Source: an uncultured Pelagibacteraceae bacterium (GTDB lineage Bacteria > Pseudomonadota > Alphaproteobacteria > Pelagibacterales > Pelagibacteraceae). Taken from it: DNA of 64,000 bases. Of the stretch, positions 1 to 64,000 are shown in pieces. Within the stretch, counting starts at the first letter, position 1. Each line of letters opens with the position of its first letter. The notes below the pieces were generated by a model. It had not been told where the DNA came from and did not search any database. It saw only the letters and a list, made by a program, of their open reading frames with translations. The position numbers and the translations under genes were made by a program. Location of the stretch: contig CACAUR010000001.1 in the NCBI GenBank assembly GCA_902535745.1, forward strand, positions 62,001 to 126,000, given 5' to 3'.

Positions 1-1305
<1,305 letters not shown>

Positions 1306-1306
<1 letters not shown>

Positions 1307-2466
1307 TGAATATTCACGAACACCAGGCTAAACAATTATTAAAAAAATTTGGCGCCATTGTTCCTAATGGAGAGGCTTGTTTTACAGTACAAGAGGTTTT
1401 AGAAAAAGCAAAAAAACTCAATCTTAAAAAATATGTTTTAAAAGCACAAATACATGCAGGCGGGAGAGGTAAGGCAGGTGGAGTTAAAATATTAGATAAT
1501 TTATCTGATCTAGAAAAAGCTGCAAGAGATTTGTTAGGAAAAAAATTAATTACACATCAGACAGGACCAAGTGGCAAAGAAGTTAAAAGACTTTACTTAG
1601 AGGAGCCATCCAACATTAAAAAGGAATTCTATTTATCCTGTCTTATTGATAGGGCAAGTTCTAAAATTGCTTTTATTTCTAGCGATCAGGGTGGGATGGA
1701 CATCGAAGAAGTTGCAAAAAATGATCCTAATAAAATCAATACTGTAAAAATTAGTTTTAAGAAGGATATTGAAGATGAGGATTGTAAAAAAATTATTCAT
1801 AATTTCAATCTAGATGATGATGCTAATCTAAAATGTATCAAGATTATTAAATCAATTTACAAAACATTTGTTTCTACCGATGCAAGCTTAATTGAAATCA
1901 ATCCACTAATACTTACAAAGGAAAACAATATTATGTGTCTGGATGCAAAAATAAGCTTTGATGACAATGCAATTTTCAAACATCCAGAATTACTAGAATT
2001 AAGAGATTTGAATGAAGAGGATCCTATAGAAATAGAGGCAAGCAAACACGATTTAGCTTACATAAAATTAGATGGATCTATTGGATGTATGGTAAACGGA
2101 GCAGGATTAGCAATGGCAACAATGGATATAATTAAATTGCATGGTCAAGAACCTGCAAATTTTTTAGATGTAGGAGGCGGTGCATCTAAAGAAAAAGTTT
2201 CAGCTGCGTTTAAGATAATTTTATCAGATAAAAATGTAAAAGGAATACTGATAAATATTTTTGGAGGGATTATGAGGTGTGATGTCCTTGCCCAAGGAAT
2301 TGTAGAGGCTGCAAAAGAAACCAAAATAAATATACCTCTTGTAGTAAGACTTGCCGGAACCAACTCAAAAGAAGGAAAAAAAATATTAGATGAATCTGGA
2401 TTAAAAATAATCTCTGCTAGCGATCTAGGGGACGCAGCAAAAAAAATTGTAAAGCAAGTGGAATAA
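1306..2466 (+). CDS. sucC: Succinyl-CoA synthetase, beta subunit (ADP-forming)
   Basis: With SucD this subunit converts succinyl-CoA, phosphate and a nucleoside diphosphate to succinate, CoA and NTP. The 386 residues match the usual length of about 388. An N-terminal ATP-grasp domain carries the nucleotide-binding [10 protein letters not shown] at 52-61. The C-terminal half holds the [12 protein letters not shown] and [10 protein letters not shown] phosphate-binding loops typical of the family. The start overlaps the mdh stop by one base, and sucD follows after one base. Confidence 0.97.
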
Positions 2467-2467
2467 A

Positions 2468-3343
2468 ATGTCAGTTTTAATAAATAAAAATACTAAACTT
2501 ATATGCCAAGGGTTCACTGGCGCCCATGGAACATTTCATTCTGAACAGTCAATAAAATATGGAACAAATCTAGTTGGAGGCGTAACTCCAGGTAAAGGAG
2601 GACAAACACACTTAAACAAACCTGTGTTTAATTCTGTAAAGGAAGCAAAAGATAAGACTAATGCAAATGCAACAATGATTTATGTCCCTGCAAAATTTGC
2701 TGCTGCAGCAATAATCGAGGCAATTGAGGCTAAGATCGAATTGATAGTTTGTATAACTGAAGGGATTCCTATCTTGGACATGTTAAAAGTAAAAGAAAAA
2801 TTATCAAATTCAGCTTCAAGGCTAATTGGACCAAATTGCCCAGGAATTATTACTCCAGACGAGTGTAAAATTGGTATCATGCCAGGAAATATTCATAAGA
2901 AGGGATCTGTTGGTATAGTCTCAAGATCAGGGACTCTAACTTATGAGGCCGTTGCTCAAACAACTGAGAACGGATTAGGTCAGTCAACATGTATTGGAAT
3001 AGGAGGAGATCCAATTAATGGAACCAATTTTATAGATTGTTTAGACTTGTTTTTAAATGACCCAGAAACGAAGTCTATTTTGATGATTGGTGAAATTGGG
3101 GGAACTGCAGAGGAAGAATCAGCTGAATTTATTAAAAATCATAAAATCAAAAAGCCTATGGTAGGATTTATTGCTGGTATTACAGCACCTCCAGGACGAA
3201 GAATGGGACATGCAGGTGCAATAATTTCTGGTGGCAAAGGTGGAGCTTCAGATAAAATTGATACAATGACAGATGCAGGTATTACCATTGCAAAATCTCC
3301 TGCAGAAATGGGAATTACATTAAAAAATAAATTGGGTCTTTAA
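2468..3343 (+). CDS. sucD: Succinyl-CoA synthetase, alpha subunit
   Basis: This subunit carries the phosphorylated histidine and binds CoA. In 291 residues it shows the CoA-binding Rossmann start ([15 protein letters not shown]), the [11 protein letters not shown] segment, SRSGTLTYE, and [10 protein letters not shown] with His248 as the expected phosphohistidine. Length and order with sucC are standard. A 31-base AT-rich gap separates it from sucA. Confidence 0.97.
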
Positions 3344-3374
3344 TATTTTAATGTTAATACTATAATAATCGTTA

Positions 3375-6233
3375 ATGAGCTCTTCAAAAAATTTAGAATT
3401 TAAGCAGCAGTCTTTTCTTAATAAATCTAACAGCCAGTTCATAGAGGAAATGTATGTAAGATTTATAGAGAATGACCCCAAATTACCAGATAGTTGGAAA
3501 AAATACTTTAGTGATTTAAATGAAGATCTAAATTCAGTTTCAAAAGAAATTTCAGGACCTTCATGGAGTCCAAAAAAGATATCGATAGATCTAAAAAAAA
3601 ATAAAAGACTTGAGGAAAATCTAAATGGTTCCGAGAGGGAGAAAATAGACTCTATTAAAGCAATCGCATTGATAAGGGCATATAGAATTAGAGGACATCT
3701 TATAGCAAACCTCGATCCTCTTGGTTTAATGAAAAGAGAATATCTTTATGAATTACATCCTAACGATTATGGATTTAAAACTGAAGATTTCGAAAGAAAG
3801 ATATATTTAGATTCATACATGGACATAGGTTATGCCTCAATAAGTGAAATTATAACAAAATTAAGAAAAGTATATTGTTCAACAATTGGTGCAGAATATA
3901 TGCACATCACAAACCCGAATGAGAAAATTTGGTTTAGGGAAAGAATGGAAAAAGAGGAAAATCAATTAAATTTTACTGAAAAAGGAAAAGACGCAATATT
4001 AAATAAGATTATTCAAGCCGAGGGTTTTGAGAAATTTTTAGCAAAAAAATATGTTGGAACAAAAAGATTTGGACTTGATGGTGCAGAGTCTTTAATACCA
4101 GCGCTAGAGCAAATTATTAAACGAGGGGGCCAATTAGGAGTTAAAGAAATTAAGATTGGAATGTCACATAGGGGAAGATTAAATGTCTTAGCAAATGTCC
4201 TACAAAAATCTTATAAAAGAATTTTTAATGAATTTGCAGGTGAATTTGCTTCCTCAAGTGAGGACTCTACAGGTGATGTTAAATACCATTTAGGTGCTTC
4301 ATCAGATAGAACTTTCGATGGAAACTCTGTACATGTAAGTCTTACTGACAACCCTTCTCATTTAGAGGCAGTTAATCCTGTTGTTCTTGGTCAAACAAGA
4401 GCGAAGCAATATTTTCATAGCGACTCAGAAAGAAAAAAAGTGATACCACTGCTTATTCACGGAGATGCTGCATTTGCAGGACAAGGTGTTGTTGCTGAGT
4501 GTTTTGCTATGTCAGGTTTAAAGGGTCATAACACAGGTGGAACTATTCATATTATTGTAAATAATCAAATTGGTTTTACCACTAGCCCAAGGTTTGCTAG
4601 ATCAAGCCCATACCCATCTGATTTAGGAAAAATTGTAGAAGCTCCTATTCTTCATTGTAATGGAGATGATCCAGAGGCAGTTGTTCATTGTGCTAAAATC
4701 GCAATTGAGTTTAGACAAAAATTTAACAAAGATGTTGTAATTGACATGATTTGCTACAGAAGGTTTGGTCATAATGAAGGAGATGAGCCTTCTTTTACAC
4801 AACCTTTAATGTACAAAAAAATAAGATCACATTCATCTACTTTAAATATATACGGGAAAAAACTTATCGAAAATAACAGTATAACTGAAGATCAATTCAA
4901 AAAGAAAGTTAATGATTTCAAAAATCTTTTGGATGAACAATTTAAAAATGCGAATGATTACAAACCAAAACTAAATTGGTTTGAAGGTACTTGGTCAAGA
5001 TATCAACCGAAGAAAGGTAAGGATAAAAGAGGGCAAACAGGGGTTGATACGACGAAATTAAAGAAACTCTCTGCAAAAATAAACCTTTTAAAACCAGAGC
5101 TTAATATTCATAAAACTATACAAAAAGTTTTTGAAAATAGAAATAAGTGTGTTCAAGAGGAAAAAAATATTGATTGGTCTAATGCAGAAACACTAGCATT
5201 TGCAACATTACTCGAAGAGGGATTTCCTGTGAGATTAGTCGGTCAAGATAGTGGTCGTGGTACGTTTAGCCAAAGACATTCAGTTTTACGAAATCAAATA
5301 GATAACTCAAGATACGTGCCGTTAGATCATGTATCTACAAAACAGAAAAAATTTGAAATTGTAGATAGTTTTTTATCTGAATTAGCAGTGCTTGGATTTG
5401 AGTATGGATATAGCTTAGTAGAACCAGAAACTTTAACAATTTGGGAGGCGCAATTTGGAGATTTTGCAAACGGAGCTCAAGTTGTAATTGACCAATTCAT
5501 TGCCTCTGGAGAAAGGAAATGGTTTAGAGCTTCGGGGCTAGTTTTATTGCTTCCGCACGGCTATGAAGGACAAGGACCTGAGCACTCTTCAGCAAGACTT
5601 GAAAGATTTTTGCAACTTTGTGCTCAAGAAAACTTGCAAGTGCTTAATTGCACAACTCCAGCAAATTATTTTCATGCTCTTAGAAGACAGATTCACAGAG
5701 AATTTAGAAAGCCACTTGTCATAATGACTCCAAAATCTTTGTTGAGAAACAAATACTGTGTTTCAAACATAGAGGATTTTGATAAAAATAATTCATTTCA
5801 TAGAGTTTTACAGGATCAAGCCTTAGATAAAAAGAATGAATTGATTGAATTAAAAAAACCAAAAAAGATAAGGAAAGTCATTCTATGCTCTGGAAAAATA
5901 TATTTTGATCTTTTGGCGGCAAGAGAAAAAGAGAAAATTGACGATGTTGTTTTTATAAGAATAGAGCAACTTTATCCATTCCCAGTAAGGTCTTTGACAA
6001 AAGCTATTAAACCATATGCTGAATACGCTAAATTTATTTGGTGTCAAGAAGAACCTAAAAATATGGGTGCTTGGTTTTCGGTAAGAGATTATATTCAATG
6101 GACTTTAGATAATTTAGAGGTTAAAAAGAAATTAAAGTTTATTGGCAGAAATCCTTCAGCTTCACCAGCTACTGGATATGCGAAAAGACATGCAAAACAA
6201 CAAAAAGAAATTATAGATAAAATTTTAGAATAA
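3375..6233 (+). CDS. sucA: 2-oxoglutarate dehydrogenase E1 component
   Basis: This is the thiamine-diphosphate-dependent decarboxylase of the 2-oxoglutarate dehydrogenase complex. The 952-residue size is normal for E1o. It begins with the short E2-binding N-terminal segment ([11 protein letters not shown] and SWKKYF). It has the E1o signatures [13 protein letters not shown] and [14 protein letters not shown], followed by a Mg/TPP-binding NNQIGFTT region, and a transketolase-like pyrimidine domain with [20 protein letters not shown]. Its TAATG stop overlaps the sucB start by one base, fitting a fixed E1:E2 ratio through coupling. Confidence 0.97.
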
Positions 6234-7555
6234 TGTCAGACAAAATTGTAGTTCCAGTTTTAGGAGAAAGTATAACAGAAGCAACCGTAGCTAAATGGTT
6301 AAAAAATAAAGGTGATAGTGTTGAAGCCGATGAACCTGTTGTTGAACTTGAAACTGATAAAGTTAATTTGGAGGTTCCATCCCCCTCAGATGGAGTATTA
6401 AGCGAAATAAGTGCTCAAAATGGCTCAACGGTTGAGGTAGGAGCTGTACTTGGATCAATAATTGGAGGAAGCCCAAAAAATAATGAAATTGAGGATGAAC
6501 CTAAAGAAGAGAAAGTAGAAAACAACGAGGATAATATTGTTAGTTTAAAAAAAGAGGTTGAATCAAAAAAAGTTGTAACAAAACTGTTCGATAAAGAAGA
6601 AAAAATTTCAAAACCTAATGAAAATATAGGTAAGGAAGAACCATTAATCCTTACAGAAGAAGTATCTCCTGAAAAAGAGAAATCTAAAAAAACAAAGGAT
6701 TTATCTGTTTCTCCTGCTGTAAGAAAGATTGCTGCAGATAATAAAATTGACTTAAAAGAAATTCAAGGAACTGGCAGGGGTGGAAGAGTTTCAAAAGGTG
6801 ATCTATTAAGTTTAATGAACGTTAAACCTGGACCTTCTGAGCGGAAAATAAAGTTTGGCCAAGAAGAAAAAATAAAAATGACAAGGCTAAGACTAACAAT
6901 TGCTAAAAGACTCAAACAAGCTCAAGATAATGCAGCAATGCTTACAACTTTTAACGAAGTTGATATGAGTGGTATAATTGAGATGAGAAAAGAAAATCAA
7001 AGTGATTTTCAAGGTAGGTTTGGCATAAAACTTGGTTTTATGTCCTTTTTTGTTAAAGCTTGTATTGAAAGTTTAAAACTTTTTCCAGCAATTAACGCTG
7101 AAATAGAGGGAGAAAATATAATTTATAAGAACTATTATAATATAAGTTTTGCAGTAGGTACTGAAAAAGGTCTTGTAGTTCCAGTTTTAAAAAATGCTGA
7201 TGAAATGTCTTTTGCAGACATAGAAAAGGAGATCAAAGAATTGTCAGACAAAGCAAGAGATGGAAAAATTACAATTGACGATCTTCAGGGCGGGACATTT
7301 ACTATCAGTAATGGCGGTGTCTATGGGTCTATGTTATCAACACCAATATTAAATTTACCTCAATCCGGAGTTTTAGGAATGCATAATATTGTAGAAAGGC
7401 CGCATGTGGTAAATGGTGAAATTAAAATTAGACCAATAATGTATATAGCTTTATCATATGATCATAGAATAATAGATGGAAAAGAGGCAGTTTCTTTTTT
7501 GAAAAATACAAAAGATAACTTAGAGGACCCAAGAAAATTATTTTTAAATTTATAG
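6233..7555 (+). CDS. sucB: 2-oxoglutarate dehydrogenase E2 component (dihydrolipoyl succinyltransferase)
   Basis: This is the core of the complex and transfers succinyl groups from lipoyl-lysine to CoA. The 440 residues run in the usual order: a single lipoyl domain (about 1-77) with lipoylated Lys43 in ETDKVNLEV; a long charged Lys/Glu-rich linker; the peripheral subunit-binding domain ([16 protein letters not shown] then [12 protein letters not shown]); and the acyltransferase domain ending in the catalytic HRIIDG (His411, Asp415). Three bases separate it from lpdA. Confidence 0.96.
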
Positions 7556-7558
7556 TTT

Positions 7559-8959
7559 ATGACAGAAAAATTTGACTCGGTAGTAATTGGTGGCGGACCA
7601 GGCGGATATGTTTGCGCTATAAGATTAGCTCAATTAGGTCAAAAAACTGCCTGTATAGAAGCCAGAGGTGCCTTGGGCGGAACCTGTCTAAACATTGGAT
7701 GCATTCCCTCAAAAAGCTTATTAAATTTATCTGAGAATTTTAATAAAGCTAAAAATTTCTCTAAACTTGGAATTGAGACAGGAGATGTAAAACTCAATTT
7801 AGATAAGATGATGAAAAATAAGGATAAAGCAGTTTCAATCCTGACCAAGGGTGTAGAATTTCTTTTCAAAAAAAACAAGGTAACTTACTTAAAAGGTTTT
7901 GGTAGTTTTATTTCTGAGAAGAAAATATCAGTGAAAGGCGAAGATGGTAAAATAAAAGAAATTGAGGCAAAAAACATTATTATTGCAACTGGATCTGAAG
8001 CGATGCCTATGCCTAAAGTTGAATTCGATGAAAAAACGATCGTTTCTTCAACTGGCGCCTTATCTTTAAAAGAAGTTCCGAAAAGTCTAGTTGTTGTTGG
8101 CGGGGGTTACATAGGTTTAGAAATGGGCTCTGTCTGGTCTCGTCTCGGGGCTGAAGTCAATGTAATCGAATTTTTAGATCACATTACACCTGGAATGGAT
8201 AGAGAGATTTCAGAAGAGTTTATGAAAATATTGAAGAAACAAAATATTAAGTTCCACCTAAATAGAAAAGTAACTAGCATCAAAAAAACTAACAGTGGGG
8301 TACAAATTACAACTTCTGATAAGAATGGAGATAAAAAAGATTTTAATTGCGATGTAGCTTTAATATCAATTGGAAGAAAACCATTTACATCCAATTTAAA
8401 TTTGAGTTCTGCAGGAGTAAAATCAGATGAAAAAGGAAGGATTAAAATTGACAAAAAATTTCAAACTTCAGCAAAAAATATTTACGCCATTGGAGATGTA
8501 ATAGATGGGCCAATGTTAGCCCACAAAGCAGAGGAGGAAGGGATTGCGGTTGCAGAAATAATTGCAGGTCAATCTGGTCATGTAAACTACGATTTAATTC
8601 CGGGGGTAATTTACACCACTCCTGAGGTAGCAAGCATAGGTTTAACAGAAGAACAACTAAAAGGAAAAAACAAGTCTTATAAAATTGGAAAGTTTCCTTT
8701 TATGGCTAACTCAAGAGCTAAAGCGATTGATGAGCCTGAAGGTTTCGTCAAAATTTTAGCCGATAAAGACACTGATAAAGTTTTAGGAGTACATATGATA
8801 GGGCCTCACGTAGGAGAAATGATTGCAGAAATGGCAGTTGCAATGGAGTTTGGAGCAAGTTCTGAAGATATCGCACGAACGTGTCATGCTCATCCAACAT
8901 TTTCTGAGGCAATAAAAGAGGCAGCTTTATCTGTTGAAAAAAGACAAATACACTCTTGA
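7559..8959 (+). CDS. lpdA: Dihydrolipoyl dehydrogenase (E3)
   Basis: This flavoprotein reoxidises dihydrolipoamide with NAD for the 2-oxoglutarate complex. The 466-residue protein shows the N-terminal FAD motif GGGPGGYVCA, the redox disulfide GGTCLNIGCIPSK (Cys43 and Cys48), the NAD-binding VVGGGYIGLEMGS, the second FAD motif IYAIGDV, and the C-terminal HAHPTFSE with catalytic His445-Glu450. It ends the TCA run; no clear terminator hairpin follows. It is the only E3 in the window, so it may be shared with other complexes. Confidence 0.97.
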   Translation: MTEKFDSVVIGGGPGGYVCAIRLAQLGQKTACIEARGALGGTCLNIGCIPSKSLLNLSENFNKAKNFSKLGIETGDVKLNLDKMMKNKDKAVSILTKGVEFLFKKNKVTYLKGFGSFISEKKISVKGEDGKIKEIEAKNIIIATGSEAMPMPKVEFDEKTIVSSTGALSLKEVPKSLVVVGGGYIGLEMGSVWSRLGAEVNVIEFLDHITPGMDREISEEFMKILKKQNIKFHLNRKVTSIKKTNSGVQITTSDKNGDKKDFNCDVALISIGRKPFTSNLNLSSAGVKSDEKGRIKIDKKFQTSAKNIYAIGDVIDGPMLAHKAEEEGIAVAEIIAGQSGHVNYDLIPGVIYTTPEVASIGLTEEQLKGKNKSYKIGKFPFMANSRAKAIDEPEGFVKILADKDTDKVLGVHMIGPHVGEMIAEMAVAMEFGASSEDIARTCHAHPTFSEAIKEAALSVEKRQIHS

Positions 8960-9014
8960 AAATCACAAATAACCTTATGTCAAAACGCGCTCTTATTAAT
9001 TTAAAATAAAACCA

Positions 9015-9020
9015 TAAGAT
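9015..9020 (+). promoter_or_regulatory. Candidate -10 box of a leaderless or near-leaderless start for the cassette
   Basis: TAAGAT ends 7 bases before the ATG at 9028, which would place transcription start at or next to the start codon. The -35 region is AT-rich without a good TTGACA match, and there is no ribosome-binding site. If correct, the cassette has its own promoter separate from lpdA. Confidence 0.35.
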
Positions 9021-9027
9021 ACTTCTA

Positions 9028-10026
9028 ATGACAAAGTCTTATAATAAATTTAAGTCTAAAATATCTGATGCTACCGATATCAGTAAACCATGGGACAAGG
9101 ACAATCAAGCTTGGTGGGACTGGTATGTTAGCTTAGCAGAAAATGATTTTAAAAAAGATGAAATTATTAACGTCGATCCCTTACCAGATATTTCAATACC
9201 AACTGATGATGAGATTATTTCAGAATTAGCTGAACCCTACCATTTGTTTGATGATCAAATTGATTTTTTTAAAAAAAATGGTTTCATAAAACTTAAAAAG
9301 GTTTTCTCCCCGGGGTCAGTGTTAAAACTACGAGCTGAATTAATTAATTTATTAAAAGAAGAGTTTAAAGTTGATCCAGATAAAGGGGCACATAACCGCT
9401 TCCTTAGTCTTGAAATGATTTGGCCTGATAATAAATTGCTTCGCGCCTATGTATTATCACCTCGTCTAGGACAAATTTCAGCAAATCTTCTCAAAGTATC
9501 AGCTGTTAGACTTTACCACGACAATGTGCTAGCCAAACAAGCTGGTTGTGGTCGTACTCCTTGGCACTTCGACGACCATCATTTTCCTCTCGACACTAAT
9601 GACGTGGTCACCGCTTGGGTGCCTGCACAACCAACTCCTCTTGAAATGGGACCACTTTCTTTTGCCTATCCACTCAGTGTTCACAAATTAGTCAATGCTG
9701 TTACCTTTGAAAAAACTGGCACCAGATACGATCGAGGGATATCAGATATTTTTTCAAAAAATAATGTAAGCGTGAATGAAACTCCTTTTGAACTAGGCGA
9801 AGTTAGCTTTCATCATAATTTAAATTTTCATACTGCTTCAAGTAACCGTACCAATCGTAGCCGAGTAGCTCTTGCCAATACTTATTACCGAGATGGAGCA
9901 AGAGTAATTAATAGTCCCACGATGGTATCTGGTGACTGGCAGAAATTTATGCCCAATGTCAAACCAGGAGATGTAGCAGCCAGTCCACTAAACCCAATTT
10001 GTTGGCCAGTTAAAGATAAATCATGA
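9028..10026 (+). CDS. PhyH-family Fe(II)/2-oxoglutarate dioxygenase, substrate unknown
   Basis: The 332-residue protein has the jelly-roll pattern of the phytanoyl-CoA dioxygenase (PhyH) family. A start helix FKKNGFIKLKKVF lies at about 81-93. The metal motif is WHFDDHHF (His180, Asp182). A distal His268 lies in NFHTASSN, with an arginine (Arg277 or Arg279 in NRSRVALAN) placed to bind 2-oxoglutarate. All ligands look intact. Homologues hydroxylate, halogenate or demethylate small metabolites, so the substrate cannot be read from this sequence. The gene overlaps the next methyltransferase by 4 bases (ATGA). Base composition differs from its neighbours: line 9541-9600 has 30 G+C in 60 bases, and arginine is often CGT or CGC. 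No Shine-Dalgarno sequence precedes the ATG. Confidence 0.85.
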   Translation: MTKSYNKFKSKISDATDISKPWDKDNQAWWDWYVSLAENDFKKDEIINVDPLPDISIPTDDEIISELAEPYHLFDDQIDFFKKNGFIKLKKVFSPGSVLKLRAELINLLKEEFKVDPDKGAHNRFLSLEMIWPDNKLLRAYVLSPRLGQISANLLKVSAVRLYHDNVLAKQAGCGRTPWHFDDHHFPLDTNDVVTAWVPAQPTPLEMGPLSFAYPLSVHKLVNAVTFEKTGTRYDRGISDIFSKNNVSVNETPFELGEVSFHHNLNFHTASSNRTNRSRVALANTYYRDGARVINSPTMVSGDWQKFMPNVKPGDVAASPLNPICWPVKDKS

Positions 10027-10943
10027 AAGATATAAATAATCAGAGGGGACTAAATTCGATTTGGACTGACAGTCTAGCTCGCGATCTACATCCCGATAGT
10101 TCTGCTTTAGTTGATCATTTAAGAACTATTCATCAAGAGCATACAGGATTTACTGAAGTGTGTGCAAGTTTTTGTCGCGATAAAACTGGACGTAATAGTT
10201 ATGAATGGCTAGCTGAACTTGTACCTAATAATGAAAGTTTACGAGTATTAGATCTTGCCTGTGGGTCAGGGCCATTATTAAAAATCTTATTTGATAGAAA
10301 TAAAAATTTAAATTTAATAGGTGTAGACATGTGTCCTGAAGAATTAGCATTAGCCAAGACTCGTCTTGTAAAAAGAGGAGTCAATCTTATTGAGTCAAAA
10401 GCACAAAAATTGACAACAATCAAAGATAATTCTATCGACATTGTCTTGTGTCATTGGGCTTTAACATTGATGGACCCGATATTACCTGTGTTAGAAGAGG
10501 TCAGACGAGTTTTAACTTCAGAAGGTCGGTTTGTAGCACTAGTTGATGGTCCAATGAGTGCAGCACCTAATTACAAGGAGGTACACGATTTGATTTATAG
10601 TTATGTACAAGAAGAAATACCTAATTATGGACAGATTGATTTAGGCGATCCAAGAATACGAGGATCAGAAAGCTTAAGTAATCTTATACATAAAGCTTAC
10701 CCAGAAGCAAATGTAAATATCGAAACAAATGTTGTATCTATGGAGGGACCTGCTACTCATGTGGCTGAAATTGCAGCAGGATTTTTCTATGCAGCGTTTG
10801 TCCTAAAGCCAGAGAGAAGAAAACTAATGATAACAAGTTTATCTGAACTTTTAGCAATATCGAAACAAAGTTCTGACTCTCAAAGAAAAGGCCGATTTTC
10901 AATGCCGATTAACCGTCTTTTAGTTGCCCCTAAAATAAAATGA
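10023..10943 (+). CDS. Class I SAM-dependent methyltransferase
   Basis: The 306-residue protein carries a standard class I methyltransferase core: motif I VLDLACGSG (75-83), acidic end of strand two in GVDMCPEEL (about 100-108), motif IV region IDIVLCHWALTLMD, and EEVRRVLTSEGRFVALVDG. The fold is clear but the methyl acceptor is not. An N-terminal extension of about 70 residues and a helical C-terminus may form the substrate lid. It overlaps the dioxygenase stop and the EgtD-like start by 4 bases each, so the three genes are almost certainly one translated unit. The 5' half uses CGC and CGT arginine codons that are rare elsewhere in the window, suggesting transfer together with the dioxygenase. 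Confidence 0.85.
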   Translation: MKDINNQRGLNSIWTDSLARDLHPDSSALVDHLRTIHQEHTGFTEVCASFCRDKTGRNSYEWLAELVPNNESLRVLDLACGSGPLLKILFDRNKNLNLIGVDMCPEELALAKTRLVKRGVNLIESKAQKLTTIKDNSIDIVLCHWALTLMDPILPVLEEVRRVLTSEGRFVALVDGPMSAAPNYKEVHDLIYSYVQEEIPNYGQIDLGDPRIRGSESLSNLIHKAYPEANVNIETNVVSMEGPATHVAEIAAGFFYAAFVLKPERRKLMITSLSELLAISKQSSDSQRKGRFSMPINRLLVAPKIK

Positions 10944-11863
10944 AATCATTTTTACAAGAAGTAAGTTTCGGTTTAAGTAAGAAAAATAAGAAGCTAAGCT
11001 CTAAATGGTTTTATGATTTTAAGGGATCAAAACTTTTTGAACAAATTACTAAATTGAAAGAATATTACCCGGCACGAACAGAAAGAAAAATTTTAAAAGA
11101 TAATAAAATTGAAATTGCTAATAAAATAGGCAAAGGTGCAGTTTTAATTGAACCAGGCGCCGGAGATATCAAAAAAATAGAAATTTTTTTAAGTAGCCTA
11201 GATAAGCCAAAAAAGTACATACCCCTAGATATTTCTGAAGATTATATAATAAAAATATCACAAAGTTTTAAAAAGAAATTTCCGAAATTAGCTATTACTC
11301 CCAAAGGATATGATTTCTCAGGAAGTGATAAACTTCCCTTTAAAATTAATTCATCAGAAAACATAATTATTTTTTTTCCAGGGTCAACTATAGGTAACTT
11401 TGAGAAAAAGGATGCTGTAAAATTTTTAAAAATGCTCAAAATGAAATTTAAAGCCAAAAAAATTATCATTGGTGCCGACTTAATTAAAGATATTCCAACA
11501 CTTATTTCTGCCTACAATGACAAAAAAGGCGTAACTGCAAAATTTAACAAAAATATTTTACAAAGAATGAATACCGAATTAGGTAGTAATATAAACCTAA
11601 ATTTCTATAAACATTTAGCAATTTATAATAAATCAAAAAAAAGAATTGAGATGAGACTAAGAGCAAAAAAAAATAATAATATTAGTATCAATGGATCAAA
11701 ATATTCAATTAAAAAAAATGAAGAGATTCACACTGAGAATTCTCATAAATATACGATCAAATCTTTCGGAAACTTGGCAAATGAAGCTGGGTGGAAAGTT
11801 AAGAAAACTTGGGTTGATGACAAAAAACTTTTTAGTGTTCATTTTCTTGATCTTGATCTTTAG
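10940..11863 (+). CDS. EgtD-like histidine N-alpha-methyltransferase
   Basis: This is a member of the EgtD (histidine-specific methyltransferase) family, which makes the trimethylated histidine betaine hercynine from histidine and SAM. In 307 residues it has the family's SAM motif EPGAG (71-75), PGSTIGNF (147-154, with Asn153 fitting the residue that holds the substrate amino group), IGADL, AYND (191-194), IEMRL (236-240), and HTENSHKYT (264-272), whose Glu266 and Ser268 fit the imidazole-binding pair. Those conserved positions argue for a histidine-like substrate. No EgtB or OvoA sulfoxide synthase is adjacent, so this is not an ordinary ergothioneine or ovothiol operon. Codon use is AT-rich like the host (14 G+C in line 11641-11700). 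Confidence 0.82.
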   Translation: MKSFLQEVSFGLSKKNKKLSSKWFYDFKGSKLFEQITKLKEYYPARTERKILKDNKIEIANKIGKGAVLIEPGAGDIKKIEIFLSSLDKPKKYIPLDISEDYIIKISQSFKKKFPKLAITPKGYDFSGSDKLPFKINSSENIIIFFPGSTIGNFEKKDAVKFLKMLKMKFKAKKIIIGADLIKDIPTLISAYNDKKGVTAKFNKNILQRMNTELGSNINLNFYKHLAIYNKSKKRIEMRLRAKKNNNISINGSKYSIKKNEEIHTENSHKYTIKSFGNLANEAGWKVKKTWVDDKKLFSVHFLDLDL

Positions 11864-11952
11864 GTCTAGCTATTACTTTACTTATATTGTATATCAACAG
11901 AAGTAGAGTTGTAAATAAATTACCAATACACTTTTAAATTTTTCATAATAAG

Positions 11953-13908
11953 ATGAAAGTACCTGTATTACTACCAAACATTTTTGATCACCCATTTACA
12001 TACAAATCAAAAGAAAAACTTAAAATTGGTGATTATGTGGAAGTGCCTTTTGGTAAAAAAAAGATGGTAGGCATCATATGGGATAATTTTGAGAAAGATT
12101 CCAAAAAAAAATTTAAAATCAAAGATATTATTAAAAAATTTACAAAAGATCCTTTAGAAAATAAAACAATAAATTTTTTAAACTGGTTTTCGGATTATAA
12201 TATTGTCCCCAAGGGCATGGTGTTAAAACTTCATCTTGTAAATAATTCTATAGAAGAAGATTATAAAGCAGACACTTACGATCAGTTTAATGAAAAATAT
12301 CCAACTAAAGACTATAGCCTCAATACTCAGCAAAAAAAAAGTTTATCAGAAATAGAAAAGAGGGATAAAAATTTTAGAGTTCATGTATTACAAGGGACCA
12401 CAGGTTCGGGAAAAACAATAGTTTATTTTAATGCAATTAAAAAAAAACTAAACGAAGGTTATCAATCTTTAATTTTACTTCCTGAAATTGGCCTTACTAA
12501 AGAATTTGAAAAAAATTTCATATCTTTTTTCGGTTTTAAACCAGCTGTTTGGCATTCATCAGTTTCAAAAAAAAATAAAAAGATAATTTGGAGCGGTTTG
12601 AAATCAGGAAAGATTAAAGTTGTCATAGGAGCGAGGTCTGCTTTATTTTTACCTTTTAAAAAGTTAGGCCTTATTACAATAGATGAGGAACACGACCAAT
12701 CTTATAAACAAGATGAAGGTGTAAACTATCATGCTAGAGATATGGCAATATCCAGAGCATCATTTGAGAATATACCTATCAACCTGATATCTGCTGTTCC
12801 ATCTATAGAAACCTATAAAAATATTAAAGGAAAAAAGTTTCATTCATCTAGGTTAACTGAGCGATTTAGAGACGCAAAATTGCCAGATTATGAAATTATA
12901 AAAATAAAAAAAGGTGAAAAAAAAGGAACATTTATTTCAGAGGAATTGATTGAAAAAGTAAAAGATAATTTATCTAGGAATAATCAGGTTTTATTTTTTG
13001 TAAATAGAAGAGGTTACTCACCCTTTGTACTGTGCAAAAATTGTTTGAAAACTTTTGACTGTCCTTTTTGCTCAATCAATCTAGTTTATCATAAAATAAG
13101 AAATAAAGTTTTATGTCATTATTGTGGTTACTCCACAGAGATGGAACGAGACTGCTCTTCAAAGGACTCTAAATGTGATTTTAGCTTTAGTGGTCCAGGT
13201 GTGGAAAAAATACTTGAAGAAATTAAAAATATTTTTCCTGACAAAAACACTTTAATTTTCTCAAGTGATACCATGAATAAAAAGGACTCATCTTCTAAAA
13301 TCCAAGAGATAATAGATAATAAGATTAACATTTTAATTGGCACTCAATTGATTTCAAAAGGGTTTCATTTTCCTAACCTGAACTGTATTATTGTATTGGA
13401 TATTGACTATTCCTCTAGGGGTTACGATTTAAGAAGTGCTGAAAAAACTGTACAGCTTTACCACCAACTATCAGGCAGAGCTGGACGAGAAGGGAAGCCT
13501 TCAACTGTTTATTTTCAAACAATGAATTTTAACTCAGATTACATATCGCAAATCGTAAATCCTGATCCTTATATTTTTTTGGATAACGAATTAATTCTGA
13601 GAGAAAAGAATTTATTGCCTCCTTTTGAAAGATTTATATCAATAATAGTTAGTGCTCAAAATAGTAAAAAATCTGACCAAGCATCACTTGAATTGTCAGA
13701 ATTTTTAAAAAAAAACCTTAAAGTCAAGATTCTTGGACCAGTAAATGCTCCAATTTATAAAGTACGAGGAAATTACAGGAATAGGATTTTATTAAGATCT
13801 GCAAAGAATATTTCGGCTCAGAAAAACTTAAAAATGGCTCTTAAAAGATTTAATATCCCAAAAGGAATAAAACTTTCAGTTGATGTTGATCCAATAAATT
13901 TCAATTAA
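11953..13908 (+). CDS. priA: Primosomal replication protein N' (PriA helicase)
   Basis: PriA restarts stalled replication forks by unwinding DNA and loading the primosome. The 651 residues include an N-terminal 3'-DNA-binding domain, helicase motif I GTTGSGKT (148-155), motif II DEEH, a paired zinc-binding insertion with CKNC, CPFC, CHYC and a final Cys pair (roughly 363-415), and a C-terminal helicase domain with GTQLISKGFHFPN and QLSGRAGREGK. The DEEH box and zinc module separate it from RecG-type helicases. It is somewhat shorter than the E. coli protein (732 residues). Confidence 0.95.
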   Translation: MKVPVLLPNIFDHPFTYKSKEKLKIGDYVEVPFGKKKMVGIIWDNFEKDSKKKFKIKDIIKKFTKDPLENKTINFLNWFSDYNIVPKGMVLKLHLVNNSIEEDYKADTYDQFNEKYPTKDYSLNTQQKKSLSEIEKRDKNFRVHVLQGTTGSGKTIVYFNAIKKKLNEGYQSLILLPEIGLTKEFEKNFISFFGFKPAVWHSSVSKKNKKIIWSGLKSGKIKVVIGARSALFLPFKKLGLITIDEEHDQSYKQDEGVNYHARDMAISRASFENIPINLISAVPSIETYKNIKGKKFHSSRLTERFRDAKLPDYEIIKIKKGEKKGTFISEELIEKVKDNLSRNNQVLFFVNRRGYSPFVLCKNCLKTFDCPFCSINLVYHKIRNKVLCHYCGYSTEMERDCSSKDSKCDFSFSGPGVEKILEEIKNIFPDKNTLIFSSDTMNKKDSSSKIQEIIDNKINILIGTQLISKGFHFPNLNCIIVLDIDYSSRGYDLRSAEKTVQLYHQLSGRAGREGKPSTVYFQTMNFNSDYISQIVNPDPYIFLDNELILREKNLLPPFERFISIIVSAQNSKKSDQASLELSEFLKKNLKVKILGPVNAPIYKVRGNYRNRILLRSAKNISAQKNLKMALKRFNIPKGIKLSVDVDPINFN

Positions 13909-13942
13909 TTGTTATTTTTGTGACTTTTTTTAAAGCTCTTAC

Positions 13943-13971
13943 TTGATCGTTACTTGCCTATATGTTAATTA
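13943..13971 (+). promoter_or_regulatory. Candidate promoter of the ATP synthase operon
   Basis: TTGATC (13943-13948), a 17-base spacer and TAATTA (13966-13971) lie about 36 bases upstream of atpH in the 99-base gap after priA. The -10 box is a weak match in an AT-rich background, so this is only the best candidate in the gap. Confidence 0.3.
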
Positions 13972-14007
13972 ATTTGAAAATTTATCAGCTAAAACAAAGG
14001 ATCTAAC

Positions 14008-14556
14008 TTGTCTAATTCCCAAATTAAAGCAACAAACGGCTATTCTCAGTCTTTGTTTGAACTCGCGCAAGAAAATAGTGTGTTAAATGAAATTGAGTTT
14101 CAGGCAAAGTCTTTATACAGCGTGATTAAAGAATCCCGGGATTTCTCAACTTTTATAAAAGATCCTACATTCAAACAGGATAAACAACTTGAGATTTTTA
14201 GTGCAATTTTTGAAAAAGTAAAATTTAACAGTTTGTTTATTAAGTTCATTAAATTTCTTATTCATAATAGAAGAATATTTTTTTTAAAAAAAATTTTAAA
14301 CGATTTTATTTCTTATTGTTCGATTCAAAGAGGAGAAGTTAGAGCTGAGCTTGTCTCTTCGAAAAAATTAGATAACTCTCAGATAGAAAAAATTAAAGAG
14401 GAAATGACTAAAGACTTTAATTCAAAAATTAATTTAAGTTATAAGGTTGATGAGTCCTTGCTTGCTGGAGTAAAAATAAAAATTGGAAGTATTATGATTG
14501 ATAACTCCCTAAAGAATAAATTAATAAAAATCAAAAACTCAATGAAGGAAGTGTAG
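14008..14556 (+). CDS. atpH: ATP synthase F1, delta subunit
   Basis: This 182-residue protein matches the F1 delta subunit, the stator link between the catalytic head and subunit b. The C-terminal part ([22 protein letters not shown]) is the family signature. The frame starts with a TTG preceded by AAAGGA at good spacing; no ATG fits better. It is first in the order delta-alpha-gamma-beta-epsilon; the F0 genes are not in this window. Its TAG stop overlaps the GTG start of atpA by one base. Confidence 0.93.
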
Positions 14557-16091
14557 TGGATATTAATCCGTCAGAAGTAACAAAAATACTAAAAGAACAA
14601 ATTAAAAAATTTGGAGATAAATCTGAAGTTACAGAAATTGGCCAAGTTTTATCTGTGGGAGATGGAATAGCAAGAATTTACGGACTCGACAATGTTCAAG
14701 CCGGTGAGATGGTAGAATTTGCTGATGGCTCAAAAGGAATGGCGCTTAACTTAGAAAGAGATAACGTCGGGGTAGTTATTTTTGGTGATGATAGAGCAGT
14801 TAAAGAAGGAGATACAGTCAAAAGAACTGGAGCGATTGTTGACACACCAGTTGGAAAAGAATTACTTGGAAGAGTTGTTGATGGATTAGGAAACCCAATA
14901 GATGGCAAAGGAGCTTTAGTCAAAAGTATTAAACGAAGTAGGGTCGAGGTGAAAGCACCAGGAATTATTCCAAGAAAATCTGTTAGTGAGCCAATGCAAA
15001 CAGGTTTGAAATCAATTGATAGTTTGGTTCCAATAGGAAGAGGCCAAAGAGAATTAATTATTGGAGATCGTCAGACAGGTAAAACTGCAGTTGCCATTGA
15101 CGCAATAATTAATCAAAAAAAGATTAACGAGTCGGGGGATGAAAAACAAAAACTTTATTGTATTTACGTCGCAATAGGTCAAAAACGATCGACTGTTAGA
15201 CAGATAGAGAAAACTTTAGAAGAGGCTGGAGCTATGGAGTATACAACAATTGTTGCGGCAACAGCTTCAGACGCAGCACCATTACAATTTTTGGCTCCAT
15301 ACACTGGATGTGCTATGGGTGAATATTTTAGAGACAATGGAATGCATGCTTTAATTATTTATGATGACCTATCAAAACAAGCAGTTGCTTATAGACAAAT
15401 GTCACTTCTTTTAAGACGTCCGCCAGGAAGAGAAGCATATCCAGGAGACGTTTTTTATTTACATAGTCGATTACTTGAAAGAGCAGCAAAGTTAAGTGAT
15501 GAACATGGTGGAGGATCGTTAACTGCATTACCAATCATTGAAACTCAAGCAGGAGACGTATCAGCTTACATACCTACTAACGTAATCTCAATTACTGATG
15601 GACAAATATTTTTAGAGACAGAACTATTCAATCAAGGAATAAGACCTGCAATTAATGTTGGCTTATCAGTTTCAAGGGTAGGATCTTCTGCTCAAACAAA
15701 AGCTATGAAAAAAGTTTCTGGATCTATGAAACTAGAACTTGCTCAATATAGAGAGATGGCAGCTTTTGCACAGTTTGGATCTGACTTAGATGCATCAACT
15801 CAAAAACTTTTAAATAGAGGAGCAAAATTAACTGAATTATTAAAACAAAAACAATATTCTCCAATGACAGTAGCTGAGCAAGTCATTTCTGTCTTTTGTG
15901 GTGTAAAAGGTCACTTAGACGATATCCAACAAAAAGATATATCAAAATTTGAGAAAGATATAATTGAGAAATGTAAATCTGAAAAACCAGACTTGATAAA
16001 ATCGATAATTTCTTCTGGAAAACTTGAAGAGGAAAATGAGAAAAATTTAACAAGTATTATTTTGGATTTAAAGAAAAATTTTAGTAAATAA
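14556..16091 (+). CDS. atpA: ATP synthase F1, alpha subunit
   Basis: This is the non-catalytic nucleotide-binding subunit of the F1 hexamer, 511 residues. Visible features are the beta-barrel start ([26 protein letters not shown]), the P-loop GDRQTGKT near residue 170, [10 protein letters not shown], and the alpha signature [17 protein letters not shown]. The start is GTG, set by the one-base overlap with atpH and the preceding GAAGGAAG ribosome-binding site. Confidence 0.98.
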
Positions 16092-16093
16092 TT

Positions 16094-18388
<2,295 letters not shown>

Positions 18389-18389
<1 letters not shown>

Positions 18390-18781
18390 TGTCAGATTCG
18401 TTTAACTTGGAAATTATTAATCCAGAAAAATTATTCCTTTCTTTAGATAATGTATCTGAAGTGGTGGTACCTGCATTTGAAGGTGATATGGGTATTTTGA
18501 AAGATCACATATCTATAATTTCATTTTTAAAACCTGGAATAGTAAAGATTTTTACAGGTAATGAAGTAAAAGAATTATATATTGAAGATGGAATTATTGA
18601 ATTTAGTGAAAATTCTTTATCAATTCTTACCAGCAGAATTATCGACATAAAAGAAATAAAAAAAGACGATTTAAGCTCAATGATTAATGAGGCCAATGAA
18701 GTTTTAAAAGATGAAAATTTAGACGACCAAAAAAGATTTATAGCAAATCAAAAAATTGATATTTTGAGTAGACTCAATTAG
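18389..18781 (+). CDS. atpC: ATP synthase F1, epsilon subunit
   Basis: The 130-residue protein has the N-terminal beta-sandwich of epsilon (VPAFEGDMGILKDHISIISFLKPG) followed by a short helical C-terminal domain that in the family can inhibit ATP hydrolysis. It ends the operon. The convergent rppH ends one base away, so no dedicated terminator fits between them. Confidence 0.93.
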
Positions 18782-18782
18782 A

Positions 18783-19259
18783 TTATTTTAAAATATCCAG
18801 CACTTTTTTTTTAACTTCATTATAAACGTCTAATTTGAAATCAACCACATTTTTCGTAATATCTTCGAGATTTATCCATTTCCACTCTAAGAACTCAGGC
18901 TTTTTGGTTTTTATATTTATTTCGTTATCACTACCCAGAAATCTCATACAAAACCACTTTTGTATTTGACCTTTGTATTTTCCTTTCCATATAATTCCTA
19001 AAAGGTTTTGAGGAAGCAGATAAGTTTGAAAACCGTCCAACTCTTTAATCAATTTAACGTTTGTTATACTTGTTTCTTCTTCTAACTCTCTTGCAGCTGC
19101 ATCAAGATAGTCCTCATTTTCATCAATTCCACCCTGAGGCATTTGCCAATAATTGTTTGGATTATCTATTCTTTTTGCTACAAAGACTTCGTTATTTTGA
19201 TTAAGTAAAACAATGCCCACTCCTTTTCTAAGTGGCAACTTTTTAAACTTTTCGAGCAT
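18783..19259 (-). CDS. rppH: RNA pyrophosphohydrolase (Nudix)
   Basis: This 158-residue Nudix hydrolase resembles RppH, which removes pyrophosphate from the 5' end of mRNA to start decay. The Nudix box GGIDENEDYLDAAARELEEE is complete, and the preceding NYWQMPQGG is characteristic of the RppH/NudH group. The ORF starts directly after the stop of the upstream protease gene. A role in dinucleoside polyphosphate cleavage is the alternative family activity. Confidence 0.9.
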   Translation of the reverse strand: MLEKFKKLPLRKGVGIVLLNQNNEVFVAKRIDNPNNYWQMPQGGIDENEDYLDAAARELEEETSITNVKLIKELDGFQTYLLPQNLLGIIWKGKYKGQIQKWFCMRFLGSDNEINIKTKKPEFLEWKWINLEDITKNVVDFKLDVYNEVKKKVLDILK

Positions 19260-20387
19260 CTATCCTGCTAAAAGTTTACGTGCAAAATTTAATTGATTAT
19301 CGGTTTCTGTATCAATTCGAAAATCACTCTCTTCTTCTTCAATTGATATATCTGGAACTACACCAACCTCTGAAATTGATTTCCCTGAAGGTAAATAATA
19401 TTTTGAAATTGTTAGTCTAATTGCTCCCTCATTTTTAAGAGGAATTATTGATTGAACAGAACCTTTACCATATGTACTCTCACCAACCAAAACTGCTCTT
19501 TTGTGATCCTTTAATGCTCCCGCAACTATCTCTGAGGCTGAGGCGGATCCATTGTTTATTAAAACCACGAGAGTTTTACCATTTATTAAATCTCCACTAC
19601 TTGCAAACCATTTTCTATTTTCACTTTTTTGTCGGCCCTTGGTCGATACAATTTCTCCATCCTCAAGAAAAAAATCTGATATTTTAATTGCTTGAGATAA
19701 TAATCCTCCAGGATTATTACGTAAGTCAAGGATATAGCTTTCAATTTTTTTATCTCTTTTAAATTTTTTAATCTCAGTTTTGATTTGACTACCACTATTT
19801 TCATTAAATGACGTCAATCTTAAGTAACCAATTTTCTTATCATAAATCTTTGATTTCACTGATGCGATTTGAATAATTTCTCTTGTAATATTGAATATTA
19901 ATGATTTCTTTTTCCCAACTCTTCTAACTGTAATTTCGATACTACTTCCGACTGGTCCTCTCATTAAATCAACGGCTTCAGTCAATGTCTTTCCTTGTAC
20001 CTGCGTTTCATTTATTTTCACTATGTAATCACCTGCTTTAACACCTGCTTTGTCAGCTGGAGAATTATCTATTGGAGATATTACTTTTACAACACCTGCT
20101 TCCATACCAACTTCGATTCCTAATCCCCCAAATTTACCACTTGTTTCAGTTTCCATTTGTTTAAGATCCTCTGGTGATAAATATGCAGAATATGGGTCAA
20201 GCGATCTTAAGACTCCATCGATTGCAGCATCCATTGCTTCAGCTTGATCTATCTCTTCAACATATTCTTTGTTGACTTTATCAAGCACTTCTCCAAATAA
20301 ATCAACTTTATCGTAAATGTTATCATTATTTGAAAATGCAAGTGTAAACGTATGAAAAATTATAATTATAAAAATAATTATTCTCAT
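19260..20387 (-). CDS. ctpA: S41 carboxy-terminal processing peptidase with PDZ domain
   Basis: This secreted serine protease of the CtpA/Prc family trims periplasmic proteins from the C-terminus. A signal peptide (about residues 1-18, MRIIIFIIIIFHTFTLAFS) precedes a helical segment, a PDZ domain (about 85-165 with GLGIEVGMEAGVVKV and PADKAGVKAGDYIVKI), and the S41 core. The catalytic serine sits in NNGSASASEIVAGAL and the lysine in GESTYGKGSVQ. At 375 residues it is a compact member. It lies in an rsfS-ctpA-rppH run with one-base spacing. Confidence 0.92.
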   Translation of the reverse strand: MRIIIFIIIIFHTFTLAFSNNDNIYDKVDLFGEVLDKVNKEYVEEIDQAEAMDAAIDGVLRSLDPYSAYLSPEDLKQMETETSGKFGGLGIEVGMEAGVVKVISPIDNSPADKAGVKAGDYIVKINETQVQGKTLTEAVDLMRGPVGSSIEITVRRVGKKKSLIFNITREIIQIASVKSKIYDKKIGYLRLTSFNENSGSQIKTEIKKFKRDKKIESYILDLRNNPGGLLSQAIKISDFFLEDGEIVSTKGRQKSENRKWFASSGDLINGKTLVVLINNGSASASEIVAGALKDHKRAVLVGESTYGKGSVQSIIPLKNEGAIRLTISKYYLPSGKSISEVGVVPDISIEEEESDFRIDTETDNQLNFARKLLAG

Positions 20388-20737
20388 TAAACAATAACTT
20401 TCTCTTTTGGAATTAACTCAGACCAAATTTTTTCTAATTCATAAAACTTTCTTTTCTCTGGATTAAAAATATGAACTACAATGTCTATTCCATCTACTAG
20501 TTTCCACTCAGCACTATCTTTTCCCTCAATTTTACAATTTTTTAATCCATTAATTTTAAACTTTTCCAAAACTTGCTCAGAAAGAGACTGGATATGTCTA
20601 GAAGACGTTCCGCTTGCAACAATCATATAGTCAGCTATTGAGGATTTATCTTTAAGATCTATAGATACTATGTCTAAAGCTTTGTTACTATCGAGTGTTT
20701 TGATGATGATTTTTTTTAAGTCTAAGTTTTCGGCCAT
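20387..20737 (-). CDS. rsfS: Ribosomal silencing factor RsfS
   Basis: The 116-residue protein is a DUF143/RsfS family member that binds ribosomal protein L14 and blocks subunit joining during starvation. The motif SIADYMIVASGTSSRHIQSL and the later EGKDSAEWKLVDGIDIVVHIF are diagnostic. It follows nadD by 15 bases, a classic gene pair, and overlaps ctpA by one base. Confidence 0.94.
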   Translation of the reverse strand: MAENLDLKKIIIKTLDSNKALDIVSIDLKDKSSIADYMIVASGTSSRHIQSLSEQVLEKFKINGLKNCKIEGKDSAEWKLVDGIDIVVHIFNPEKRKFYELEKIWSELIPKEKVIV

Positions 20738-20752
20738 TAATTATTTACCTTA

Positions 20753-21286
20753 TCAAATATTTCTTATTTGAGAAGATGAAATATTTACCTTATTATAAAT
20801 TATGTACTTTAGACCCCTTTTTTTTAAGTTCTTATAAGCCACTGATTCCTTTGATCTTTTCTTGTATCCGCTTCTATCAAAAACTAAAATTTTTGCCAAC
20901 TTTCCAATTTTCGACCAATTATTCCATTTATGAAAATTTATGAGATTATCAGCTCCCATTATAAAAAAAATTTCGTTACTGCGATTCTTTTTAAAAAATT
21001 TTATAAGCTTAATTGTCTTATTAGATTTAATTTTTTTTTCATAAAAACCCACAGTCACATACTTTGTTTTTTTTGTTAAACTCTTTGCAATTTGGACTCT
21101 TTTTTTAAGACTATAAAAACTTTTACTTTTAAAAGGGTTTTTTTCTGTAATAGCCCATACAATTTTGTCTAATTTGAATAATTTTTTAGCTACTTTAGAA
21201 ATTTTTAAATGCCCTTTGTGAGCAGGATCAAAAGTTCCGCCAAGAATACCTAGTCTAACTTTTTTTTTAAGATCGAATTTGGCCAT
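20753..21286 (-). CDS. nadD: Nicotinate-nucleotide adenylyltransferase
   Basis: This enzyme of NAD synthesis couples ATP to nicotinate mononucleotide. The 177 residues begin with the nucleotidyltransferase signature LGILGGTFDPAHKGHLKI; the (H/T)xGH type site is HKGH. FIMGADNLINFHKWNNW and a C-terminal VNISSSQIRNI (the ISSTxIR-like element) complete the family pattern. The start lies inside the proA 3' end, a 20-base overlap. Confidence 0.93.
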   Translation of the reverse strand: MAKFDLKKKVRLGILGGTFDPAHKGHLKISKVAKKLFKLDKIVWAITEKNPFKSKSFYSLKKRVQIAKSLTKKTKYVTVGFYEKKIKSNKTIKLIKFFKKNRSNEIFFIMGADNLINFHKWNNWSKIGKLAKILVFDRSGYKKRSKESVAYKNLKKRGLKYIIYNKVNISSSQIRNI

Positions 21287-22513
21287 TTCCTATTACTTCA
21301 TATTTATAAGATACAAGTTGATTTAAACCAACAGGACCTCTAGGCGGTAATTTATTAGTTGATATACCTACCTCACCACCAAAGCCAAGTTCAGCTCCGT
21401 CTGCAAATTGAGTCGATGAATTATGAATTAATATTGAACTTTTCACATTTTCAAAAAAGTATTTTGTATTTTTTTTATTATTAGAAATAATTGCCTCAGT
21501 ATGTGAGGTACCATACTTATTAATGTGTTCGACGGCATCCTCTACATTGTTGACCTTTTTAACAGAAATTTTTAATGACAAGTATTCGGTCGACCAATCT
21601 TTTGGTGTTGCTTTATGAATTTTTTTTGGAGAAATTTTTCTGATAGTGTCGTCAGCATATATTTCACAATTATTTTTTAATAAATCATTAATAATTAAAT
21701 TGATTTTTTCTCTAGATAGTTTTCTATGAACAAGTAATGTCTCTGTAGCACCACAAATTCCAGGGTTTCTTAATTTTGCATTTAATATAATTTTACTTGC
21801 TATTTTGTGGTTTACGTTTTCATCTACAAATGTATGACACAAACCTTCAAGATGTCCTATAGTGGGTATATTTGAATATTTTTTTACTTTTTTTACTAGA
21901 TTTTTTCCGCCTCTTGGAATTATTACATCTATGTAGGACTCCATTTTAGATAATAAAAAATCTACCACTTTTCTATTTTTTTTTTCAACAAATTGAACAA
22001 AATTTACATCAACCTTATTTTTTTTTAGAGCTTTTCTGAATAAGTTTGAAATAATTTTATTAGAATTTAAAGCCTCTGAGCCTCCTTTTAATATTACACT
22101 ATTTCCAGATTTAAAACATAAGGATGAGACATCTGAAGTTACGTTTGGTCTACTTTCATAAATAACTCCAATTACCCCAATTGGAATAGTAACTTTTTTA
22201 ATCTTTAATTTGTTAGGTCGAATCCATTTAGAAACAACTCTATTTACAGGGTCTTTGAGTTTAATTATTTCTAAAACAGATTTCCTGATACCTTCAATCT
22301 TTTTATCATTAAGCTCTAATCTATTTATTAAATTAATATCAAGTTTTTTTTGTTTTGCTATCTTCAGGTCCTTTAAATTTTCTTTTAAAATTTTGTCACT
22401 ATATTTAGTTAATAATCTTACATAATCTTTTAAAATTTTATTTTTTTTTTCTTTATCAATAATTTTTGACCCTGCTTTAACTGCATTTATTCCAATTCTA
22501 TTTAAATAATTTT

Positions 22514-22517
<4 letters not shown>
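21267..22517 (-). CDS. proA: Gamma-glutamyl phosphate reductase
   Basis: This enzyme reduces gamma-glutamyl phosphate to glutamate-5-semialdehyde with NADPH, the second step of proline synthesis. The 416 residues show the family segments PIGVIGVIYESRPNVTSD, KSGNSVILKGGSEAL, and the catalytic cysteine in LRNPGICGATETLLVH. It overlaps the proB stop by 4 bases (ATGA) and nadD by 20 bases. Confidence 0.96.
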
Positions 22518-24626
<2,109 letters not shown>

Positions 24627-24881
24627 TTAATTGGGTTTAACTGAAACGTAAGTCCTATCAGACTTTGATTTTTTGAAAATTACTTTCCCTTTTATCACCG
24701 AAAAGATTGAATGATCTTTCCCCATACCAACATTTTGTCCAGGGAAAATTTTTGTCCCCCTTTGTCTAACAATAATATTTCCAGGCACTACAAACTGACC
24801 CCCGTATTTTTTTACTCCTAGACGTCTGCCCGCACTATCTCTTCCGTTCCTTGACGATCCACCTGCTTTTTTTGTTGCCAT
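24627..24881 (-). CDS. rpmA: 50S ribosomal protein L27
   Basis: The 84-residue protein starts [22 protein letters not shown], the conserved N-terminal tail that reaches the peptidyl-transferase centre, and continues with [25 protein letters not shown]. It overlaps the rplU stop by one base, giving the near-universal rplU-rpmA-obgE order. Confidence 0.97.
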
Positions 24882-25285
24882 TATTTAACTTTGGTTATTG
24901 TTTTTTTTTCTTCTTTTTTTTTGCTTACTTTAGTAATTTTCTCTGCCTCAGACAAGATTTTTCCATCTTTTGACATAATTTTGTTCACTCTAATTAATGA
25001 GAATTGTTGCCTGTGACCGTTTTTTCTTCTTGAATTTTTACGTCTACGTTTTTTAAATATTAAAAGAGTTCTATTTTTAGAATTCTTTAATAGTTCAGCC
25101 TCAACTTTTGCACCGGAAACAACAGGGTTACCTAACTCTATATTTTTGTCATCTCCGTAAGCCAAAATCTCCTTGAACTCTATTTTACTATTTGGCTTAC
25201 CATCTGGAAATTTTTCAATTTTCAAAATTTCTCCAGCTTTAACTTTGTACTGTTTTCCACCCGTTTGTATGACTGCAAATGACAT
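24881..25285 (-). CDS. rplU: 50S ribosomal protein L21
   Basis: The protein begins [19 protein letters not shown], the L21 signature, and has the RNA-binding [18 protein letters not shown]. At 134 residues it is about 30 longer than E. coli L21; the additional C-terminus is a Lys/Glu-rich tail ending [13 protein letters not shown], as often seen in alphaproteobacteria. Confidence 0.96.
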
Positions 25286-25309
25286 AAAAATTTTTTTAAA
25301 TTATGCTGC

Positions 25310-25337
25310 AATATAGTTCTAAGGTATTTATAGTCAA
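25310..25337 (-). promoter_or_regulatory. Promoter of rplU-rpmA-obgE
   Basis: On the minus strand TTGACT (25332-25337), a 16-base spacer and TATATT (25310-25315) lie about 25 bases upstream of the rplU ATG, predicting a leader of roughly 17 bases. It is among the better sigma-70 matches in the window and sits in the 62-base gap after gloB's start. Confidence 0.65.
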
Positions 25338-25347
25338 GCTATATCGA

Positions 25348-26067
25348 TTAAAAATTATCCTTTAAATTACGTAATTTTGAAAATTCTTCCTGATTTTTTG
25401 CCCTTAAAAAAATGTTACAATTCAATTCATCTTTTATTGTAGATGGCACAGAAGGAAAGCCACTATCCAATTTTTTTTTTATATTAAGAATCTTTTTATT
25501 AAGTTCAGAATTATTTTGATCAAATTTTTGACAAAAAATTGAATTACTCAATGTATATTCGTGTCCGAAGTATACGTTTGTTTCAGGAGGTAAAAGTTTT
25601 AATCTTAATAATGAATTAAACATATCTTCGTAGCTTCCCTCAAAAACTCTTCCACACCCCAAAGAAAACAATGTATCTCCAGTAAAAACTGTTTTTTTGT
25701 TAAAAAAATGAAAGCATATATGTCCAGAAGTGTGCCCGGGCACATGAATTACTTTAAATTCAAATATACCATCCTTCCAAATCTGATTATCTTTTAAGGG
25801 AATATCAATCATAGGAATTCTATCCTTATCATCTTCAAAGGCTAGGATTTTTGCGTCAAACTCACTTTTAAGGATATTGTTTCCACCAATATGATCACCA
25901 TGATGATGAGTATTTAGAATGTATTTTAAATTTAAATTATTTTTATTGATATATTCTAATACTGGTTTTGCCTCACCAGGATCTACCACACAAGCATCTA
26001 GATTTTTTTCATTAATTAACAAATATGAAAAATTATCAGCTAGACATTTTATTATTTCAATTTTCAT
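25348..26067 (-). CDS. gloB: Hydroxyacylglutathione hydrolase (glyoxalase II)
   Basis: This metallo-beta-lactamase-fold thioesterase hydrolyses S-lactoylglutathione to lactate and glutathione. The 239 residues contain THHHGDHIGGN (two-metal site), the later HVPGHTSGH and FTGDTLFSLGCGR, plus the glyoxalase II C-terminal helical region with YFGHEYTLSN. It follows metW by one base, so it is probably the third gene of the metX-metW transcript. Confidence 0.92.
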   Translation of the reverse strand: MKIEIIKCLADNFSYLLINEKNLDACVVDPGEAKPVLEYINKNNLNLKYILNTHHHGDHIGGNNILKSEFDAKILAFEDDKDRIPMIDIPLKDNQIWKDGIFEFKVIHVPGHTSGHICFHFFNKKTVFTGDTLFSLGCGRVFEGSYEDMFNSLLRLKLLPPETNVYFGHEYTLSNSIFCQKFDQNNSELNKKILNIKKKLDSGFPSVPSTIKDELNCNIFLRAKNQEEFSKLRNLKDNF

Positions 26068-26068
26068 T

Positions 26069-26623
26069 TTATTTCTCTAGTATAAAAATTCCTAATTCAG
26101 AAAACAAATTTTTAAATTTTAAGTTTTTTAAATTAATCTTAATATTTCTTTGCTTACAATAATTTTCAAAATCCTTAATTGTGCACATATGCAAGTTTGG
26201 AGTATTATACCATTCATTAGGTAAATTTTCTGTAACTGGCATTGTCCCTTTTAAAAGTAAATGTAGTCTTACTTTCCAGTGTCCAAAATTTGGAATTGAT
26301 ACAATTGCTTTTTTTCCAATTCTTAGTAGTTCATTCAATACATTTTCTGGATCTAAGAATGCCTGTAAAGTTTGACTAAGTATTACAAAATCGAAAGAAC
26401 CATCTGGAAATTGCTTTAAATCTTTTTCTGCATCTCCTTCAATAACAGTTAAACCTTTTTCGACACATTTTTGAACATTGGATTTCGATAATTCTATTCC
26501 TCTTATATCTTTACTGATGTTTTCAGTAATATATTTCATTAATTCTCCATTCCCACATCCTACATCTAAAATGTTAGCGTTTTTTGTAATTAACTTTGCA
26601 ATATTATAAAATTCTTTTTTCAT
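26069..26623 (-). CDS. metW: Methionine biosynthesis protein MetW
   Basis: The 184-residue protein is a small methyltransferase-fold member of the MetW family (ILDVGCGNGELMKYI, then VILSQTLQAFLDPENVLNELLRIGK, ISIPNFGHWKVRLHLLLKGTMPVTE). In alphaproteobacteria MetW works with MetX in homoserine acylation, though its biochemical role is less settled. It overlaps metX by one base, the usual metXW arrangement. Confidence 0.95.
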   Translation of the reverse strand: MKKEFYNIAKLITKNANILDVGCGNGELMKYITENISKDIRGIELSKSNVQKCVEKGLTVIEGDAEKDLKQFPDGSFDFVILSQTLQAFLDPENVLNELLRIGKKAIVSIPNFGHWKVRLHLLLKGTMPVTENLPNEWYNTPNLHMCTIKDFENYCKQRNIKINLKNLKFKNLFSELGIFILEK

Positions 26624-27741
26624 TAAATTTTCTCATAAGATTTGTTTAAAAAATTTCTTACAGTGTTAAGGAAGTCTGGAACATCAAGTAAAAATGAGTC
26701 ATGTCCTTTGTCAGATGTAATTTCAACAAATCCAACATTTTTACCAATCGCATTAAGCGCTATCACTATTTCTCTGTTTTCAGATGTTGGATAAAGCCAG
26801 TCTGATGTAAAAGATATTATAAAAAATTTTGTATCACTTTTTTCAAAAGCTTTTGATAAATTACCACCAAATTTCTTTGTTAAGTCAAAATAATCCATAG
26901 CTCTTGTGATATATAAATAGCTATTTGCATCAAACCTATCCACAAAAACTGAGCCTTGATATCTTAGATAACTTTCTATTTGAAAGTCAGCATCAAAGCT
27001 AAATTTTAAATCATCTCTTTCTTGTAGCTTTCTACCAAACTTTTCTTGAAGACCTGCTTTTGACAAATAAGTTATGTGCGCTGCCATTCTTGCAACTGCA
27101 AGACCTTTATCTGGCTGTTTATTTTGCTCTTCATAAAATCCATCCTGCCAGTTCCTATCTGCCATTATAGATTGTCTACCAAGTTCATTGAGTGCTATAT
27201 TTTGAGCAGAATGACTTGCAGTACAAGCTATAGGAATTGCAGTGTGTGCCTTATTTGGGAAGTTGGATACAAACTGAAGGACCTGCATTCCTCCCATAGA
27301 TCCTCCTATAACACTGAATAACTTTTCAATTTTAAAATATTCTAGAAGGTTATATTGGGCATTTACCATATCATTAATTGTGATCACAGGAAAATTAGTT
27401 CCATATGGTTTTTTTGTTTCAGGATTTATATTTTTTGGCCCAAAAGAACCCATGCAGCCACCTATTACGTTAGCCGCAATTATAAAGTACTTATCAGTAT
27501 CTATAGCTTTTCCAGGTCCAAGAGCATAATTCCACCAACCATCTTTCTTTGTAATTGGATTTGTTCCCGATGCAAATTGGTCCCCTGTTAGTGCATGAAA
27601 AACTAATATGGCATTATCTTTTTTATCATTTAATTTTCCATATATTTCATAAGCTAATGGAAAATCATTGATTGTCTGACCACAATCTAGCTTCAATGGC
27701 TTTTTTACCAATAAGGTTTTTATTTTATCTTTTTCATTCAT
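26623..27741 (-). CDS. metX: Homoserine O-acyltransferase MetX
   Basis: This alpha/beta-hydrolase-fold enzyme acylates (usually acetylates) homoserine, the first committed step of methionine synthesis. The 372 residues carry NVIGGCMGSFGP, the nucleophile elbow GGSMGGMQVLQF, the catalytic aspartate region SFTSDWLYPT and the histidine in DKGHDSFLLD. Expression should be controlled by SAM through the SAM-II aptamer that ends about 28 bases before the ATG. Acetyl versus succinyl specificity cannot be decided by eye. Confidence 0.95.
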   Translation of the reverse strand: MNEKDKIKTLLVKKPLKLDCGQTINDFPLAYEIYGKLNDKKDNAILVFHALTGDQFASGTNPITKKDGWWNYALGPGKAIDTDKYFIIAANVIGGCMGSFGPKNINPETKKPYGTNFPVITINDMVNAQYNLLEYFKIEKLFSVIGGSMGGMQVLQFVSNFPNKAHTAIPIACTASHSAQNIALNELGRQSIMADRNWQDGFYEEQNKQPDKGLAVARMAAHITYLSKAGLQEKFGRKLQERDDLKFSFDADFQIESYLRYQGSVFVDRFDANSYLYITRAMDYFDLTKKFGGNLSKAFEKSDTKFFIISFTSDWLYPTSENREIVIALNAIGKNVGFVEITSDKGHDSFLLDVPDFLNTVRNFLNKSYEKI

Positions 27742-27769
27742 ATTTTTTGTGAATTGTGAGGAAAAAAAA

Positions 27770-27818
27770 CTTATTTAGCGGTTTTTTTAAAGCGCTCGCA
27801 ATTCAGTTAAATCAGCGC
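27770..27818 (-). promoter_or_regulatory. SAM-II riboswitch upstream of metX
   Basis: The minus strand reads GCGCTGATTTAACTG, then AATTGCGAGCGC, a 12-base A-rich linker, then GCTAAATAAG. This matches the SAM-II aptamer described from alphaproteobacteria and marine metagenomes: P1 GCGC/GCGC, the GATTTAAC...ATTGC loop, and the 3' GCTAAA pseudoknot strand with the same linker length as I recall for the Sargasso Sea aptamer. The loop dinucleotide CT opposite AG replaces CC opposite GG, a compensating change. SAM binding is expected to lower metX expression. The usual purine-rich ribosome-binding site at the 3' end is missing; a T8 run follows instead. Confidence 0.92.
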
Positions 27819-27826
27819 AAAAATCT

Positions 27827-27853
27827 TTTATAACATGTTACTATTTATGTCAA
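27827..27853 (-). promoter_or_regulatory. Promoter of metX-metW-gloB
   Basis: On the minus strand a perfect TTGACA (27848-27853) and TATAAA (27827-27832) are separated by 15 bases (16 if the box is read one base later). Transcription would begin about one helical half-turn downstream, at the very start of the SAM-II aptamer, which supports both calls. Confidence 0.65.
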
Positions 27854-27914
27854 TTATATCGCGTAAAGTGTTAATTTTATTTAAATAACCAGTATATTAT
27901 TTATATATATCGTT

Positions 27915-28994
27915 ATGCAAAAATTAAACTACAGAAAGATAAAGATAGAAAGCTATGTTCCAGGAAGGTCGGCTATTTTTAGAAAAAAAAATGTTATCAA
28001 GTTATCTGCCAATGAGTCAGCACTTGGCCAATCACCTAAATCCAGAAAGATAATTTCAAGTATAAAAAAACTGGATAAATATCCAGATAGCAAAACAAGA
28101 ACATTAAGGAGAGAAATCTCACAAAAATTTAAATGCAACTTTGATCAAATAATTTGTGGCTCAGGATCTGATGAAGTCATACAATTATTGTGTCAATTAT
28201 TCTTACAAAAAAAAGATGAGGTTATTGTTCCTCAGTACAGTTTTTTAATGTATAGAATTTATAGCAATATAATTGGCTCAAAAGTTATTTTTTCGAAGGA
28301 AGACAAATTTAAAGTTTCAGTTAAAGGAATTCTGGATAAAGTTTCAAAAAAAACCAAAATTGTTTTTTTAGCTAATCCGAATAATCCAACAGGTACTTAT
28401 CTAACAAAAAAAGAACTTCTTGATTTAAGAAAGAAACTAAGACAAAATATTCTTCTTGTAATTGATGATGCTTACTATGAATATATGGTAAACAAAGATT
28501 ACAGATCTGGATTAGAGCTTTTTAAAAACAAAAAAAATGTGTTTGTTCTAAGAACATTTTCAAAAATATATGGTTTAGCTTCACTGAGAATAGGCTGGGG
28601 CTATGGCTCTAAAGACATTGTAAAAGAGCTTCTTAAAATAAAACCACCATTCAACATAAATAAAATTGCTGAAATGGCGGCTGTTGAAGCTTTAAAAGAC
28701 AAATCTTTTATTTTAAAATCAGTTAAACATAACTTAAAATGGGCTTATAAGATTAAAAAAATTTTAGAAAATTATAAGATAAAAACTAATAAAGTTTCAG
28801 CGAATTTTCTTTTATTAGATTTTGATAAATGCAAATATTCTGCTATTAAAATAAAGAAATCTCTTGAAAAAAAAGGAATTCTTTTAAGAAGTTTAGAAGC
28901 ATATAAAATCAAAAATAAGTTAAGATTAACAGTCGGAAACACAAGAGAGAATATTCTTCTTCTTAAAACTCTAGAAAAAATATTTAGAAAATGA
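27915..28994 (+). CDS. hisC: Histidinol-phosphate / aromatic aminotransferase (HisC family)
   Basis: This class I/II PLP aminotransferase has 359 residues. The family elements visible are LSANESALGQSP, DKYPDSKTRTLR, CGSGSDEVIQLLCQLF, FLANPNNPTGTY, DDAYYEY, and the PLP lysine in TFSKIYGLASLRIGWGYG. It overlaps tyrA by 4 bases, which favours a role in phenylalanine/tyrosine synthesis, possibly in addition to histidine synthesis; the sequence does not separate the two. It is divergent from metX, and no clear ribosome-binding site precedes the ATG. Confidence 0.9.
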   Translation: MQKLNYRKIKIESYVPGRSAIFRKKNVIKLSANESALGQSPKSRKIISSIKKLDKYPDSKTRTLRREISQKFKCNFDQIICGSGSDEVIQLLCQLFLQKKDEVIVPQYSFLMYRIYSNIIGSKVIFSKEDKFKVSVKGILDKVSKKTKIVFLANPNNPTGTYLTKKELLDLRKKLRQNILLVIDDAYYEYMVNKDYRSGLELFKNKKNVFVLRTFSKIYGLASLRIGWGYGSKDIVKELLKIKPPFNINKIAEMAAVEALKDKSFILKSVKHNLKWAYKIKKILENYKIKTNKVSANFLLLDFDKCKYSAIKIKKSLEKKGILLRSLEAYKIKNKLRLTVGNTRENILLLKTLEKIFRK

Positions 28995-29887
28995 TTAATA
29001 AATTACTAATTGTAGGCTGTGGTTTAATAGGTTCATCAATATTAAAAAAAGTTTGTAAAAAAAAAATTGCTAAAAAAATATTTGTTTTTGAAAAATCAAA
29101 AGAAAATCAAAGAGCATTAAAGAGATTTAAGCTTAAATTTGAATTAATTAAAAGAATGGATAAAAAAATATCTGAATGTGATTTAATTGTTATTTGTGCT
29201 CCATTAAGTGAATATGAAAAAATTTTTTTTGCATGCAATAAATATTCAAAAAAAAATATATTGATTACTGATGTTGGATCTTCAAAGAAAGACATAATTA
29301 CAAAAATTAACAGAATTAAAAGAAAAGATATTAAATGGATCTCTAGTCATCCAATAGCAGGATCTGAAGTATCTGGACCATTAAATGGAAATGAAAATCT
29401 ATTTTTAAACAAATGGTCGGTTATAATAAAACAAAAAAATTCACAAAACAAAGAAATGAAAAAAATATTGAAATTTTGGAAATTACTTGGTTCAAAAACT
29501 GTTACTATGGATGCAGTTCAACATGATAAAATATTTGCAATAACAAGTCATTTACCACACTTAATTGCTTACAATTTAATTTTGACAGCAACTAATTTTA
29601 AAATTTCAAATAAAGACAATGTTCTTAGATTTAGCGCAGGAGGATTAAGGGATTTTTCTAGAATTGCTGCTTCAAATGAAATCATGTGGAGAGATATATT
29701 TTTTAATAATAAATCAAATATGCTTAAGGTCATTGATCTTTTTATTAAAAATTTAAAAATATTTAAACAAGATATAAAATTTAATAGAAAGAATTTAGAA
29801 TCAAAATTAAAAAATTTAAAAAAAGTAAGACAAAAGATAGTTTTATTAAAACAAGATACATCAAAACCAGATTTTGGAAGGGTTTAA
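28991..29887 (+). CDS. tyrA: Prephenate / cyclohexadienyl (arogenate) dehydrogenase
   Basis: The 298-residue protein has the N-terminal Rossmann motif VGCGLIGSSI, ICAPLSEYEKI, ITDVGSSKKDII, and the family's SSHPIAGSEVSGP with the catalytic histidine region, then ITSHLPHLIAYNL. It oxidatively decarboxylates prephenate or arogenate towards tyrosine. Coupling with the upstream aminotransferase gives a two-gene tyrosine unit. The convergent sulfotransferase gene ends one base after its stop. Confidence 0.92.
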   Translation: MINKLLIVGCGLIGSSILKKVCKKKIAKKIFVFEKSKENQRALKRFKLKFELIKRMDKKISECDLIVICAPLSEYEKIFFACNKYSKKNILITDVGSSKKDIITKINRIKRKDIKWISSHPIAGSEVSGPLNGNENLFLNKWSVIIKQKNSQNKEMKKILKFWKLLGSKTVTMDAVQHDKIFAITSHLPHLIAYNLILTATNFKISNKDNVLRFSAGGLRDFSRIAASNEIMWRDIFFNNKSNMLKVIDLFIKNLKIFKQDIKFNRKNLESKLKNLKKVRQKIVLLKQDTSKPDFGRV

Positions 29888-29888
29888 T

Positions 29889-31409
29889 CTAAAACTCTTT
29901 AATTAAATCTCCAATCATGCTCTTGTAATTTTTGATAGTATTAGAAACTTTTCTACTTATTGGTTTGTTTGCCTGGTCAAAACTTAATGTTCTTATTATA
30001 CGTGAACTTTTGTGGTGACTCATAACATTTTCATCCCACTCTAATTTACAAAAATTTAAAATTTTCTCAATTTGATCTTTTGGATTTTCTATCAAATTTT
30101 CATAGTTAAGATTGAAAATATTTTTAGGAAATTCTTCTTGCCAGAACTTCATTGTATTTAGATAAAGTTTATAAAATTTAATAATATCTTTAAAATCATT
30201 CACAAACTTTGTTTTAATTGGAAAAAAATTTTTATAAATTGACCAACAATTATCTACTGGATCCCTCGTGCAATTTATTATTTTAGCATCGGGGAATAGT
30301 TTTAAAATTAATCCTATGTTAATAAAATTTAGCAATTCTTTATCAGTAAAAATAGGGGAAGAGTTATTCAACTCTTCAATCAGTTCAAGATATTGATTTT
30401 TATAATCATTCAAAAGGGTAGTATCAATTTTTTCTTCATTAATTATTTTGTTAGCGATTTCTTGCATATATGGTAACTCGCCTCCACCAAACACTTTTTT
30501 GTGGGAGGCGAGTATTTGCTCAAGTAATGAAGAACCTGAGCGCGGCATGCCTACTATAAATATCAAACCCTTATGACCTCTAGAAGTTTTAACTTTTTTA
30601 CATTTTTTGTAAAAATTAATAAAATTATTTATTCTTTTTTCGTCTTGGCCAAAATTATATTTTGTTTCTTTCTTTAATAGCTCGTTTCCTATTTTTAAAT
30701 ATTTAAAAGCGCTTTTATAATCTTTGATATCTTCGTAAGCTTTGTGAATTCCATAATAAAGGTGGATTTTCTCTAAATTATTCAAATCGTTGTCATTTAC
30801 CTTTTTCAACATTTCAATTAAATGTGGATCATTCTCCACGTAATTATGTACCAAAGAATATTGGCGATCAGCATCAGTTAATTTTTTATTTAATTTTAAT
30901 ATTTGTTTACAATATTGTTTAGAATTTTCTTTTTGATTTGTTATTCTACAAATCCCAACCATGTTGAAAAGGGAAGGAACTGCATCATTCTGAATACTTA
31001 AAACTTTTTTATAATATTGTATTGACTCTTCAATTTTGTAAGTCTCCCTTTTTAAATTTCCCAAATTATTAAGGATGTGTAGGTGTTTGTTGTCTATTTC
31101 TAACCCTTTTTTGTAATATTTTTCAGCTTCTGAATATTTATGTAAAATAAAGTAACATGTGCCCATATTATTCAAAAAATTTGGATTATTTGGATTTAGA
31201 GATAATGCTTCTTTCATTACATCGATTGATTTTTCAATTTTACCAGATTTCTGGTAGGCGAAACTTAATAAGTTAAAAAATAATTGGTGTTTTCTCTTTT
31301 TAAGTATTTTAATACATTCTTTGATAACTTCTGAAAAGTTTCTCTTAACAAATTTCTTGTAAAGTTTATCGTATTTTTTTTTTAATTCTTCATCAGTTAT
31401 TGTACTCAT
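29889..31409 (-). CDS. TPR-repeat sulfotransferase
   Basis: The 506-residue protein joins an N-terminal TPR array (roughly residues 40-260; the clearest repeats are NPNFLNNMGTCYFILHKYSEA and HLHILNNLGNLKRETYKIEES) to a sulfotransferase domain. The domain has the PAPS 5'-phosphosulfate loop VGMPRSGSSLLEQIL (PRSGSS at 289-294) and the 3'-phosphate element CTRDPVDNCWS (Arg382, Ser390). Such fusions are found in marine alphaproteobacteria and may sulfate proteins, sugars or polyketides; the acceptor here is unknown. No signal peptide is seen, so it probably acts in the cytoplasm. It overlaps the NlpC/P60 gene by 4 bases. Confidence 0.85.
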   Translation of the reverse strand: MSTITDEELKKKYDKLYKKFVKRNFSEVIKECIKILKKRKHQLFFNLLSFAYQKSGKIEKSIDVMKEALSLNPNNPNFLNNMGTCYFILHKYSEAEKYYKKGLEIDNKHLHILNNLGNLKRETYKIEESIQYYKKVLSIQNDAVPSLFNMVGICRITNQKENSKQYCKQILKLNKKLTDADRQYSLVHNYVENDPHLIEMLKKVNDNDLNNLEKIHLYYGIHKAYEDIKDYKSAFKYLKIGNELLKKETKYNFGQDEKRINNFINFYKKCKKVKTSRGHKGLIFIVGMPRSGSSLLEQILASHKKVFGGGELPYMQEIANKIINEEKIDTTLLNDYKNQYLELIEELNNSSPIFTDKELLNFINIGLILKLFPDAKIINCTRDPVDNCWSIYKNFFPIKTKFVNDFKDIIKFYKLYLNTMKFWQEEFPKNIFNLNYENLIENPKDQIEKILNFCKLEWDENVMSHHKSSRIIRTLSFDQANKPISRKVSNTIKNYKSMIGDLIKEF

Positions 31410-32122
31410 TTTATTCCAATTACTTGTAGTTTAGCAGTTTTTTCGATCAAATTTATTGTTTTTTTTATATCCATTATCACTACTTTTTTTTTGGGACCAT
31501 AAGCATGTATTAATTTTCTTTTTGATAAACATACAGCTACATGACCTTTCCAAAATATAATAGCATTTTTTTTAATTGATTTAAATTTTCTGAAATATCT
31601 AAATTGTGGACCAGTATCTCTTGGACAATAAAGATTATTAAATTTGTAAAATAATTGAACTAATCCTGAACAATCAATTCCATCAAATTTTTTTCCACCC
31701 CATTTGTATTTTACGTTTTTAAAAATAGTTATTTTATCAAATATTTTCTTTTTGTGATTAATGGGAACAACATCAGATTTTTGTATCCAATAATTATCAA
31801 AATTTAAAAAATTGTTTTTTCTCGATTTGATTTGTAATAATGAAGCAAAACTTAGTTTCATCTTAATTTTGGAACTTTTAAAAGGCTTTGAAAAAACGTT
31901 TGCCTTTAAAGAAGATACTTTATGAGTTGGTTTATGTGTAAATTCCTTAAATTTTTTTCGTTTTATAAATCCTACATATTTGTCATAATCTGTTTTAATT
32001 TTGTACCAATCCCTATATTTCTTTATAATTGAGAACCTTTCTCCATAGAGAATTTGAGAAGATAGTTTAGAATTTTTTTTTTTATCTTCGTATATGTTTA
32101 TGAATGAATATTTACTAATCAT
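31406..32122 (-). CDS. NlpC/P60 peptidase with SH3-like domain
   Basis: In 238 residues the protein has one or two SH3-like segments (about 1-115) and a C-terminal NlpC/P60 cysteine peptidase. The catalytic cysteine is in FDGIDCSGLVQLFY, the histidine in WKGHVAVCL and a polar third residue near LIHAYGP. No signal peptide is visible. This resembles cytoplasmic gamma-D-glutamyl-diamino acid endopeptidases (YkfC type) that cut recycled muropeptides. It overlaps the AmpG-like permease start by 4 bases, which supports a job on imported muropeptides. Confidence 0.86.
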   Translation of the reverse strand: MISKYSFINIYEDKKKNSKLSSQILYGERFSIIKKYRDWYKIKTDYDKYVGFIKRKKFKEFTHKPTHKVSSLKANVFSKPFKSSKIKMKLSFASLLQIKSRKNNFLNFDNYWIQKSDVVPINHKKKIFDKITIFKNVKYKWGGKKFDGIDCSGLVQLFYKFNNLYCPRDTGPQFRYFRKFKSIKKNAIIFWKGHVAVCLSKRKLIHAYGPKKKVVIMDIKKTINLIEKTAKLQVIGIK

Positions 32123-33588
32123 TTATCTTTTATAGGTGCAATTATACCTATCCAATAGATTAAAAATAGCACTGGCATGCCTAATAAAGCAGTGAGTATG
32201 AAATAGTTACTATAACCCATTACATCAACCCATGCACCAGAATATCCCGCTATAAGTTTAGGTAAAAATAACATGATTGAACTAAACAAAGCATATTGTG
32301 TTGCAGTAAACTTTATTGATGTTAATCCAGATAAGTAAATTACAAAAGCAGCTCCAGCAAATCCACTTGATATATTGTCTGCTGTAATTACCATGATTAA
32401 ATAATTAATATTTGCATCAACTGTTGCTAGCCAAGCGAATAGTAAGTTACTTAGAGATGCAATTAGGGCTCCTAAAAATAGAGCTATCATTGTGCCTTTT
32501 TTAGATGCAAAATAGCCCCCTAATAAACCACCTATTATAGTTGCGAAAACTCCAAAAAACTTCGAATACGTTGCAATGTCTTTTATTGAGTAGCCCTTTT
32601 CTAAATAAAATATATTTGCCATAACACCCATAACTACATCAGCAATTCTGTATAGAGAAATAAGCAGAAGTATGATCAATGCAAATTTTCCATATTTTTT
32701 TAAGAAATTCGTTATTGGCGCAATATAACTTTCTGCTACCATGTTTTTTTCAATTATTTTGATTTTTGTCATCAATACCAACAACGTACCTGAGACCAAA
32801 AAGCAAAAAGTCAACTTTAGACAAGTTAGTACAAAGATTAAAAAATTATTATCTTTCACAGAGAAACTTATATTCGAGTAGAGATAAATAAAGATAATGA
32901 TAGTTAATAATATAGATAAGAAGAAAATCAAATGGTTATTTGTTTTCTTAAATATATTTTTTTTTACTTTTGGTTCATCTGAGGTTAGATTTGCAAATAT
33001 ACCAACCGACATAAATAAAGCCATTATGCAATAAACTTTTTGCCACACAACTTGGTCATAAGTATCTGAACCAAAATAGGCAGCTAACCATAAACTCCCA
33101 GCTCCACTTACGAGCATACCGACTCTATAACCTGCAATGTACATGGAAGACAAATAACCCTGTTTACTTTGAGAAACTGACTCAATTCTAAATGCATCAA
33201 TTATAATATCTTGAGACGCGCTGAAAAAAGCCAAAAGAACGATAAAAATTGCTGTCGCTAATAGATTTTTTTGCGGATCGCTAAATGAAGTGAGTAATAA
33301 AGACAGAATAATTAAAATTTGAACTAATAAAAGCCAACTTCGTCTATGTCCAAATTTTTTAAAAAATGGTAAACTAAATTTATCTATTATTGGAGACCAA
33401 AGATATTTAAAAGCATATGCGAAACCCGCCCAACTAAATAGAGTTATTGTACTTCTTTCTATACCAGCTTTAGATAACCAGACTGATAAAGTTGAGAATA
33501 CTAACAATATTGGTAATCCAGAAGAGAAACCAAATAAAAGCATCTTTAATGACTTTTCTTTAAAGAAGTAATCAAAATTATTAGTCAA
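32119..33588 (-). CDS. ampG: AmpG-like muropeptide permease (MFS, PAT family)
   Basis: The 489-residue membrane protein has about 12-14 hydrophobic segments and the AmpG pattern: LFGFSSGLPILLVFSTLSVWLSKAGI near the N-terminus, FAYAFKYLWSPIIDKFSLP, RRSWLLLVQILIILSLL, and FSASQDIIIDAFRIE. AmpG brings anhydromuropeptides into the cytoplasm. The neighbouring NlpC/P60 peptidase and the amgK-murU pair at 51.9-53.5 kb make peptidoglycan recycling the likely role. Other PAT-family transporters carry acetyl-CoA, which remains an alternative. Confidence 0.87.
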   Translation of the reverse strand: MTNNFDYFFKEKSLKMLLFGFSSGLPILLVFSTLSVWLSKAGIERSTITLFSWAGFAYAFKYLWSPIIDKFSLPFFKKFGHRRSWLLLVQILIILSLLLTSFSDPQKNLLATAIFIVLLAFFSASQDIIIDAFRIESVSQSKQGYLSSMYIAGYRVGMLVSGAGSLWLAAYFGSDTYDQVVWQKVYCIMALFMSVGIFANLTSDEPKVKKNIFKKTNNHLIFFLSILLTIIIFIYLYSNISFSVKDNNFLIFVLTCLKLTFCFLVSGTLLVLMTKIKIIEKNMVAESYIAPITNFLKKYGKFALIILLLISLYRIADVVMGVMANIFYLEKGYSIKDIATYSKFFGVFATIIGGLLGGYFASKKGTMIALFLGALIASLSNLLFAWLATVDANINYLIMVITADNISSGFAGAAFVIYLSGLTSIKFTATQYALFSSIMLFLPKLIAGYSGAWVDVMGYSNYFILTALLGMPVLFLIYWIGIIAPIKDK

Positions 33589-35034
33589 TTAGTTTCTCCA
33601 AAAAGATGGTAAGAATATTACTAAAATCGCAAAGATCTCTAAACGACCCAAAATCATTCCAGTTGATAAGATCCATTTTGATACAGCTGGCAAATTTGCA
33701 TAATTACTATTTGGTCCAATTTCGTTTCCAAGTCCGGGACCAACGTTTGAAATTGAAGATGCAGCTCCGGAAACTGCTGTAATAAAGTTTAAACCTGTTA
33801 GCGTTAATAAAGCAGATATCACGAAGAAAATTATAATATAAAGATAAATAAACGATATAATTGAAGCGATTAATTTATCTTGAACTATGTCATTATTATA
33901 TTTCATATTTATAATTGCTCTTGGGTAAATAATTTTCAGCAATTGATTCTTTAAAAAGAAATAAAGCATATGCACTCTAAATACTTTAATACCACAAGTG
34001 GTTGATCCTGCACATCCACCAATAAACATAAGTAATAAAAAAAATATTAAAGGGAAATTTCCCCACTGATCGAATTCTTTAGTAACGTAGCCAGTCCCAG
34101 TTAATATTGAGACAACATTAAAGATAATCGATCTTAATTGAATTTCAAAAATACTTTTATTAACGATTGCTAAATAAACAAAAAGAATAAGAATTGAAAA
34201 AAAAATTAATTTAAAGAATAACTTTATCTGTTCATCTTTAAATACTATTTTCTTATTACCAGATAAAAATTTGATGTATGAAATAAATGGGATACTACCT
34301 AAAATTATAAAAATTATAGATACATACTCAATTTTTGCACTTTCAAAAAATCCTATTGACTGATTATAATTTGAGAAACCTCCTGTAGCTATAGTGGTCA
34401 TCGAGTGAGTTAAGCTATCAAAAAAATTCATTCCACAAATTTTATAGAAAAATGCACAAAGCAAAGTTAACGAAAAATAGATAAGAACTAATCTTAGAGA
34501 AATTTGTTTTGACTTGGGAAGTATTTTTTCTGAACTGTCTCCACTTGAAATTTTCAGAAGTTGCATCCCTCCAATATTCATTATAGGCATTAATGTTATT
34601 GCCATTACAATTATGCCTATTCCGCCAAGCCACTGAAGTAATGCTCTCCAGCTTAAAATTGCCTTAGGAGTGTCGGATAAATTATTGATGATTGTAGCCC
34701 CAGTAGTTGTAATTCCAGACATACTTTCAAAAAAAGCGTCGGTTATAGATAAATTTAAATCTGAAAATATAAACGGAATAGACCCAAATATTGCAACCCC
34801 AATCCATGACAATGCAGTGAGGAGAAAGGCCTGTTGAGTGCTTAAGCTTCTGTTATGATCGATATTGGCTAAAAAAAACAGAGCACCAAAAGTAATTGTA
34901 ATTATTGAAGATATTATAAAGGTAGAATTAAACTCATTGTAAATTAATTGTATTGTAATAGGAACTAACATTGAAAAACCTAATACAATCAACAATATGC
35001 CTAAAGTAAAAAAAACTGTTTTATAATTGGACAT
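33589..35034 (-). CDS. trkH: Trk-type potassium uptake protein, membrane subunit
   Basis: The 481-residue membrane protein is a TrkH/TrkG channel-like subunit with repeated M1-P-M2 units. Selectivity-filter regions carry the expected glycines, e.g. FESMSGITTTGATI, MTTIATGGFSN, VSILTGTGYVT and SISNVGPGLG. A typical segment is MFIGGCAGSTTCGIKVFRV. It imports potassium driven by the proton gradient; the regulatory TrkA subunit is not in this window. It lies directly upstream of the AmpG gene with no gap. Confidence 0.93.
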   Translation of the reverse strand: MSNYKTVFFTLGILLIVLGFSMLVPITIQLIYNEFNSTFIISSIITITFGALFFLANIDHNRSLSTQQAFLLTALSWIGVAIFGSIPFIFSDLNLSITDAFFESMSGITTTGATIINNLSDTPKAILSWRALLQWLGGIGIIVMAITLMPIMNIGGMQLLKISSGDSSEKILPKSKQISLRLVLIYFSLTLLCAFFYKICGMNFFDSLTHSMTTIATGGFSNYNQSIGFFESAKIEYVSIIFIILGSIPFISYIKFLSGNKKIVFKDEQIKLFFKLIFFSILILFVYLAIVNKSIFEIQLRSIIFNVVSILTGTGYVTKEFDQWGNFPLIFFLLLMFIGGCAGSTTCGIKVFRVHMLYFFLKNQLLKIIYPRAIINMKYNNDIVQDKLIASIISFIYLYIIIFFVISALLTLTGLNFITAVSGAASSISNVGPGLGNEIGPNSNYANLPAVSKWILSTGMILGRLEIFAILVIFLPSFWRN

Positions 35035-35121
35035 TTAATTTGAACATTATTTTATGGAAAATAAATTTCAACATTATATGAATTTAAATATAAGCATAAT
35101 ATACAATAAACTCGATTTTTG

Positions 35122-36690
35122 ATGAAAGAAATTAATAAACAAGACATTGAAAAGTCAAACTCATGGCCCTTCGTTGAAGCAAAAAAAATTTTAAAAGAAA
35201 GAAAGTCTTTTATAGAAAAAAAAGGAAAGATAGTTCTTCAAACTGGTTATGGTCCATCTGGATTGCCACATATAGGAACTTTCGGTGAGGTTGCACGAAC
35301 GTCTATGGTTGTAAACGCTTTAAATTTGCTATCAGATTTACCTAAAGAAATTATTACATTCTCAGACGATATGGATGGTCTTAGAAAGGTTCCAGATAAT
35401 GTGCCTAATAAAAAAATTTTGACTGACAATCTTCACAAACCTCTCACTATTGTTCCAGATCCTTTTCAAAAGTTCGGTAGTTTTGGAGAACATAATAATG
35501 AAATGCTAAAAAAGTTTTTAGATCAATTTAATTTTAAATATAACTTTTTAAGCTCCACAAAGTTATATAAAAGTGGTTTTTTTAATGAATCTCTTAAAAA
35601 AGTGTTGGAAAATTATGATGGGATAATGAACATAATAATTCCAACGCTTGGCAAAGAAAGACAAAAAACCTATAGCCCTTTCTTACCAATATGTCCGAAA
35701 ACTAATCAGGTTTTGGAAATTCCAGTTTTAGAGATAGATAAATCAAAATCTACAATAACATTTGATAATAAGGGAGAGAAAATAAACGCTAGTATCCTTG
35801 ATGGTAAATGCAAACTTCAATGGAAAGTAGATTGGGCAATGCGTTGGTATGCTTTAGATGTTGATTTTGAGATGTATGGAAAAGACTTAATTGAAAGTGC
35901 AATATTATCAACAAAAATTGTGAAACTTTTAGGTAAAAAAAATCCATCTGGTTTTGCTTACGAACTATTTTTAGATGAAAAAGGAGAAAAAATTTCAAAG
36001 TCAAAGGGTAACGGTGTTACAATTGAAGAATGGTTAAAATATGCCTCTCCAGAAAGTCTATCTCTATTCATGTTCCAAAATCCAAAACGAGCAAAAAAAC
36101 TTTATAAAGAAATCGTACCGAAAGCAGTCGATGAATATTTAGACTGTATAGAAAAAAGTAAAAATCAATCAAATAAGGAAATTTTATTGAATCCAGTTTG
36201 GCATGTCCACAACGGAAACATTCCTAAAGAAAAAAAAATTATGAGTTATTCAATGTTATTAAATTTAGTTGAAACAAGTAATGCTAATTCAAAAGATGTT
36301 TTATGGAAATTTGTTGAGAAGTATACAAAAGATCTTAATAAAAAAGATTATCCAATATTTAACAAATTAATTGAGTACTCAATAACATATTTTAACGACA
36401 TCTCCAAAAGTAACAAAAATTATAAAAAACCAAATGAGGAAGAAAAAAAAGCGTTATTAAATCTTATTAAGATGTTAGAGAATTCTTCAGATAATTTAGA
36501 ACCAGAGGACATCCAAACAAATATTTATACTGTTGGAAAAGAAAACGGTTATAAAGAAAATTTAAGAAACTGGTTCAAATTGATATATGAAGTAGTATTT
36601 GGAGTTGAAAATGGACCCAGGTTAGGTTTTTTTATAAGTTTCTTTGGTGTAAAAAACACTATTAAATTAATAAAAGAAAAAATTAATTAA
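35122..36690 (+). CDS. lysK: Lysyl-tRNA synthetase, class I
   Basis: This is the class I (Rossmann-fold) lysyl-tRNA synthetase, the archaeal-type enzyme also used by many alphaproteobacteria, not the common class II LysS. The HIGH-like motif is SGLPHIGTFGE and the KMSKS-like motif is GEKISKSKGNG. The helical anticodon-binding domain fills the C-terminal third; total 522 residues. A TTG directly precedes the ATG at 35122; the ATG is preferred. pyrD starts one base inside its stop. Confidence 0.94.
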   Translation: MKEINKQDIEKSNSWPFVEAKKILKERKSFIEKKGKIVLQTGYGPSGLPHIGTFGEVARTSMVVNALNLLSDLPKEIITFSDDMDGLRKVPDNVPNKKILTDNLHKPLTIVPDPFQKFGSFGEHNNEMLKKFLDQFNFKYNFLSSTKLYKSGFFNESLKKVLENYDGIMNIIIPTLGKERQKTYSPFLPICPKTNQVLEIPVLEIDKSKSTITFDNKGEKINASILDGKCKLQWKVDWAMRWYALDVDFEMYGKDLIESAILSTKIVKLLGKKNPSGFAYELFLDEKGEKISKSKGNGVTIEEWLKYASPESLSLFMFQNPKRAKKLYKEIVPKAVDEYLDCIEKSKNQSNKEILLNPVWHVHNGNIPKEKKIMSYSMLLNLVETSNANSKDVLWKFVEKYTKDLNKKDYPIFNKLIEYSITYFNDISKSNKNYKKPNEEEKKALLNLIKMLENSSDNLEPEDIQTNIYTVGKENGYKENLRNWFKLIYEVVFGVENGPRLGFFISFFGVKNTIKLIKEKIN

Positions 36691-37727
36691 TGTTTTCTAA
36701 AATTAGACCTTTTATTTTTAAGCTAGATCCTGAGTTAGCGCATGATCTTGCAATTAAAGCACTTAAAACAAATTTAATTGTTAAAAATCATAAAAAGGAT
36801 GAATCAATCCTAAAAACTCAATTATTTGGAAAAGAAATTCCAAATCCAATTGGTATAGCTGCAGGATTTGATAAAAATGCAGAAGTTTACAATCCTTTAT
36901 TTAAACTTGGTTTTGGTTTTGTGGAAGTTGGCACAGTTACCCCTTTGAGCCAACATGGTAATCCAAAACCCCGAGTTTTTAGACTAGAGGAAGATTGTGC
37001 TTTAATAAATCGATTAGGCTTTAATAATAATGGGGCTGATGATGCAAGATCAAGAATAACTAGAAAAAAGCCGATGGGATTGCTTGGTGTAAATATAGGA
37101 CCTAATTGGAACTCAGAAAATAAAATTCAAGATTATTTAAATTGCTTGAGAAAATTCCATGATATTGCAGATTATATTACAATAAATATTTCATCACCAA
37201 ATACAGAGAATCTAAGAGACTTTCATAACAATGAAGAATTAAGAAATCTTCTAGAAGATATTCACAATGAAAGAGAAAAATTGAAAAGTAATATTCCAAT
37301 AGCTATTAAAATATCACCCGATATTAATCAGAAAAAAGTCGAGGAAATCTGTAGAACAATTTTGGATTATGATATTAAAGCCGTAATTGTTTCTAACACG
37401 ACAGATGGTAATCGTGATAGTTTGAAAAATCACAAGAAATTTCAAAAAGGAGGACTTTCAGGAAAACCTTTGAATGAAATATCTAATAAATTAATAAACA
37501 ATTTTTATAGAATATTAAATAATAAGATAGATATAATTGGTGTAGGAGGAGTAGACTCTGGTGAGACAGCCTATCAAAAGTTTTTACATGGAGCAAAATT
37601 CGTTCAACTTTACACAGGTATGGTTTTTGAAGGCCCAAAAATTGTAAGCAAAATTTCAGATGAGTTGAATAATATTTTTAAAACTAATAATATAAAAAAA
37701 TTAAGCGATATAATAGGAAAAATTTAA
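36690..37727 (+). CDS. pyrD: Dihydroorotate dehydrogenase, class 2 (quinone-linked)
   Basis: This enzyme oxidises dihydroorotate to orotate in pyrimidine synthesis and passes electrons to quinone. In 345 residues it has the class 2 N-terminal helix (FSKIRPFIFKLDPELAHDLAIKAL), NPIGIAAGFDKNAEVYN, FVEVGTVTPLSQHGNPKPRVFRL, ITINISSPNTENLRDF with the catalytic-base serine, VSNTT and the FMN loop IGVGGV. It overlaps lysK by one base. Confidence 0.96.
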   Translation: MFSKIRPFIFKLDPELAHDLAIKALKTNLIVKNHKKDESILKTQLFGKEIPNPIGIAAGFDKNAEVYNPLFKLGFGFVEVGTVTPLSQHGNPKPRVFRLEEDCALINRLGFNNNGADDARSRITRKKPMGLLGVNIGPNWNSENKIQDYLNCLRKFHDIADYITINISSPNTENLRDFHNNEELRNLLEDIHNEREKLKSNIPIAIKISPDINQKKVEEICRTILDYDIKAVIVSNTTDGNRDSLKNHKKFQKGGLSGKPLNEISNKLINNFYRILNNKIDIIGVGGVDSGETAYQKFLHGAKFVQLYTGMVFEGPKIVSKISDELNNIFKTNNIKKLSDIIGKI

Positions 37728-37736
37728 AATATCAAC

Positions 37737-37765
37737 TTGACTGACAATTAAACTACATTTATACC
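37737..37765 (+). promoter_or_regulatory. Promoter of rpmB
   Basis: TTGACT (37737-37742), an exact 17-base spacer and TATACC (37760-37765) lie in the 50-base pyrD-rpmB gap. The -10 box ends 12 bases before the ATG at 37778, so the predicted leader is only about 6 bases with no room for a ribosome-binding site. Confidence 0.6.
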
Positions 37766-37777
37766 ACGTTAACTATC

Positions 37778-38059
37778 ATGACAAAAAAATGTGAACTTAC
37801 CGGTAAAAGACCTTTAAAGGGTCATAAAGTAAGCCATGCAAATAACAAGGTAAAGAGAAGATTTTTACCTGGTATCAAAAAGGTAAATTTTAAAAGTGAT
37901 ATTTTAAACAAAAACTTACGACTAAATGTCTCAAATTCTGCTATGAGATCTATTGATAAAAAAGGTAGTTTTGATCAATTTATGAAAGCAGTTAAATCAA
38001 AATATTTATCAGATCGACTTAAAAAAGTTAAAAAAAGTATTTTACAAAAATCCGCATAA
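37778..38059 (+). CDS. rpmB: 50S ribosomal protein L28
   Basis: The 93-residue protein begins MTKKCELTGKRPLKGHKVSHANNKVKRRFLPGI, the L28 signature. Only the first cysteine of the zinc-type N-terminus is present, so it appears to be the zinc-free form. Its stop overlaps the next gene's ATG by one base. Confidence 0.96.
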   Translation: MTKKCELTGKRPLKGHKVSHANNKVKRRFLPGIKKVNFKSDILNKNLRLNVSNSAMRSIDKKGSFDQFMKAVKSKYLSDRLKKVKKSILQKSA

Positions 38060-38607
38060 TGAATAAAGTTTTTCTAACCCTATCTTTTTTTATGGGTTTG
38101 GTGGTTTTAGCATCAAACTACCTGGTTCAATTTCCAATTAAATATTACGGATTAGATCAATTGCTAACTTATGGTGCTTTTAGTTATCCTATAGCTTTTT
38201 TAATTACAGATTTAGCAAACAGATCATATGGAAAGATTGCAGCGAGAAAAATTGTATATTTTGGATTTGTACTTGGAATTAGTTTTACATTATTTTTTTC
38301 AACTAATTTTGATGATTTAATATCAGTTAGAATTGCTGTTGGATCAGGATCAGCATTCTTAGTTGCTCAACTTTTAGATGTACAAGTTTTCGATAAATTT
38401 AGAAAAAAGAAATGGTTTATTGCTCCATTAACTTCATCTATTTTTGGATCTACAGTTGATACCTTTTTATTCTTTTCAATTTCTTTTTATGCAACTGGCG
38501 TTCCTTGGATTACTTTATCGTTAGGAGATTTAGCAGTTAAAATATTTGTAGCTTTGATAATGTTAATACCTTTCAGATTATTATTAGGCACTTTAAAGCC
38601 TATCTAA
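38059..38607 (+). CDS. Queuosine-precursor transporter (YhhQ/VUT family)
   Basis: The 182-residue protein has about five to six hydrophobic segments and the DUF165 motifs LLTYGAFSYPIAFLITDLANRSYGK and AFLVAQLLDVQVFDKFRKK. Characterised members (YhhQ, QPTR) import preQ0 or preQ1 for queuosine tRNA modification. Substrate assignment here rests on family membership. It is the last gene of the + strand block and ends 2 bases from convergent aguA. Confidence 0.87.
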   Translation: MNKVFLTLSFFMGLVVLASNYLVQFPIKYYGLDQLLTYGAFSYPIAFLITDLANRSYGKIAARKIVYFGFVLGISFTLFFSTNFDDLISVRIAVGSGSAFLVAQLLDVQVFDKFRKKKWFIAPLTSSIFGSTVDTFLFFSISFYATGVPWITLSLGDLAVKIFVALIMLIPFRLLLGTLKPI

Positions 38608-38623
38608 GATTAAACTTTAGGCT
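38585..38623. terminator. Overlapping hairpins at a convergent gene end
   Basis: TAGGC (38585-38589), GCCTA (38598-38602) and TAGGC (38618-38622) alternate across the two stop codons. The middle block can pair with either neighbour (8- or 15-base loops; the second stem is 6 bp, AGCCTA with TAGGCT). It may act as a weak bidirectional transcript end for the yhhQ-like gene and aguA; no good T-run follows. Confidence 0.35.
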
Positions 38624-39680
38624 CTTGTTGGGTCATGCAATGAATAGCACCAAATCCCCAAATAAGTTTTGAACAATCAATCCCAACAATTTTTTTGTTT
38701 TTAAAGAACTTTTTAAATATTTTAATCGCTTTTAAGTCGCACTCATCATTAAAAATTGGCAGCAAAACAATTTTATTACATATTAAAAAATTCATATAAC
38801 TCGCGGGAACCCTGACTTTATCGAATGATATCGGTTTAGGCATTGGTATTTTTATTATTCTAAATTTTTTCCCATTTGAATTCTTGGCACTTTTTAAAAT
38901 TCTAAAGTTTTTTTTCAAAATTTGATAATTTTCATCCTTTTTATTGTTTTCGATTGCTGTCATAATAGTATTCTCTGAAACAAACCTACTTATATCATCA
39001 ACATGTCCATGAGTATCATCTCCGACAATACCTTTATTAAGCCAAATGAAATTATTTACATTTAGTAACTTTGACAATACTTTTTCATATGTGAGTTTAT
39101 TAATACCTGGATTTCTCAATTGAATTTTGCTTAGTAGGCATTCTTTAGTTAATATAATAGAACCTTTACCATTAACATCTATAGCTCCGCCCTCAAGTAT
39201 AATTTTTTTATATCTATTTTTAATCTTTATTCTTGGTTCAATTTTTCTTATTTGAGTTTTTTTATGGATAACAAGGTTAACCTTGTTATCTTTTTTAAAA
39301 TTTTTATATTTTGACCATCCATTAAACTTGAAGTTTATAAAAATTTTGCTTTTTGTTCTATTATTCACAAGATAAATAGGGCCAAAATCCCTAATCCATA
39401 TCCTATCTGTTTGGATTTTAAGGAATCTAATATTTCTTAATTTTGCACTAAAAAATTTAAGTATCCGTATTATTTTATTTTCTTTTTCATTTAATTTAAT
39501 AATGAGATTAACCTTTTGAGTTTTTGAAATTATAGAAACTATTTCTGCTACTTTTTTTGGAATAGACTCGAAAAGGTCTGGCCAATCTTTTTTGTTATAA
39601 GGCCAAGTTATCCAAATAGATTCTTGTTTTTCCCACTCTGCGGGCATTCTATATCCAAGATTGGATAAATTTTTATTCAT
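38610..39680 (-). CDS. aguA: Agmatine deiminase
   Basis: The 356-residue protein belongs to the agmatine deiminase branch of peptidyl-arginine-deiminase-like enzymes and converts agmatine to N-carbamoylputrescine. Visible elements are MPAEWEKQESIWITWPY, RIWIRDFGPIYLV, LEGGAIDVNGKGSI, GDDTHGHVDDISRF (catalytic His/Asp) and the active cysteine in GFGAIHCMTQQEP. It overlaps aguB by 8 bases and is last in the polyamine operon. Confidence 0.95.
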   Translation of the reverse strand: MNKNLSNLGYRMPAEWEKQESIWITWPYNKKDWPDLFESIPKKVAEIVSIISKTQKVNLIIKLNEKENKIIRILKFFSAKLRNIRFLKIQTDRIWIRDFGPIYLVNNRTKSKIFINFKFNGWSKYKNFKKDNKVNLVIHKKTQIRKIEPRIKIKNRYKKIILEGGAIDVNGKGSIILTKECLLSKIQLRNPGINKLTYEKVLSKLLNVNNFIWLNKGIVGDDTHGHVDDISRFVSENTIMTAIENNKKDENYQILKKNFRILKSAKNSNGKKFRIIKIPMPKPISFDKVRVPASYMNFLICNKIVLLPIFNDECDLKAIKIFKKFFKNKKIVGIDCSKLIWGFGAIHCMTQQEPKV

Positions 39681-40554
39681 CTTTTGGATTATTCATTAAC
39701 CCCCTGTAGGCATCAATTCTTCTATCTCTTAAAAATGGCCAGTGTTGTCTAACATTTTCAACTTTTCTAAAATCAATATCACAAATTAATATACCTTCAT
39801 TCTTAGAGTTAAGTTTTGAAATAATATTTCCACTCGGGTCAACAACAAAGGAATTACCCCAAAATTCGATTTTTCGTTTACCTTTTTTTTCTACTCCGAC
39901 TCTATTTATTGCAGCAACAAAAATACCATTAGCTATTGCGTGTGACTTTTGAATTGTGATCCAGGACTCTAATTGTGATTTACCGTACTTTTTTTTTTCA
40001 TTTGGGTGCCACCCAATAGCAGTTGGATAAAATATTAATTCAGCACCTTTCAAAGTTGTAAGTCTTGCTGCTTCAGGAAACCATTGATCCCAGCAAATAA
40101 GTGAACCGATGTTTCCAAACTTTGTTTTTACTTTTTTAAATCCTAGATCTCCAGGCGTAAAATAAAATTTTTCATAATATCCAGGATCATCAGGAATGTG
40201 CATTTTTCTATATTTAGAAACAATTTTACCCTTTTCGTTAATTGTTAAATTTGTGTTGTGGTACATCCCAGATATTTTTTTTTCAAATAATGATATGATA
40301 AGAATAATCTTTAGTTCACGTGCGAGTTCACAAAAAATTTTAGATGTATCGCTGGGAATTTTTTCAGCAAATTTAAAGTTTGAATGATTTTCTGTTTTAC
40401 AAAAATAGTTTGATAAAAATAGCTCAGGGACGCATATTATTTTCGCACCCTTTTTTTTTGCTTCTCTTATTTTTTTTATAGAGTTTTTCAAATTAAAAAT
40501 TTTGTTATTTGAAATTTTAAGTTGAATTAAACCAATTTTGGTTTTTCTCGTCAT
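39673..40554 (-). CDS. aguB: N-carbamoylputrescine amidase
   Basis: This nitrilase-superfamily enzyme cleaves N-carbamoylputrescine to putrescine, CO2 and ammonia. The catalytic Glu-Lys-Cys triad is readable: glutamate in CVPELFLSNYF, lysine in KYRKMHIPDD, cysteine in GSLICWDQWFPEAARL. I place the start at the ATG at 40554 (MTRKTKIGLIQL, 293 residues), which overlaps the upstream stop as ATGA; an in-frame start 45 bases earlier would add 15 residues without family similarity. Confidence 0.94.
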   Translation of the reverse strand: MTRKTKIGLIQLKISNNKIFNLKNSIKKIREAKKKGAKIICVPELFLSNYFCKTENHSNFKFAEKIPSDTSKIFCELARELKIILIISLFEKKISGMYHNTNLTINEKGKIVSKYRKMHIPDDPGYYEKFYFTPGDLGFKKVKTKFGNIGSLICWDQWFPEAARLTTLKGAELIFYPTAIGWHPNEKKKYGKSQLESWITIQKSHAIANGIFVAAINRVGVEKKGKRKIEFWGNSFVVDPSGNIISKLNSKNEGILICDIDFRKVENVRQHWPFLRDRRIDAYRGLMNNPKDE

Positions 40555-41597
40555 TTTTGATATAGCTTTGTAAAATTCTTTCTCTCTCGACTTTTCCACT
40601 CTCCTCTGTGATAAGCATCACTAGCAATTAAAGGCAATACGCTAGTAGCTTCAGCGAAAACCATTTGCTCCTTTGTCACGTCCACTTTTCCCCATGAACT
40701 AGCTTCTTTGAGAGTAGAGCCACTACATGCTCCATCCCTTGAGTCAGCTACAGTTATTTGAATTGCGTATTTGTGCATATCTACTTCTTTACCTAATAAC
40801 TCGGCACAAATAACTGTATCTTGAATAAAATTTTTTGGAACACCTCCTCCTATCATAAATAGACCAGAATTTTTCGATTTAATTTTAATTTCTGTTAATT
40901 CTCTAAATTCTCTAATTGAGTCTATAGTGATGTGTTTATTTGGATTTTTTTCTTGATGCATAACCAGTCCAAATCCAGCGCTAGAGTCAGTAAAAGCAGG
41001 GCAAAAAATAGGAACATTATTATCAAATGCTGTTTCTATTAATGAACCTTTTTTTTTTGAATTGTCTTTTAAATATCTTCCCATCTCATATATAAATTCT
41101 CTAGAGGTATATGTTTTTGGGGGTAGTTTATCAGCTATTTCACATATAATTTTATCGCACATTTGTAACTCATCTTCATCAATATAAGTATCGTAAATCC
41201 TATCAATGTAATTTTTTCTAAGTTCACTATCATCTTGAAATTGTGAACCTTGATAATGTTTAAAACCCAAACCCTCAAAAAAATCCATATCAACAATAGA
41301 TGCGCCAGTAGCAACGATAGCATCTACCATGTTGTATTTGACCATGTCTTTATAGATATTCATGCATCCCGCAGCAGATGTTGATCCTGCAAGTGTCAAA
41401 AAAATTGTACAATTTTTATCTTTTAACATTTCGTTAAAAATATTTGCAGCGTTTCCTGTTTCTCTGGAGACAAAAGACATTTTTTTCATCGACGATATAA
41501 TATCTCGAGAGTCGAAAGAAGTTATGTCAATGTGCTCTACAGGTTTGTTAAGAAAACTTTTTTTTGTATTGTGGCCTAAATTTTTCTTTTCTGACAT
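40551..41597 (-). CDS. speY: Deoxyhypusine synthase-like protein (probable homospermidine synthase)
   Basis: The 348-residue protein is a bacterial member of the deoxyhypusine synthase family: FLTLAGSTSAAGCMNIYKDM, ATGASIVDMDFFEGLG, PAFTDSSAGFGLVMHQEK, and a C-terminal EASSWGKVDV whose lysine fits the catalytic lysine of the eukaryotic enzyme. Bacteria lack eIF5A, and characterised bacterial homologues make homospermidine by aminobutyl transfer to putrescine. Sitting between an ornithine decarboxylase and aguB supports that function. The start directly follows the decarboxylase stop. Confidence 0.88.
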   Translation of the reverse strand: MSEKKNLGHNTKKSFLNKPVEHIDITSFDSRDIISSMKKMSFVSRETGNAANIFNEMLKDKNCTIFLTLAGSTSAAGCMNIYKDMVKYNMVDAIVATGASIVDMDFFEGLGFKHYQGSQFQDDSELRKNYIDRIYDTYIDEDELQMCDKIICEIADKLPPKTYTSREFIYEMGRYLKDNSKKKGSLIETAFDNNVPIFCPAFTDSSAGFGLVMHQEKNPNKHITIDSIREFRELTEIKIKSKNSGLFMIGGGVPKNFIQDTVICAELLGKEVDMHKYAIQITVADSRDGACSGSTLKEASSWGKVDVTKEQMVFAEATSVLPLIASDAYHRGEWKSRERKNFTKLYQK

Positions 41598-42776
41598 TTA
41601 TGCGACTAGAGATCCTTTATTTTTATCTCTATCGTACATAGTCATTATTGGTTCATCCTCAACTTCGTAAATCTCGTTAGAATAAAAGCCATTAAATTGA
41701 GTTCTAAAAGTTAATCCATACGCTCCTAGTTGACCAAGTTCTATGTAATCATTTTCTTTAACATTATTAGGTAAAATAAAAGGTCCCTTCATATAATCAA
41801 GGCTATCACAAGTTGGTCCATAAAAATCAAAAGCAGTCATTTTTTTTGAAATCATTCTTCCATTTGTTATAATCCTTGAAGGGTAAACTATATTTGGAAC
41901 TCCACCATCAAATAAAGTTCCATAAGTTCCATCATTTATGTAAAGCTTCTGTTTTTTTCTTAAATTTACTTTTACTATCGTTGATCCTGACTCTGCGACC
42001 AACGCTCTTCCTGGCTCACAAATTATTTCAGGCATTTTATTTAATTTCAATTTTTCAAGAGCTGATTTAATCTCGTTAAAATAACTTTCCAAAGATGGTG
42101 GAATTAGATCTGGATAAATAGTTGGAAATCCACCTCCAATATTTATTACATCTGGAATAATTCTTGTTTTTTTGATTATATTTCCAATTTCAGAAATACC
42201 TTTGGCATATGAAATAGGATGCATGCATTGCGAACCAACATGAAAACTTAAACCAATTTTTTTTGCATATTGTTTAGTTAATCTTAATAATCCGATTGCT
42301 TCGGAACTTAATGCACCAAATTTTTTTGATAAATCAATCTCAGCATGTTCATTGGAAACAGCAACCCTTACATACAACTCAAGATCTTTAGCTTGTTCTG
42401 TAGATTCAATAATTTTGATTAATTCCTCTTTTGTATCAAGTGAAAAACTTTTAACATTATATTTAAAATACGCATCTCTAATACTTTCTCTACTTTTTAC
42501 AGTATGCATATAAGAACATTCTAAATCTTTATTGATCTTTTTAATCATTTCTATCTCTTTTATTGAAGCAACGTCAAAATTTTTTATTCCTGATTGTATA
42601 AGAGTTTTGACTACAAAAGGATGGGGATTAGTTTTAACTGCGTATAAGATTTTACCTGGGAAATTTTGTAAAAAAACTTTAGTAGCTATTCTTATCGAGT
42701 TCGTTCTGATGCAGTAAACTGGATCAGAAGGTTTGATTACATTAATAAGTTCATCAACCGTTTTAAATTTTTTCAT
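41598..42776 (-). CDS. Ornithine (or lysine/ornithine) decarboxylase, alanine-racemase fold
   Basis: This PLP enzyme of the eukaryotic-type ODC/DapDC family has 392 residues. It carries the PLP lysine in ILYAVKTNPHP (AVK), LSFHVGSQCMHP, the phosphate-binding NIGGGFPTIYP, CEPGRALVAESG, and the ODC active-site cysteine loop YGPTCDSLDYM. That loop separates it from diaminopimelate decarboxylase. It makes putrescine (or cadaverine) and heads the operon. A strong GGAG ribosome-binding site, unusual in this window, lies 8 bases before the ATG. Confidence 0.9.
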   Translation of the reverse strand: MKKFKTVDELINVIKPSDPVYCIRTNSIRIATKVFLQNFPGKILYAVKTNPHPFVVKTLIQSGIKNFDVASIKEIEMIKKINKDLECSYMHTVKSRESIRDAYFKYNVKSFSLDTKEELIKIIESTEQAKDLELYVRVAVSNEHAEIDLSKKFGALSSEAIGLLRLTKQYAKKIGLSFHVGSQCMHPISYAKGISEIGNIIKKTRIIPDVINIGGGFPTIYPDLIPPSLESYFNEIKSALEKLKLNKMPEIICEPGRALVAESGSTIVKVNLRKKQKLYINDGTYGTLFDGGVPNIVYPSRIITNGRMISKKMTAFDFYGPTCDSLDYMKGPFILPNNVKENDYIELGQLGAYGLTFRTQFNGFYSNEIYEVEDEPIMTMYDRDKNKGSLVA

Positions 42777-42805
42777 TTTTTTAGCTCCGTAAAAAAAAAT
42801 TTAAC

Positions 42806-42832
42806 AAAAAAAATCTGCATAATAGCTATGCA
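42806..42832 (-). terminator. Terminator-like hairpin in the ornithine decarboxylase leader
   Basis: On the minus strand TGCATA, a 5-base loop and TATGCA form a 6-bp stem, followed after GA by eight T residues (A8 at 42806-42813 on the plus strand). It lies 30-56 bases upstream of the decarboxylase ATG, inside its leader, so it would work as an attenuator if real. The stem is short and AT-rich. Confidence 0.45.
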
Positions 42833-42851
42833 AATTTCATTAAACTGAGCA

Positions 42852-42919
42852 TTTAAGGGATTCTTCACCTAGTGTAAAGAAAATAATTGATAAAAATCAA
42901 TGTTTCCTAAGCCCTTGAA
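42852..42919. promoter_or_regulatory. Three-way-junction-like structured leader between regA and the ODC gene
   Basis: TTTAAGGG (42852-42859) can pair with CCCTTGAA (42912-42919). Inside lie two hairpins: CTTCAC/GTAAAG at 42863-42879 (one mismatch on the + strand, a G-T pair on the - strand) and ATTGAT/ATCAAT at 42886-42901 (perfect, 4-base loop). Upstream of alphaproteobacterial ornithine decarboxylase genes an RNA element named speF is known; whether this matches it is not decided here. It could instead be DNA operator sequence for the divergent pair. Confidence 0.45.
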
Positions 42920-42943
42920 ATTTAAAAAAAAAATTCTATATAG

Positions 42944-43510
42944 ATGTTCATGAACGTCCAAAACGTAAAAAATATAAGCCAATTTGAGGACAAATCTCTA
43001 CTAATTGTGGATGATGACAATCCTTTTAGAGAGCGTTTAGCTAGAGCTATGGAAAAGAAGGGATTTAAAGTTTCACAAGCTGAAGGTGTAAAAAAAGGAA
43101 TTGACGCTGTTAAAACTAATAAACCTGCATTTGCTGTAGTGGACTTGAGGCTCGGTGATGGTAACGGATTGGAAGTTGTAAAAGAAATTCAAAATTCTAA
43201 TGCAGATAGTAGAATTGTGATGCTAACAGGATATGGAAATATTCCAACAGCTGTTGCAGCAATCAAACAAGGTGCAATTGACTATCTGGCTAAACCGGCT
43301 GATGCTGACGATGTCGAAAAAGCTCTTTTAGCAGATCCAAATAGAAAAGCTGACCCACCAGACAATCCCATGTCAGCAGATAGAGTTAAGTGGGAACATA
43401 TACACAGAGTTTTTGAATTATGTAACAGAAATGTTTCAGAGACAGCTAGAAGACTGAAAATGCATCGTAGAACTCTTCAGAGAATTTTATCAAAAAGATC
43501 GCCTAGATAA
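42944..43510 (+). CDS. regA: Redox response regulator RegA/ActR/PrrA
   Basis: The 188-residue protein has a receiver domain (LLIVDDDNPFRERLARAMEKKGF; phosphorylation site in FAVVDLRLGDGNGLEVV; lysine in YLAKPAD) and a C-terminal Fis-type helix-turn-helix ending RRLKMHRRTLQRILSKRSPR, the highly conserved RegA DNA-binding tail. In relatives it controls respiratory and carbon genes in response to redox state signalled by RegB. No RegB or SenC is adjacent. Two in-frame ATGs occur at 42944 and 42950. Its last 8 bases overlap convergent bioY. Confidence 0.94.
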   Translation: MFMNVQNVKNISQFEDKSLLIVDDDNPFRERLARAMEKKGFKVSQAEGVKKGIDAVKTNKPAFAVVDLRLGDGNGLEVVKEIQNSNADSRIVMLTGYGNIPTAVAAIKQGAIDYLAKPADADDVEKALLADPNRKADPPDNPMSADRVKWEHIHRVFELCNRNVSETARRLKMHRRTLQRILSKRSPR

Positions 43511-44054
43511 ACCTTTTAAAAAAATCAATTTTCGTAGAGATTATAACTAAAAGTAATATTTTAAATAATTCGGCTAGTAAAAAAGGTTTTGCCCCTAATT
43601 CAAAAATTGGTTTATCCCAACCAATTAAGACTCCTAACCAAACAAGTCCTAATATGTAAATTGGCAAAACAGAGAAAACAATCTTTATAAAATTTAAAAG
43701 ATAGTTTTTATTGAAATTAAATTTTCCAGCCGCATAAACTGCTATTATAAAACCTAAAAGGTATCCCATCGTTGGACCTGTGAAGTAAATCATACCAACA
43801 CCTTTTTCTGGAGAATTAGAAAAAACTGGTATTCCAAGAATGCCTTCAAACAAATAAAGCACAACTGTAGCTAAACCCAATTTATAACCGAAACACATTC
43901 CTAAAAATATTACAACGAATGTCTGCATTGTCATTGGAACTGGGTAAAAGGGTATTTTTACTTTTGCTGAAACTGTTAATAAAATCGTTCCTAAAAAAAC
44001 AATAATAGCGTTTTTAACTATTTTATTATTTTGAATTAGCTTAATAGTTTCCAT
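43503..44054 (-). CDS. bioY: Biotin transporter BioY
   Basis: The 183-residue protein has about five to six membrane segments and the BioY signatures KIPFYPVPMTMQTFVVIFLGMCFG and GKLGxA-like YKLGLATVVLYLFEGILGIPVF, then GPTMGYLLGFIIA. It is the substrate-binding S component of an ECF transporter or acts alone. Biotin uptake fits a streamlined vitamin-requiring marine bacterium. No BioM or BioN is adjacent. Confidence 0.94.
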   Translation of the reverse strand: METIKLIQNNKIVKNAIIVFLGTILLTVSAKVKIPFYPVPMTMQTFVVIFLGMCFGYKLGLATVVLYLFEGILGIPVFSNSPEKGVGMIYFTGPTMGYLLGFIIAVYAAGKFNFNKNYLLNFIKIVFSVLPIYILGLVWLGVLIGWDKPIFELGAKPFLLAELFKILLLVIISTKIDFFKRFI

Positions 44055-44086
44055 AATTTAATAATATATTAATTTTAGTTTTTAAT

Positions 44087-45004
44087 CTAGTTATTTGTTA
44101 AATTAACAAAAACGTCCTCTAAATCTGGATCCTCGGATTTAATATCTTTAATTACTATTCCTTGATTTTCTAATAATTTAATTATTTTTTGTATGTTAAA
44201 TTCTTGTTTATTATATTCTATCTTAAATTCTGAGTCTGTATTTCTTAAAATATTATAATCTTTATTATTCGTATCGTTTAAAACTACTTTTTTGTTAGTT
44301 TCAAATCTAATGGTTTTTGTTTGTATCTTATTTAACATATTTTCGGTTGTATCTAATGCTATAAGACTACCTTTATGAATTATGCCAACTCTATCACACA
44401 ATTCCTCAGCCTCTTGAAGATAGTGTGTGGTCAGAATAATTGTAACTCCCAATTTTCTAAGAGATCTAATATTTTCCCATAAATTCCTTCTCAAATCGAC
44501 ATCAACGCCTGCAGTTGGTTCATCTAGTATAACTATAGGTGGTTTATGAACTAAAGCTTTCGCGATCAATAATCTTCTTTTCATACCGCCTGATAAACTT
44601 CTCGTATAACTATTTGATTTATCTTTTAGGGCGACTAGCTCTAGTATCGTATCTGTAATCCTATCTTTTTTTTTAACACCAAATAAACCAGCCTGAAGAT
44701 CCAGTAGTTTTTTTGGAGTAAAGAAAGGGTCAACGTTTATTTCTTGAGGAACTATTCCTAGCGAAACTCTTACTTGGCGTGGATTTTTGTCTAAATTAAA
44801 CCCCCAGACAATTACTTCACCTGAGGTTTTATCTGTTACACCCGAAAGAATATTAATAAAAGTACTTTTTCCAGCTCCATTAGGACCAAGAAGTCCTAAA
44901 ATTTCTCCCTCTTTCACCTCCAAGTTTAAATCTTTAAGAGCATGAATATTCCCACGATAAATTTTATTTAATTTTTTAACAGAAAGTACGTTTTTTTTTA
45001 TCAT
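44087..45004 (-). CDS. ABC transporter ATP-binding protein (ABC-2 type export)
   Basis: The 305-residue ATPase has Walker A LLGPNGAGKST, signature LSGGMKRRL, Walker B IVILDEPTAGVD and the switch histidine in TTHYLQEAEELCDRVG, followed by the C-terminal extension common in ABC-2 (drug or lipid export, YadG-like) systems. No permease gene is adjacent on either side, so the partner must be encoded elsewhere or lost; the substrate is unknown. Confidence 0.9.
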   Translation of the reverse strand: MIKKNVLSVKKLNKIYRGNIHALKDLNLEVKEGEILGLLGPNGAGKSTFINILSGVTDKTSGEVIVWGFNLDKNPRQVRVSLGIVPQEINVDPFFTPKKLLDLQAGLFGVKKKDRITDTILELVALKDKSNSYTRSLSGGMKRRLLIAKALVHKPPIVILDEPTAGVDVDLRRNLWENIRSLRKLGVTIILTTHYLQEAEELCDRVGIIHKGSLIALDTTENMLNKIQTKTIRFETNKKVVLNDTNNKDYNILRNTDSEFKIEYNKQEFNIQKIIKLLENQGIVIKDIKSEDPDLEDVFVNLTNN

Positions 45005-45054
45005 TTAGATTTATAGGCTTATAACATTAAGGTAAATTAATAATAATTAAATAA

Positions 45055-47826
45055 ATGGTTGAATTAAATAAAAAAAAACATTTTTATCTTATTGATGGCT
45101 CTGGGTATATTTTTCGAGCATATTATGCTCTGCCTCCTCTATCCAGAAAATCAGATGGGTTACCAACAGGCGCTGTTGCGGGATTCTGTAATATGCTTTT
45201 TAAATTATTAGAGGATTCAAAATCTAAAGAGAATAAACAGAAACCAACTCACTTCGTAGTTATTTTTGACTCTGCTAGAAAAAATTTTAGAAATGATATT
45301 TATGAGGACTATAAAGCTAATAGATCAGATGCACCAGATGATTTGATCCCTCAGTTTGAATATATTCGAAAATCTGTAGAGGCTTTTAATATTCCTGCTG
45401 TTGAAATGATTAATTATGAGGCTGACGATTTAATTGCAACTTATTCTAAACAAATAACCAAACTCGGTTCTGATGTGACCATTGTTTCGTCGGATAAAGA
45501 TTTAATGCAGCTTTATGACAAAAAAGTAAGAATTTACGATCCTATGAAAAATAAGTTTATAAAAAAAGAGGACGTAATTGCTAAATTTGGAGTTACTTCA
45601 GATAAGGTTATTGATGTTCAATCTTTAGCTGGCGACTCAAGTGATAATGTGCCAGGTGTTCCTGGTATTGGGGTTAAAACTGCAGCAGAATTAATAAATA
45701 AATTCGGAAGTTTAGAAGAACTTCTCAAAAATGCTGAAACAATAAAGCAGAATAAAAGAAGAGAAACGATTATTGAAAATAAAGAAAAAGCTTTAATAAG
45801 TAAAAAACTAGTGACCTTAAAAAATGATGTACCTGTCAAATTTAAATTAGACGATTTTTTATTGAAGGAAATTGACAAAAAAAAACTCTTCAATTTTTTA
45901 AGAGATATGGAGTTTAATAGATTGCTCAGTTCAGCAATATCAACATACGGAGAAATTGATTTTGAAAACGAAAATAGAGATCAAGCTCAAAAGACAAAAG
46001 ATAATCTGTCTAAATCACACTATAATTTGATAAAGAGCGAGGAGGAATTAAAAAAATTAATACACAAAATTGAGGAGGTAGGAGAGCTTGCCATTGATAC
46101 AGAAACAAACTCTCTTAACCCTCATCTTGCTAAACTAGTTGGTATATCTATATCATTTAAAATAGGCGAAGCTTATTACATTCCTTTAAATCATTCTGAT
46201 GGAAAAAATCTGGATGAAAATAATGTACTGAAAATTTTGAAGCCACTATTAGAAGATAAAACGGTTAAAAAAGTTGGTCAAAATATTAAATTTGATTACA
46301 TAATTTTTTATCATCGAGGTATAAATATGAAATTTTTGGAAGACACAATGTTGATGTCTTACGTTCTAGACGCTGGAAAAAATAAACATAACATGGACGA
46401 GCTATCAAAAATTCATTTAGACCATCAAACAATATCTTATAAAGACCTAGTTGGCACTGGAAAAAAACAAATTACCTTTGATTATGTAGATATTGATAGA
46501 GCAAAAGATTATGCTGCAGAAGATGCTGATGTTACCTATAGGTTATACAAAAAATTTTTGAAAGATATCAAAGAAGAGAAATTAGTAAATATTTACGACT
46601 CATTCGAAAAACCGATGATTGAAATTTTAGCTAAAATGGAAATCAGTGGAATAAAATTGGATAAAGATTTCTTGTTAAAGCTCTCAAAAAAATTTGAAAA
46701 AAAAATAGCTGAATTAGAAAAAGGAATTTTCAAAATATCTAAAAAAAAATTTAAAATTGGTTCAACAAAACAGCTTGGTGAAATAATGTATAATGATTTA
46801 AAAATTTCAACTTTAAAAAAAACAAAAAAGGGAAGCTTTGCCACAAGTGCAAGCGTTTTAGAAGATCTGGCATTTAAAGGACATGAACTACCTAAGTTAG
46901 TCTTAGAGTGGAGACAAATTTCAAAGCTTAAAAATACATATTCAGACTCTCTTCCAGAATTTATCAACCCTGTTTCAAAAAGAGTACATACATCTTTTTT
47001 ATTGGCAGCTACAACAACTGGAAGGTTAGCATCAAGTGATCCAAATTTACAAAATATTCCAATTAAGTCCGGGGATGGAAAAGAAATAAGAAAAGCCTTT
47101 ATTTCAGAAAAAGGAACCTCACTTTTGTCCGCTGATTACAATCAAATTGAAATGAGGATACTTTCTGATTTAGCAGATGTGAAGGAATTGAAAAAAGCAT
47201 TTAATAATAATGAAGATATTCATTCTTTGACAGCCAGTCAAATTTTTAACGTAGATATTAATAAAGTCACTAAAGAGATGAGGAGGAAAGCAAAGGCAAT
47301 TAATTTTGGTATTATCTATGGTATTTCACAATATGGATTAGCAAAACAAATTTCTGTTTCAACAGCCGATGCTGAAATCTTTCTTAAGGCATATTTTAAG
47401 AAATTCCCTGAGATAAAAGACTATATGTCGTCCACAATAAAACATTGTAGAAGGAGTGGATTTGTAAACAATATTTTTGGGAGAAAAACACATATTATAG
47501 GTATTAATGATAAGAATTTTAATATCAGAAACTTTCAAGAGAGGGCAGCAATTAATGCGCCAATACAAGGGTCAGCATCGGAATTAATGCGAATAGCCAT
47601 GATAAGAATTTTTAATAAACTCAATGATGATACAAAATTAAAAACAAAATTATTATTGCAAATTCACGATGAACTAATATTTGAAATACCTAATAACGAA
47701 TTAGATAGAATCAAAAAATTAATTAAAATAGAAATGACCAGTGTTAAATCAAGTGATCATCACACTTTCTCTATACCTATTCTAGTAGATGTAAATATTG
47801 GGGATAATTGGGGTATGTTGCATTAA
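45055..47826 (+). CDS. polA: DNA polymerase I
   Basis: The 923-residue protein has all three Pol I domains: the 5' nuclease (YLIDGSGYIFRAYYAL, EADDLIATY, SSDKDLMQLY, GDSSDNVPGVPGIGVKTA); the 3'-5' proofreading domain with an intact acidic motif LAIDTETNSLNPH; and the polymerase (LLSADYNQIEMRILSDL, motif B RRKAKAINFGIIYGIS, motif C LQIHDELIFE). It repairs DNA and removes Okazaki primers. The proofreading residues are retained, unlike some Pol I lineages. Confidence 0.98.
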   Translation: MVELNKKKHFYLIDGSGYIFRAYYALPPLSRKSDGLPTGAVAGFCNMLFKLLEDSKSKENKQKPTHFVVIFDSARKNFRNDIYEDYKANRSDAPDDLIPQFEYIRKSVEAFNIPAVEMINYEADDLIATYSKQITKLGSDVTIVSSDKDLMQLYDKKVRIYDPMKNKFIKKEDVIAKFGVTSDKVIDVQSLAGDSSDNVPGVPGIGVKTAAELINKFGSLEELLKNAETIKQNKRRETIIENKEKALISKKLVTLKNDVPVKFKLDDFLLKEIDKKKLFNFLRDMEFNRLLSSAISTYGEIDFENENRDQAQKTKDNLSKSHYNLIKSEEELKKLIHKIEEVGELAIDTETNSLNPHLAKLVGISISFKIGEAYYIPLNHSDGKNLDENNVLKILKPLLEDKTVKKVGQNIKFDYIIFYHRGINMKFLEDTMLMSYVLDAGKNKHNMDELSKIHLDHQTISYKDLVGTGKKQITFDYVDIDRAKDYAAEDADVTYRLYKKFLKDIKEEKLVNIYDSFEKPMIEILAKMEISGIKLDKDFLLKLSKKFEKKIAELEKGIFKISKKKFKIGSTKQLGEIMYNDLKISTLKKTKKGSFATSASVLEDLAFKGHELPKLVLEWRQISKLKNTYSDSLPEFINPVSKRVHTSFLLAATTTGRLASSDPNLQNIPIKSGDGKEIRKAFISEKGTSLLSADYNQIEMRILSDLADVKELKKAFNNNEDIHSLTASQIFNVDINKVTKEMRRKAKAINFGIIYGISQYGLAKQISVSTADAEIFLKAYFKKFPEIKDYMSSTIKHCRRSGFVNNIFGRKTHIIGINDKNFNIRNFQERAAINAPIQGSASELMRIAMIRIFNKLNDDTKLKTKLLLQIHDELIFEIPNNELDRIKKLIKIEMTSVKSSDHHTFSIPILVDVNIGDNWGMLH

Positions 47827-47836
47827 ATATTAGTGT

Positions 47837-47856
47837 ATTGTCTAAATAGGGACAAT
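47837..47856 (+). repeat. Inverted repeat upstream of chvI
   Basis: ATTGTC and GACAAT form a perfect 6-base inverted repeat with 8 bases between, in the 51-base polA-chvI gap about 20 bases before the chvI ATG. It could be an operator, perhaps for autoregulation, or a weak polA transcript end. A two-half-site spacing of 14 bases centre to centre is unusual for OmpR-type regulators, which prefer direct repeats. Confidence 0.35.
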
Positions 47857-47877
47857 TTAGTACTTTTACATTAGGCT

Positions 47878-48576
47878 ATGACACAAACAATTGCACTAAT
47901 AGATGATGACAGAAATATTCTTACCAGCTTAAGTATTGCCTTAGAAAAAGAGGGTTTTAAAGTCCAAACTTATTTAGATGGTGAGAGTGCACTTATAGGA
48001 TTAACAAGAACACCTCCCGATTTAGCAATCGTTGATATTAAAATGCCTAAAATGGATGGAGAAGAGTTGCTTAAAAAATTAAGAAAAAAAAGTTCATTAC
48101 CAGTAATTTTTTTAACTTCAAAAGATGAGGAAGTAGATGAACTTTTAGGTTTAAAGTTAGGGGCAGATGACTTTGTAAAAAAATCTGGTGGTTTTTCAAT
48201 AAAAGTTTTAGTAGAGAGAATTAGGGTTCAACTTAGAAAGAAAAATATTAGTGTAGATGATAGTAAAAATATAATAACTCATGGCAAACTTAAATTAGAT
48301 CCCTCACAACTTGAATGTGAATGGGACGGAAAACAGTTACCAGATAAATTGACAACAACAGAATTTTTAATTGTTCAAGAGCTTGCTAAGAGACCAGGGA
48401 TAATAAAAGAAAGAGCACAGTTGATGGATATTGCTTATAGAGAAGATACTGATATCGAAGATAGAACTATTGATAGTCACGTTAAAAGAATTAGAAAAAA
48501 ATTTAAAAAAATTGACTCGAGTTTTTCTGCAATTGAAACAAGGTATGGAAGTGGCTATAGGTGGAATGTTAATTAA
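47878..48576 (+). CDS. chvI: OmpR-family response regulator ChvI
   Basis: The 232-residue regulator has a receiver domain ([24 protein letters not shown]; phosphorylation aspartate in [16 protein letters not shown]; lysine in [11 protein letters not shown]) and a winged-helix DNA-binding domain ([43 protein letters not shown]). The [18 protein letters not shown] region and linkage to the sensor identify the alphaproteobacterial ChvI/ChvG pair, an envelope and acid stress system. It overlaps the sensor by one base. Confidence 0.92.
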
Positions 48577-50114
48577 TGTTTTCTTCACTCATCAAAAACC
48601 TCTCTATTCTTAAAAAATTTCTATTTATCAATCTTTTAATCTTTATATTTATTGGTACATTAACCATAATCTACCTAAATTATGTTCAACCAAACTTAAT
48701 TAAAAAAAAAACATCTCTCCAAATTGAAGTTATAAATAATACGATTAGTAATCTTAATAGACTAAATATCGAATTTGAAAAAAATGAGGTAAAAAAATTT
48801 TTATTGTCTACAAGATTTTTATTTCAAAATCTTGATAGGGTTATTTTTTTTAATAATTCATTCAAGATTTTAGCAGATACAGATACACTTGATCTTGACC
48901 CGAGGTCCTTTTCATCAAGAATCGAAATAGTTGAATTTGATTTACAAAATAACCAAGATAAAGAAAAATCTACAGACGAGTCAATTAACTCAGAAAAAAA
49001 GAGTGAATTTAAAGAAACACTTCAGGAATATTCAATATCTGATGATTATGGTAAGCCTGTTACTTTTACAAATGAAACTTATAATAAATTTAAATTATCA
49101 ACGATTAAAAGTGTTTTGATTGATGATGAAAATGTCGGGTATATTCTAATATCTCAAAACGCCAATGACGTTAAAACAGCTATAAATGAAAGAAAAACTT
49201 TTGTAATTCGTACTGCAATATTAATCGCAGTTGTAATCTTTATTTTTTCATTAGTGTTAAATAGATATTTTTTAAAACCAATTAAAAATCTTGTTAACTA
49301 TACTGAAAATATAAAAGAAAAGAGTAAAAAGAAAATAGATATTAAAAGTTTAATAAAACGAAATGATGAACTGGGAACTTTGTCATTATCTCTTGATGAA
49401 ATGACAAATGAATTACAAAAACGAGTAAACACAGCTGAAAACTTCTCTACAGATTTGGTTCACGAAATTAGAAATCCCTTAGCTTCACTTAAAAGCGCAT
49501 CTGAATTATTAGAAGTTACTAACAGCAACTCTGAAAAGGAAAAACTAACAAAAATTTTGACCCACGACGTTGAGAGAATTGAAAGATTAATAACTGACTA
49601 TTCCCAGATGCTTAAAGATGAAGTTGCGATCACTAAGGAAAGCATGAAAATTTTAGACTTAAAAAAAATTGCTGATTCAGTTGTTGATGACTTTAATGCT
49701 ATATATAATACAAAACGTGGTATTAACATAGACTTACAGTTTAAAAATTCTGGCGAAAAGTTTAATATAAAAGGTATTGAAAATAGGATTGAACAAGTCC
49801 TAGCAAATCTTCTTGAAAATTCTATTTCATTTAGCAATGATAATCAGAAAATTGTAGTCAAACTTTCGCAAAAAAAAGATGAAAAAATTTCCCTTAGTGT
49901 AATTGATGAGGGAATTGGGTTTAAAGAAAAAAATACAGATAAAATTTTTAAAAGATTTTATAGCAATAGACCAGATAAATTCGGCGAACACTCTGGCTTA
50001 GGATTGAATATAGTCAAAAATCTGGTGGATCTTCATGGAGGTCAAGTAATCGCATCAAATAATGTTAATAAAAAGGGAGCAAAAGTAGAAATTATTTTCC
50101 CAAAATTTAATTGA
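48576..50114 (+). CDS. chvG: Sensor histidine kinase ChvG
   Basis: The 512-residue sensor has two membrane helices (about 13-36 and 209-230) bounding a periplasmic domain of roughly 170 residues, then a HAMP segment, a dimerisation domain with the phospho-histidine in DLVHEIRNPLASLKSASELLE, and an HATPase domain (N box EQVLANLLENSISFSN, G1 VIDEGIGF, G2 HSGLGLNIVKNLVDLHGG). It phosphorylates ChvI. The periplasmic part is highly charged, consistent with direct envelope sensing in relatives. The HprK/PTS genes that often follow chvG are absent; ahcY follows. Confidence 0.92.
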   Translation: MFSSLIKNLSILKKFLFINLLIFIFIGTLTIIYLNYVQPNLIKKKTSLQIEVINNTISNLNRLNIEFEKNEVKKFLLSTRFLFQNLDRVIFFNNSFKILADTDTLDLDPRSFSSRIEIVEFDLQNNQDKEKSTDESINSEKKSEFKETLQEYSISDDYGKPVTFTNETYNKFKLSTIKSVLIDDENVGYILISQNANDVKTAINERKTFVIRTAILIAVVIFIFSLVLNRYFLKPIKNLVNYTENIKEKSKKKIDIKSLIKRNDELGTLSLSLDEMTNELQKRVNTAENFSTDLVHEIRNPLASLKSASELLEVTNSNSEKEKLTKILTHDVERIERLITDYSQMLKDEVAITKESMKILDLKKIADSVVDDFNAIYNTKRGINIDLQFKNSGEKFNIKGIENRIEQVLANLLENSISFSNDNQKIVVKLSQKKDEKISLSVIDEGIGFKEKNTDKIFKRFYSNRPDKFGEHSGLGLNIVKNLVDLHGGQVIASNNVNKKGAKVEIIFPKFN

Positions 50115-50139
50115 TCTATTGAATAAATTATCTTTTAAT
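50111..50139 (+). promoter_or_regulatory. Candidate promoter of ahcY
   Basis: TTGATC (50111-50116, overlapping the chvG stop), a 17-base spacer and TTTAAT (50134-50139) precede ahcY. An AAAGG ribosome-binding site lies about 9 bases before the ATG. The -10 match is only moderate. Confidence 0.35.
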
Positions 50140-50156
50140 GTAAAAGGTTTTCAAAA

Positions 50157-51443
50157 ATGAGTGATTATAAAGTAAAAGATATAAAGCTAGCTGAATTTGG
50201 TAGAAAAGAGATTTCACTTGCTGAAACAGAAATGCCCGGACTAATGGCGTTGAGAAAGGAATACAAAGGAAAATTTCCTTTAAAAGGAGCTAGAATTTTA
50301 GGATGCCTGCACATGACAATTCAAACTGCTGTGCTTATCGAGACGTTAGTGGCTCTTGGGGCAGAGTGTAGATGGTCATCATGCAATATTTTTTCAACAC
50401 AAGATCATGCGGCTGCAGCGATTGCAAAAGCTGGAATACCTGTGTTTGCCTGGAAAGGCGAGACAGAGGAAGAGTACTGGTGGTGTGTGAAACAAACAAT
50501 CGAAGGTAAAAAAGAGTGGAAGCCAAATATGATTTTGGATGATGGTGGTGACTTAACAGCTCTAATGCATAAAGATTATAAAGATTTAATGAAAGATGTT
50601 AAAGGGTTGTCAGAGGAGACGACAACAGGTGTTTTAGCATTAAAAAAAATGGAGAGCGAAGGGACATTATTAGTGCCAGCAATAAATGTTAATGATTCAG
50701 TGACAAAATCAAAATTTGATAATTTATATGGGTGCAGAGAAAGTTTAGTCGACGGAATTAAAAGAGCCACAGATGTGATGATGTCAGGTAAAGTTGCAAT
50801 TGTTGCAGGATTTGGTGATGTGGGCAAAGGTAGCGCAGCATCATTGAGGCAATCTGGGGCAAGAGTTATGATTACTGAAACTGATCCAATATGTGCGTTA
50901 CAGGCAGCGATGGAAGGTTATGAAGTAGTCTTAATGGATGAAATGATTAAAGAAGCTGACATTGTGGTAACTGCGACTGGCAACAAAGATATTATAACAG
51001 CAGATCATATGAGAGATATGAAGGATAGAGCGATACTATGTAATATTGGACACTTTGATAATGAAATCCAAGTTGAGGCATTAAAAAATTATAAGTGGGA
51101 CGAAATTAAACCTCAAGTGCACGAAATAGAATTACCAAGTAAAAAAAGAATAATTCTTTTAGCTGAAGGTAGACTTGTTAATCTTGGATGTGCAACAGGT
51201 CACCCGAGTTTTGTAATGAGTGCATCTTTTACAAATCAAGTCACTGCTCAAATAGAACTTTGGAATAATTCTTCTAAATACGAAAAGAAGGTTTATGTTT
51301 TACCAAAACATCTTGATGAAAAAGTAGCTATGTTACACTTAGAGAAAGTGGGTGCAAAATTAACAAAACTATCAAAAGAACAAGCTGATTATATAAGCGT
51401 ACAACAAGAAGGACCATATAAGCCAGATGCTTACCGCTACTAA
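50157..51443 (+). CDS. ahcY: S-adenosylhomocysteine hydrolase
   Basis: This tetrameric enzyme cleaves S-adenosylhomocysteine to homocysteine and adenosine, recycling the product of all SAM methylations. The 428 residues show [43 protein letters not shown], the NAD loop [12 protein letters not shown], and the C-terminal KPDAYRY. It resupplies the methionine cycle and would relieve product inhibition of the methyltransferases at 10.0-11.9 kb. tsaE starts 17 bases before its end. Confidence 0.97.
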
Positions 51444-51891
51444 TCGTAGCAATATAAAAATTTCAAAAGAAATTGAGTTAAAAAAATTTTCTGAGAAAAC
51501 TTCTAGATTTATAAAAAGATTTAATACAATTTTTTTATATGGTGAACTTGGAGTTGGGAAAACTACATTTGCTAAATATTTGATCAATAATCTGCAAAAA
51601 AAGGAAAAAACCAAGATTTCAGAAATACCTAGTCCAACATTCAATTTAGTTTACGAGTACAAGATTAAAAATTTTAGAATTCAGCATTTTGATTTGTATA
51701 GGTTAAAAAATAAAAAAGAATGTCTGAATATTGGTCTTTTTGAAGATGATAATGTGATTTCAATAATTGAATGGCCAGAAAAAGCACATTTTAAACCCAA
51801 AAAAAGGATAGAAATTTATTTTAAATATTTTGATAACTATAATTCAAGATTATTAAAAATTAAATTTTTTGGAAAAAATGTGGCTAAATAA
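51427..51891 (+). CDS. tsaE: tRNA t6A synthesis ATPase TsaE
   Basis: This 154-residue P-loop protein supports threonylcarbamoyl-adenosine formation on tRNAs reading ANN codons. It has [16 protein letters not shown] (Walker A), [10 protein letters not shown] (switch-like SPT[FY]), FDLYRL and EWPEKAHF, all diagnostic of TsaE/YjeE. No later methionine is available, so the start overlaps ahcY by 17 bases. It heads the alphaproteobacterial tsaE-amgK-murU order. Confidence 0.94.
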
Positions 51892-52807
51892 TAAAAAAGT
51901 AACAAAATTGGAAGGGGATGCTTCAGAACGAAAATTTTATAGATCAAAAAATTCTATAATAATTTTTTCCAAAAAAAATAAAAAAAAAAATTTATTAATC
52001 TATGATGCAATAAACAGAATACTAGATTCAGCAGGTATTTGTGCTCCTAAATTATTAAAAAATAATTACAAAAAAAATTTAATAGAAGTAAACGATTTGG
52101 GAGATGTAACATTGCTCAAACTTCTCAAAAATAGAAAAAACAAAAAAAAAATTTTTATAAAAGTATTAGATTTATTATTTAAAATGCAAAAAATAAAAAA
52201 ATTTTATAATAAAGATTTTACAGGCAGAAAATATAAGATGGTAAGATATTCAAAAGATAAACTTTTAAAAGAGGCCAATTTGTTTAACGAATGGTATCTC
52301 CCTCGAAAACATAGTAAAAAAAAATTAAATCAATTTAAAAAAAGATTTAAAAATATTTTTTTTAGATTATCAAAGGCAATTAAATTACCTGATGATGTTT
52401 TTGTGCATAGAGACTTCCATGTTTCAAATATAATGCTTAAACAAAAAAAATTTCATTTAATAGATAGTCAAGATGCAGTCATTGGAAACCCAGCTTATGA
52501 TCTTGCTTCATTAATTGATGATGTAAGACTAAAAACACCAAATAGTTTAAAAGAAAAAATGTTTAATCTTTATACAAAAAAATACTTAAATAGAGATCTT
52601 AAAAAATTTGAAAATGATTTTTTAATTTTATCTGTATTAAGAAATTTTAAGATTCTTGGAATTTTTTCAAGACTTGCAAAAAGAGATGATAAAAACAAAT
52701 ATCTTAAATACATTCCTTATACATGGAGTCTTATTAAATTAAGAACTAAAAATGGAAAAGTATTTGATGATTTAAGGTTAATTTTAAATAATAATAAATC
52801 TATATAA
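51878..52807 (+). CDS. amgK: Amino-sugar kinase AmgK-like (APH fold)
   Basis: This aminoglycoside-phosphotransferase-fold kinase resembles AmgK, which phosphorylates N-acetylmuramate at C1 during peptidoglycan recycling. It has the catalytic loop VFVHRDFHVSNIML and the metal-binding LIDSQDAVIGNPAYDLASL. The frame is open from a TTG at 51869, but the ATG at 51878 is a better start (309 residues); both overlap tsaE. The next gene is a MurU-like nucleotidyltransferase, the pathway partner. The protein is extremely lysine-rich, in line with local AT bias. Confidence 0.87.
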   Translation: MWLNNKKVTKLEGDASERKFYRSKNSIIIFSKKNKKKNLLIYDAINRILDSAGICAPKLLKNNYKKNLIEVNDLGDVTLLKLLKNRKNKKKIFIKVLDLLFKMQKIKKFYNKDFTGRKYKMVRYSKDKLLKEANLFNEWYLPRKHSKKKLNQFKKRFKNIFFRLSKAIKLPDDVFVHRDFHVSNIMLKQKKFHLIDSQDAVIGNPAYDLASLIDDVRLKTPNSLKEKMFNLYTKKYLNRDLKKFENDFLILSVLRNFKILGIFSRLAKRDDKNKYLKYIPYTWSLIKLRTKNGKVFDDLRLILNNNKSI

Positions 52808-52818
52808 AATTTAATTGT

Positions 52819-53514
52819 ATGAAAAAAATTGAGATTGCGGTGATATTAGGCGCTGGTTTTGGAAAAAGATTAACTCCAATTACAAACGAAATTCCAAAAC
52901 CTCTTATTGAAATTGGAAATGAAACTATACTAGAAAAGACTATTAAACTTGTAAAAAAATTAAATCTCAAAAAAATTCTCATAAACACCCATTACAAACA
53001 AGACCAGCTTAAAAATTTTATTGAAAAAAGAAACTTTGATATTGATATAGAATTATTTGAGGAAGTCCCTGAAATTCTCAATACTGGTGGAGGCATTTTA
53101 AATATGATCATGGAAAACAAAAATGAATATTTTTTAACTTTTAATCCAGATACTTTATGGAACGAAAATTATATTGATGAAATCTTAGAAATGGAAAATC
53201 AGTTTTTTAACTCAAATTCAAAAAATATTTTATTAGTGGTAAATAAGGATAAAAGCTTCGATCAAAATTTGATAGGAGACTTTAATCTTGAAGTAGGCAA
53301 GCTTAACAAAATAAAGCCCTTAAATTTTATTTACACAGGATGTCAGATATTAGAAAAGAAAATATTTAAAAAATTTAATAATAAATCTTTCCCAATGTCG
53401 GAGGTGTGGAATGATTTATTATCAAGAAATGAATTGATGGGTTTTGAAAGTAAAGTGAATTTTAAACATGTCACTAATTATGATATTTATAATAAACTTC
53501 TAAAAAGCAACTAA
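52819..53514 (+). CDS. murU: Nucleotidyltransferase MurU-like (MurNAc-1-P uridylyltransferase)
   Basis: The 231-residue protein is a sugar-phosphate nucleotidyltransferase: VILGAGFGKRLTPITNEIPKPLIEIGN carries the NTP-binding signature, followed by ILINTHYKQDQL, LNTGGGI and FNPDTLW. With AmgK, MurU converts MurNAc to UDP-MurNAc, bypassing de novo synthesis. It is 11 bases downstream of amgK and its last 15 bases overlap convergent gpmA. Confidence 0.88.
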   Translation: MKKIEIAVILGAGFGKRLTPITNEIPKPLIEIGNETILEKTIKLVKKLNLKKILINTHYKQDQLKNFIEKRNFDIDIELFEEVPEILNTGGGILNMIMENKNEYFLTFNPDTLWNENYIDEILEMENQFFNSNSKNILLVVNKDKSFDQNLIGDFNLEVGKLNKIKPLNFIYTGCQILEKKIFKKFNNKSFPMSEVWNDLLSRNELMGFESKVNFKHVTNYDIYNKLLKSN

Positions 53515-54219
53515 ATTTTTGGCTCTTTCTTGATCAAGATATGTTACAGATGAAATTTGAAGTTTGTCCTCAAAAATTATTAAAAGAGGATTTGCGGTTG
53601 GTATTTCCATTTTAGAAATTTCCCTCTCACTGATTTTAAAAAGATACTTGCATAGAGCTCTTAAAGAATTTCCATGTGCTGAGATGCATACACCTTTACC
53701 ATTTTGAAGATCTTTTAAGATTAATTCATTATAACAATCCACTACCCGTTTATGAGTATCTTTTAAAGACTCAGTATCTGGAATATCAGACGCTGGAATA
53801 TTCTTATAAGTTTCTATATTGAGCGGATGGTAGGGGCTTTTCCTATCTAAAGCTCCAGGTTTGACATCCCATGATCTTCTAAATTGATGGATTTTCTCCT
53901 CTCCATATTTTTTCTTCATATCTTCTTTATTTAAACCTGTAAGCTCTCCATAATGTCTTTCGTTTAATTGCCATTTTTTAGTAATTAAGTTTTCATCTTC
54001 ATCTAATTCTTTCATTACAATTTTAAGAGTATCATTTGCCCTTTTTTGGTAGGAGCTATAAAAGGAATCAAGTTTAATTTTTTTCTCTTTTATTAATTCA
54101 CCAGCTTTTTTAGCCTCAGCTCTACCTTTATCTGTTAATCCGACATCTACCCAACCAGTAAATCTTTTTTGTTGGTTCCACTCACTTTGTCCATGCCTTA
54201 TAAGAATAAGATGTTTCAT
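53500..54219 (-). CDS. gpmA: Phosphoglycerate mutase, 2,3-bisphosphoglycerate-dependent
   Basis: This glycolytic enzyme interconverts 3- and 2-phosphoglycerate. The 239 residues start LILIRHGQSEWNQQKRFTGWVDVGLTDKG with the phosphohistidine in RHG, and include LNERHYGELTGLNKEDM, RRSWDVKPGAL and the second histidine in ISAHGNSLRAL. Length and motifs fit the dPGM family rather than a generic phosphatase. Confidence 0.95.
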   Translation of the reverse strand: MKHLILIRHGQSEWNQQKRFTGWVDVGLTDKGRAEAKKAGELIKEKKIKLDSFYSSYQKRANDTLKIVMKELDEDENLITKKWQLNERHYGELTGLNKEDMKKKYGEEKIHQFRRSWDVKPGALDRKSPYHPLNIETYKNIPASDIPDTESLKDTHKRVVDCYNELILKDLQNGKGVCISAHGNSLRALCKYLFKISEREISKMEIPTANPLLIIFEDKLQISSVTYLDQERAKNLVAF

Positions 54220-54264
54220 TGAAATATTTGATATATTAATTAATAAATAAAATAAATAAAATTA

Positions 54265-54657
54265 ATGAAAATTTTTACAAATAATCTTCAATTAATTTTT
54301 AAATTATCTAATATATGTTTAATAATTTTATATCTATATCCAGGAAGTATATTAGGTTTCTTTTTATATAATGATTTTAGTAATCAACCTCAAATCACAA
54401 GAGATTTATTTCAAATATCCTCAAATCATATTTACGCTTTTTCCCTGATTTCAATCCTTGGTCTTTTCGCTTTTAAAACAAAAAAAAGGTTATTTGCATA
54501 TTTGGTTTGTTTATCCATAGTCCTTGAACTTTTCCATTTGGTTATAACAAATCGCAGCTTTCAAATAGGTGATCTAAATGGTAACTTATTGGGTGTAATA
54601 ATACCCTTTTTGATATACAAAATTTATGAAATCTTATTTCAAACTAAAAAAAAATAA
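54265..54657 (+). CDS. VanZ-like membrane protein
   Basis: The 130-residue protein has three to four hydrophobic segments and ends with the VanZ-like pattern ELFHLVITNRSFQIGDLNGNLLGVIIPF, in which a glutamate, an arginine-phenylalanine pair and an aspartate/asparagine-Leu-Gly are typical. The function of this family is unclear; VanZ itself affects teicoplanin resistance. It overlaps the nuclease gene by 32 bases. Confidence 0.7.
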   Translation: MKIFTNNLQLIFKLSNICLIILYLYPGSILGFFLYNDFSNQPQITRDLFQISSNHIYAFSLISILGLFAFKTKKRLFAYLVCLSIVLELFHLVITNRSFQIGDLNGNLLGVIIPFLIYKIYEILFQTKKK

Positions 54658-55150
54658 AATTATATATTTAATTTTATTTACGGTTTTTTTTTTAAAAACT
54701 AATTCGTATTCAGAGGAAATAACAGGGTATGCAAAAGTAATAGATGGTGACACAATTAAAATAAAAGGAAATAAAATTAGACTTTACGGTATCGATGCAC
54801 CTGAAAAAAATCAAATATGTTCTAAGCCTTGGTTGAGCCTGAACGTAATCACATTTAATAAAGATTATGAGTGTGGACTTAAAACTACTAGTTTATTAAA
54901 AAAGTTCGTTAAAAACGAAATAATAGTATGTAAAAAGAAATCCATGGATAGATATAATAGAGTTGTTGCTATTTGCTTTAAGAAAAAACGGGATGTTAAC
55001 TCATGGCTTGTTAGGAACGGTTTAGCTGTTGCTTACACTAAATATTCAAAAAGATATATTATAAATGAAAATGATGCAAAAAAAGAAAAAAAAGGTTTAT
55101 GGGCGGGAAATTTTGAAATGCCTTGGGAATGGAGAAAAAAACTTAAATAA
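54626..55150 (+). CDS. Secreted thermonuclease-like nuclease (SNase fold)
   Basis: The 174-residue protein has an N-terminal signal peptide or anchor (about 10-28, KIIYLILFTVFFLKTNSYSEE) and a staphylococcal-nuclease domain: GYAKVIDGDTIKI, IRLYGIDAPEKNQ with the catalytic arginine and glutamate, and MDRYNRVVAIC with the second arginine. WLVRNGLAVAY is also typical. It probably degrades nucleic acids in the periplasm or outside, perhaps for phosphorus or nucleoside scavenging. The tail GLWAGNFEMPWEWRKK is the common end of bacterial SNase homologues. Confidence 0.87.
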   Translation: MKSYFKLKKNKIIYLILFTVFFLKTNSYSEEITGYAKVIDGDTIKIKGNKIRLYGIDAPEKNQICSKPWLSLNVITFNKDYECGLKTTSLLKKFVKNEIIVCKKKSMDRYNRVVAICFKKKRDVNSWLVRNGLAVAYTKYSKRYIINENDAKKEKKGLWAGNFEMPWEWRKKLK

Positions 55151-55164
55151 ATTATAAATAAAGG

Positions 55165-55764
55165 GTGATTCGTTTTAAATTTTTTTTATCTTTATCAATT
55201 TTTTTATTTTTGCTGAGCTGTTCATCTATTCCAAAAAATACCTTAAGTAGTTGCTCTATATTTTCTGAAAGATACTTTTGGTATAAACATGCAAAAAAGA
55301 CTGAAGAAAAATGGGGAACACCTATGCACATACAACTTGCATTTATCAAATTTGAGTCAGATTTCCATTGGCTTGCAAAACCTAAACGACAAAAACTTTT
55401 TAAAATAATTCCTTTTAAAAGACCCTCAAGTTCATTTGGATATTCTCAGGCTGTAAAGGGAACATGGAAACAATATAAGGAGGAACAGAATAAACCATTA
55501 GCTCTTAGAACAAGATTCAAGGATAGTGTTGACTTTATTGGTTGGTATACAAATAAATCATCAAAACTTTTAAAGATACCTAAAAACGATGCATTCAAAC
55601 AATATATTGCATATCACGAAGGATGGGGAAATTATAAAAATTATAAAAAAAATGAAAAGGTAATTTCTTATGCAAAAAAAGTAAAAAAGTATTCAGATCA
55701 ATATAAAACTCAGCTTATAAAATGTAAAAAAAAGCTCAACAAGAAAAAATTTATTGTTTATTGA
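55165..55764 (+). CDS. Lytic transglycosylase-like lipoprotein
   Basis: The 199-residue protein starts with a short lipoprotein signal (lipobox LLSC, Cys19 after FFLSLSIFLFLLS). It then resembles the SLT/lysozyme-like fold: IQLAFIKFESDFHWLAKP with the probable catalytic glutamate, SSSFGYSQAVKGTWKQY, and AYHEGWGNYK. The order E...GYxQ...Y/HEG fits family-1-type lytic transglycosylases that cut peptidoglycan. The start is GTG at 55165; no later start keeps the signal sequence. The C-terminus overlaps the RND gene end by 7 bases. Confidence 0.75.
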   Translation: MIRFKFFLSLSIFLFLLSCSSIPKNTLSSCSIFSERYFWYKHAKKTEEKWGTPMHIQLAFIKFESDFHWLAKPKRQKLFKIIPFKRPSSSFGYSQAVKGTWKQYKEEQNKPLALRTRFKDSVDFIGWYTNKSSKLLKIPKNDAFKQYIAYHEGWGNYKNYKKNEKVISYAKKVKKYSDQYKTQLIKCKKKLNKKKFIVY

Positions 55765-58700
55765 TTAAGTTCTTTTTCTAACTCTTTTTCAATATAATTT
55801 ATACTTTTTGTATTCTTTCCTAATAATAAATAAATTATTGGAACTACATAAAGTGTAAAAAAGGTCGAAAATATCATTCCAGCAAATATAGTAATACCAA
55901 CGGATAATCTACTCGCCTCACCTGGGCCACTACTTATTACCAATGGTAGAACGCCAATAATGGTAGATATAGAAGTCATTAAAATTGGTCTTAATCTTAG
56001 TGCTGACGATTCCAAAATCGCGGTTAATTGATTTTTCCCCTCATCTCTTAACTGATTTGCAAATTCAACAATCAATATTCCGTTTTTTGTTGCTAATCCA
56101 ATTAGTATTATTAAAGCTACCTGACTGTAAACATTAATTGAGCTGCCGACGAGCAATAGACCTATAATTCCACCAAATATAGCTAGCGGGACTGTGAGCA
56201 TTATTGTGAAAGGATGGACAAAGCTTTCAAACTGAGCCGCCATCACAAGATATGCTGTAACTAAAGCTAAAAAGAATATTACATAAATCTGAAAACTTAT
56301 TTCTTTTAGTTGCTCACTTTCCCCCTTGAAATCAATTCTGGCATTAGGTGTATTTTCTTGAACAACTTTTTCTAAAAAAGATAACGCATTCTGAAGGGTA
56401 TAATCTCCTACAATATTTGCAGAAATGGTAACTGCTTTTTGTCTATTATATCTTGATAGAAATGGAGCAGTCCCTTTTTCATTAATTGTCACTAAATTTG
56501 ATAAAGCAATTAATTGACCAGAGTTTTTTGATCTAACATAAACTTTATTTAAACTTGAGGGTTCATTTCTATTTTTAATATCTCCCTGCAGGATTATTGA
56601 ATATTCTTTACCATCTTTTGTAAATTTTGTGACACTTCTGGAGCCAAAGATAGTTTCAATTGTTCGACCTATTTCTGAAGTAGATACACCAAGATCTGAT
56701 GCTTTCTTTTGATCGATCTTTACATTTATAATTGGTTTATTTAATTCAAAATCGTCTTCGATATTAGCTAAATTGTTATTTTTTCTGGCCTCTTTTTTTA
56801 TAGTCTCTTTCCATTGGATTAATTCTTCATAGGTATTACCTAATATTACAAATTGGACTGGTTTCTCTACACCACCGGTTCTTATTCCCTGGGGCATAAC
56901 AGGAAATGATAAAACACCTGGAACTTTTGAAATTTCTCTAAAAGACTCCATCATTATTCTGTTACCTTTTCTGTCTCTTTTTTTCCAATCCTCCAACAAT
57001 ACAATTATAAAAGCCGAGTTGACTTGTTTGCTACTTTTTCCGAAACCCGGTACCCTTAAAATTAGTCTTCTATATTCACCTTGCCCAACTTTTGGTAATA
57101 ACAATTTTTCAATATCTTGAGTTTTTGAGGAGGTAAACTCAAACCCTGAGCTTTGAGGTGCTTTTACTATTACAAAGAAAGCACCTCTATCTTCTTTTGG
57201 TATAAGTTGTTTTGGAATATAAATAAATAAACCAATACACAATATTAAAATTGATATTAAAAAAGTGATTATACTTTTTTTCTTTAATATCCAATATTTT
57301 AAAGTGTAAATATAAAATTCCTTAAAATCATTTAATTTTTTTTCAAATTTAAGAGTTAGTTTGTTTCTTTTTGATTTTGTGTCTAAAACTTTGCTAGCAA
57401 TCATTGGGCTTAAGGATAATGCTACAAAACTTGATATGATCACTGCGAAACTTAAAGTAACAGCTGTTTCAGCATATAACACTCCAGCCAAGCCCTCTAT
57501 AAAAATTAAAGGTATGAACACAGCAACAAGAACTAAAGTGGTTGCTATAATTGCAAAAGACACTTGTCTCGATCCTTTATAGGCAGCAACCAATGAACTC
57601 TCACCTTTCTCAACCCTTCGGTATATATTCTCCAACATTACAATTGCATCGTCCACCACGATTCCTATTGCAAGAACTAATGCCATAAGAGTGAAAAGGT
57701 TTATTGAAAAATCAAAAAAATAAATTGCTAAAAAAGTTGATATTAAAGAGACTGGCAAAGCTACAATTGGTACTACTAAAGCTCTGATGTTACCCAAAAA
57801 AAGATAAATAATGAGCGTGACTAAAATTAGTGCCACAAATAATGTTTTGTACACCTCTTTAATTGCATTTGAGACATAATTCGATCTATCAAAAGAAACC
57901 TCTAATGTAGATCCATCAGGTATAGAACTTTGTATTTCTTTAATCTTCTTTTTTACTTTTGTAGCTACCGCGATTGTGTTTGCATCTGAATTTTGATAAA
58001 TACCAATACCAACAACTTTTTTTCCATTTCCTTTAAATAGAGTTCTTGTAGAGACTGGACCAAATTCAATCCTAGAAACGTCTTCCAAAGTTGTTACAGA
58101 ACCATCGATTGCCCTCTTCAAAGGTAGTTTTTTATAAGAGTCTAAATTTTCATAAGCGTTCTCAAGTTTAATTGAAAGATCTACATCTTTCGATTCTATT
58201 CGACCAGCAGGAAATTCTAAGTTTTCAGAATTCAAAACTTGTTCAACGTCTTGAGTAGTTAAATTTCTAGCAGCTAGCGAAAGAGGATCTAACCACACTC
58301 TTACAGACAGCTCCCTTTCACCACCTAATCTAACACGTCCAACTCCTTCTACAGTTGAGAAATAATCTACCAAATATCGATCAGCAAAATCAGTAAGTTC
58401 TAAATCACTCATAAAATCTGAACTGAAACTTAGCCACATTGTTGTTCTAAAACCTGCTGATTGTTTAAAAATTTCTGGTGCGCTAGCCTCTTTTGGTAAA
58501 TTATCCACCACTCTTGAGATTGCACTTCTCACATCGTTAGCAACATCGTCAATATCAAGATTATCTTTGAAGGTCATATCAATTCTTGACCTTTCATCTT
58601 CACTCATAGAGTCAATTGAAACAAGACCAGGAGTGCCCCCGATAAAATCCTCAATCTTTTGTGTTATCTGAGTGTCAATAACCTGAGCTGAAGCTCCTTT

Positions 58701-58853
58701 GTAATCAGTCTGAACTGATACTACTGGTCGGTCAATATCTGGTAATTCATTAGTTGGTATTTCAAAAAAAACTAAAATACCAAACATAACCATGACTATA
58801 CTCATCACCATTGAGACGACTGGGCGTTTAATTGATAAGTCTGTTAAGAACAT
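55758..58853 (-). CDS. RND efflux transporter (AcrB/MexF type)
   Basis: The 1031-residue inner-membrane pump has the two-fold RND structure with 12 membrane helices and two large periplasmic loops. The proton-relay aspartates lie in TM4 (LAIGIVVDDAIVMLENIYR, near residue 400). Other signatures are RPVVSMVMSIVMVMFGI at the start, FEIPTNELPDIDRPVV and GLATKNGILIVEFANQLRDEG. It expels hydrophobic compounds with a membrane fusion protein and a TolC-type channel; the channel is not in the window. The substrate is unknown. Confidence 0.93.
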   Translation of the reverse strand: MFLTDLSIKRPVVSMVMSIVMVMFGILVFFEIPTNELPDIDRPVVSVQTDYKGASAQVIDTQITQKIEDFIGGTPGLVSIDSMSEDERSRIDMTFKDNLDIDDVANDVRSAISRVVDNLPKEASAPEIFKQSAGFRTTMWLSFSSDFMSDLELTDFADRYLVDYFSTVEGVGRVRLGGERELSVRVWLDPLSLAARNLTTQDVEQVLNSENLEFPAGRIESKDVDLSIKLENAYENLDSYKKLPLKRAIDGSVTTLEDVSRIEFGPVSTRTLFKGNGKKVVGIGIYQNSDANTIAVATKVKKKIKEIQSSIPDGSTLEVSFDRSNYVSNAIKEVYKTLFVALILVTLIIYLFLGNIRALVVPIVALPVSLISTFLAIYFFDFSINLFTLMALVLAIGIVVDDAIVMLENIYRRVEKGESSLVAAYKGSRQVSFAIIATTLVLVAVFIPLIFIEGLAGVLYAETAVTLSFAVIISSFVALSLSPMIASKVLDTKSKRNKLTLKFEKKLNDFKEFYIYTLKYWILKKKSIITFLISILILCIGLFIYIPKQLIPKEDRGAFFVIVKAPQSSGFEFTSSKTQDIEKLLLPKVGQGEYRRLILRVPGFGKSSKQVNSAFIIVLLEDWKKRDRKGNRIMMESFREISKVPGVLSFPVMPQGIRTGGVEKPVQFVILGNTYEELIQWKETIKKEARKNNNLANIEDDFELNKPIINVKIDQKKASDLGVSTSEIGRTIETIFGSRSVTKFTKDGKEYSIILQGDIKNRNEPSSLNKVYVRSKNSGQLIALSNLVTINEKGTAPFLSRYNRQKAVTISANIVGDYTLQNALSFLEKVVQENTPNARIDFKGESEQLKEISFQIYVIFFLALVTAYLVMAAQFESFVHPFTIMLTVPLAIFGGIIGLLLVGSSINVYSQVALIILIGLATKNGILIVEFANQLRDEGKNQLTAILESSALRLRPILMTSISTIIGVLPLVISSGPGEASRLSVGITIFAGMIFSTFFTLYVVPIIYLLLGKNTKSINYIEKELEKELNQ

Positions 58854-58856
58854 CTT

Positions 58857-59720
58857 TTAATTAATGATTTTAATTTTGATTTTATCTCTTACTTTTGAAA
58901 TTCCCTCTTTTACTATCTTATCGCCCACAGACAAACCATCAAGAATAGAAACTTTTCCATAATTTCTTTTTCCAATTTTTACCTCAATTTTCTCAATAGT
59001 ATTATCCTCTAAAACTTTATAAGCAAAAGCCGTATCACCCTGTATCAATAATGAGTTTTCAGGAACTCCTATTTCTTGAGTTTCATTATAAATAATTTGT
59101 ATATCTAAAAGCATTCCTGGGACTAATTCTAAATTTTTGTTGTCCACTGCGATACTTGCAAGAACTGATCTTGTGCTAGGATCTACCCGAGAACTCACAG
59201 AGTCTATCTTACCATAAAATATTTTATCAAAAGCATCTGATCTAACTTCAGCAATAAGACCTGGTTTTAAAATTTTAAGATAAATCTCGGGAACTTTTAT
59301 ATTCATAATGATCGATGAGGTATCATCTAGAGTGAGTATAAAGGACTCAGTTCCTAGAACACCCTGAGCAATTTCTCTTTTTCCCAAAACACCTTTAAAG
59401 GGAGCAATGATAATTTCATTTTTTGTTCTTAATAAAACTTCACCTTCATTAAATACTTTTCCAATAAGAATTTTTTCATCAAGTATTTCACTTTTTTTGA
59501 CTCTAAAATTTTTATTTTTTTTTGATAGAGCAGTTCCAAATGTTTCAATACTGTCAAAAAAATTGGATGATTGAACAACCTCAACAATTACTCCTGGTGG
59601 CGGATATTTAGAAAATTTCTTTTGAAAATGTTTTCCAACAAAGTGCCTTGCCACTATCACTGAAGCAATGACAATTGCCAATATTATTAAAAATATGGTA
59701 ATTTTTTTTGAAGTTTTCAT
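58857..59720 (-). CDS. RND membrane fusion protein (HlyD/AcrA type)
   Basis: The 287-residue protein has an N-terminal membrane helix (about 7-24) and AcrA-like lipoyl/barrel-sandwich and beta-barrel parts, e.g. VIVEVVQSSNFFDSIETFGTAL, NEIIIAPFKGVLGKREIAQGVLG, RVDPSTRSVLASIAVDNKN and LVPGMLLDIQIIY. It is short for the family because the alpha-helical hairpin is almost absent, as in MexH-like minimal adaptors. It lies 3 bases upstream of the RND pump and overlaps sseA by 4 bases. Confidence 0.87.
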   Translation of the reverse strand: MKTSKKITIFLIILAIVIASVIVARHFVGKHFQKKFSKYPPPGVIVEVVQSSNFFDSIETFGTALSKKNKNFRVKKSEILDEKILIGKVFNEGEVLLRTKNEIIIAPFKGVLGKREIAQGVLGTESFILTLDDTSSIIMNIKVPEIYLKILKPGLIAEVRSDAFDKIFYGKIDSVSSRVDPSTRSVLASIAVDNKNLELVPGMLLDIQIIYNETQEIGVPENSLLIQGDTAFAYKVLEDNTIEKIEVKIGKRNYGKVSILDGLSVGDKIVKEGISKVRDKIKIKIIN

Positions 59721-60541
59721 GCTGGATATTTACCATATTCACTCCAAGAACCATCATAAATTTTTGGAATATAATCGTTATTTACCATTTTATAGGCATA
59801 AGCTAGGACTGCGGCGGTAACACCAGATCCGCAAGTAAAAACTTGATCTAATTCTTTTTCTATATTTTCATTTTGATTAAAAAGTTCTCTTAATTCTTCC
59901 AGATTTTTGAACTCCCCAGTTTTTTGATTTATACATAGATTAAAAGGTAAACAAAAAGAGTTTTGAATATGTCCACTTCTTAAACCTTTCCTCGGCTCAG
60001 ATACTTTTCCTTCAAATCTTTCAAAGCTTCTTGCATCAATAACGTTAAAACTCTTACTTAAAATGTTCTTTTTGATTTGATCAAAGCTTACTACTAAATT
60101 TTCTTTTTCATTTGCAACATAATTACTTTCAATAATTTCTGTCGCATCTTTGGTTATAGGTTTATTTTCAAAAATCCATTTTTTTAATCCACCATTTAAA
60201 ATGTGTATTTTTTTTTCATCATGACCAAAATATATAAGACTAAACCAACACCTACATGAACTTTTTAAATCGGAGTTGTCATATATGAGAATATCATCAT
60301 TATTATTTATTCCTAAAGAGGACATTATTTTTTCCCAAGCCTCTTGTTTTGGAAGCATATGTGGAAGGTCTGTGTCTTTTTCAGAGTTTTTATCTAAATC
60401 AAAAAAAACAGAATTTGGGATGTGAGCATTAAGATATTCCTCAGCGGGATTTCTTTTTTGAGCAGGCATATGCCAAGAGGCGTCTATTATTTTGAGACTA
60501 TTTAAATTTGCGAGAACCCAATCTGTTGTGACTAAACTCAT
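59717..60541 (-). CDS. sseA: 3-mercaptopyruvate sulfurtransferase
   Basis: The 274-residue protein has two rhodanese domains; the second carries the active cysteine loop CGSGVTA, which fits the CGSGVT type of mercaptopyruvate sulfurtransferases rather than the CRKGVT type of thiosulfate sulfurtransferases. SWHMPAQKRNPAEEYLNAHIPNSVFFDLDK and HILNGGLKKW are also typical. It moves sulfur from 3-mercaptopyruvate to an acceptor. It lies directly after msrA. Confidence 0.9.
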   Translation of the reverse strand: MSLVTTDWVLANLNSLKIIDASWHMPAQKRNPAEEYLNAHIPNSVFFDLDKNSEKDTDLPHMLPKQEAWEKIMSSLGINNNDDILIYDNSDLKSSCRCWFSLIYFGHDEKKIHILNGGLKKWIFENKPITKDATEIIESNYVANEKENLVVSFDQIKKNILSKSFNVIDARSFERFEGKVSEPRKGLRSGHIQNSFCLPFNLCINQKTGEFKNLEELRELFNQNENIEKELDQVFTCGSGVTAAVLAYAYKMVNNDYIPKIYDGSWSEYGKYPA

Positions 60542-60988
60542 CTAAAATTTCTTGTCCAAATATTTTTGATGGTATTCCTCAGCTATACAATAATTCTTTA
60601 GCAAAGATAGTTTAGTTACAATCTTTCCTGAAAAATCATCGTTTTTTAATTTTAAGACCTTTTCAGCAATTTCTTTTTGTTTTGTGTTTAAATAAAAAAT
60701 TTCACTTCTGTATTGAGTGCCAAAGTCTGGACCTTGGGAATTTAAAGTAGTTGGATCATGAATTTTAAAAAAAAAATTTAAAATTTCCTCATAAGTAATA
60801 ATTTTTGGATCAAAATTTATTTTTACTACTTCAGCATGATTTGTTTCACCAGAACAAACTTCTTTATAAGTTGTGTTTTCAGTTTTTCCACCACAATAAC
60901 CTACTTCAGTTTTATAGACTCCATCGAGACTACCAAACTTTTTTTCAGGCCCCCAAAAACATCCACAAGCTAAAACTGCTATTTCCAT
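60542..60988 (-). CDS. msrA: Peptide methionine-(S)-S-oxide reductase MsrA
   Basis: This enzyme repairs oxidised methionine. The 148-residue protein has the catalytic GCFWGPEKKF, VGYCGGKTENTTYKEVCSGETNHAEVV, and ILNFFFKIHDPTTLNSQGPDFGTQYRS, followed by a C-terminal CIAEEYHQKYL. It is first in an msrA-sseA-MFP-RND run on the - strand, with zero or overlapping spacing. Confidence 0.95.
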   Translation of the reverse strand: MEIAVLACGCFWGPEKKFGSLDGVYKTEVGYCGGKTENTTYKEVCSGETNHAEVVKINFDPKIITYEEILNFFFKIHDPTTLNSQGPDFGTQYRSEIFYLNTKQKEIAEKVLKLKNDDFSGKIVTKLSLLKNYCIAEEYHQKYLDKKF

Positions 60989-61021
60989 TGATTATTTAAA
61001 TTATATAACTAAGTTAATCTT

Positions 61022-61906
61022 ATGCTTTCTAAAAATCAATTAGGCTTTTTGTATATGTTTCTCTCTGTTTGTGCATTTTCATTAATGGATTTAATTGTAA
61101 AGTGGTCTGTTGATTATCCAATTGGTCAGGTTTTGTTTTTTAGGGGCTTCTTTGGAATAATCTTTTATTTATTTATAATCCCGAAAGAAAGATTTCATAA
61201 TTTTTATAAAACCCAACGGCCAGGATTACATACCTTAAGGTGCGGCTCAGGACTAATAGCACTAATTGCAATATTTATTGCTTTAAGACAGCTGCCATTA
61301 GCAACTGTTGTAAGCATATCTTTTGCTGCTCCAATATTCACAACAATATTGTCTATTTTTATTCTAAATGAAAAAGTTGGAATTTTTAGGTGGTTAGCAG
61401 TCATCATAGGTTTTTTTGGAATTCTTATAATTACAGAACCTGGGATCACTGAATTAAATATTTATTATATTTTTCCGATTATATTTTGTATAGGTCTCTC
61501 TTATGTAGCTATAACTATTAGACAACTGTCAACAACTGAACCGGTATGGCTGATTTCTTTTTATTTTTCTTTAGCAATTTTATTATTAAGTTTTTTAACT
61601 ATTCCTCAGGGTTGGATTATGCCTACTTTAAATCATTTTATACTTTTATCATTAATAGGTATTTTTGGGGGTGCTGCAAACTTGTGGTTAAGTCAATCTT
61701 ACAAATTTTCAGAAGTTTCTTTAGTAACCCCTCTCAAATATTTGGCTTTAGTTTTTGCTATTATATTTGGATATCTCATTTGGGACGAGATACCTTTGTT
61801 TAAAACATTAATCGGAGCTTTATTGGTAATTGTTTCTACACTTATAATTTTTAGGCGGGAGATTTATAAGAAAAAAATTATAACATCTAGACCAATTAAT
61901 GACTAA
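61022..61906 (+). CDS. DMT-superfamily permease (EamA)
   Basis: The 294-residue membrane protein has ten hydrophobic segments in two EamA repeats: FLYMFLSVCAFSLMDLIVKW ... LPLATVVSISFAAPIFTTILSIFILNEKVG ... and ... EVSLVTPLKYLALVFAIIFGYLIWDEIP. Members export or import metabolites and amino acids; this subtype resembles RhaT/RarD-like permeases found many times in SAR11. The substrate is unknown. It overlaps the DNA glycosylase gene by 8 bases. Confidence 0.88.
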   Translation: MLSKNQLGFLYMFLSVCAFSLMDLIVKWSVDYPIGQVLFFRGFFGIIFYLFIIPKERFHNFYKTQRPGLHTLRCGSGLIALIAIFIALRQLPLATVVSISFAAPIFTTILSIFILNEKVGIFRWLAVIIGFFGILIITEPGITELNIYYIFPIIFCIGLSYVAITIRQLSTTEPVWLISFYFSLAILLLSFLTIPQGWIMPTLNHFILLSLIGIFGGAANLWLSQSYKFSEVSLVTPLKYLALVFAIIFGYLIWDEIPLFKTLIGALLVIVSTLIIFRREIYKKKIITSRPIND

Positions 61907-62534
61907 AGTACCTAAATATTGGAATAAGGCAAAAAAATATTTATCCAAAAAGGATGAAACTCTTTCTAGGTTAATTAAAAGTTATGAAGGTCCCTCAGAA
62001 ACTATTTTAACTACAAGGCGAGATATTTTTTTTTCATTATGCAAAAGTATTATTGGACAACAAATAAGTGTTGCAGCAGCGAATTCAGTTTTTTTTAAAT
62101 TTAAAAAGAAATGTAAAAATAAAATTAACGCAAAAACGGTATCTAAGTTGACCTTTACTCAATTGAAAAGCTGTGGATTAAGCAGACAGAAAGTATTAGG
62201 CATAAAGAGTTTAGCCAAGCAGATGATTGAAAAAACTTTTAATCCTAAATTAATTCTTAAGATGTCTGATGAGGAGGCTATAAATTATTTATCACAGTTG
62301 AGACAAATAGGAAGATGGTCTGCTGAGATGATCTTATTATTCACATACAACAGATCAAATATTTGGCCAATTCAAGACATTGGTCTTTTGAGAGCTATAT
62401 CAAAAAATTATAAAAAAAAATATTTACCATCTGAAAAATTTGTATCATTTCTAAAAAAAAGATTTAGTCCTTATTGCTCTGTTGCGACATGGTATTTATG
62501 GCGATCAATAGACCCTGAACCAATTCAGTATTAA
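61899..62534 (+). CDS. DNA-3-methyladenine glycosylase II-like (HhH-GPD)
   Basis: The 211-residue protein belongs to the HhH-GPD superfamily, AlkA-like branch. ICKSIIGQQISVAAANSVFFKF, the helix-hairpin-helix SQLRQIGRWSAEMILLF and the catalytic aspartate in WPIQDIGLLRAI are visible. It lacks the iron-sulfur cysteine cluster of MutY/Nth, and the N-terminal domain of E. coli AlkA is missing. It removes alkylated bases. Confidence 0.9.
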   Translation: MTKVPKYWNKAKKYLSKKDETLSRLIKSYEGPSETILTTRRDIFFSLCKSIIGQQISVAAANSVFFKFKKKCKNKINAKTVSKLTFTQLKSCGLSRQKVLGIKSLAKQMIEKTFNPKLILKMSDEEAINYLSQLRQIGRWSAEMILLFTYNRSNIWPIQDIGLLRAISKNYKKKYLPSEKFVSFLKKRFSPYCSVATWYLWRSIDPEPIQY

Positions 62535-62535
62535 A

Positions 62536-63429
62536 CTAGTCTAACCAGTCTCTAAACTTACTTTCATTATTCACAACATACTGCGGAAGTTCATTTTTAG
62601 GATATAGACTTAGTTTCCTTTTTTTTTCGGTAAATTTACTTTCTGTTTTGTCCGCGTACATATCATAAATAGTCTCATTATTTTTCATTAATCTTGATAT
62701 TTCTTTTAAATTAATATTTTCAACTTCGAAATCTCTATGGTGTAAATATGATTTTAATTTGAACTCAATATCAACTGGACTTTTCAAGTTTGAAAAATGC
62801 CAACCCCCATTATTAATGAAAATTTTATTGATATGTTTTGTCTCAGAAAAAATAGTATCAATTCTCCAAAATCCATATTTTTTGTTTTTAATATTTCTAA
62901 TCCACTGAGGCGATTTAAGATTTTTCTTTTTGCAAGCTTTTGTTCCATACCACTTAAAACCTTCAAGGTATCTATTCAACTTATAGTAAAAGATGTTTTG
63001 TTCAAAAATAACGATTTTATTTTGCACTTTTGCTACATTAAGATCTTTTAGATCTGGTATCTCATCTACATCAGATATCATTATCAAATCATCTTCATTA
63101 GCTTTATCTAGCCCTTTATGAATTTGATTTCTCTGAAAATTTTCTCTTTTGTGAGCATTAAAAATAAGTTTATGAGATTTTAATGCTTCATTATCCTCTT
63201 TATTCATTTTTTCTAAGTTCGGAGGCTCCTCATCTTGCATAATATAAATTATCTTATCTTTAAATTTGGGGTATTTATTAATATCAAACTTTAGATCTCT
63301 TTTTTTACCGTTATGATAGAATTTGCTTTCCACGATAACAAAACAGTCAACAGAATTTTTTAAAGAGTTTAATCTTATGTCTAATACAACCTCTTCGTCA
63401 TAAAACATAAAACAATCAAAGATTCGCAT
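62536..63429 (-). CDS. Glycosyltransferase family 17 protein
   Basis: The 297-residue protein matches the GT17 (beta-1,4-mannosyl-glycoprotein N-acetylglucosaminyltransferase-like) pattern: MRIFDCFMFYDEEVVLDIRLNSLKNSVDCFVIVESKFYHNG, then DLIMISDVDEIPDL with the DxD motif, and GGWHFSNLKSPVDIEFKLKSYLHHRDF. No signal peptide or membrane helix is visible, so it probably acts in the cytoplasm on a surface glycan precursor. It stands alone, with convergent alkA on one side and a divergent phosphoribosyltransferase on the other. Confidence 0.85.
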   Translation of the reverse strand: MRIFDCFMFYDEEVVLDIRLNSLKNSVDCFVIVESKFYHNGKKRDLKFDINKYPKFKDKIIYIMQDEEPPNLEKMNKEDNEALKSHKLIFNAHKRENFQRNQIHKGLDKANEDDLIMISDVDEIPDLKDLNVAKVQNKIVIFEQNIFYYKLNRYLEGFKWYGTKACKKKNLKSPQWIRNIKNKKYGFWRIDTIFSETKHINKIFINNGGWHFSNLKSPVDIEFKLKSYLHHRDFEVENINLKEISRLMKNNETIYDMYADKTESKFTEKKRKLSLYPKNELPQYVVNNESKFRDWLD

Positions 63430-63444
63430 AAAATGATTTCTAAC

Positions 63445-63464
63445 TTATATATCTTGATATATAA
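63445..63464. repeat. Palindrome between GT17 and phosphoribosyltransferase genes
   Basis: TTATATATC and GATATATAA form a perfect 9-base inverted repeat around TT in the 57-base divergent gap. It may be an operator or just the shared AT-rich promoter; the arms themselves look like -10 boxes on both strands. Confidence 0.35.
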
Positions 63465-63486
63465 ATCTAAAAATTGAACATTTTTT

Positions 63487-64000
63487 ATGTCTAAAAAACT
63501 TATTATTGACTGGAATGAATACAATAGATCAATAGATGAACTTGCCGTTCAAATAAGCGAAAGTGGATTTAAACCATCCTTCATAATTTGTATTGCTCGT
63601 GGTGGATTGAGAGTAGGGGATATACTCAGTAGAATTTTTAAAGTAAAATGTGGTTATCTTGGAGTCGAAAGTTATTCAGCAGCAGGCGAGGGAAAAGTAT
63701 CTGATGTTCAAAATGAACTTACATTTGCAAGAGACTTATCCACAACAAGTAAAGTTTACGGAGAAAATATTTTAGTAACAGATGATCTTATTGATACTGG
63801 TGTGACACTTGAAAAGACTTTAATTTGGCTTAAAAATTATAAAGATTTTGTAAATAAGAAAATAACTTTTAAATCTGCAGTTCTTTATAAAAAAGAAAAA
63901 TCTAAATTTAGATCAGATTATATTGTTCATAATCTTAAAGATAACCCTTGGATTGTCTTTCCTTATGAACTACGAGAATTGATTTCGCTAGAGCAATTGA
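63487..64000 (+). CDS. Purine phosphoribosyltransferase (Gpt-like), cut by window end
   Basis: An ATG at 63487 opens a frame that runs off the window, 171 codons visible (MSKKLIIDWNEYNRSIDEL). It has the PRPP-binding loop ENILVTDDLIDTGVTL and the N-terminal CIARGGLRVGDILSR of xanthine-guanine/hypoxanthine phosphoribosyltransferases. It salvages purine bases to nucleotides with PRPP. The exact base preference cannot be told. The last residues (PWIVFPYELRELISLEQL) suggest the stop is close beyond base 64000. Confidence 0.85.
   Translation, partial: MSKKLIIDWNEYNRSIDELAVQISESGFKPSFIICIARGGLRVGDILSRIFKVKCGYLGVESYSAAGEGKVSDVQNELTFARDLSTTSKVYGENILVTDDLIDTGVTLEKTLIWLKNYKDFVNKKITFKSAVLYKKEKSKFRSDYIVHNLKDNPWIVFPYELRELISLEQL

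Follow-up and report, generated by a model that had tools for sequence, protein, structure and literature searches.

The window, a 64,000-nucleotide stretch of an uncultured Pelagibacteraceae genome, carries at 9028-11863 three overlapping plus-strand genes, which the open reading frame calls placed exactly where an earlier note on this DNA had put them. The first (9028..10026, 332 aa) encodes a PhyH-type Fe(II)/2-oxoglutarate oxygenase (PF05721), the second (10023..10943, 306 aa) a class I SAM-dependent methyltransferase (MT; PF08241), and the third (10940..11863, 307 aa) a predicted hercynine maker, the L-histidine N-alpha-trimethyltransferase EgtD (TIGR03438). Both plus-strand ATGA overlaps are present, at 10023..10026 between PhyH and MT and at 10940..10943 between MT and EgtD. 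A scan for related loci gave 154, of which we analysed the best 80 (L045-L124), the other 74 lying outside the counts; among these best 80, the first overlap is common to 44 of the 72 SAR11 loci and the second to 43 of the 47 SAR11 loci that have EgtD downstream. The insertion site is flanked on the left by lpd (7559..8959, plus strand), which is the immediate upstream neighbour in 16 of these best 80 loci, and on the right by priA (11953..13908, plus strand), named by eye from similarity to known proteins and followed by ATP synthase genes. An Rfam search of 8700-12100 gave no match up to E 1, and neither the promoter scan near the cassette (16 versus 12.1 +/- 4.1 in shuffles) nor the terminator scan there (1 versus 2.1) rose clearly above the shuffles.

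The three gene assignments of the earlier note were supported by profile scores over cut-off. The PhyH protein scored 53.1 bits against PF05721 (cut-off 22) and has the HxD...H motif and arginine of PhyH Fe/2-oxoglutarate oxygenases: H180, D182, H268 and R279 were invariant in an alignment of 16 homologues, and in this family the first three would be iron ligands and R279 the 2-oxoglutarate arginine. Its tryptophan-rich N-terminus (WDxxNQAWWDWYV) is specific to the subfamily and is missing in three aligned 29-37% relatives. The sole NCBIfam match, to methylphosphonate hydroxylase NF052437, fell below cut-off (14.6 versus 500 bits), and the quality of the AlphaFold2 model (pLDDT 48.4) did not permit a fold search.

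MT scored 63.8 bits against Methyltransf_11 PF08241 (cut-off 21.2), and residues D77, A79, C80, G81, S82, G83 and P84 were invariant in an alignment of 15 homologues. Its AlphaFold2 model (pLDDT 86.6) matched many class I methyltransferases in a fold search; profile score, SAM motif and Rossmann-like fold are all those of a class I SAM methyltransferase. The best structural matches include the S-methyltransferases TmtA (Z 21.6) and GtmA (Z 21.4) as well as OxaG (Z 21.3), and the search singled out no substrate class, which weighs against the specific role that we propose below. Among 25 listed of the 46 matched NCBIfam families, MT was below cut-off for UbiE/MenG and every other named methyltransferase, with the best named-family score for TIGR01934 (55.3 versus 158.35 bits).

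The third protein scored 326.8 bits against Methyltransf_33 PF10017 (cut-off 23) and 348.9 bits against the EgtD equivalog TIGR03438 (cut-off 290.9), and its best matches among solved structures are to EgtD entries (E 1.7e-43). Its residues Y25, Y42, G148, N153, Y192, M238, E266 and S268 match the histidine pocket at all eight positions checked. The positions compared belong to the histidine pocket of EgtD. The assignment of Gly161 and Asn166 to that pocket is given in a passage of a published paper (PMC9103826). Read from sequence, these features argue strongly that the window protein is an EgtD that would make hercynine from L-histidine. A point against the reading that we propose below comes from a deep SAR11 clade around genome G164, in which the EgtD-like protein, encoded away from the pair, does not reach the EgtD cut-off (282.2 versus 290.9) and has Gly in place of Met252.

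Gene order, co-occurrence and lateral movement

In SAR11 regions with an orthologous PhyH (L031-L044), 12 of 14 keep the three genes side by side in the same order (one with EgtD cut by a contig end), as the earlier note had thought worth looking for, and this conservation rules out a chance string of genes. The proposed association of EgtD with PhyH-MT also held across 247 Pelagibacterales genomes, whose counts are not independent owing to shared descent: EgtD was found in all 15 PhyH-positive genomes and in 19 of the 232 PhyH-negative ones (p = 5e-15), with 14 weaker PhyH matches (21-27% identity) treated as paralogues. The other two of the 14 regions, in G164 and G234, contain PhyH-MT, and each of these genomes has an EgtD-family gene at another place. 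Among the 72 SAR11 loci from the best 80 of 154, MT is followed by EgtD in 47 and no EgtD adjoins PhyH-MT in 25, the latter counting against our preferred reading. So does a search for EgtD in 35 hand-picked PhyH-MT genomes, mostly ones in which EgtD is not beside the pair and with SAR11 loci L102 and L122 left out: EgtD was not found in five, including the draft of Rhodosalinus sediminis strain WDN1C137, and some of the matches in the 30 positive genomes are mere pieces at contig ends.

The neighbourhood of the pair varies. All eight non-SAR11 genomes have a second methyltransferase, which adjoins the PhyH-MT pair in five of them, and given this enzyme, a further point against our preferred reading, the pathway outside SAR11 may include an additional reaction; it was not found in SAR11 by a search run without a positive control, and in a separate search one same-family sequence matched 8 of 8 other genomes. 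PhyH-MT follows genes of the MsrB and SodB families in four of the 80 loci (the best of 154). Neighbouring genes were checked against Pfam in one example locus per setting (L060; L073 for MsrB/SodB) and elsewhere by similarity clustering. These neighbours (glutathione synthesis; methionine sulfoxide reductase and superoxide dismutase) favour, by association only, a redox role. Outside SAR11 the module looks rare, with no match in a phylum sample of 397 genomes besides that of the window and none in 344 other genomes sampled from the family of G275 (Actibacterium), both at E 1e-80, a threshold at which divergent forms were possibly missed.

For the three genes, dN/dS ranged from about 0.04 to 0.33 in four pairwise comparisons, indicating purifying selection on them. 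At locus L074, which has the same lpd/priA site, dS is saturated in the flanks (2.75 and 2.0) and lower in the cassette (0.55-0.91), which shows that the cassette moved as a unit. EgtD occurs in three arrangements: after MT (SAR11), upstream on the same strand (L086, L105 and L119) and divergent (L118 and L120). The EgtDs of the upstream and divergent arrangements share 37-40% identity with the window EgtD, and their PhyH proteins 70-84% with the window PhyH; these EgtDs also lie outside the SAR11 cassette group in a tree of 26 representatives of 98 sequences, in which good support is limited to 8 of 23 inner branches and rows from outside L045-L124 are tblastn-matched stretches rather than whole open reading frames. 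Most simply, EgtD became joined to PhyH-MT at least three times independently, a number not forced by the tree alone, and our best reading is that PhyH-MT is a laterally moving module that came together with different EgtD genes on more than one occasion. There was no support for a phage or plasmid origin of the cassette: none of 140 pattern matches in viral contigs was a relative, the plasmid records (23 for PhyH and 22 for MT) were all below 60% identity, and no EgtD is listed within the stretch shown, with its incomplete gene table, of three PhyH plasmid records.

EgtB and other sulfur-insertion enzymes

The earlier note had seen neither EgtB nor OvoA beside EgtD, and none was found in the window genome (919,735 bases, 81% complete), which gave no TIGR03440 match for EgtB and no match to the FGE-domain family PF03781. 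Four EgtB-positive control genomes did match PF03781, a domain that OvoA and SenA presumably both carry. By these searches the genome, at 81% completeness, has neither the EgtB sulfoxide synthase that marks ergothioneine synthesis nor the OvoA or SenA that marks ovothiol or selenoneine synthesis. EgtB over cut-off was likewise absent from 10 other PhyH-positive sample genomes, making 11 of 15; in one of them, G158, a genome in a single contig with a completeness rating of 100%, EgtB was below cut-off, and the other nine gave no match. Among the EgtD-positive Pelagibacterales, EgtB was found in 4 of 15 genomes with PhyH versus 18 of 19 without it (p = 5e-5). Genome G090, which has an EgtD-family gene without either PhyH or EgtB, counts against our preferred reading.

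EgtB does, nevertheless, accompany the pair in some relatives. It lies directly upstream of PhyH, in the order egtB-phyH-MT-egtD, in 19 of the 72 SAR11 loci from the best 80 of 154; in one of these, L060, it is preceded by gshA and gshB, in a row of GCS2, glutathione synthetase, EamA and MFS genes by Pfam. EgtB is downstream of MT in L119, the order in a Burkholderiales single cell is egtD-phyH-MT-egtB, and EgtB scored over cut-off in four of the eight non-SAR11 genomes with PhyH-MT. The EgtBs of L060 and L119 are over the EgtB cut-off and below those for SenA and OvoA. Because EgtB is directly upstream in close relatives, the role of the pair goes beyond that of a sulfur-free substitute for ergothioneine. 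The interpretation in the earlier note is supported in part: the lack of a detected EgtB holds for this genome and, over cut-off, for 10 other PhyH-bearing Pelagibacterales of the sample.

A predicted route to a tailored hercynine

We consider it slightly better than an even chance that the cassette serves to make hercynine and then to tailor it, with a lateral PhyH-MT pair and no EgtB branch in the window lineage. EgtD would trimethylate L-histidine to hercynine, the histidine betaine from which the antioxidant ergothioneine is also built, and its sequence points strongly to this step. PhyH would then add a hydroxyl group to hercynine, with the side chain as the most likely place, and MT would methylate that hydroxyl or a position on the ring, giving a sulfur-free histidine betaine that is both hydroxylated and methylated. 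The PhyH and MT proteins remain alike whether or not EgtB is present, suggesting that their substrate is made in both cases, and hercynine is such a compound. In some SAR11, where PhyH-MT lies within an ergothioneine gene row with EgtB, tailoring would proceed beside ergothioneine synthesis, and in the window lineage the pair would be used without EgtB, so that hercynine probably enters this branch only. For the role of such a product the earlier note had offered osmolyte, antioxidant or metal ligand; it would most likely be a redox-protective small molecule, and less likely a compatible solute. More tentatively, and with doubt prevailing, some SAR11 may make a sulfur-free counterpart of ergothioneine, the module spreading sideways among marine bacteria, joining any EgtD present and having displaced the EgtB branch in the window lineage.

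A different substrate for PhyH-MT, with EgtD merely co-travelling because both serve stress protection, is an unlikely alternative, although it draws on the five PhyH-MT genomes without a detected EgtD (Rhodosalinus sediminis among them), the 25 SAR11 loci of the best 80 in which the pair is unlinked from EgtD, and the extra methyltransferase in all eight non-SAR11 genomes. It fits poorly with the complete co-occurrence of EgtD in the Pelagibacterales sample (15 of 15) and with EgtD adjacency in three arrangements that involve distantly related EgtDs. Somewhat less probable still is action of PhyH-MT on ergothioneine or a later EgtB-made intermediate, which lineages without EgtB would import, as ergothioneine, from seawater. 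EgtB directly upstream of the pair in 19 SAR11 loci of the best 80 and beside MT in L119, its presence in half of the non-SAR11 genomes, and the S-methyltransferases among the fold matches of MT are what such a substrate would lead one to expect; however, OxaG ties with TmtA and GtmA, 11 of the 15 PhyH-positive genomes have no EgtB over cut-off and yet all keep EgtD, and with imported ergothioneine EgtD would be idle, yet it is under purifying selection where compared.

We regard as very improbable a replacement of EgtB by PhyH-MT, with a novel way of inserting sulfur that uses oxygen and ends in ergothioneine: PhyH and EgtB almost exclude one another in EgtD-positive genomes, but they co-occur in four sample genomes and adjoin in 19 of the best 80 loci, ergothioneine requires no methylation beyond EgtD, and to our knowledge sulfur insertion has no precedent in the PhyH family. 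Least probable of all is a different betaine made from a non-histidine amino acid, since the window EgtD keeps the whole pocket and exceeds the equivalog cut-off, even though some relatives of EgtD whose pockets are altered use other amino acids and the G164-clade protein has such a change.

Few cells in the ocean are as abundant as those of SAR11, and the presence of EgtD is usually taken to mark ergothioneine. If the hercynine-tailoring reading is true, EgtD without EgtB would mark a different branch with a new marine metabolite, the defined gene trio would make that predicted metabolite directly testable, and an orphan oxygenase-methyltransferase pair, found here in few lineages, would be linked to thiol and oxidative-stress metabolism. 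No description of such a pathway was found in the open-access literature that was searched.

Comparison with known systems

Ergothioneine biosynthesis (EgtB/EgtD) shares EgtD with the cassette, and relatives of the cassette also have EgtB in the row, near glutathione synthesis genes; unlike that pathway, the window genome yielded no EgtB, and PhyH and MT are additional to it. Ovothiol (OvoA) and selenoneine (SenA) are likewise histidine-derived redox molecules, and SenA also uses hercynine, but no PF03781 protein was found in the window genome. Among solved PhyH-family oxygenases, SnoK (E 9.7e-16), SnoN, phytanoyl-CoA dioxygenase and MysH (E 0.0012) belong to the same family by profile; they are remote, however, and their alignments with the window PhyH do not reach its tryptophan-rich N-terminus. 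We know of no histidine-betaine substrate for these four.

A further-methylated hercynine of marine origin resembles the predicted product, but its methyl group is on ring carbon 2, a placement that its authors relate to radical chemistry, and the passages concerned name no genes. The anaerobic ergothioneine route uses hercynine through the rhodanese-like EanB (PMC7278568). The window has a rhodanese gene at 59717-60541, which was rejected as an EanB-type enzyme because its nearest match is 3-mercaptopyruvate sulfurtransferase (E 3.8e-48), its likeness to EanB 6h9a being remote (E 5.4e-6). The nearest literature precedent is a six-gene Pantoea operon in which, according to one passage, a gene annotated as phytanoyl-CoA dioxygenase shares the operon with an EgtC-type annotation of an ergothioneine step (PMC11585277); that passage has no EgtD or hercynine tailoring, and the likeness, drawn by annotation alone, is that a PhyH-annotated gene and an ergothioneine-related one stand together.

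Cassette genes and their distribution in the Pelagibacterales

The three overlapping open reading frames described in the earlier note lie between lpd and priA in the window, and family searches matched the families it had named: a PhyH-type Fe/2-oxoglutarate oxygenase (9028-10026), a class I methyltransferase (MT; 10023-10943), which overlaps both neighbors, and EgtD (10940-11863). The host is a SAR11 genome of 919,735 bases, 81% complete. Over their best-matching segment, the PhyH of the window and that of Pelagibacteraceae genome AG-325-B10 shared 98% identity, and H180, D182, H268 and R279 were constant in 16/16 aligned homologues. EgtD, which makes hercynine (histidine betaine), scored 348.9 bits in a profile search (curated cut-off 290.9), its nearest solved structures were EgtD entries, and 8/8 checked pocket positions were as in EgtD. 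For Gly161 and Asn166, the pocket numbering in PMC9103826 fits the window protein. A structure search with a model of MT singled out no substrate. GC content was 37.8% in PhyH, 35.9% in MT and 26.6% in EgtD, and this drop may reflect different histories of the cassette's parts.

Orthologous PhyH (82-100% identity; next-best matches 21-27%) was found in 15 of 247 Pelagibacterales genomes and an EgtD-family protein in 34, including all 15 with PhyH (Fisher p = 4.8e-15, shared descent ignored). Among these EgtD genomes, EgtB, the sulfur-adding enzyme that follows in the ergothioneine route, passed its cut-off in 18 of 19 without PhyH but in 4 of 15 with it (p = 4.8e-5, shared descent likewise ignored); G090 was the sole EgtD genome of this sample with neither PhyH nor EgtB. 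The suggestion that EgtB and OvoA are missing was borne out for the window's genome (81% complete), where no PF03781 match was found; a search with this profile should reveal OvoA and SenA too, and it was likewise empty in nine of ten further PhyH genomes without EgtB over the cut-off. The tenth, G158 (a single contig from the window's family), has a lone 265-residue FGE-sulfatase-domain frame (C1:15017-15625) that aligns to the EgtB model over 150 of 413 positions and is too short for EgtB.

Gene settings, lateral movement and pairing with EgtD

The contigs of 84,980 genomes were scanned for relatives, and the best 80 of 154 loci were analysed. PhyH adjoined MT in all 80, with a gene-length gap in five, and among the 72 SAR11 loci EgtD lay directly 3' of MT in 47 and was absent there in 25. 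Settings, each named from one example locus and counted among these best 80, were 3' of lpd, as in the window (16 loci); 3' of EgtB (19 loci, some clipped by contig ends); 3' of or near a gene judged NlpC/P60-like by eye, EgtD not adjoining (16 loci); 3' of a citrate synthase gene (4 loci); and 3' of MsrB and SodB, EgtD not adjoining (L067, L069, L073 and L075, plus L070, a clipped contig of the same type). The remaining settings varied. In L073 (3341-7374), PhyH-MT comes after genes for a GYD-domain protein, MsrB and SodB and one of 85 aa with no Pfam match; the genomes of L069 and L073 carry an EgtB-EgtD pair at a separate site. The SAR11 locus L060 (1146-9824) has the row gshA-gshB-EamA-MFS-EgtB-PhyH-MT-EgtD, uniting glutathione and ergothioneine genes. 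In model comparison its EgtB and that of L119 passed the EgtB cut-off but not those of SenA and OvoA. L106 has, about 1.9 kb past the complete EgtD of its cassette, a fragment of 49 residues (8491-8637) that shares 88% identity with the window's EgtD and is perhaps a duplication remnant.

Eight of the best 80 loci are non-SAR11. EgtD was divergent upstream in Marivita (L118) and a Rhodobacteraceae MAG (L120), upstream in two proteobacterial MAGs (L086, L105), and first in the row EgtD-PhyH-MT-EgtB of a Burkholderiales single cell (L119); it was absent from the loci of Rhodosalinus (L123), Thioalkalivibrio (L121) and Actibacterium (L124), the last two having EgtD and EgtB elsewhere in the genome. 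EgtB passed its cut-off in four of the eight genomes. In L086 and L105, MT runs at the contigs' last bases into translated stretches resembling sequencing-adapter read-through, so in both loci it is cut by an assembly artefact.

PhyH of the non-SAR11 loci was 68-84% identical to that of the window, and the adjoining EgtD just 37-40%. The EgtD tree united the sequences of the SAR11 cassettes in one group (100/100) and placed those of Rhodobacterales and the pair from L086 and L119 elsewhere, amid EgtDs unlinked to PhyH. Given this placement and three different arrangements, the simplest account would be at least three separate joinings of EgtD with PhyH-MT, although the tree alone, with several weak branches, does not force the number. 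In SAR11 locus L074, with its cassette at the same lpd/priA site, synonymous distance to the window was saturated in the flanks (2.75 and 2.0) but 0.55-0.91 in the cassette, which has thus moved as a unit within SAR11. In four comparisons, dN was well under dS for all three cassette genes.

Hercynine and other possible substrates

We read PhyH-MT as a laterally moving pair that would tailor hercynine. Against this link, no EgtD was found in 5 of 35 PhyH-MT genomes searched: SAR11 genomes G247, G251, G262 and G265, and the Rhodosalinus sediminis draft (G274). G251 has a piece of EgtB; neither EgtD nor EgtB was found in the R. sediminis draft. An EgtD-like protein of G164, unlinked to PhyH-MT, scored just below the EgtD cut-off, and such proteins in the deep SAR11 clade around G164 have pocket residue Met252 replaced by Gly. 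In the G164 group at L251:5912-8911, the EgtD-like gene begins 2 bases past a DmdA/GcvT-like gene, for which DMSP demethylase was the best model though under its cut-off, and a 242-aa gene, MTHFR-like by eye with no Pfam or NCBIfam match; a ProX-type betaine-binding gene lies nearby. The group is possibly a betaine demethylation or methylation operon. A second methyltransferase (~280 aa; for example L118:6140-6982, L124:7947-8786, L123:7977-8816 and L121:1749-2585) was present in all eight non-SAR11 PhyH-MT genomes, between PhyH and MT in five and unlinked in G271, G252 and G261; it was not found in the 247 Pelagibacterales genomes, and a profile search at E 0.001 gave no solved relative. The EgtD-less genomes, the altered pocket and the second methyltransferase leave room for another substrate, though the hercynine reading is compatible with them.

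Proposed pathway and comparison with known systems

In the pathway we propose, EgtD would produce hercynine, PhyH would hydroxylate it and MT would methylate the product. PhyH and MT are alike with or without EgtB, and EgtD is retained where EgtB is absent, which argues for hercynine rather than ergothioneine as the substrate; the row shared with EgtB in 19 of the best 80 of 154 loci suggests a tailoring role beside ergothioneine. The least certain step is the chemistry, for which we chose side-chain hydroxylation and O-methylation; methylation may instead fall on a ring N or C. A marine sponge is a known source of C-methylated hercynine (PMC8779493), and PMC3826126 gives hercynine in 9 of 10 cyanobacterial strains and calls betaines compatible solutes. 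The relatives' neighbor genes (glutathione synthesis, EgtB, MsrB, SodB) would point to redox protection.

The open-access literature (most subscription papers and all preprints lying outside its scope) yielded no description of such a pathway and no paper on ergothioneine and SAR11, and for ergothioneine and Pelagibacter it gave a reference-list mention only, in PMC4595634. The component genes are members of known families; their combination, the recurring EgtD linkage and the use without EgtB look new. A likeness is offered by a six-gene operon of Pantoea, in which, according to PMC11585277, the repressed genes include one annotated as PhyH (phytanoyl-CoA dioxygenase) and one with an EgtC-type annotation, for an ergothioneine step.
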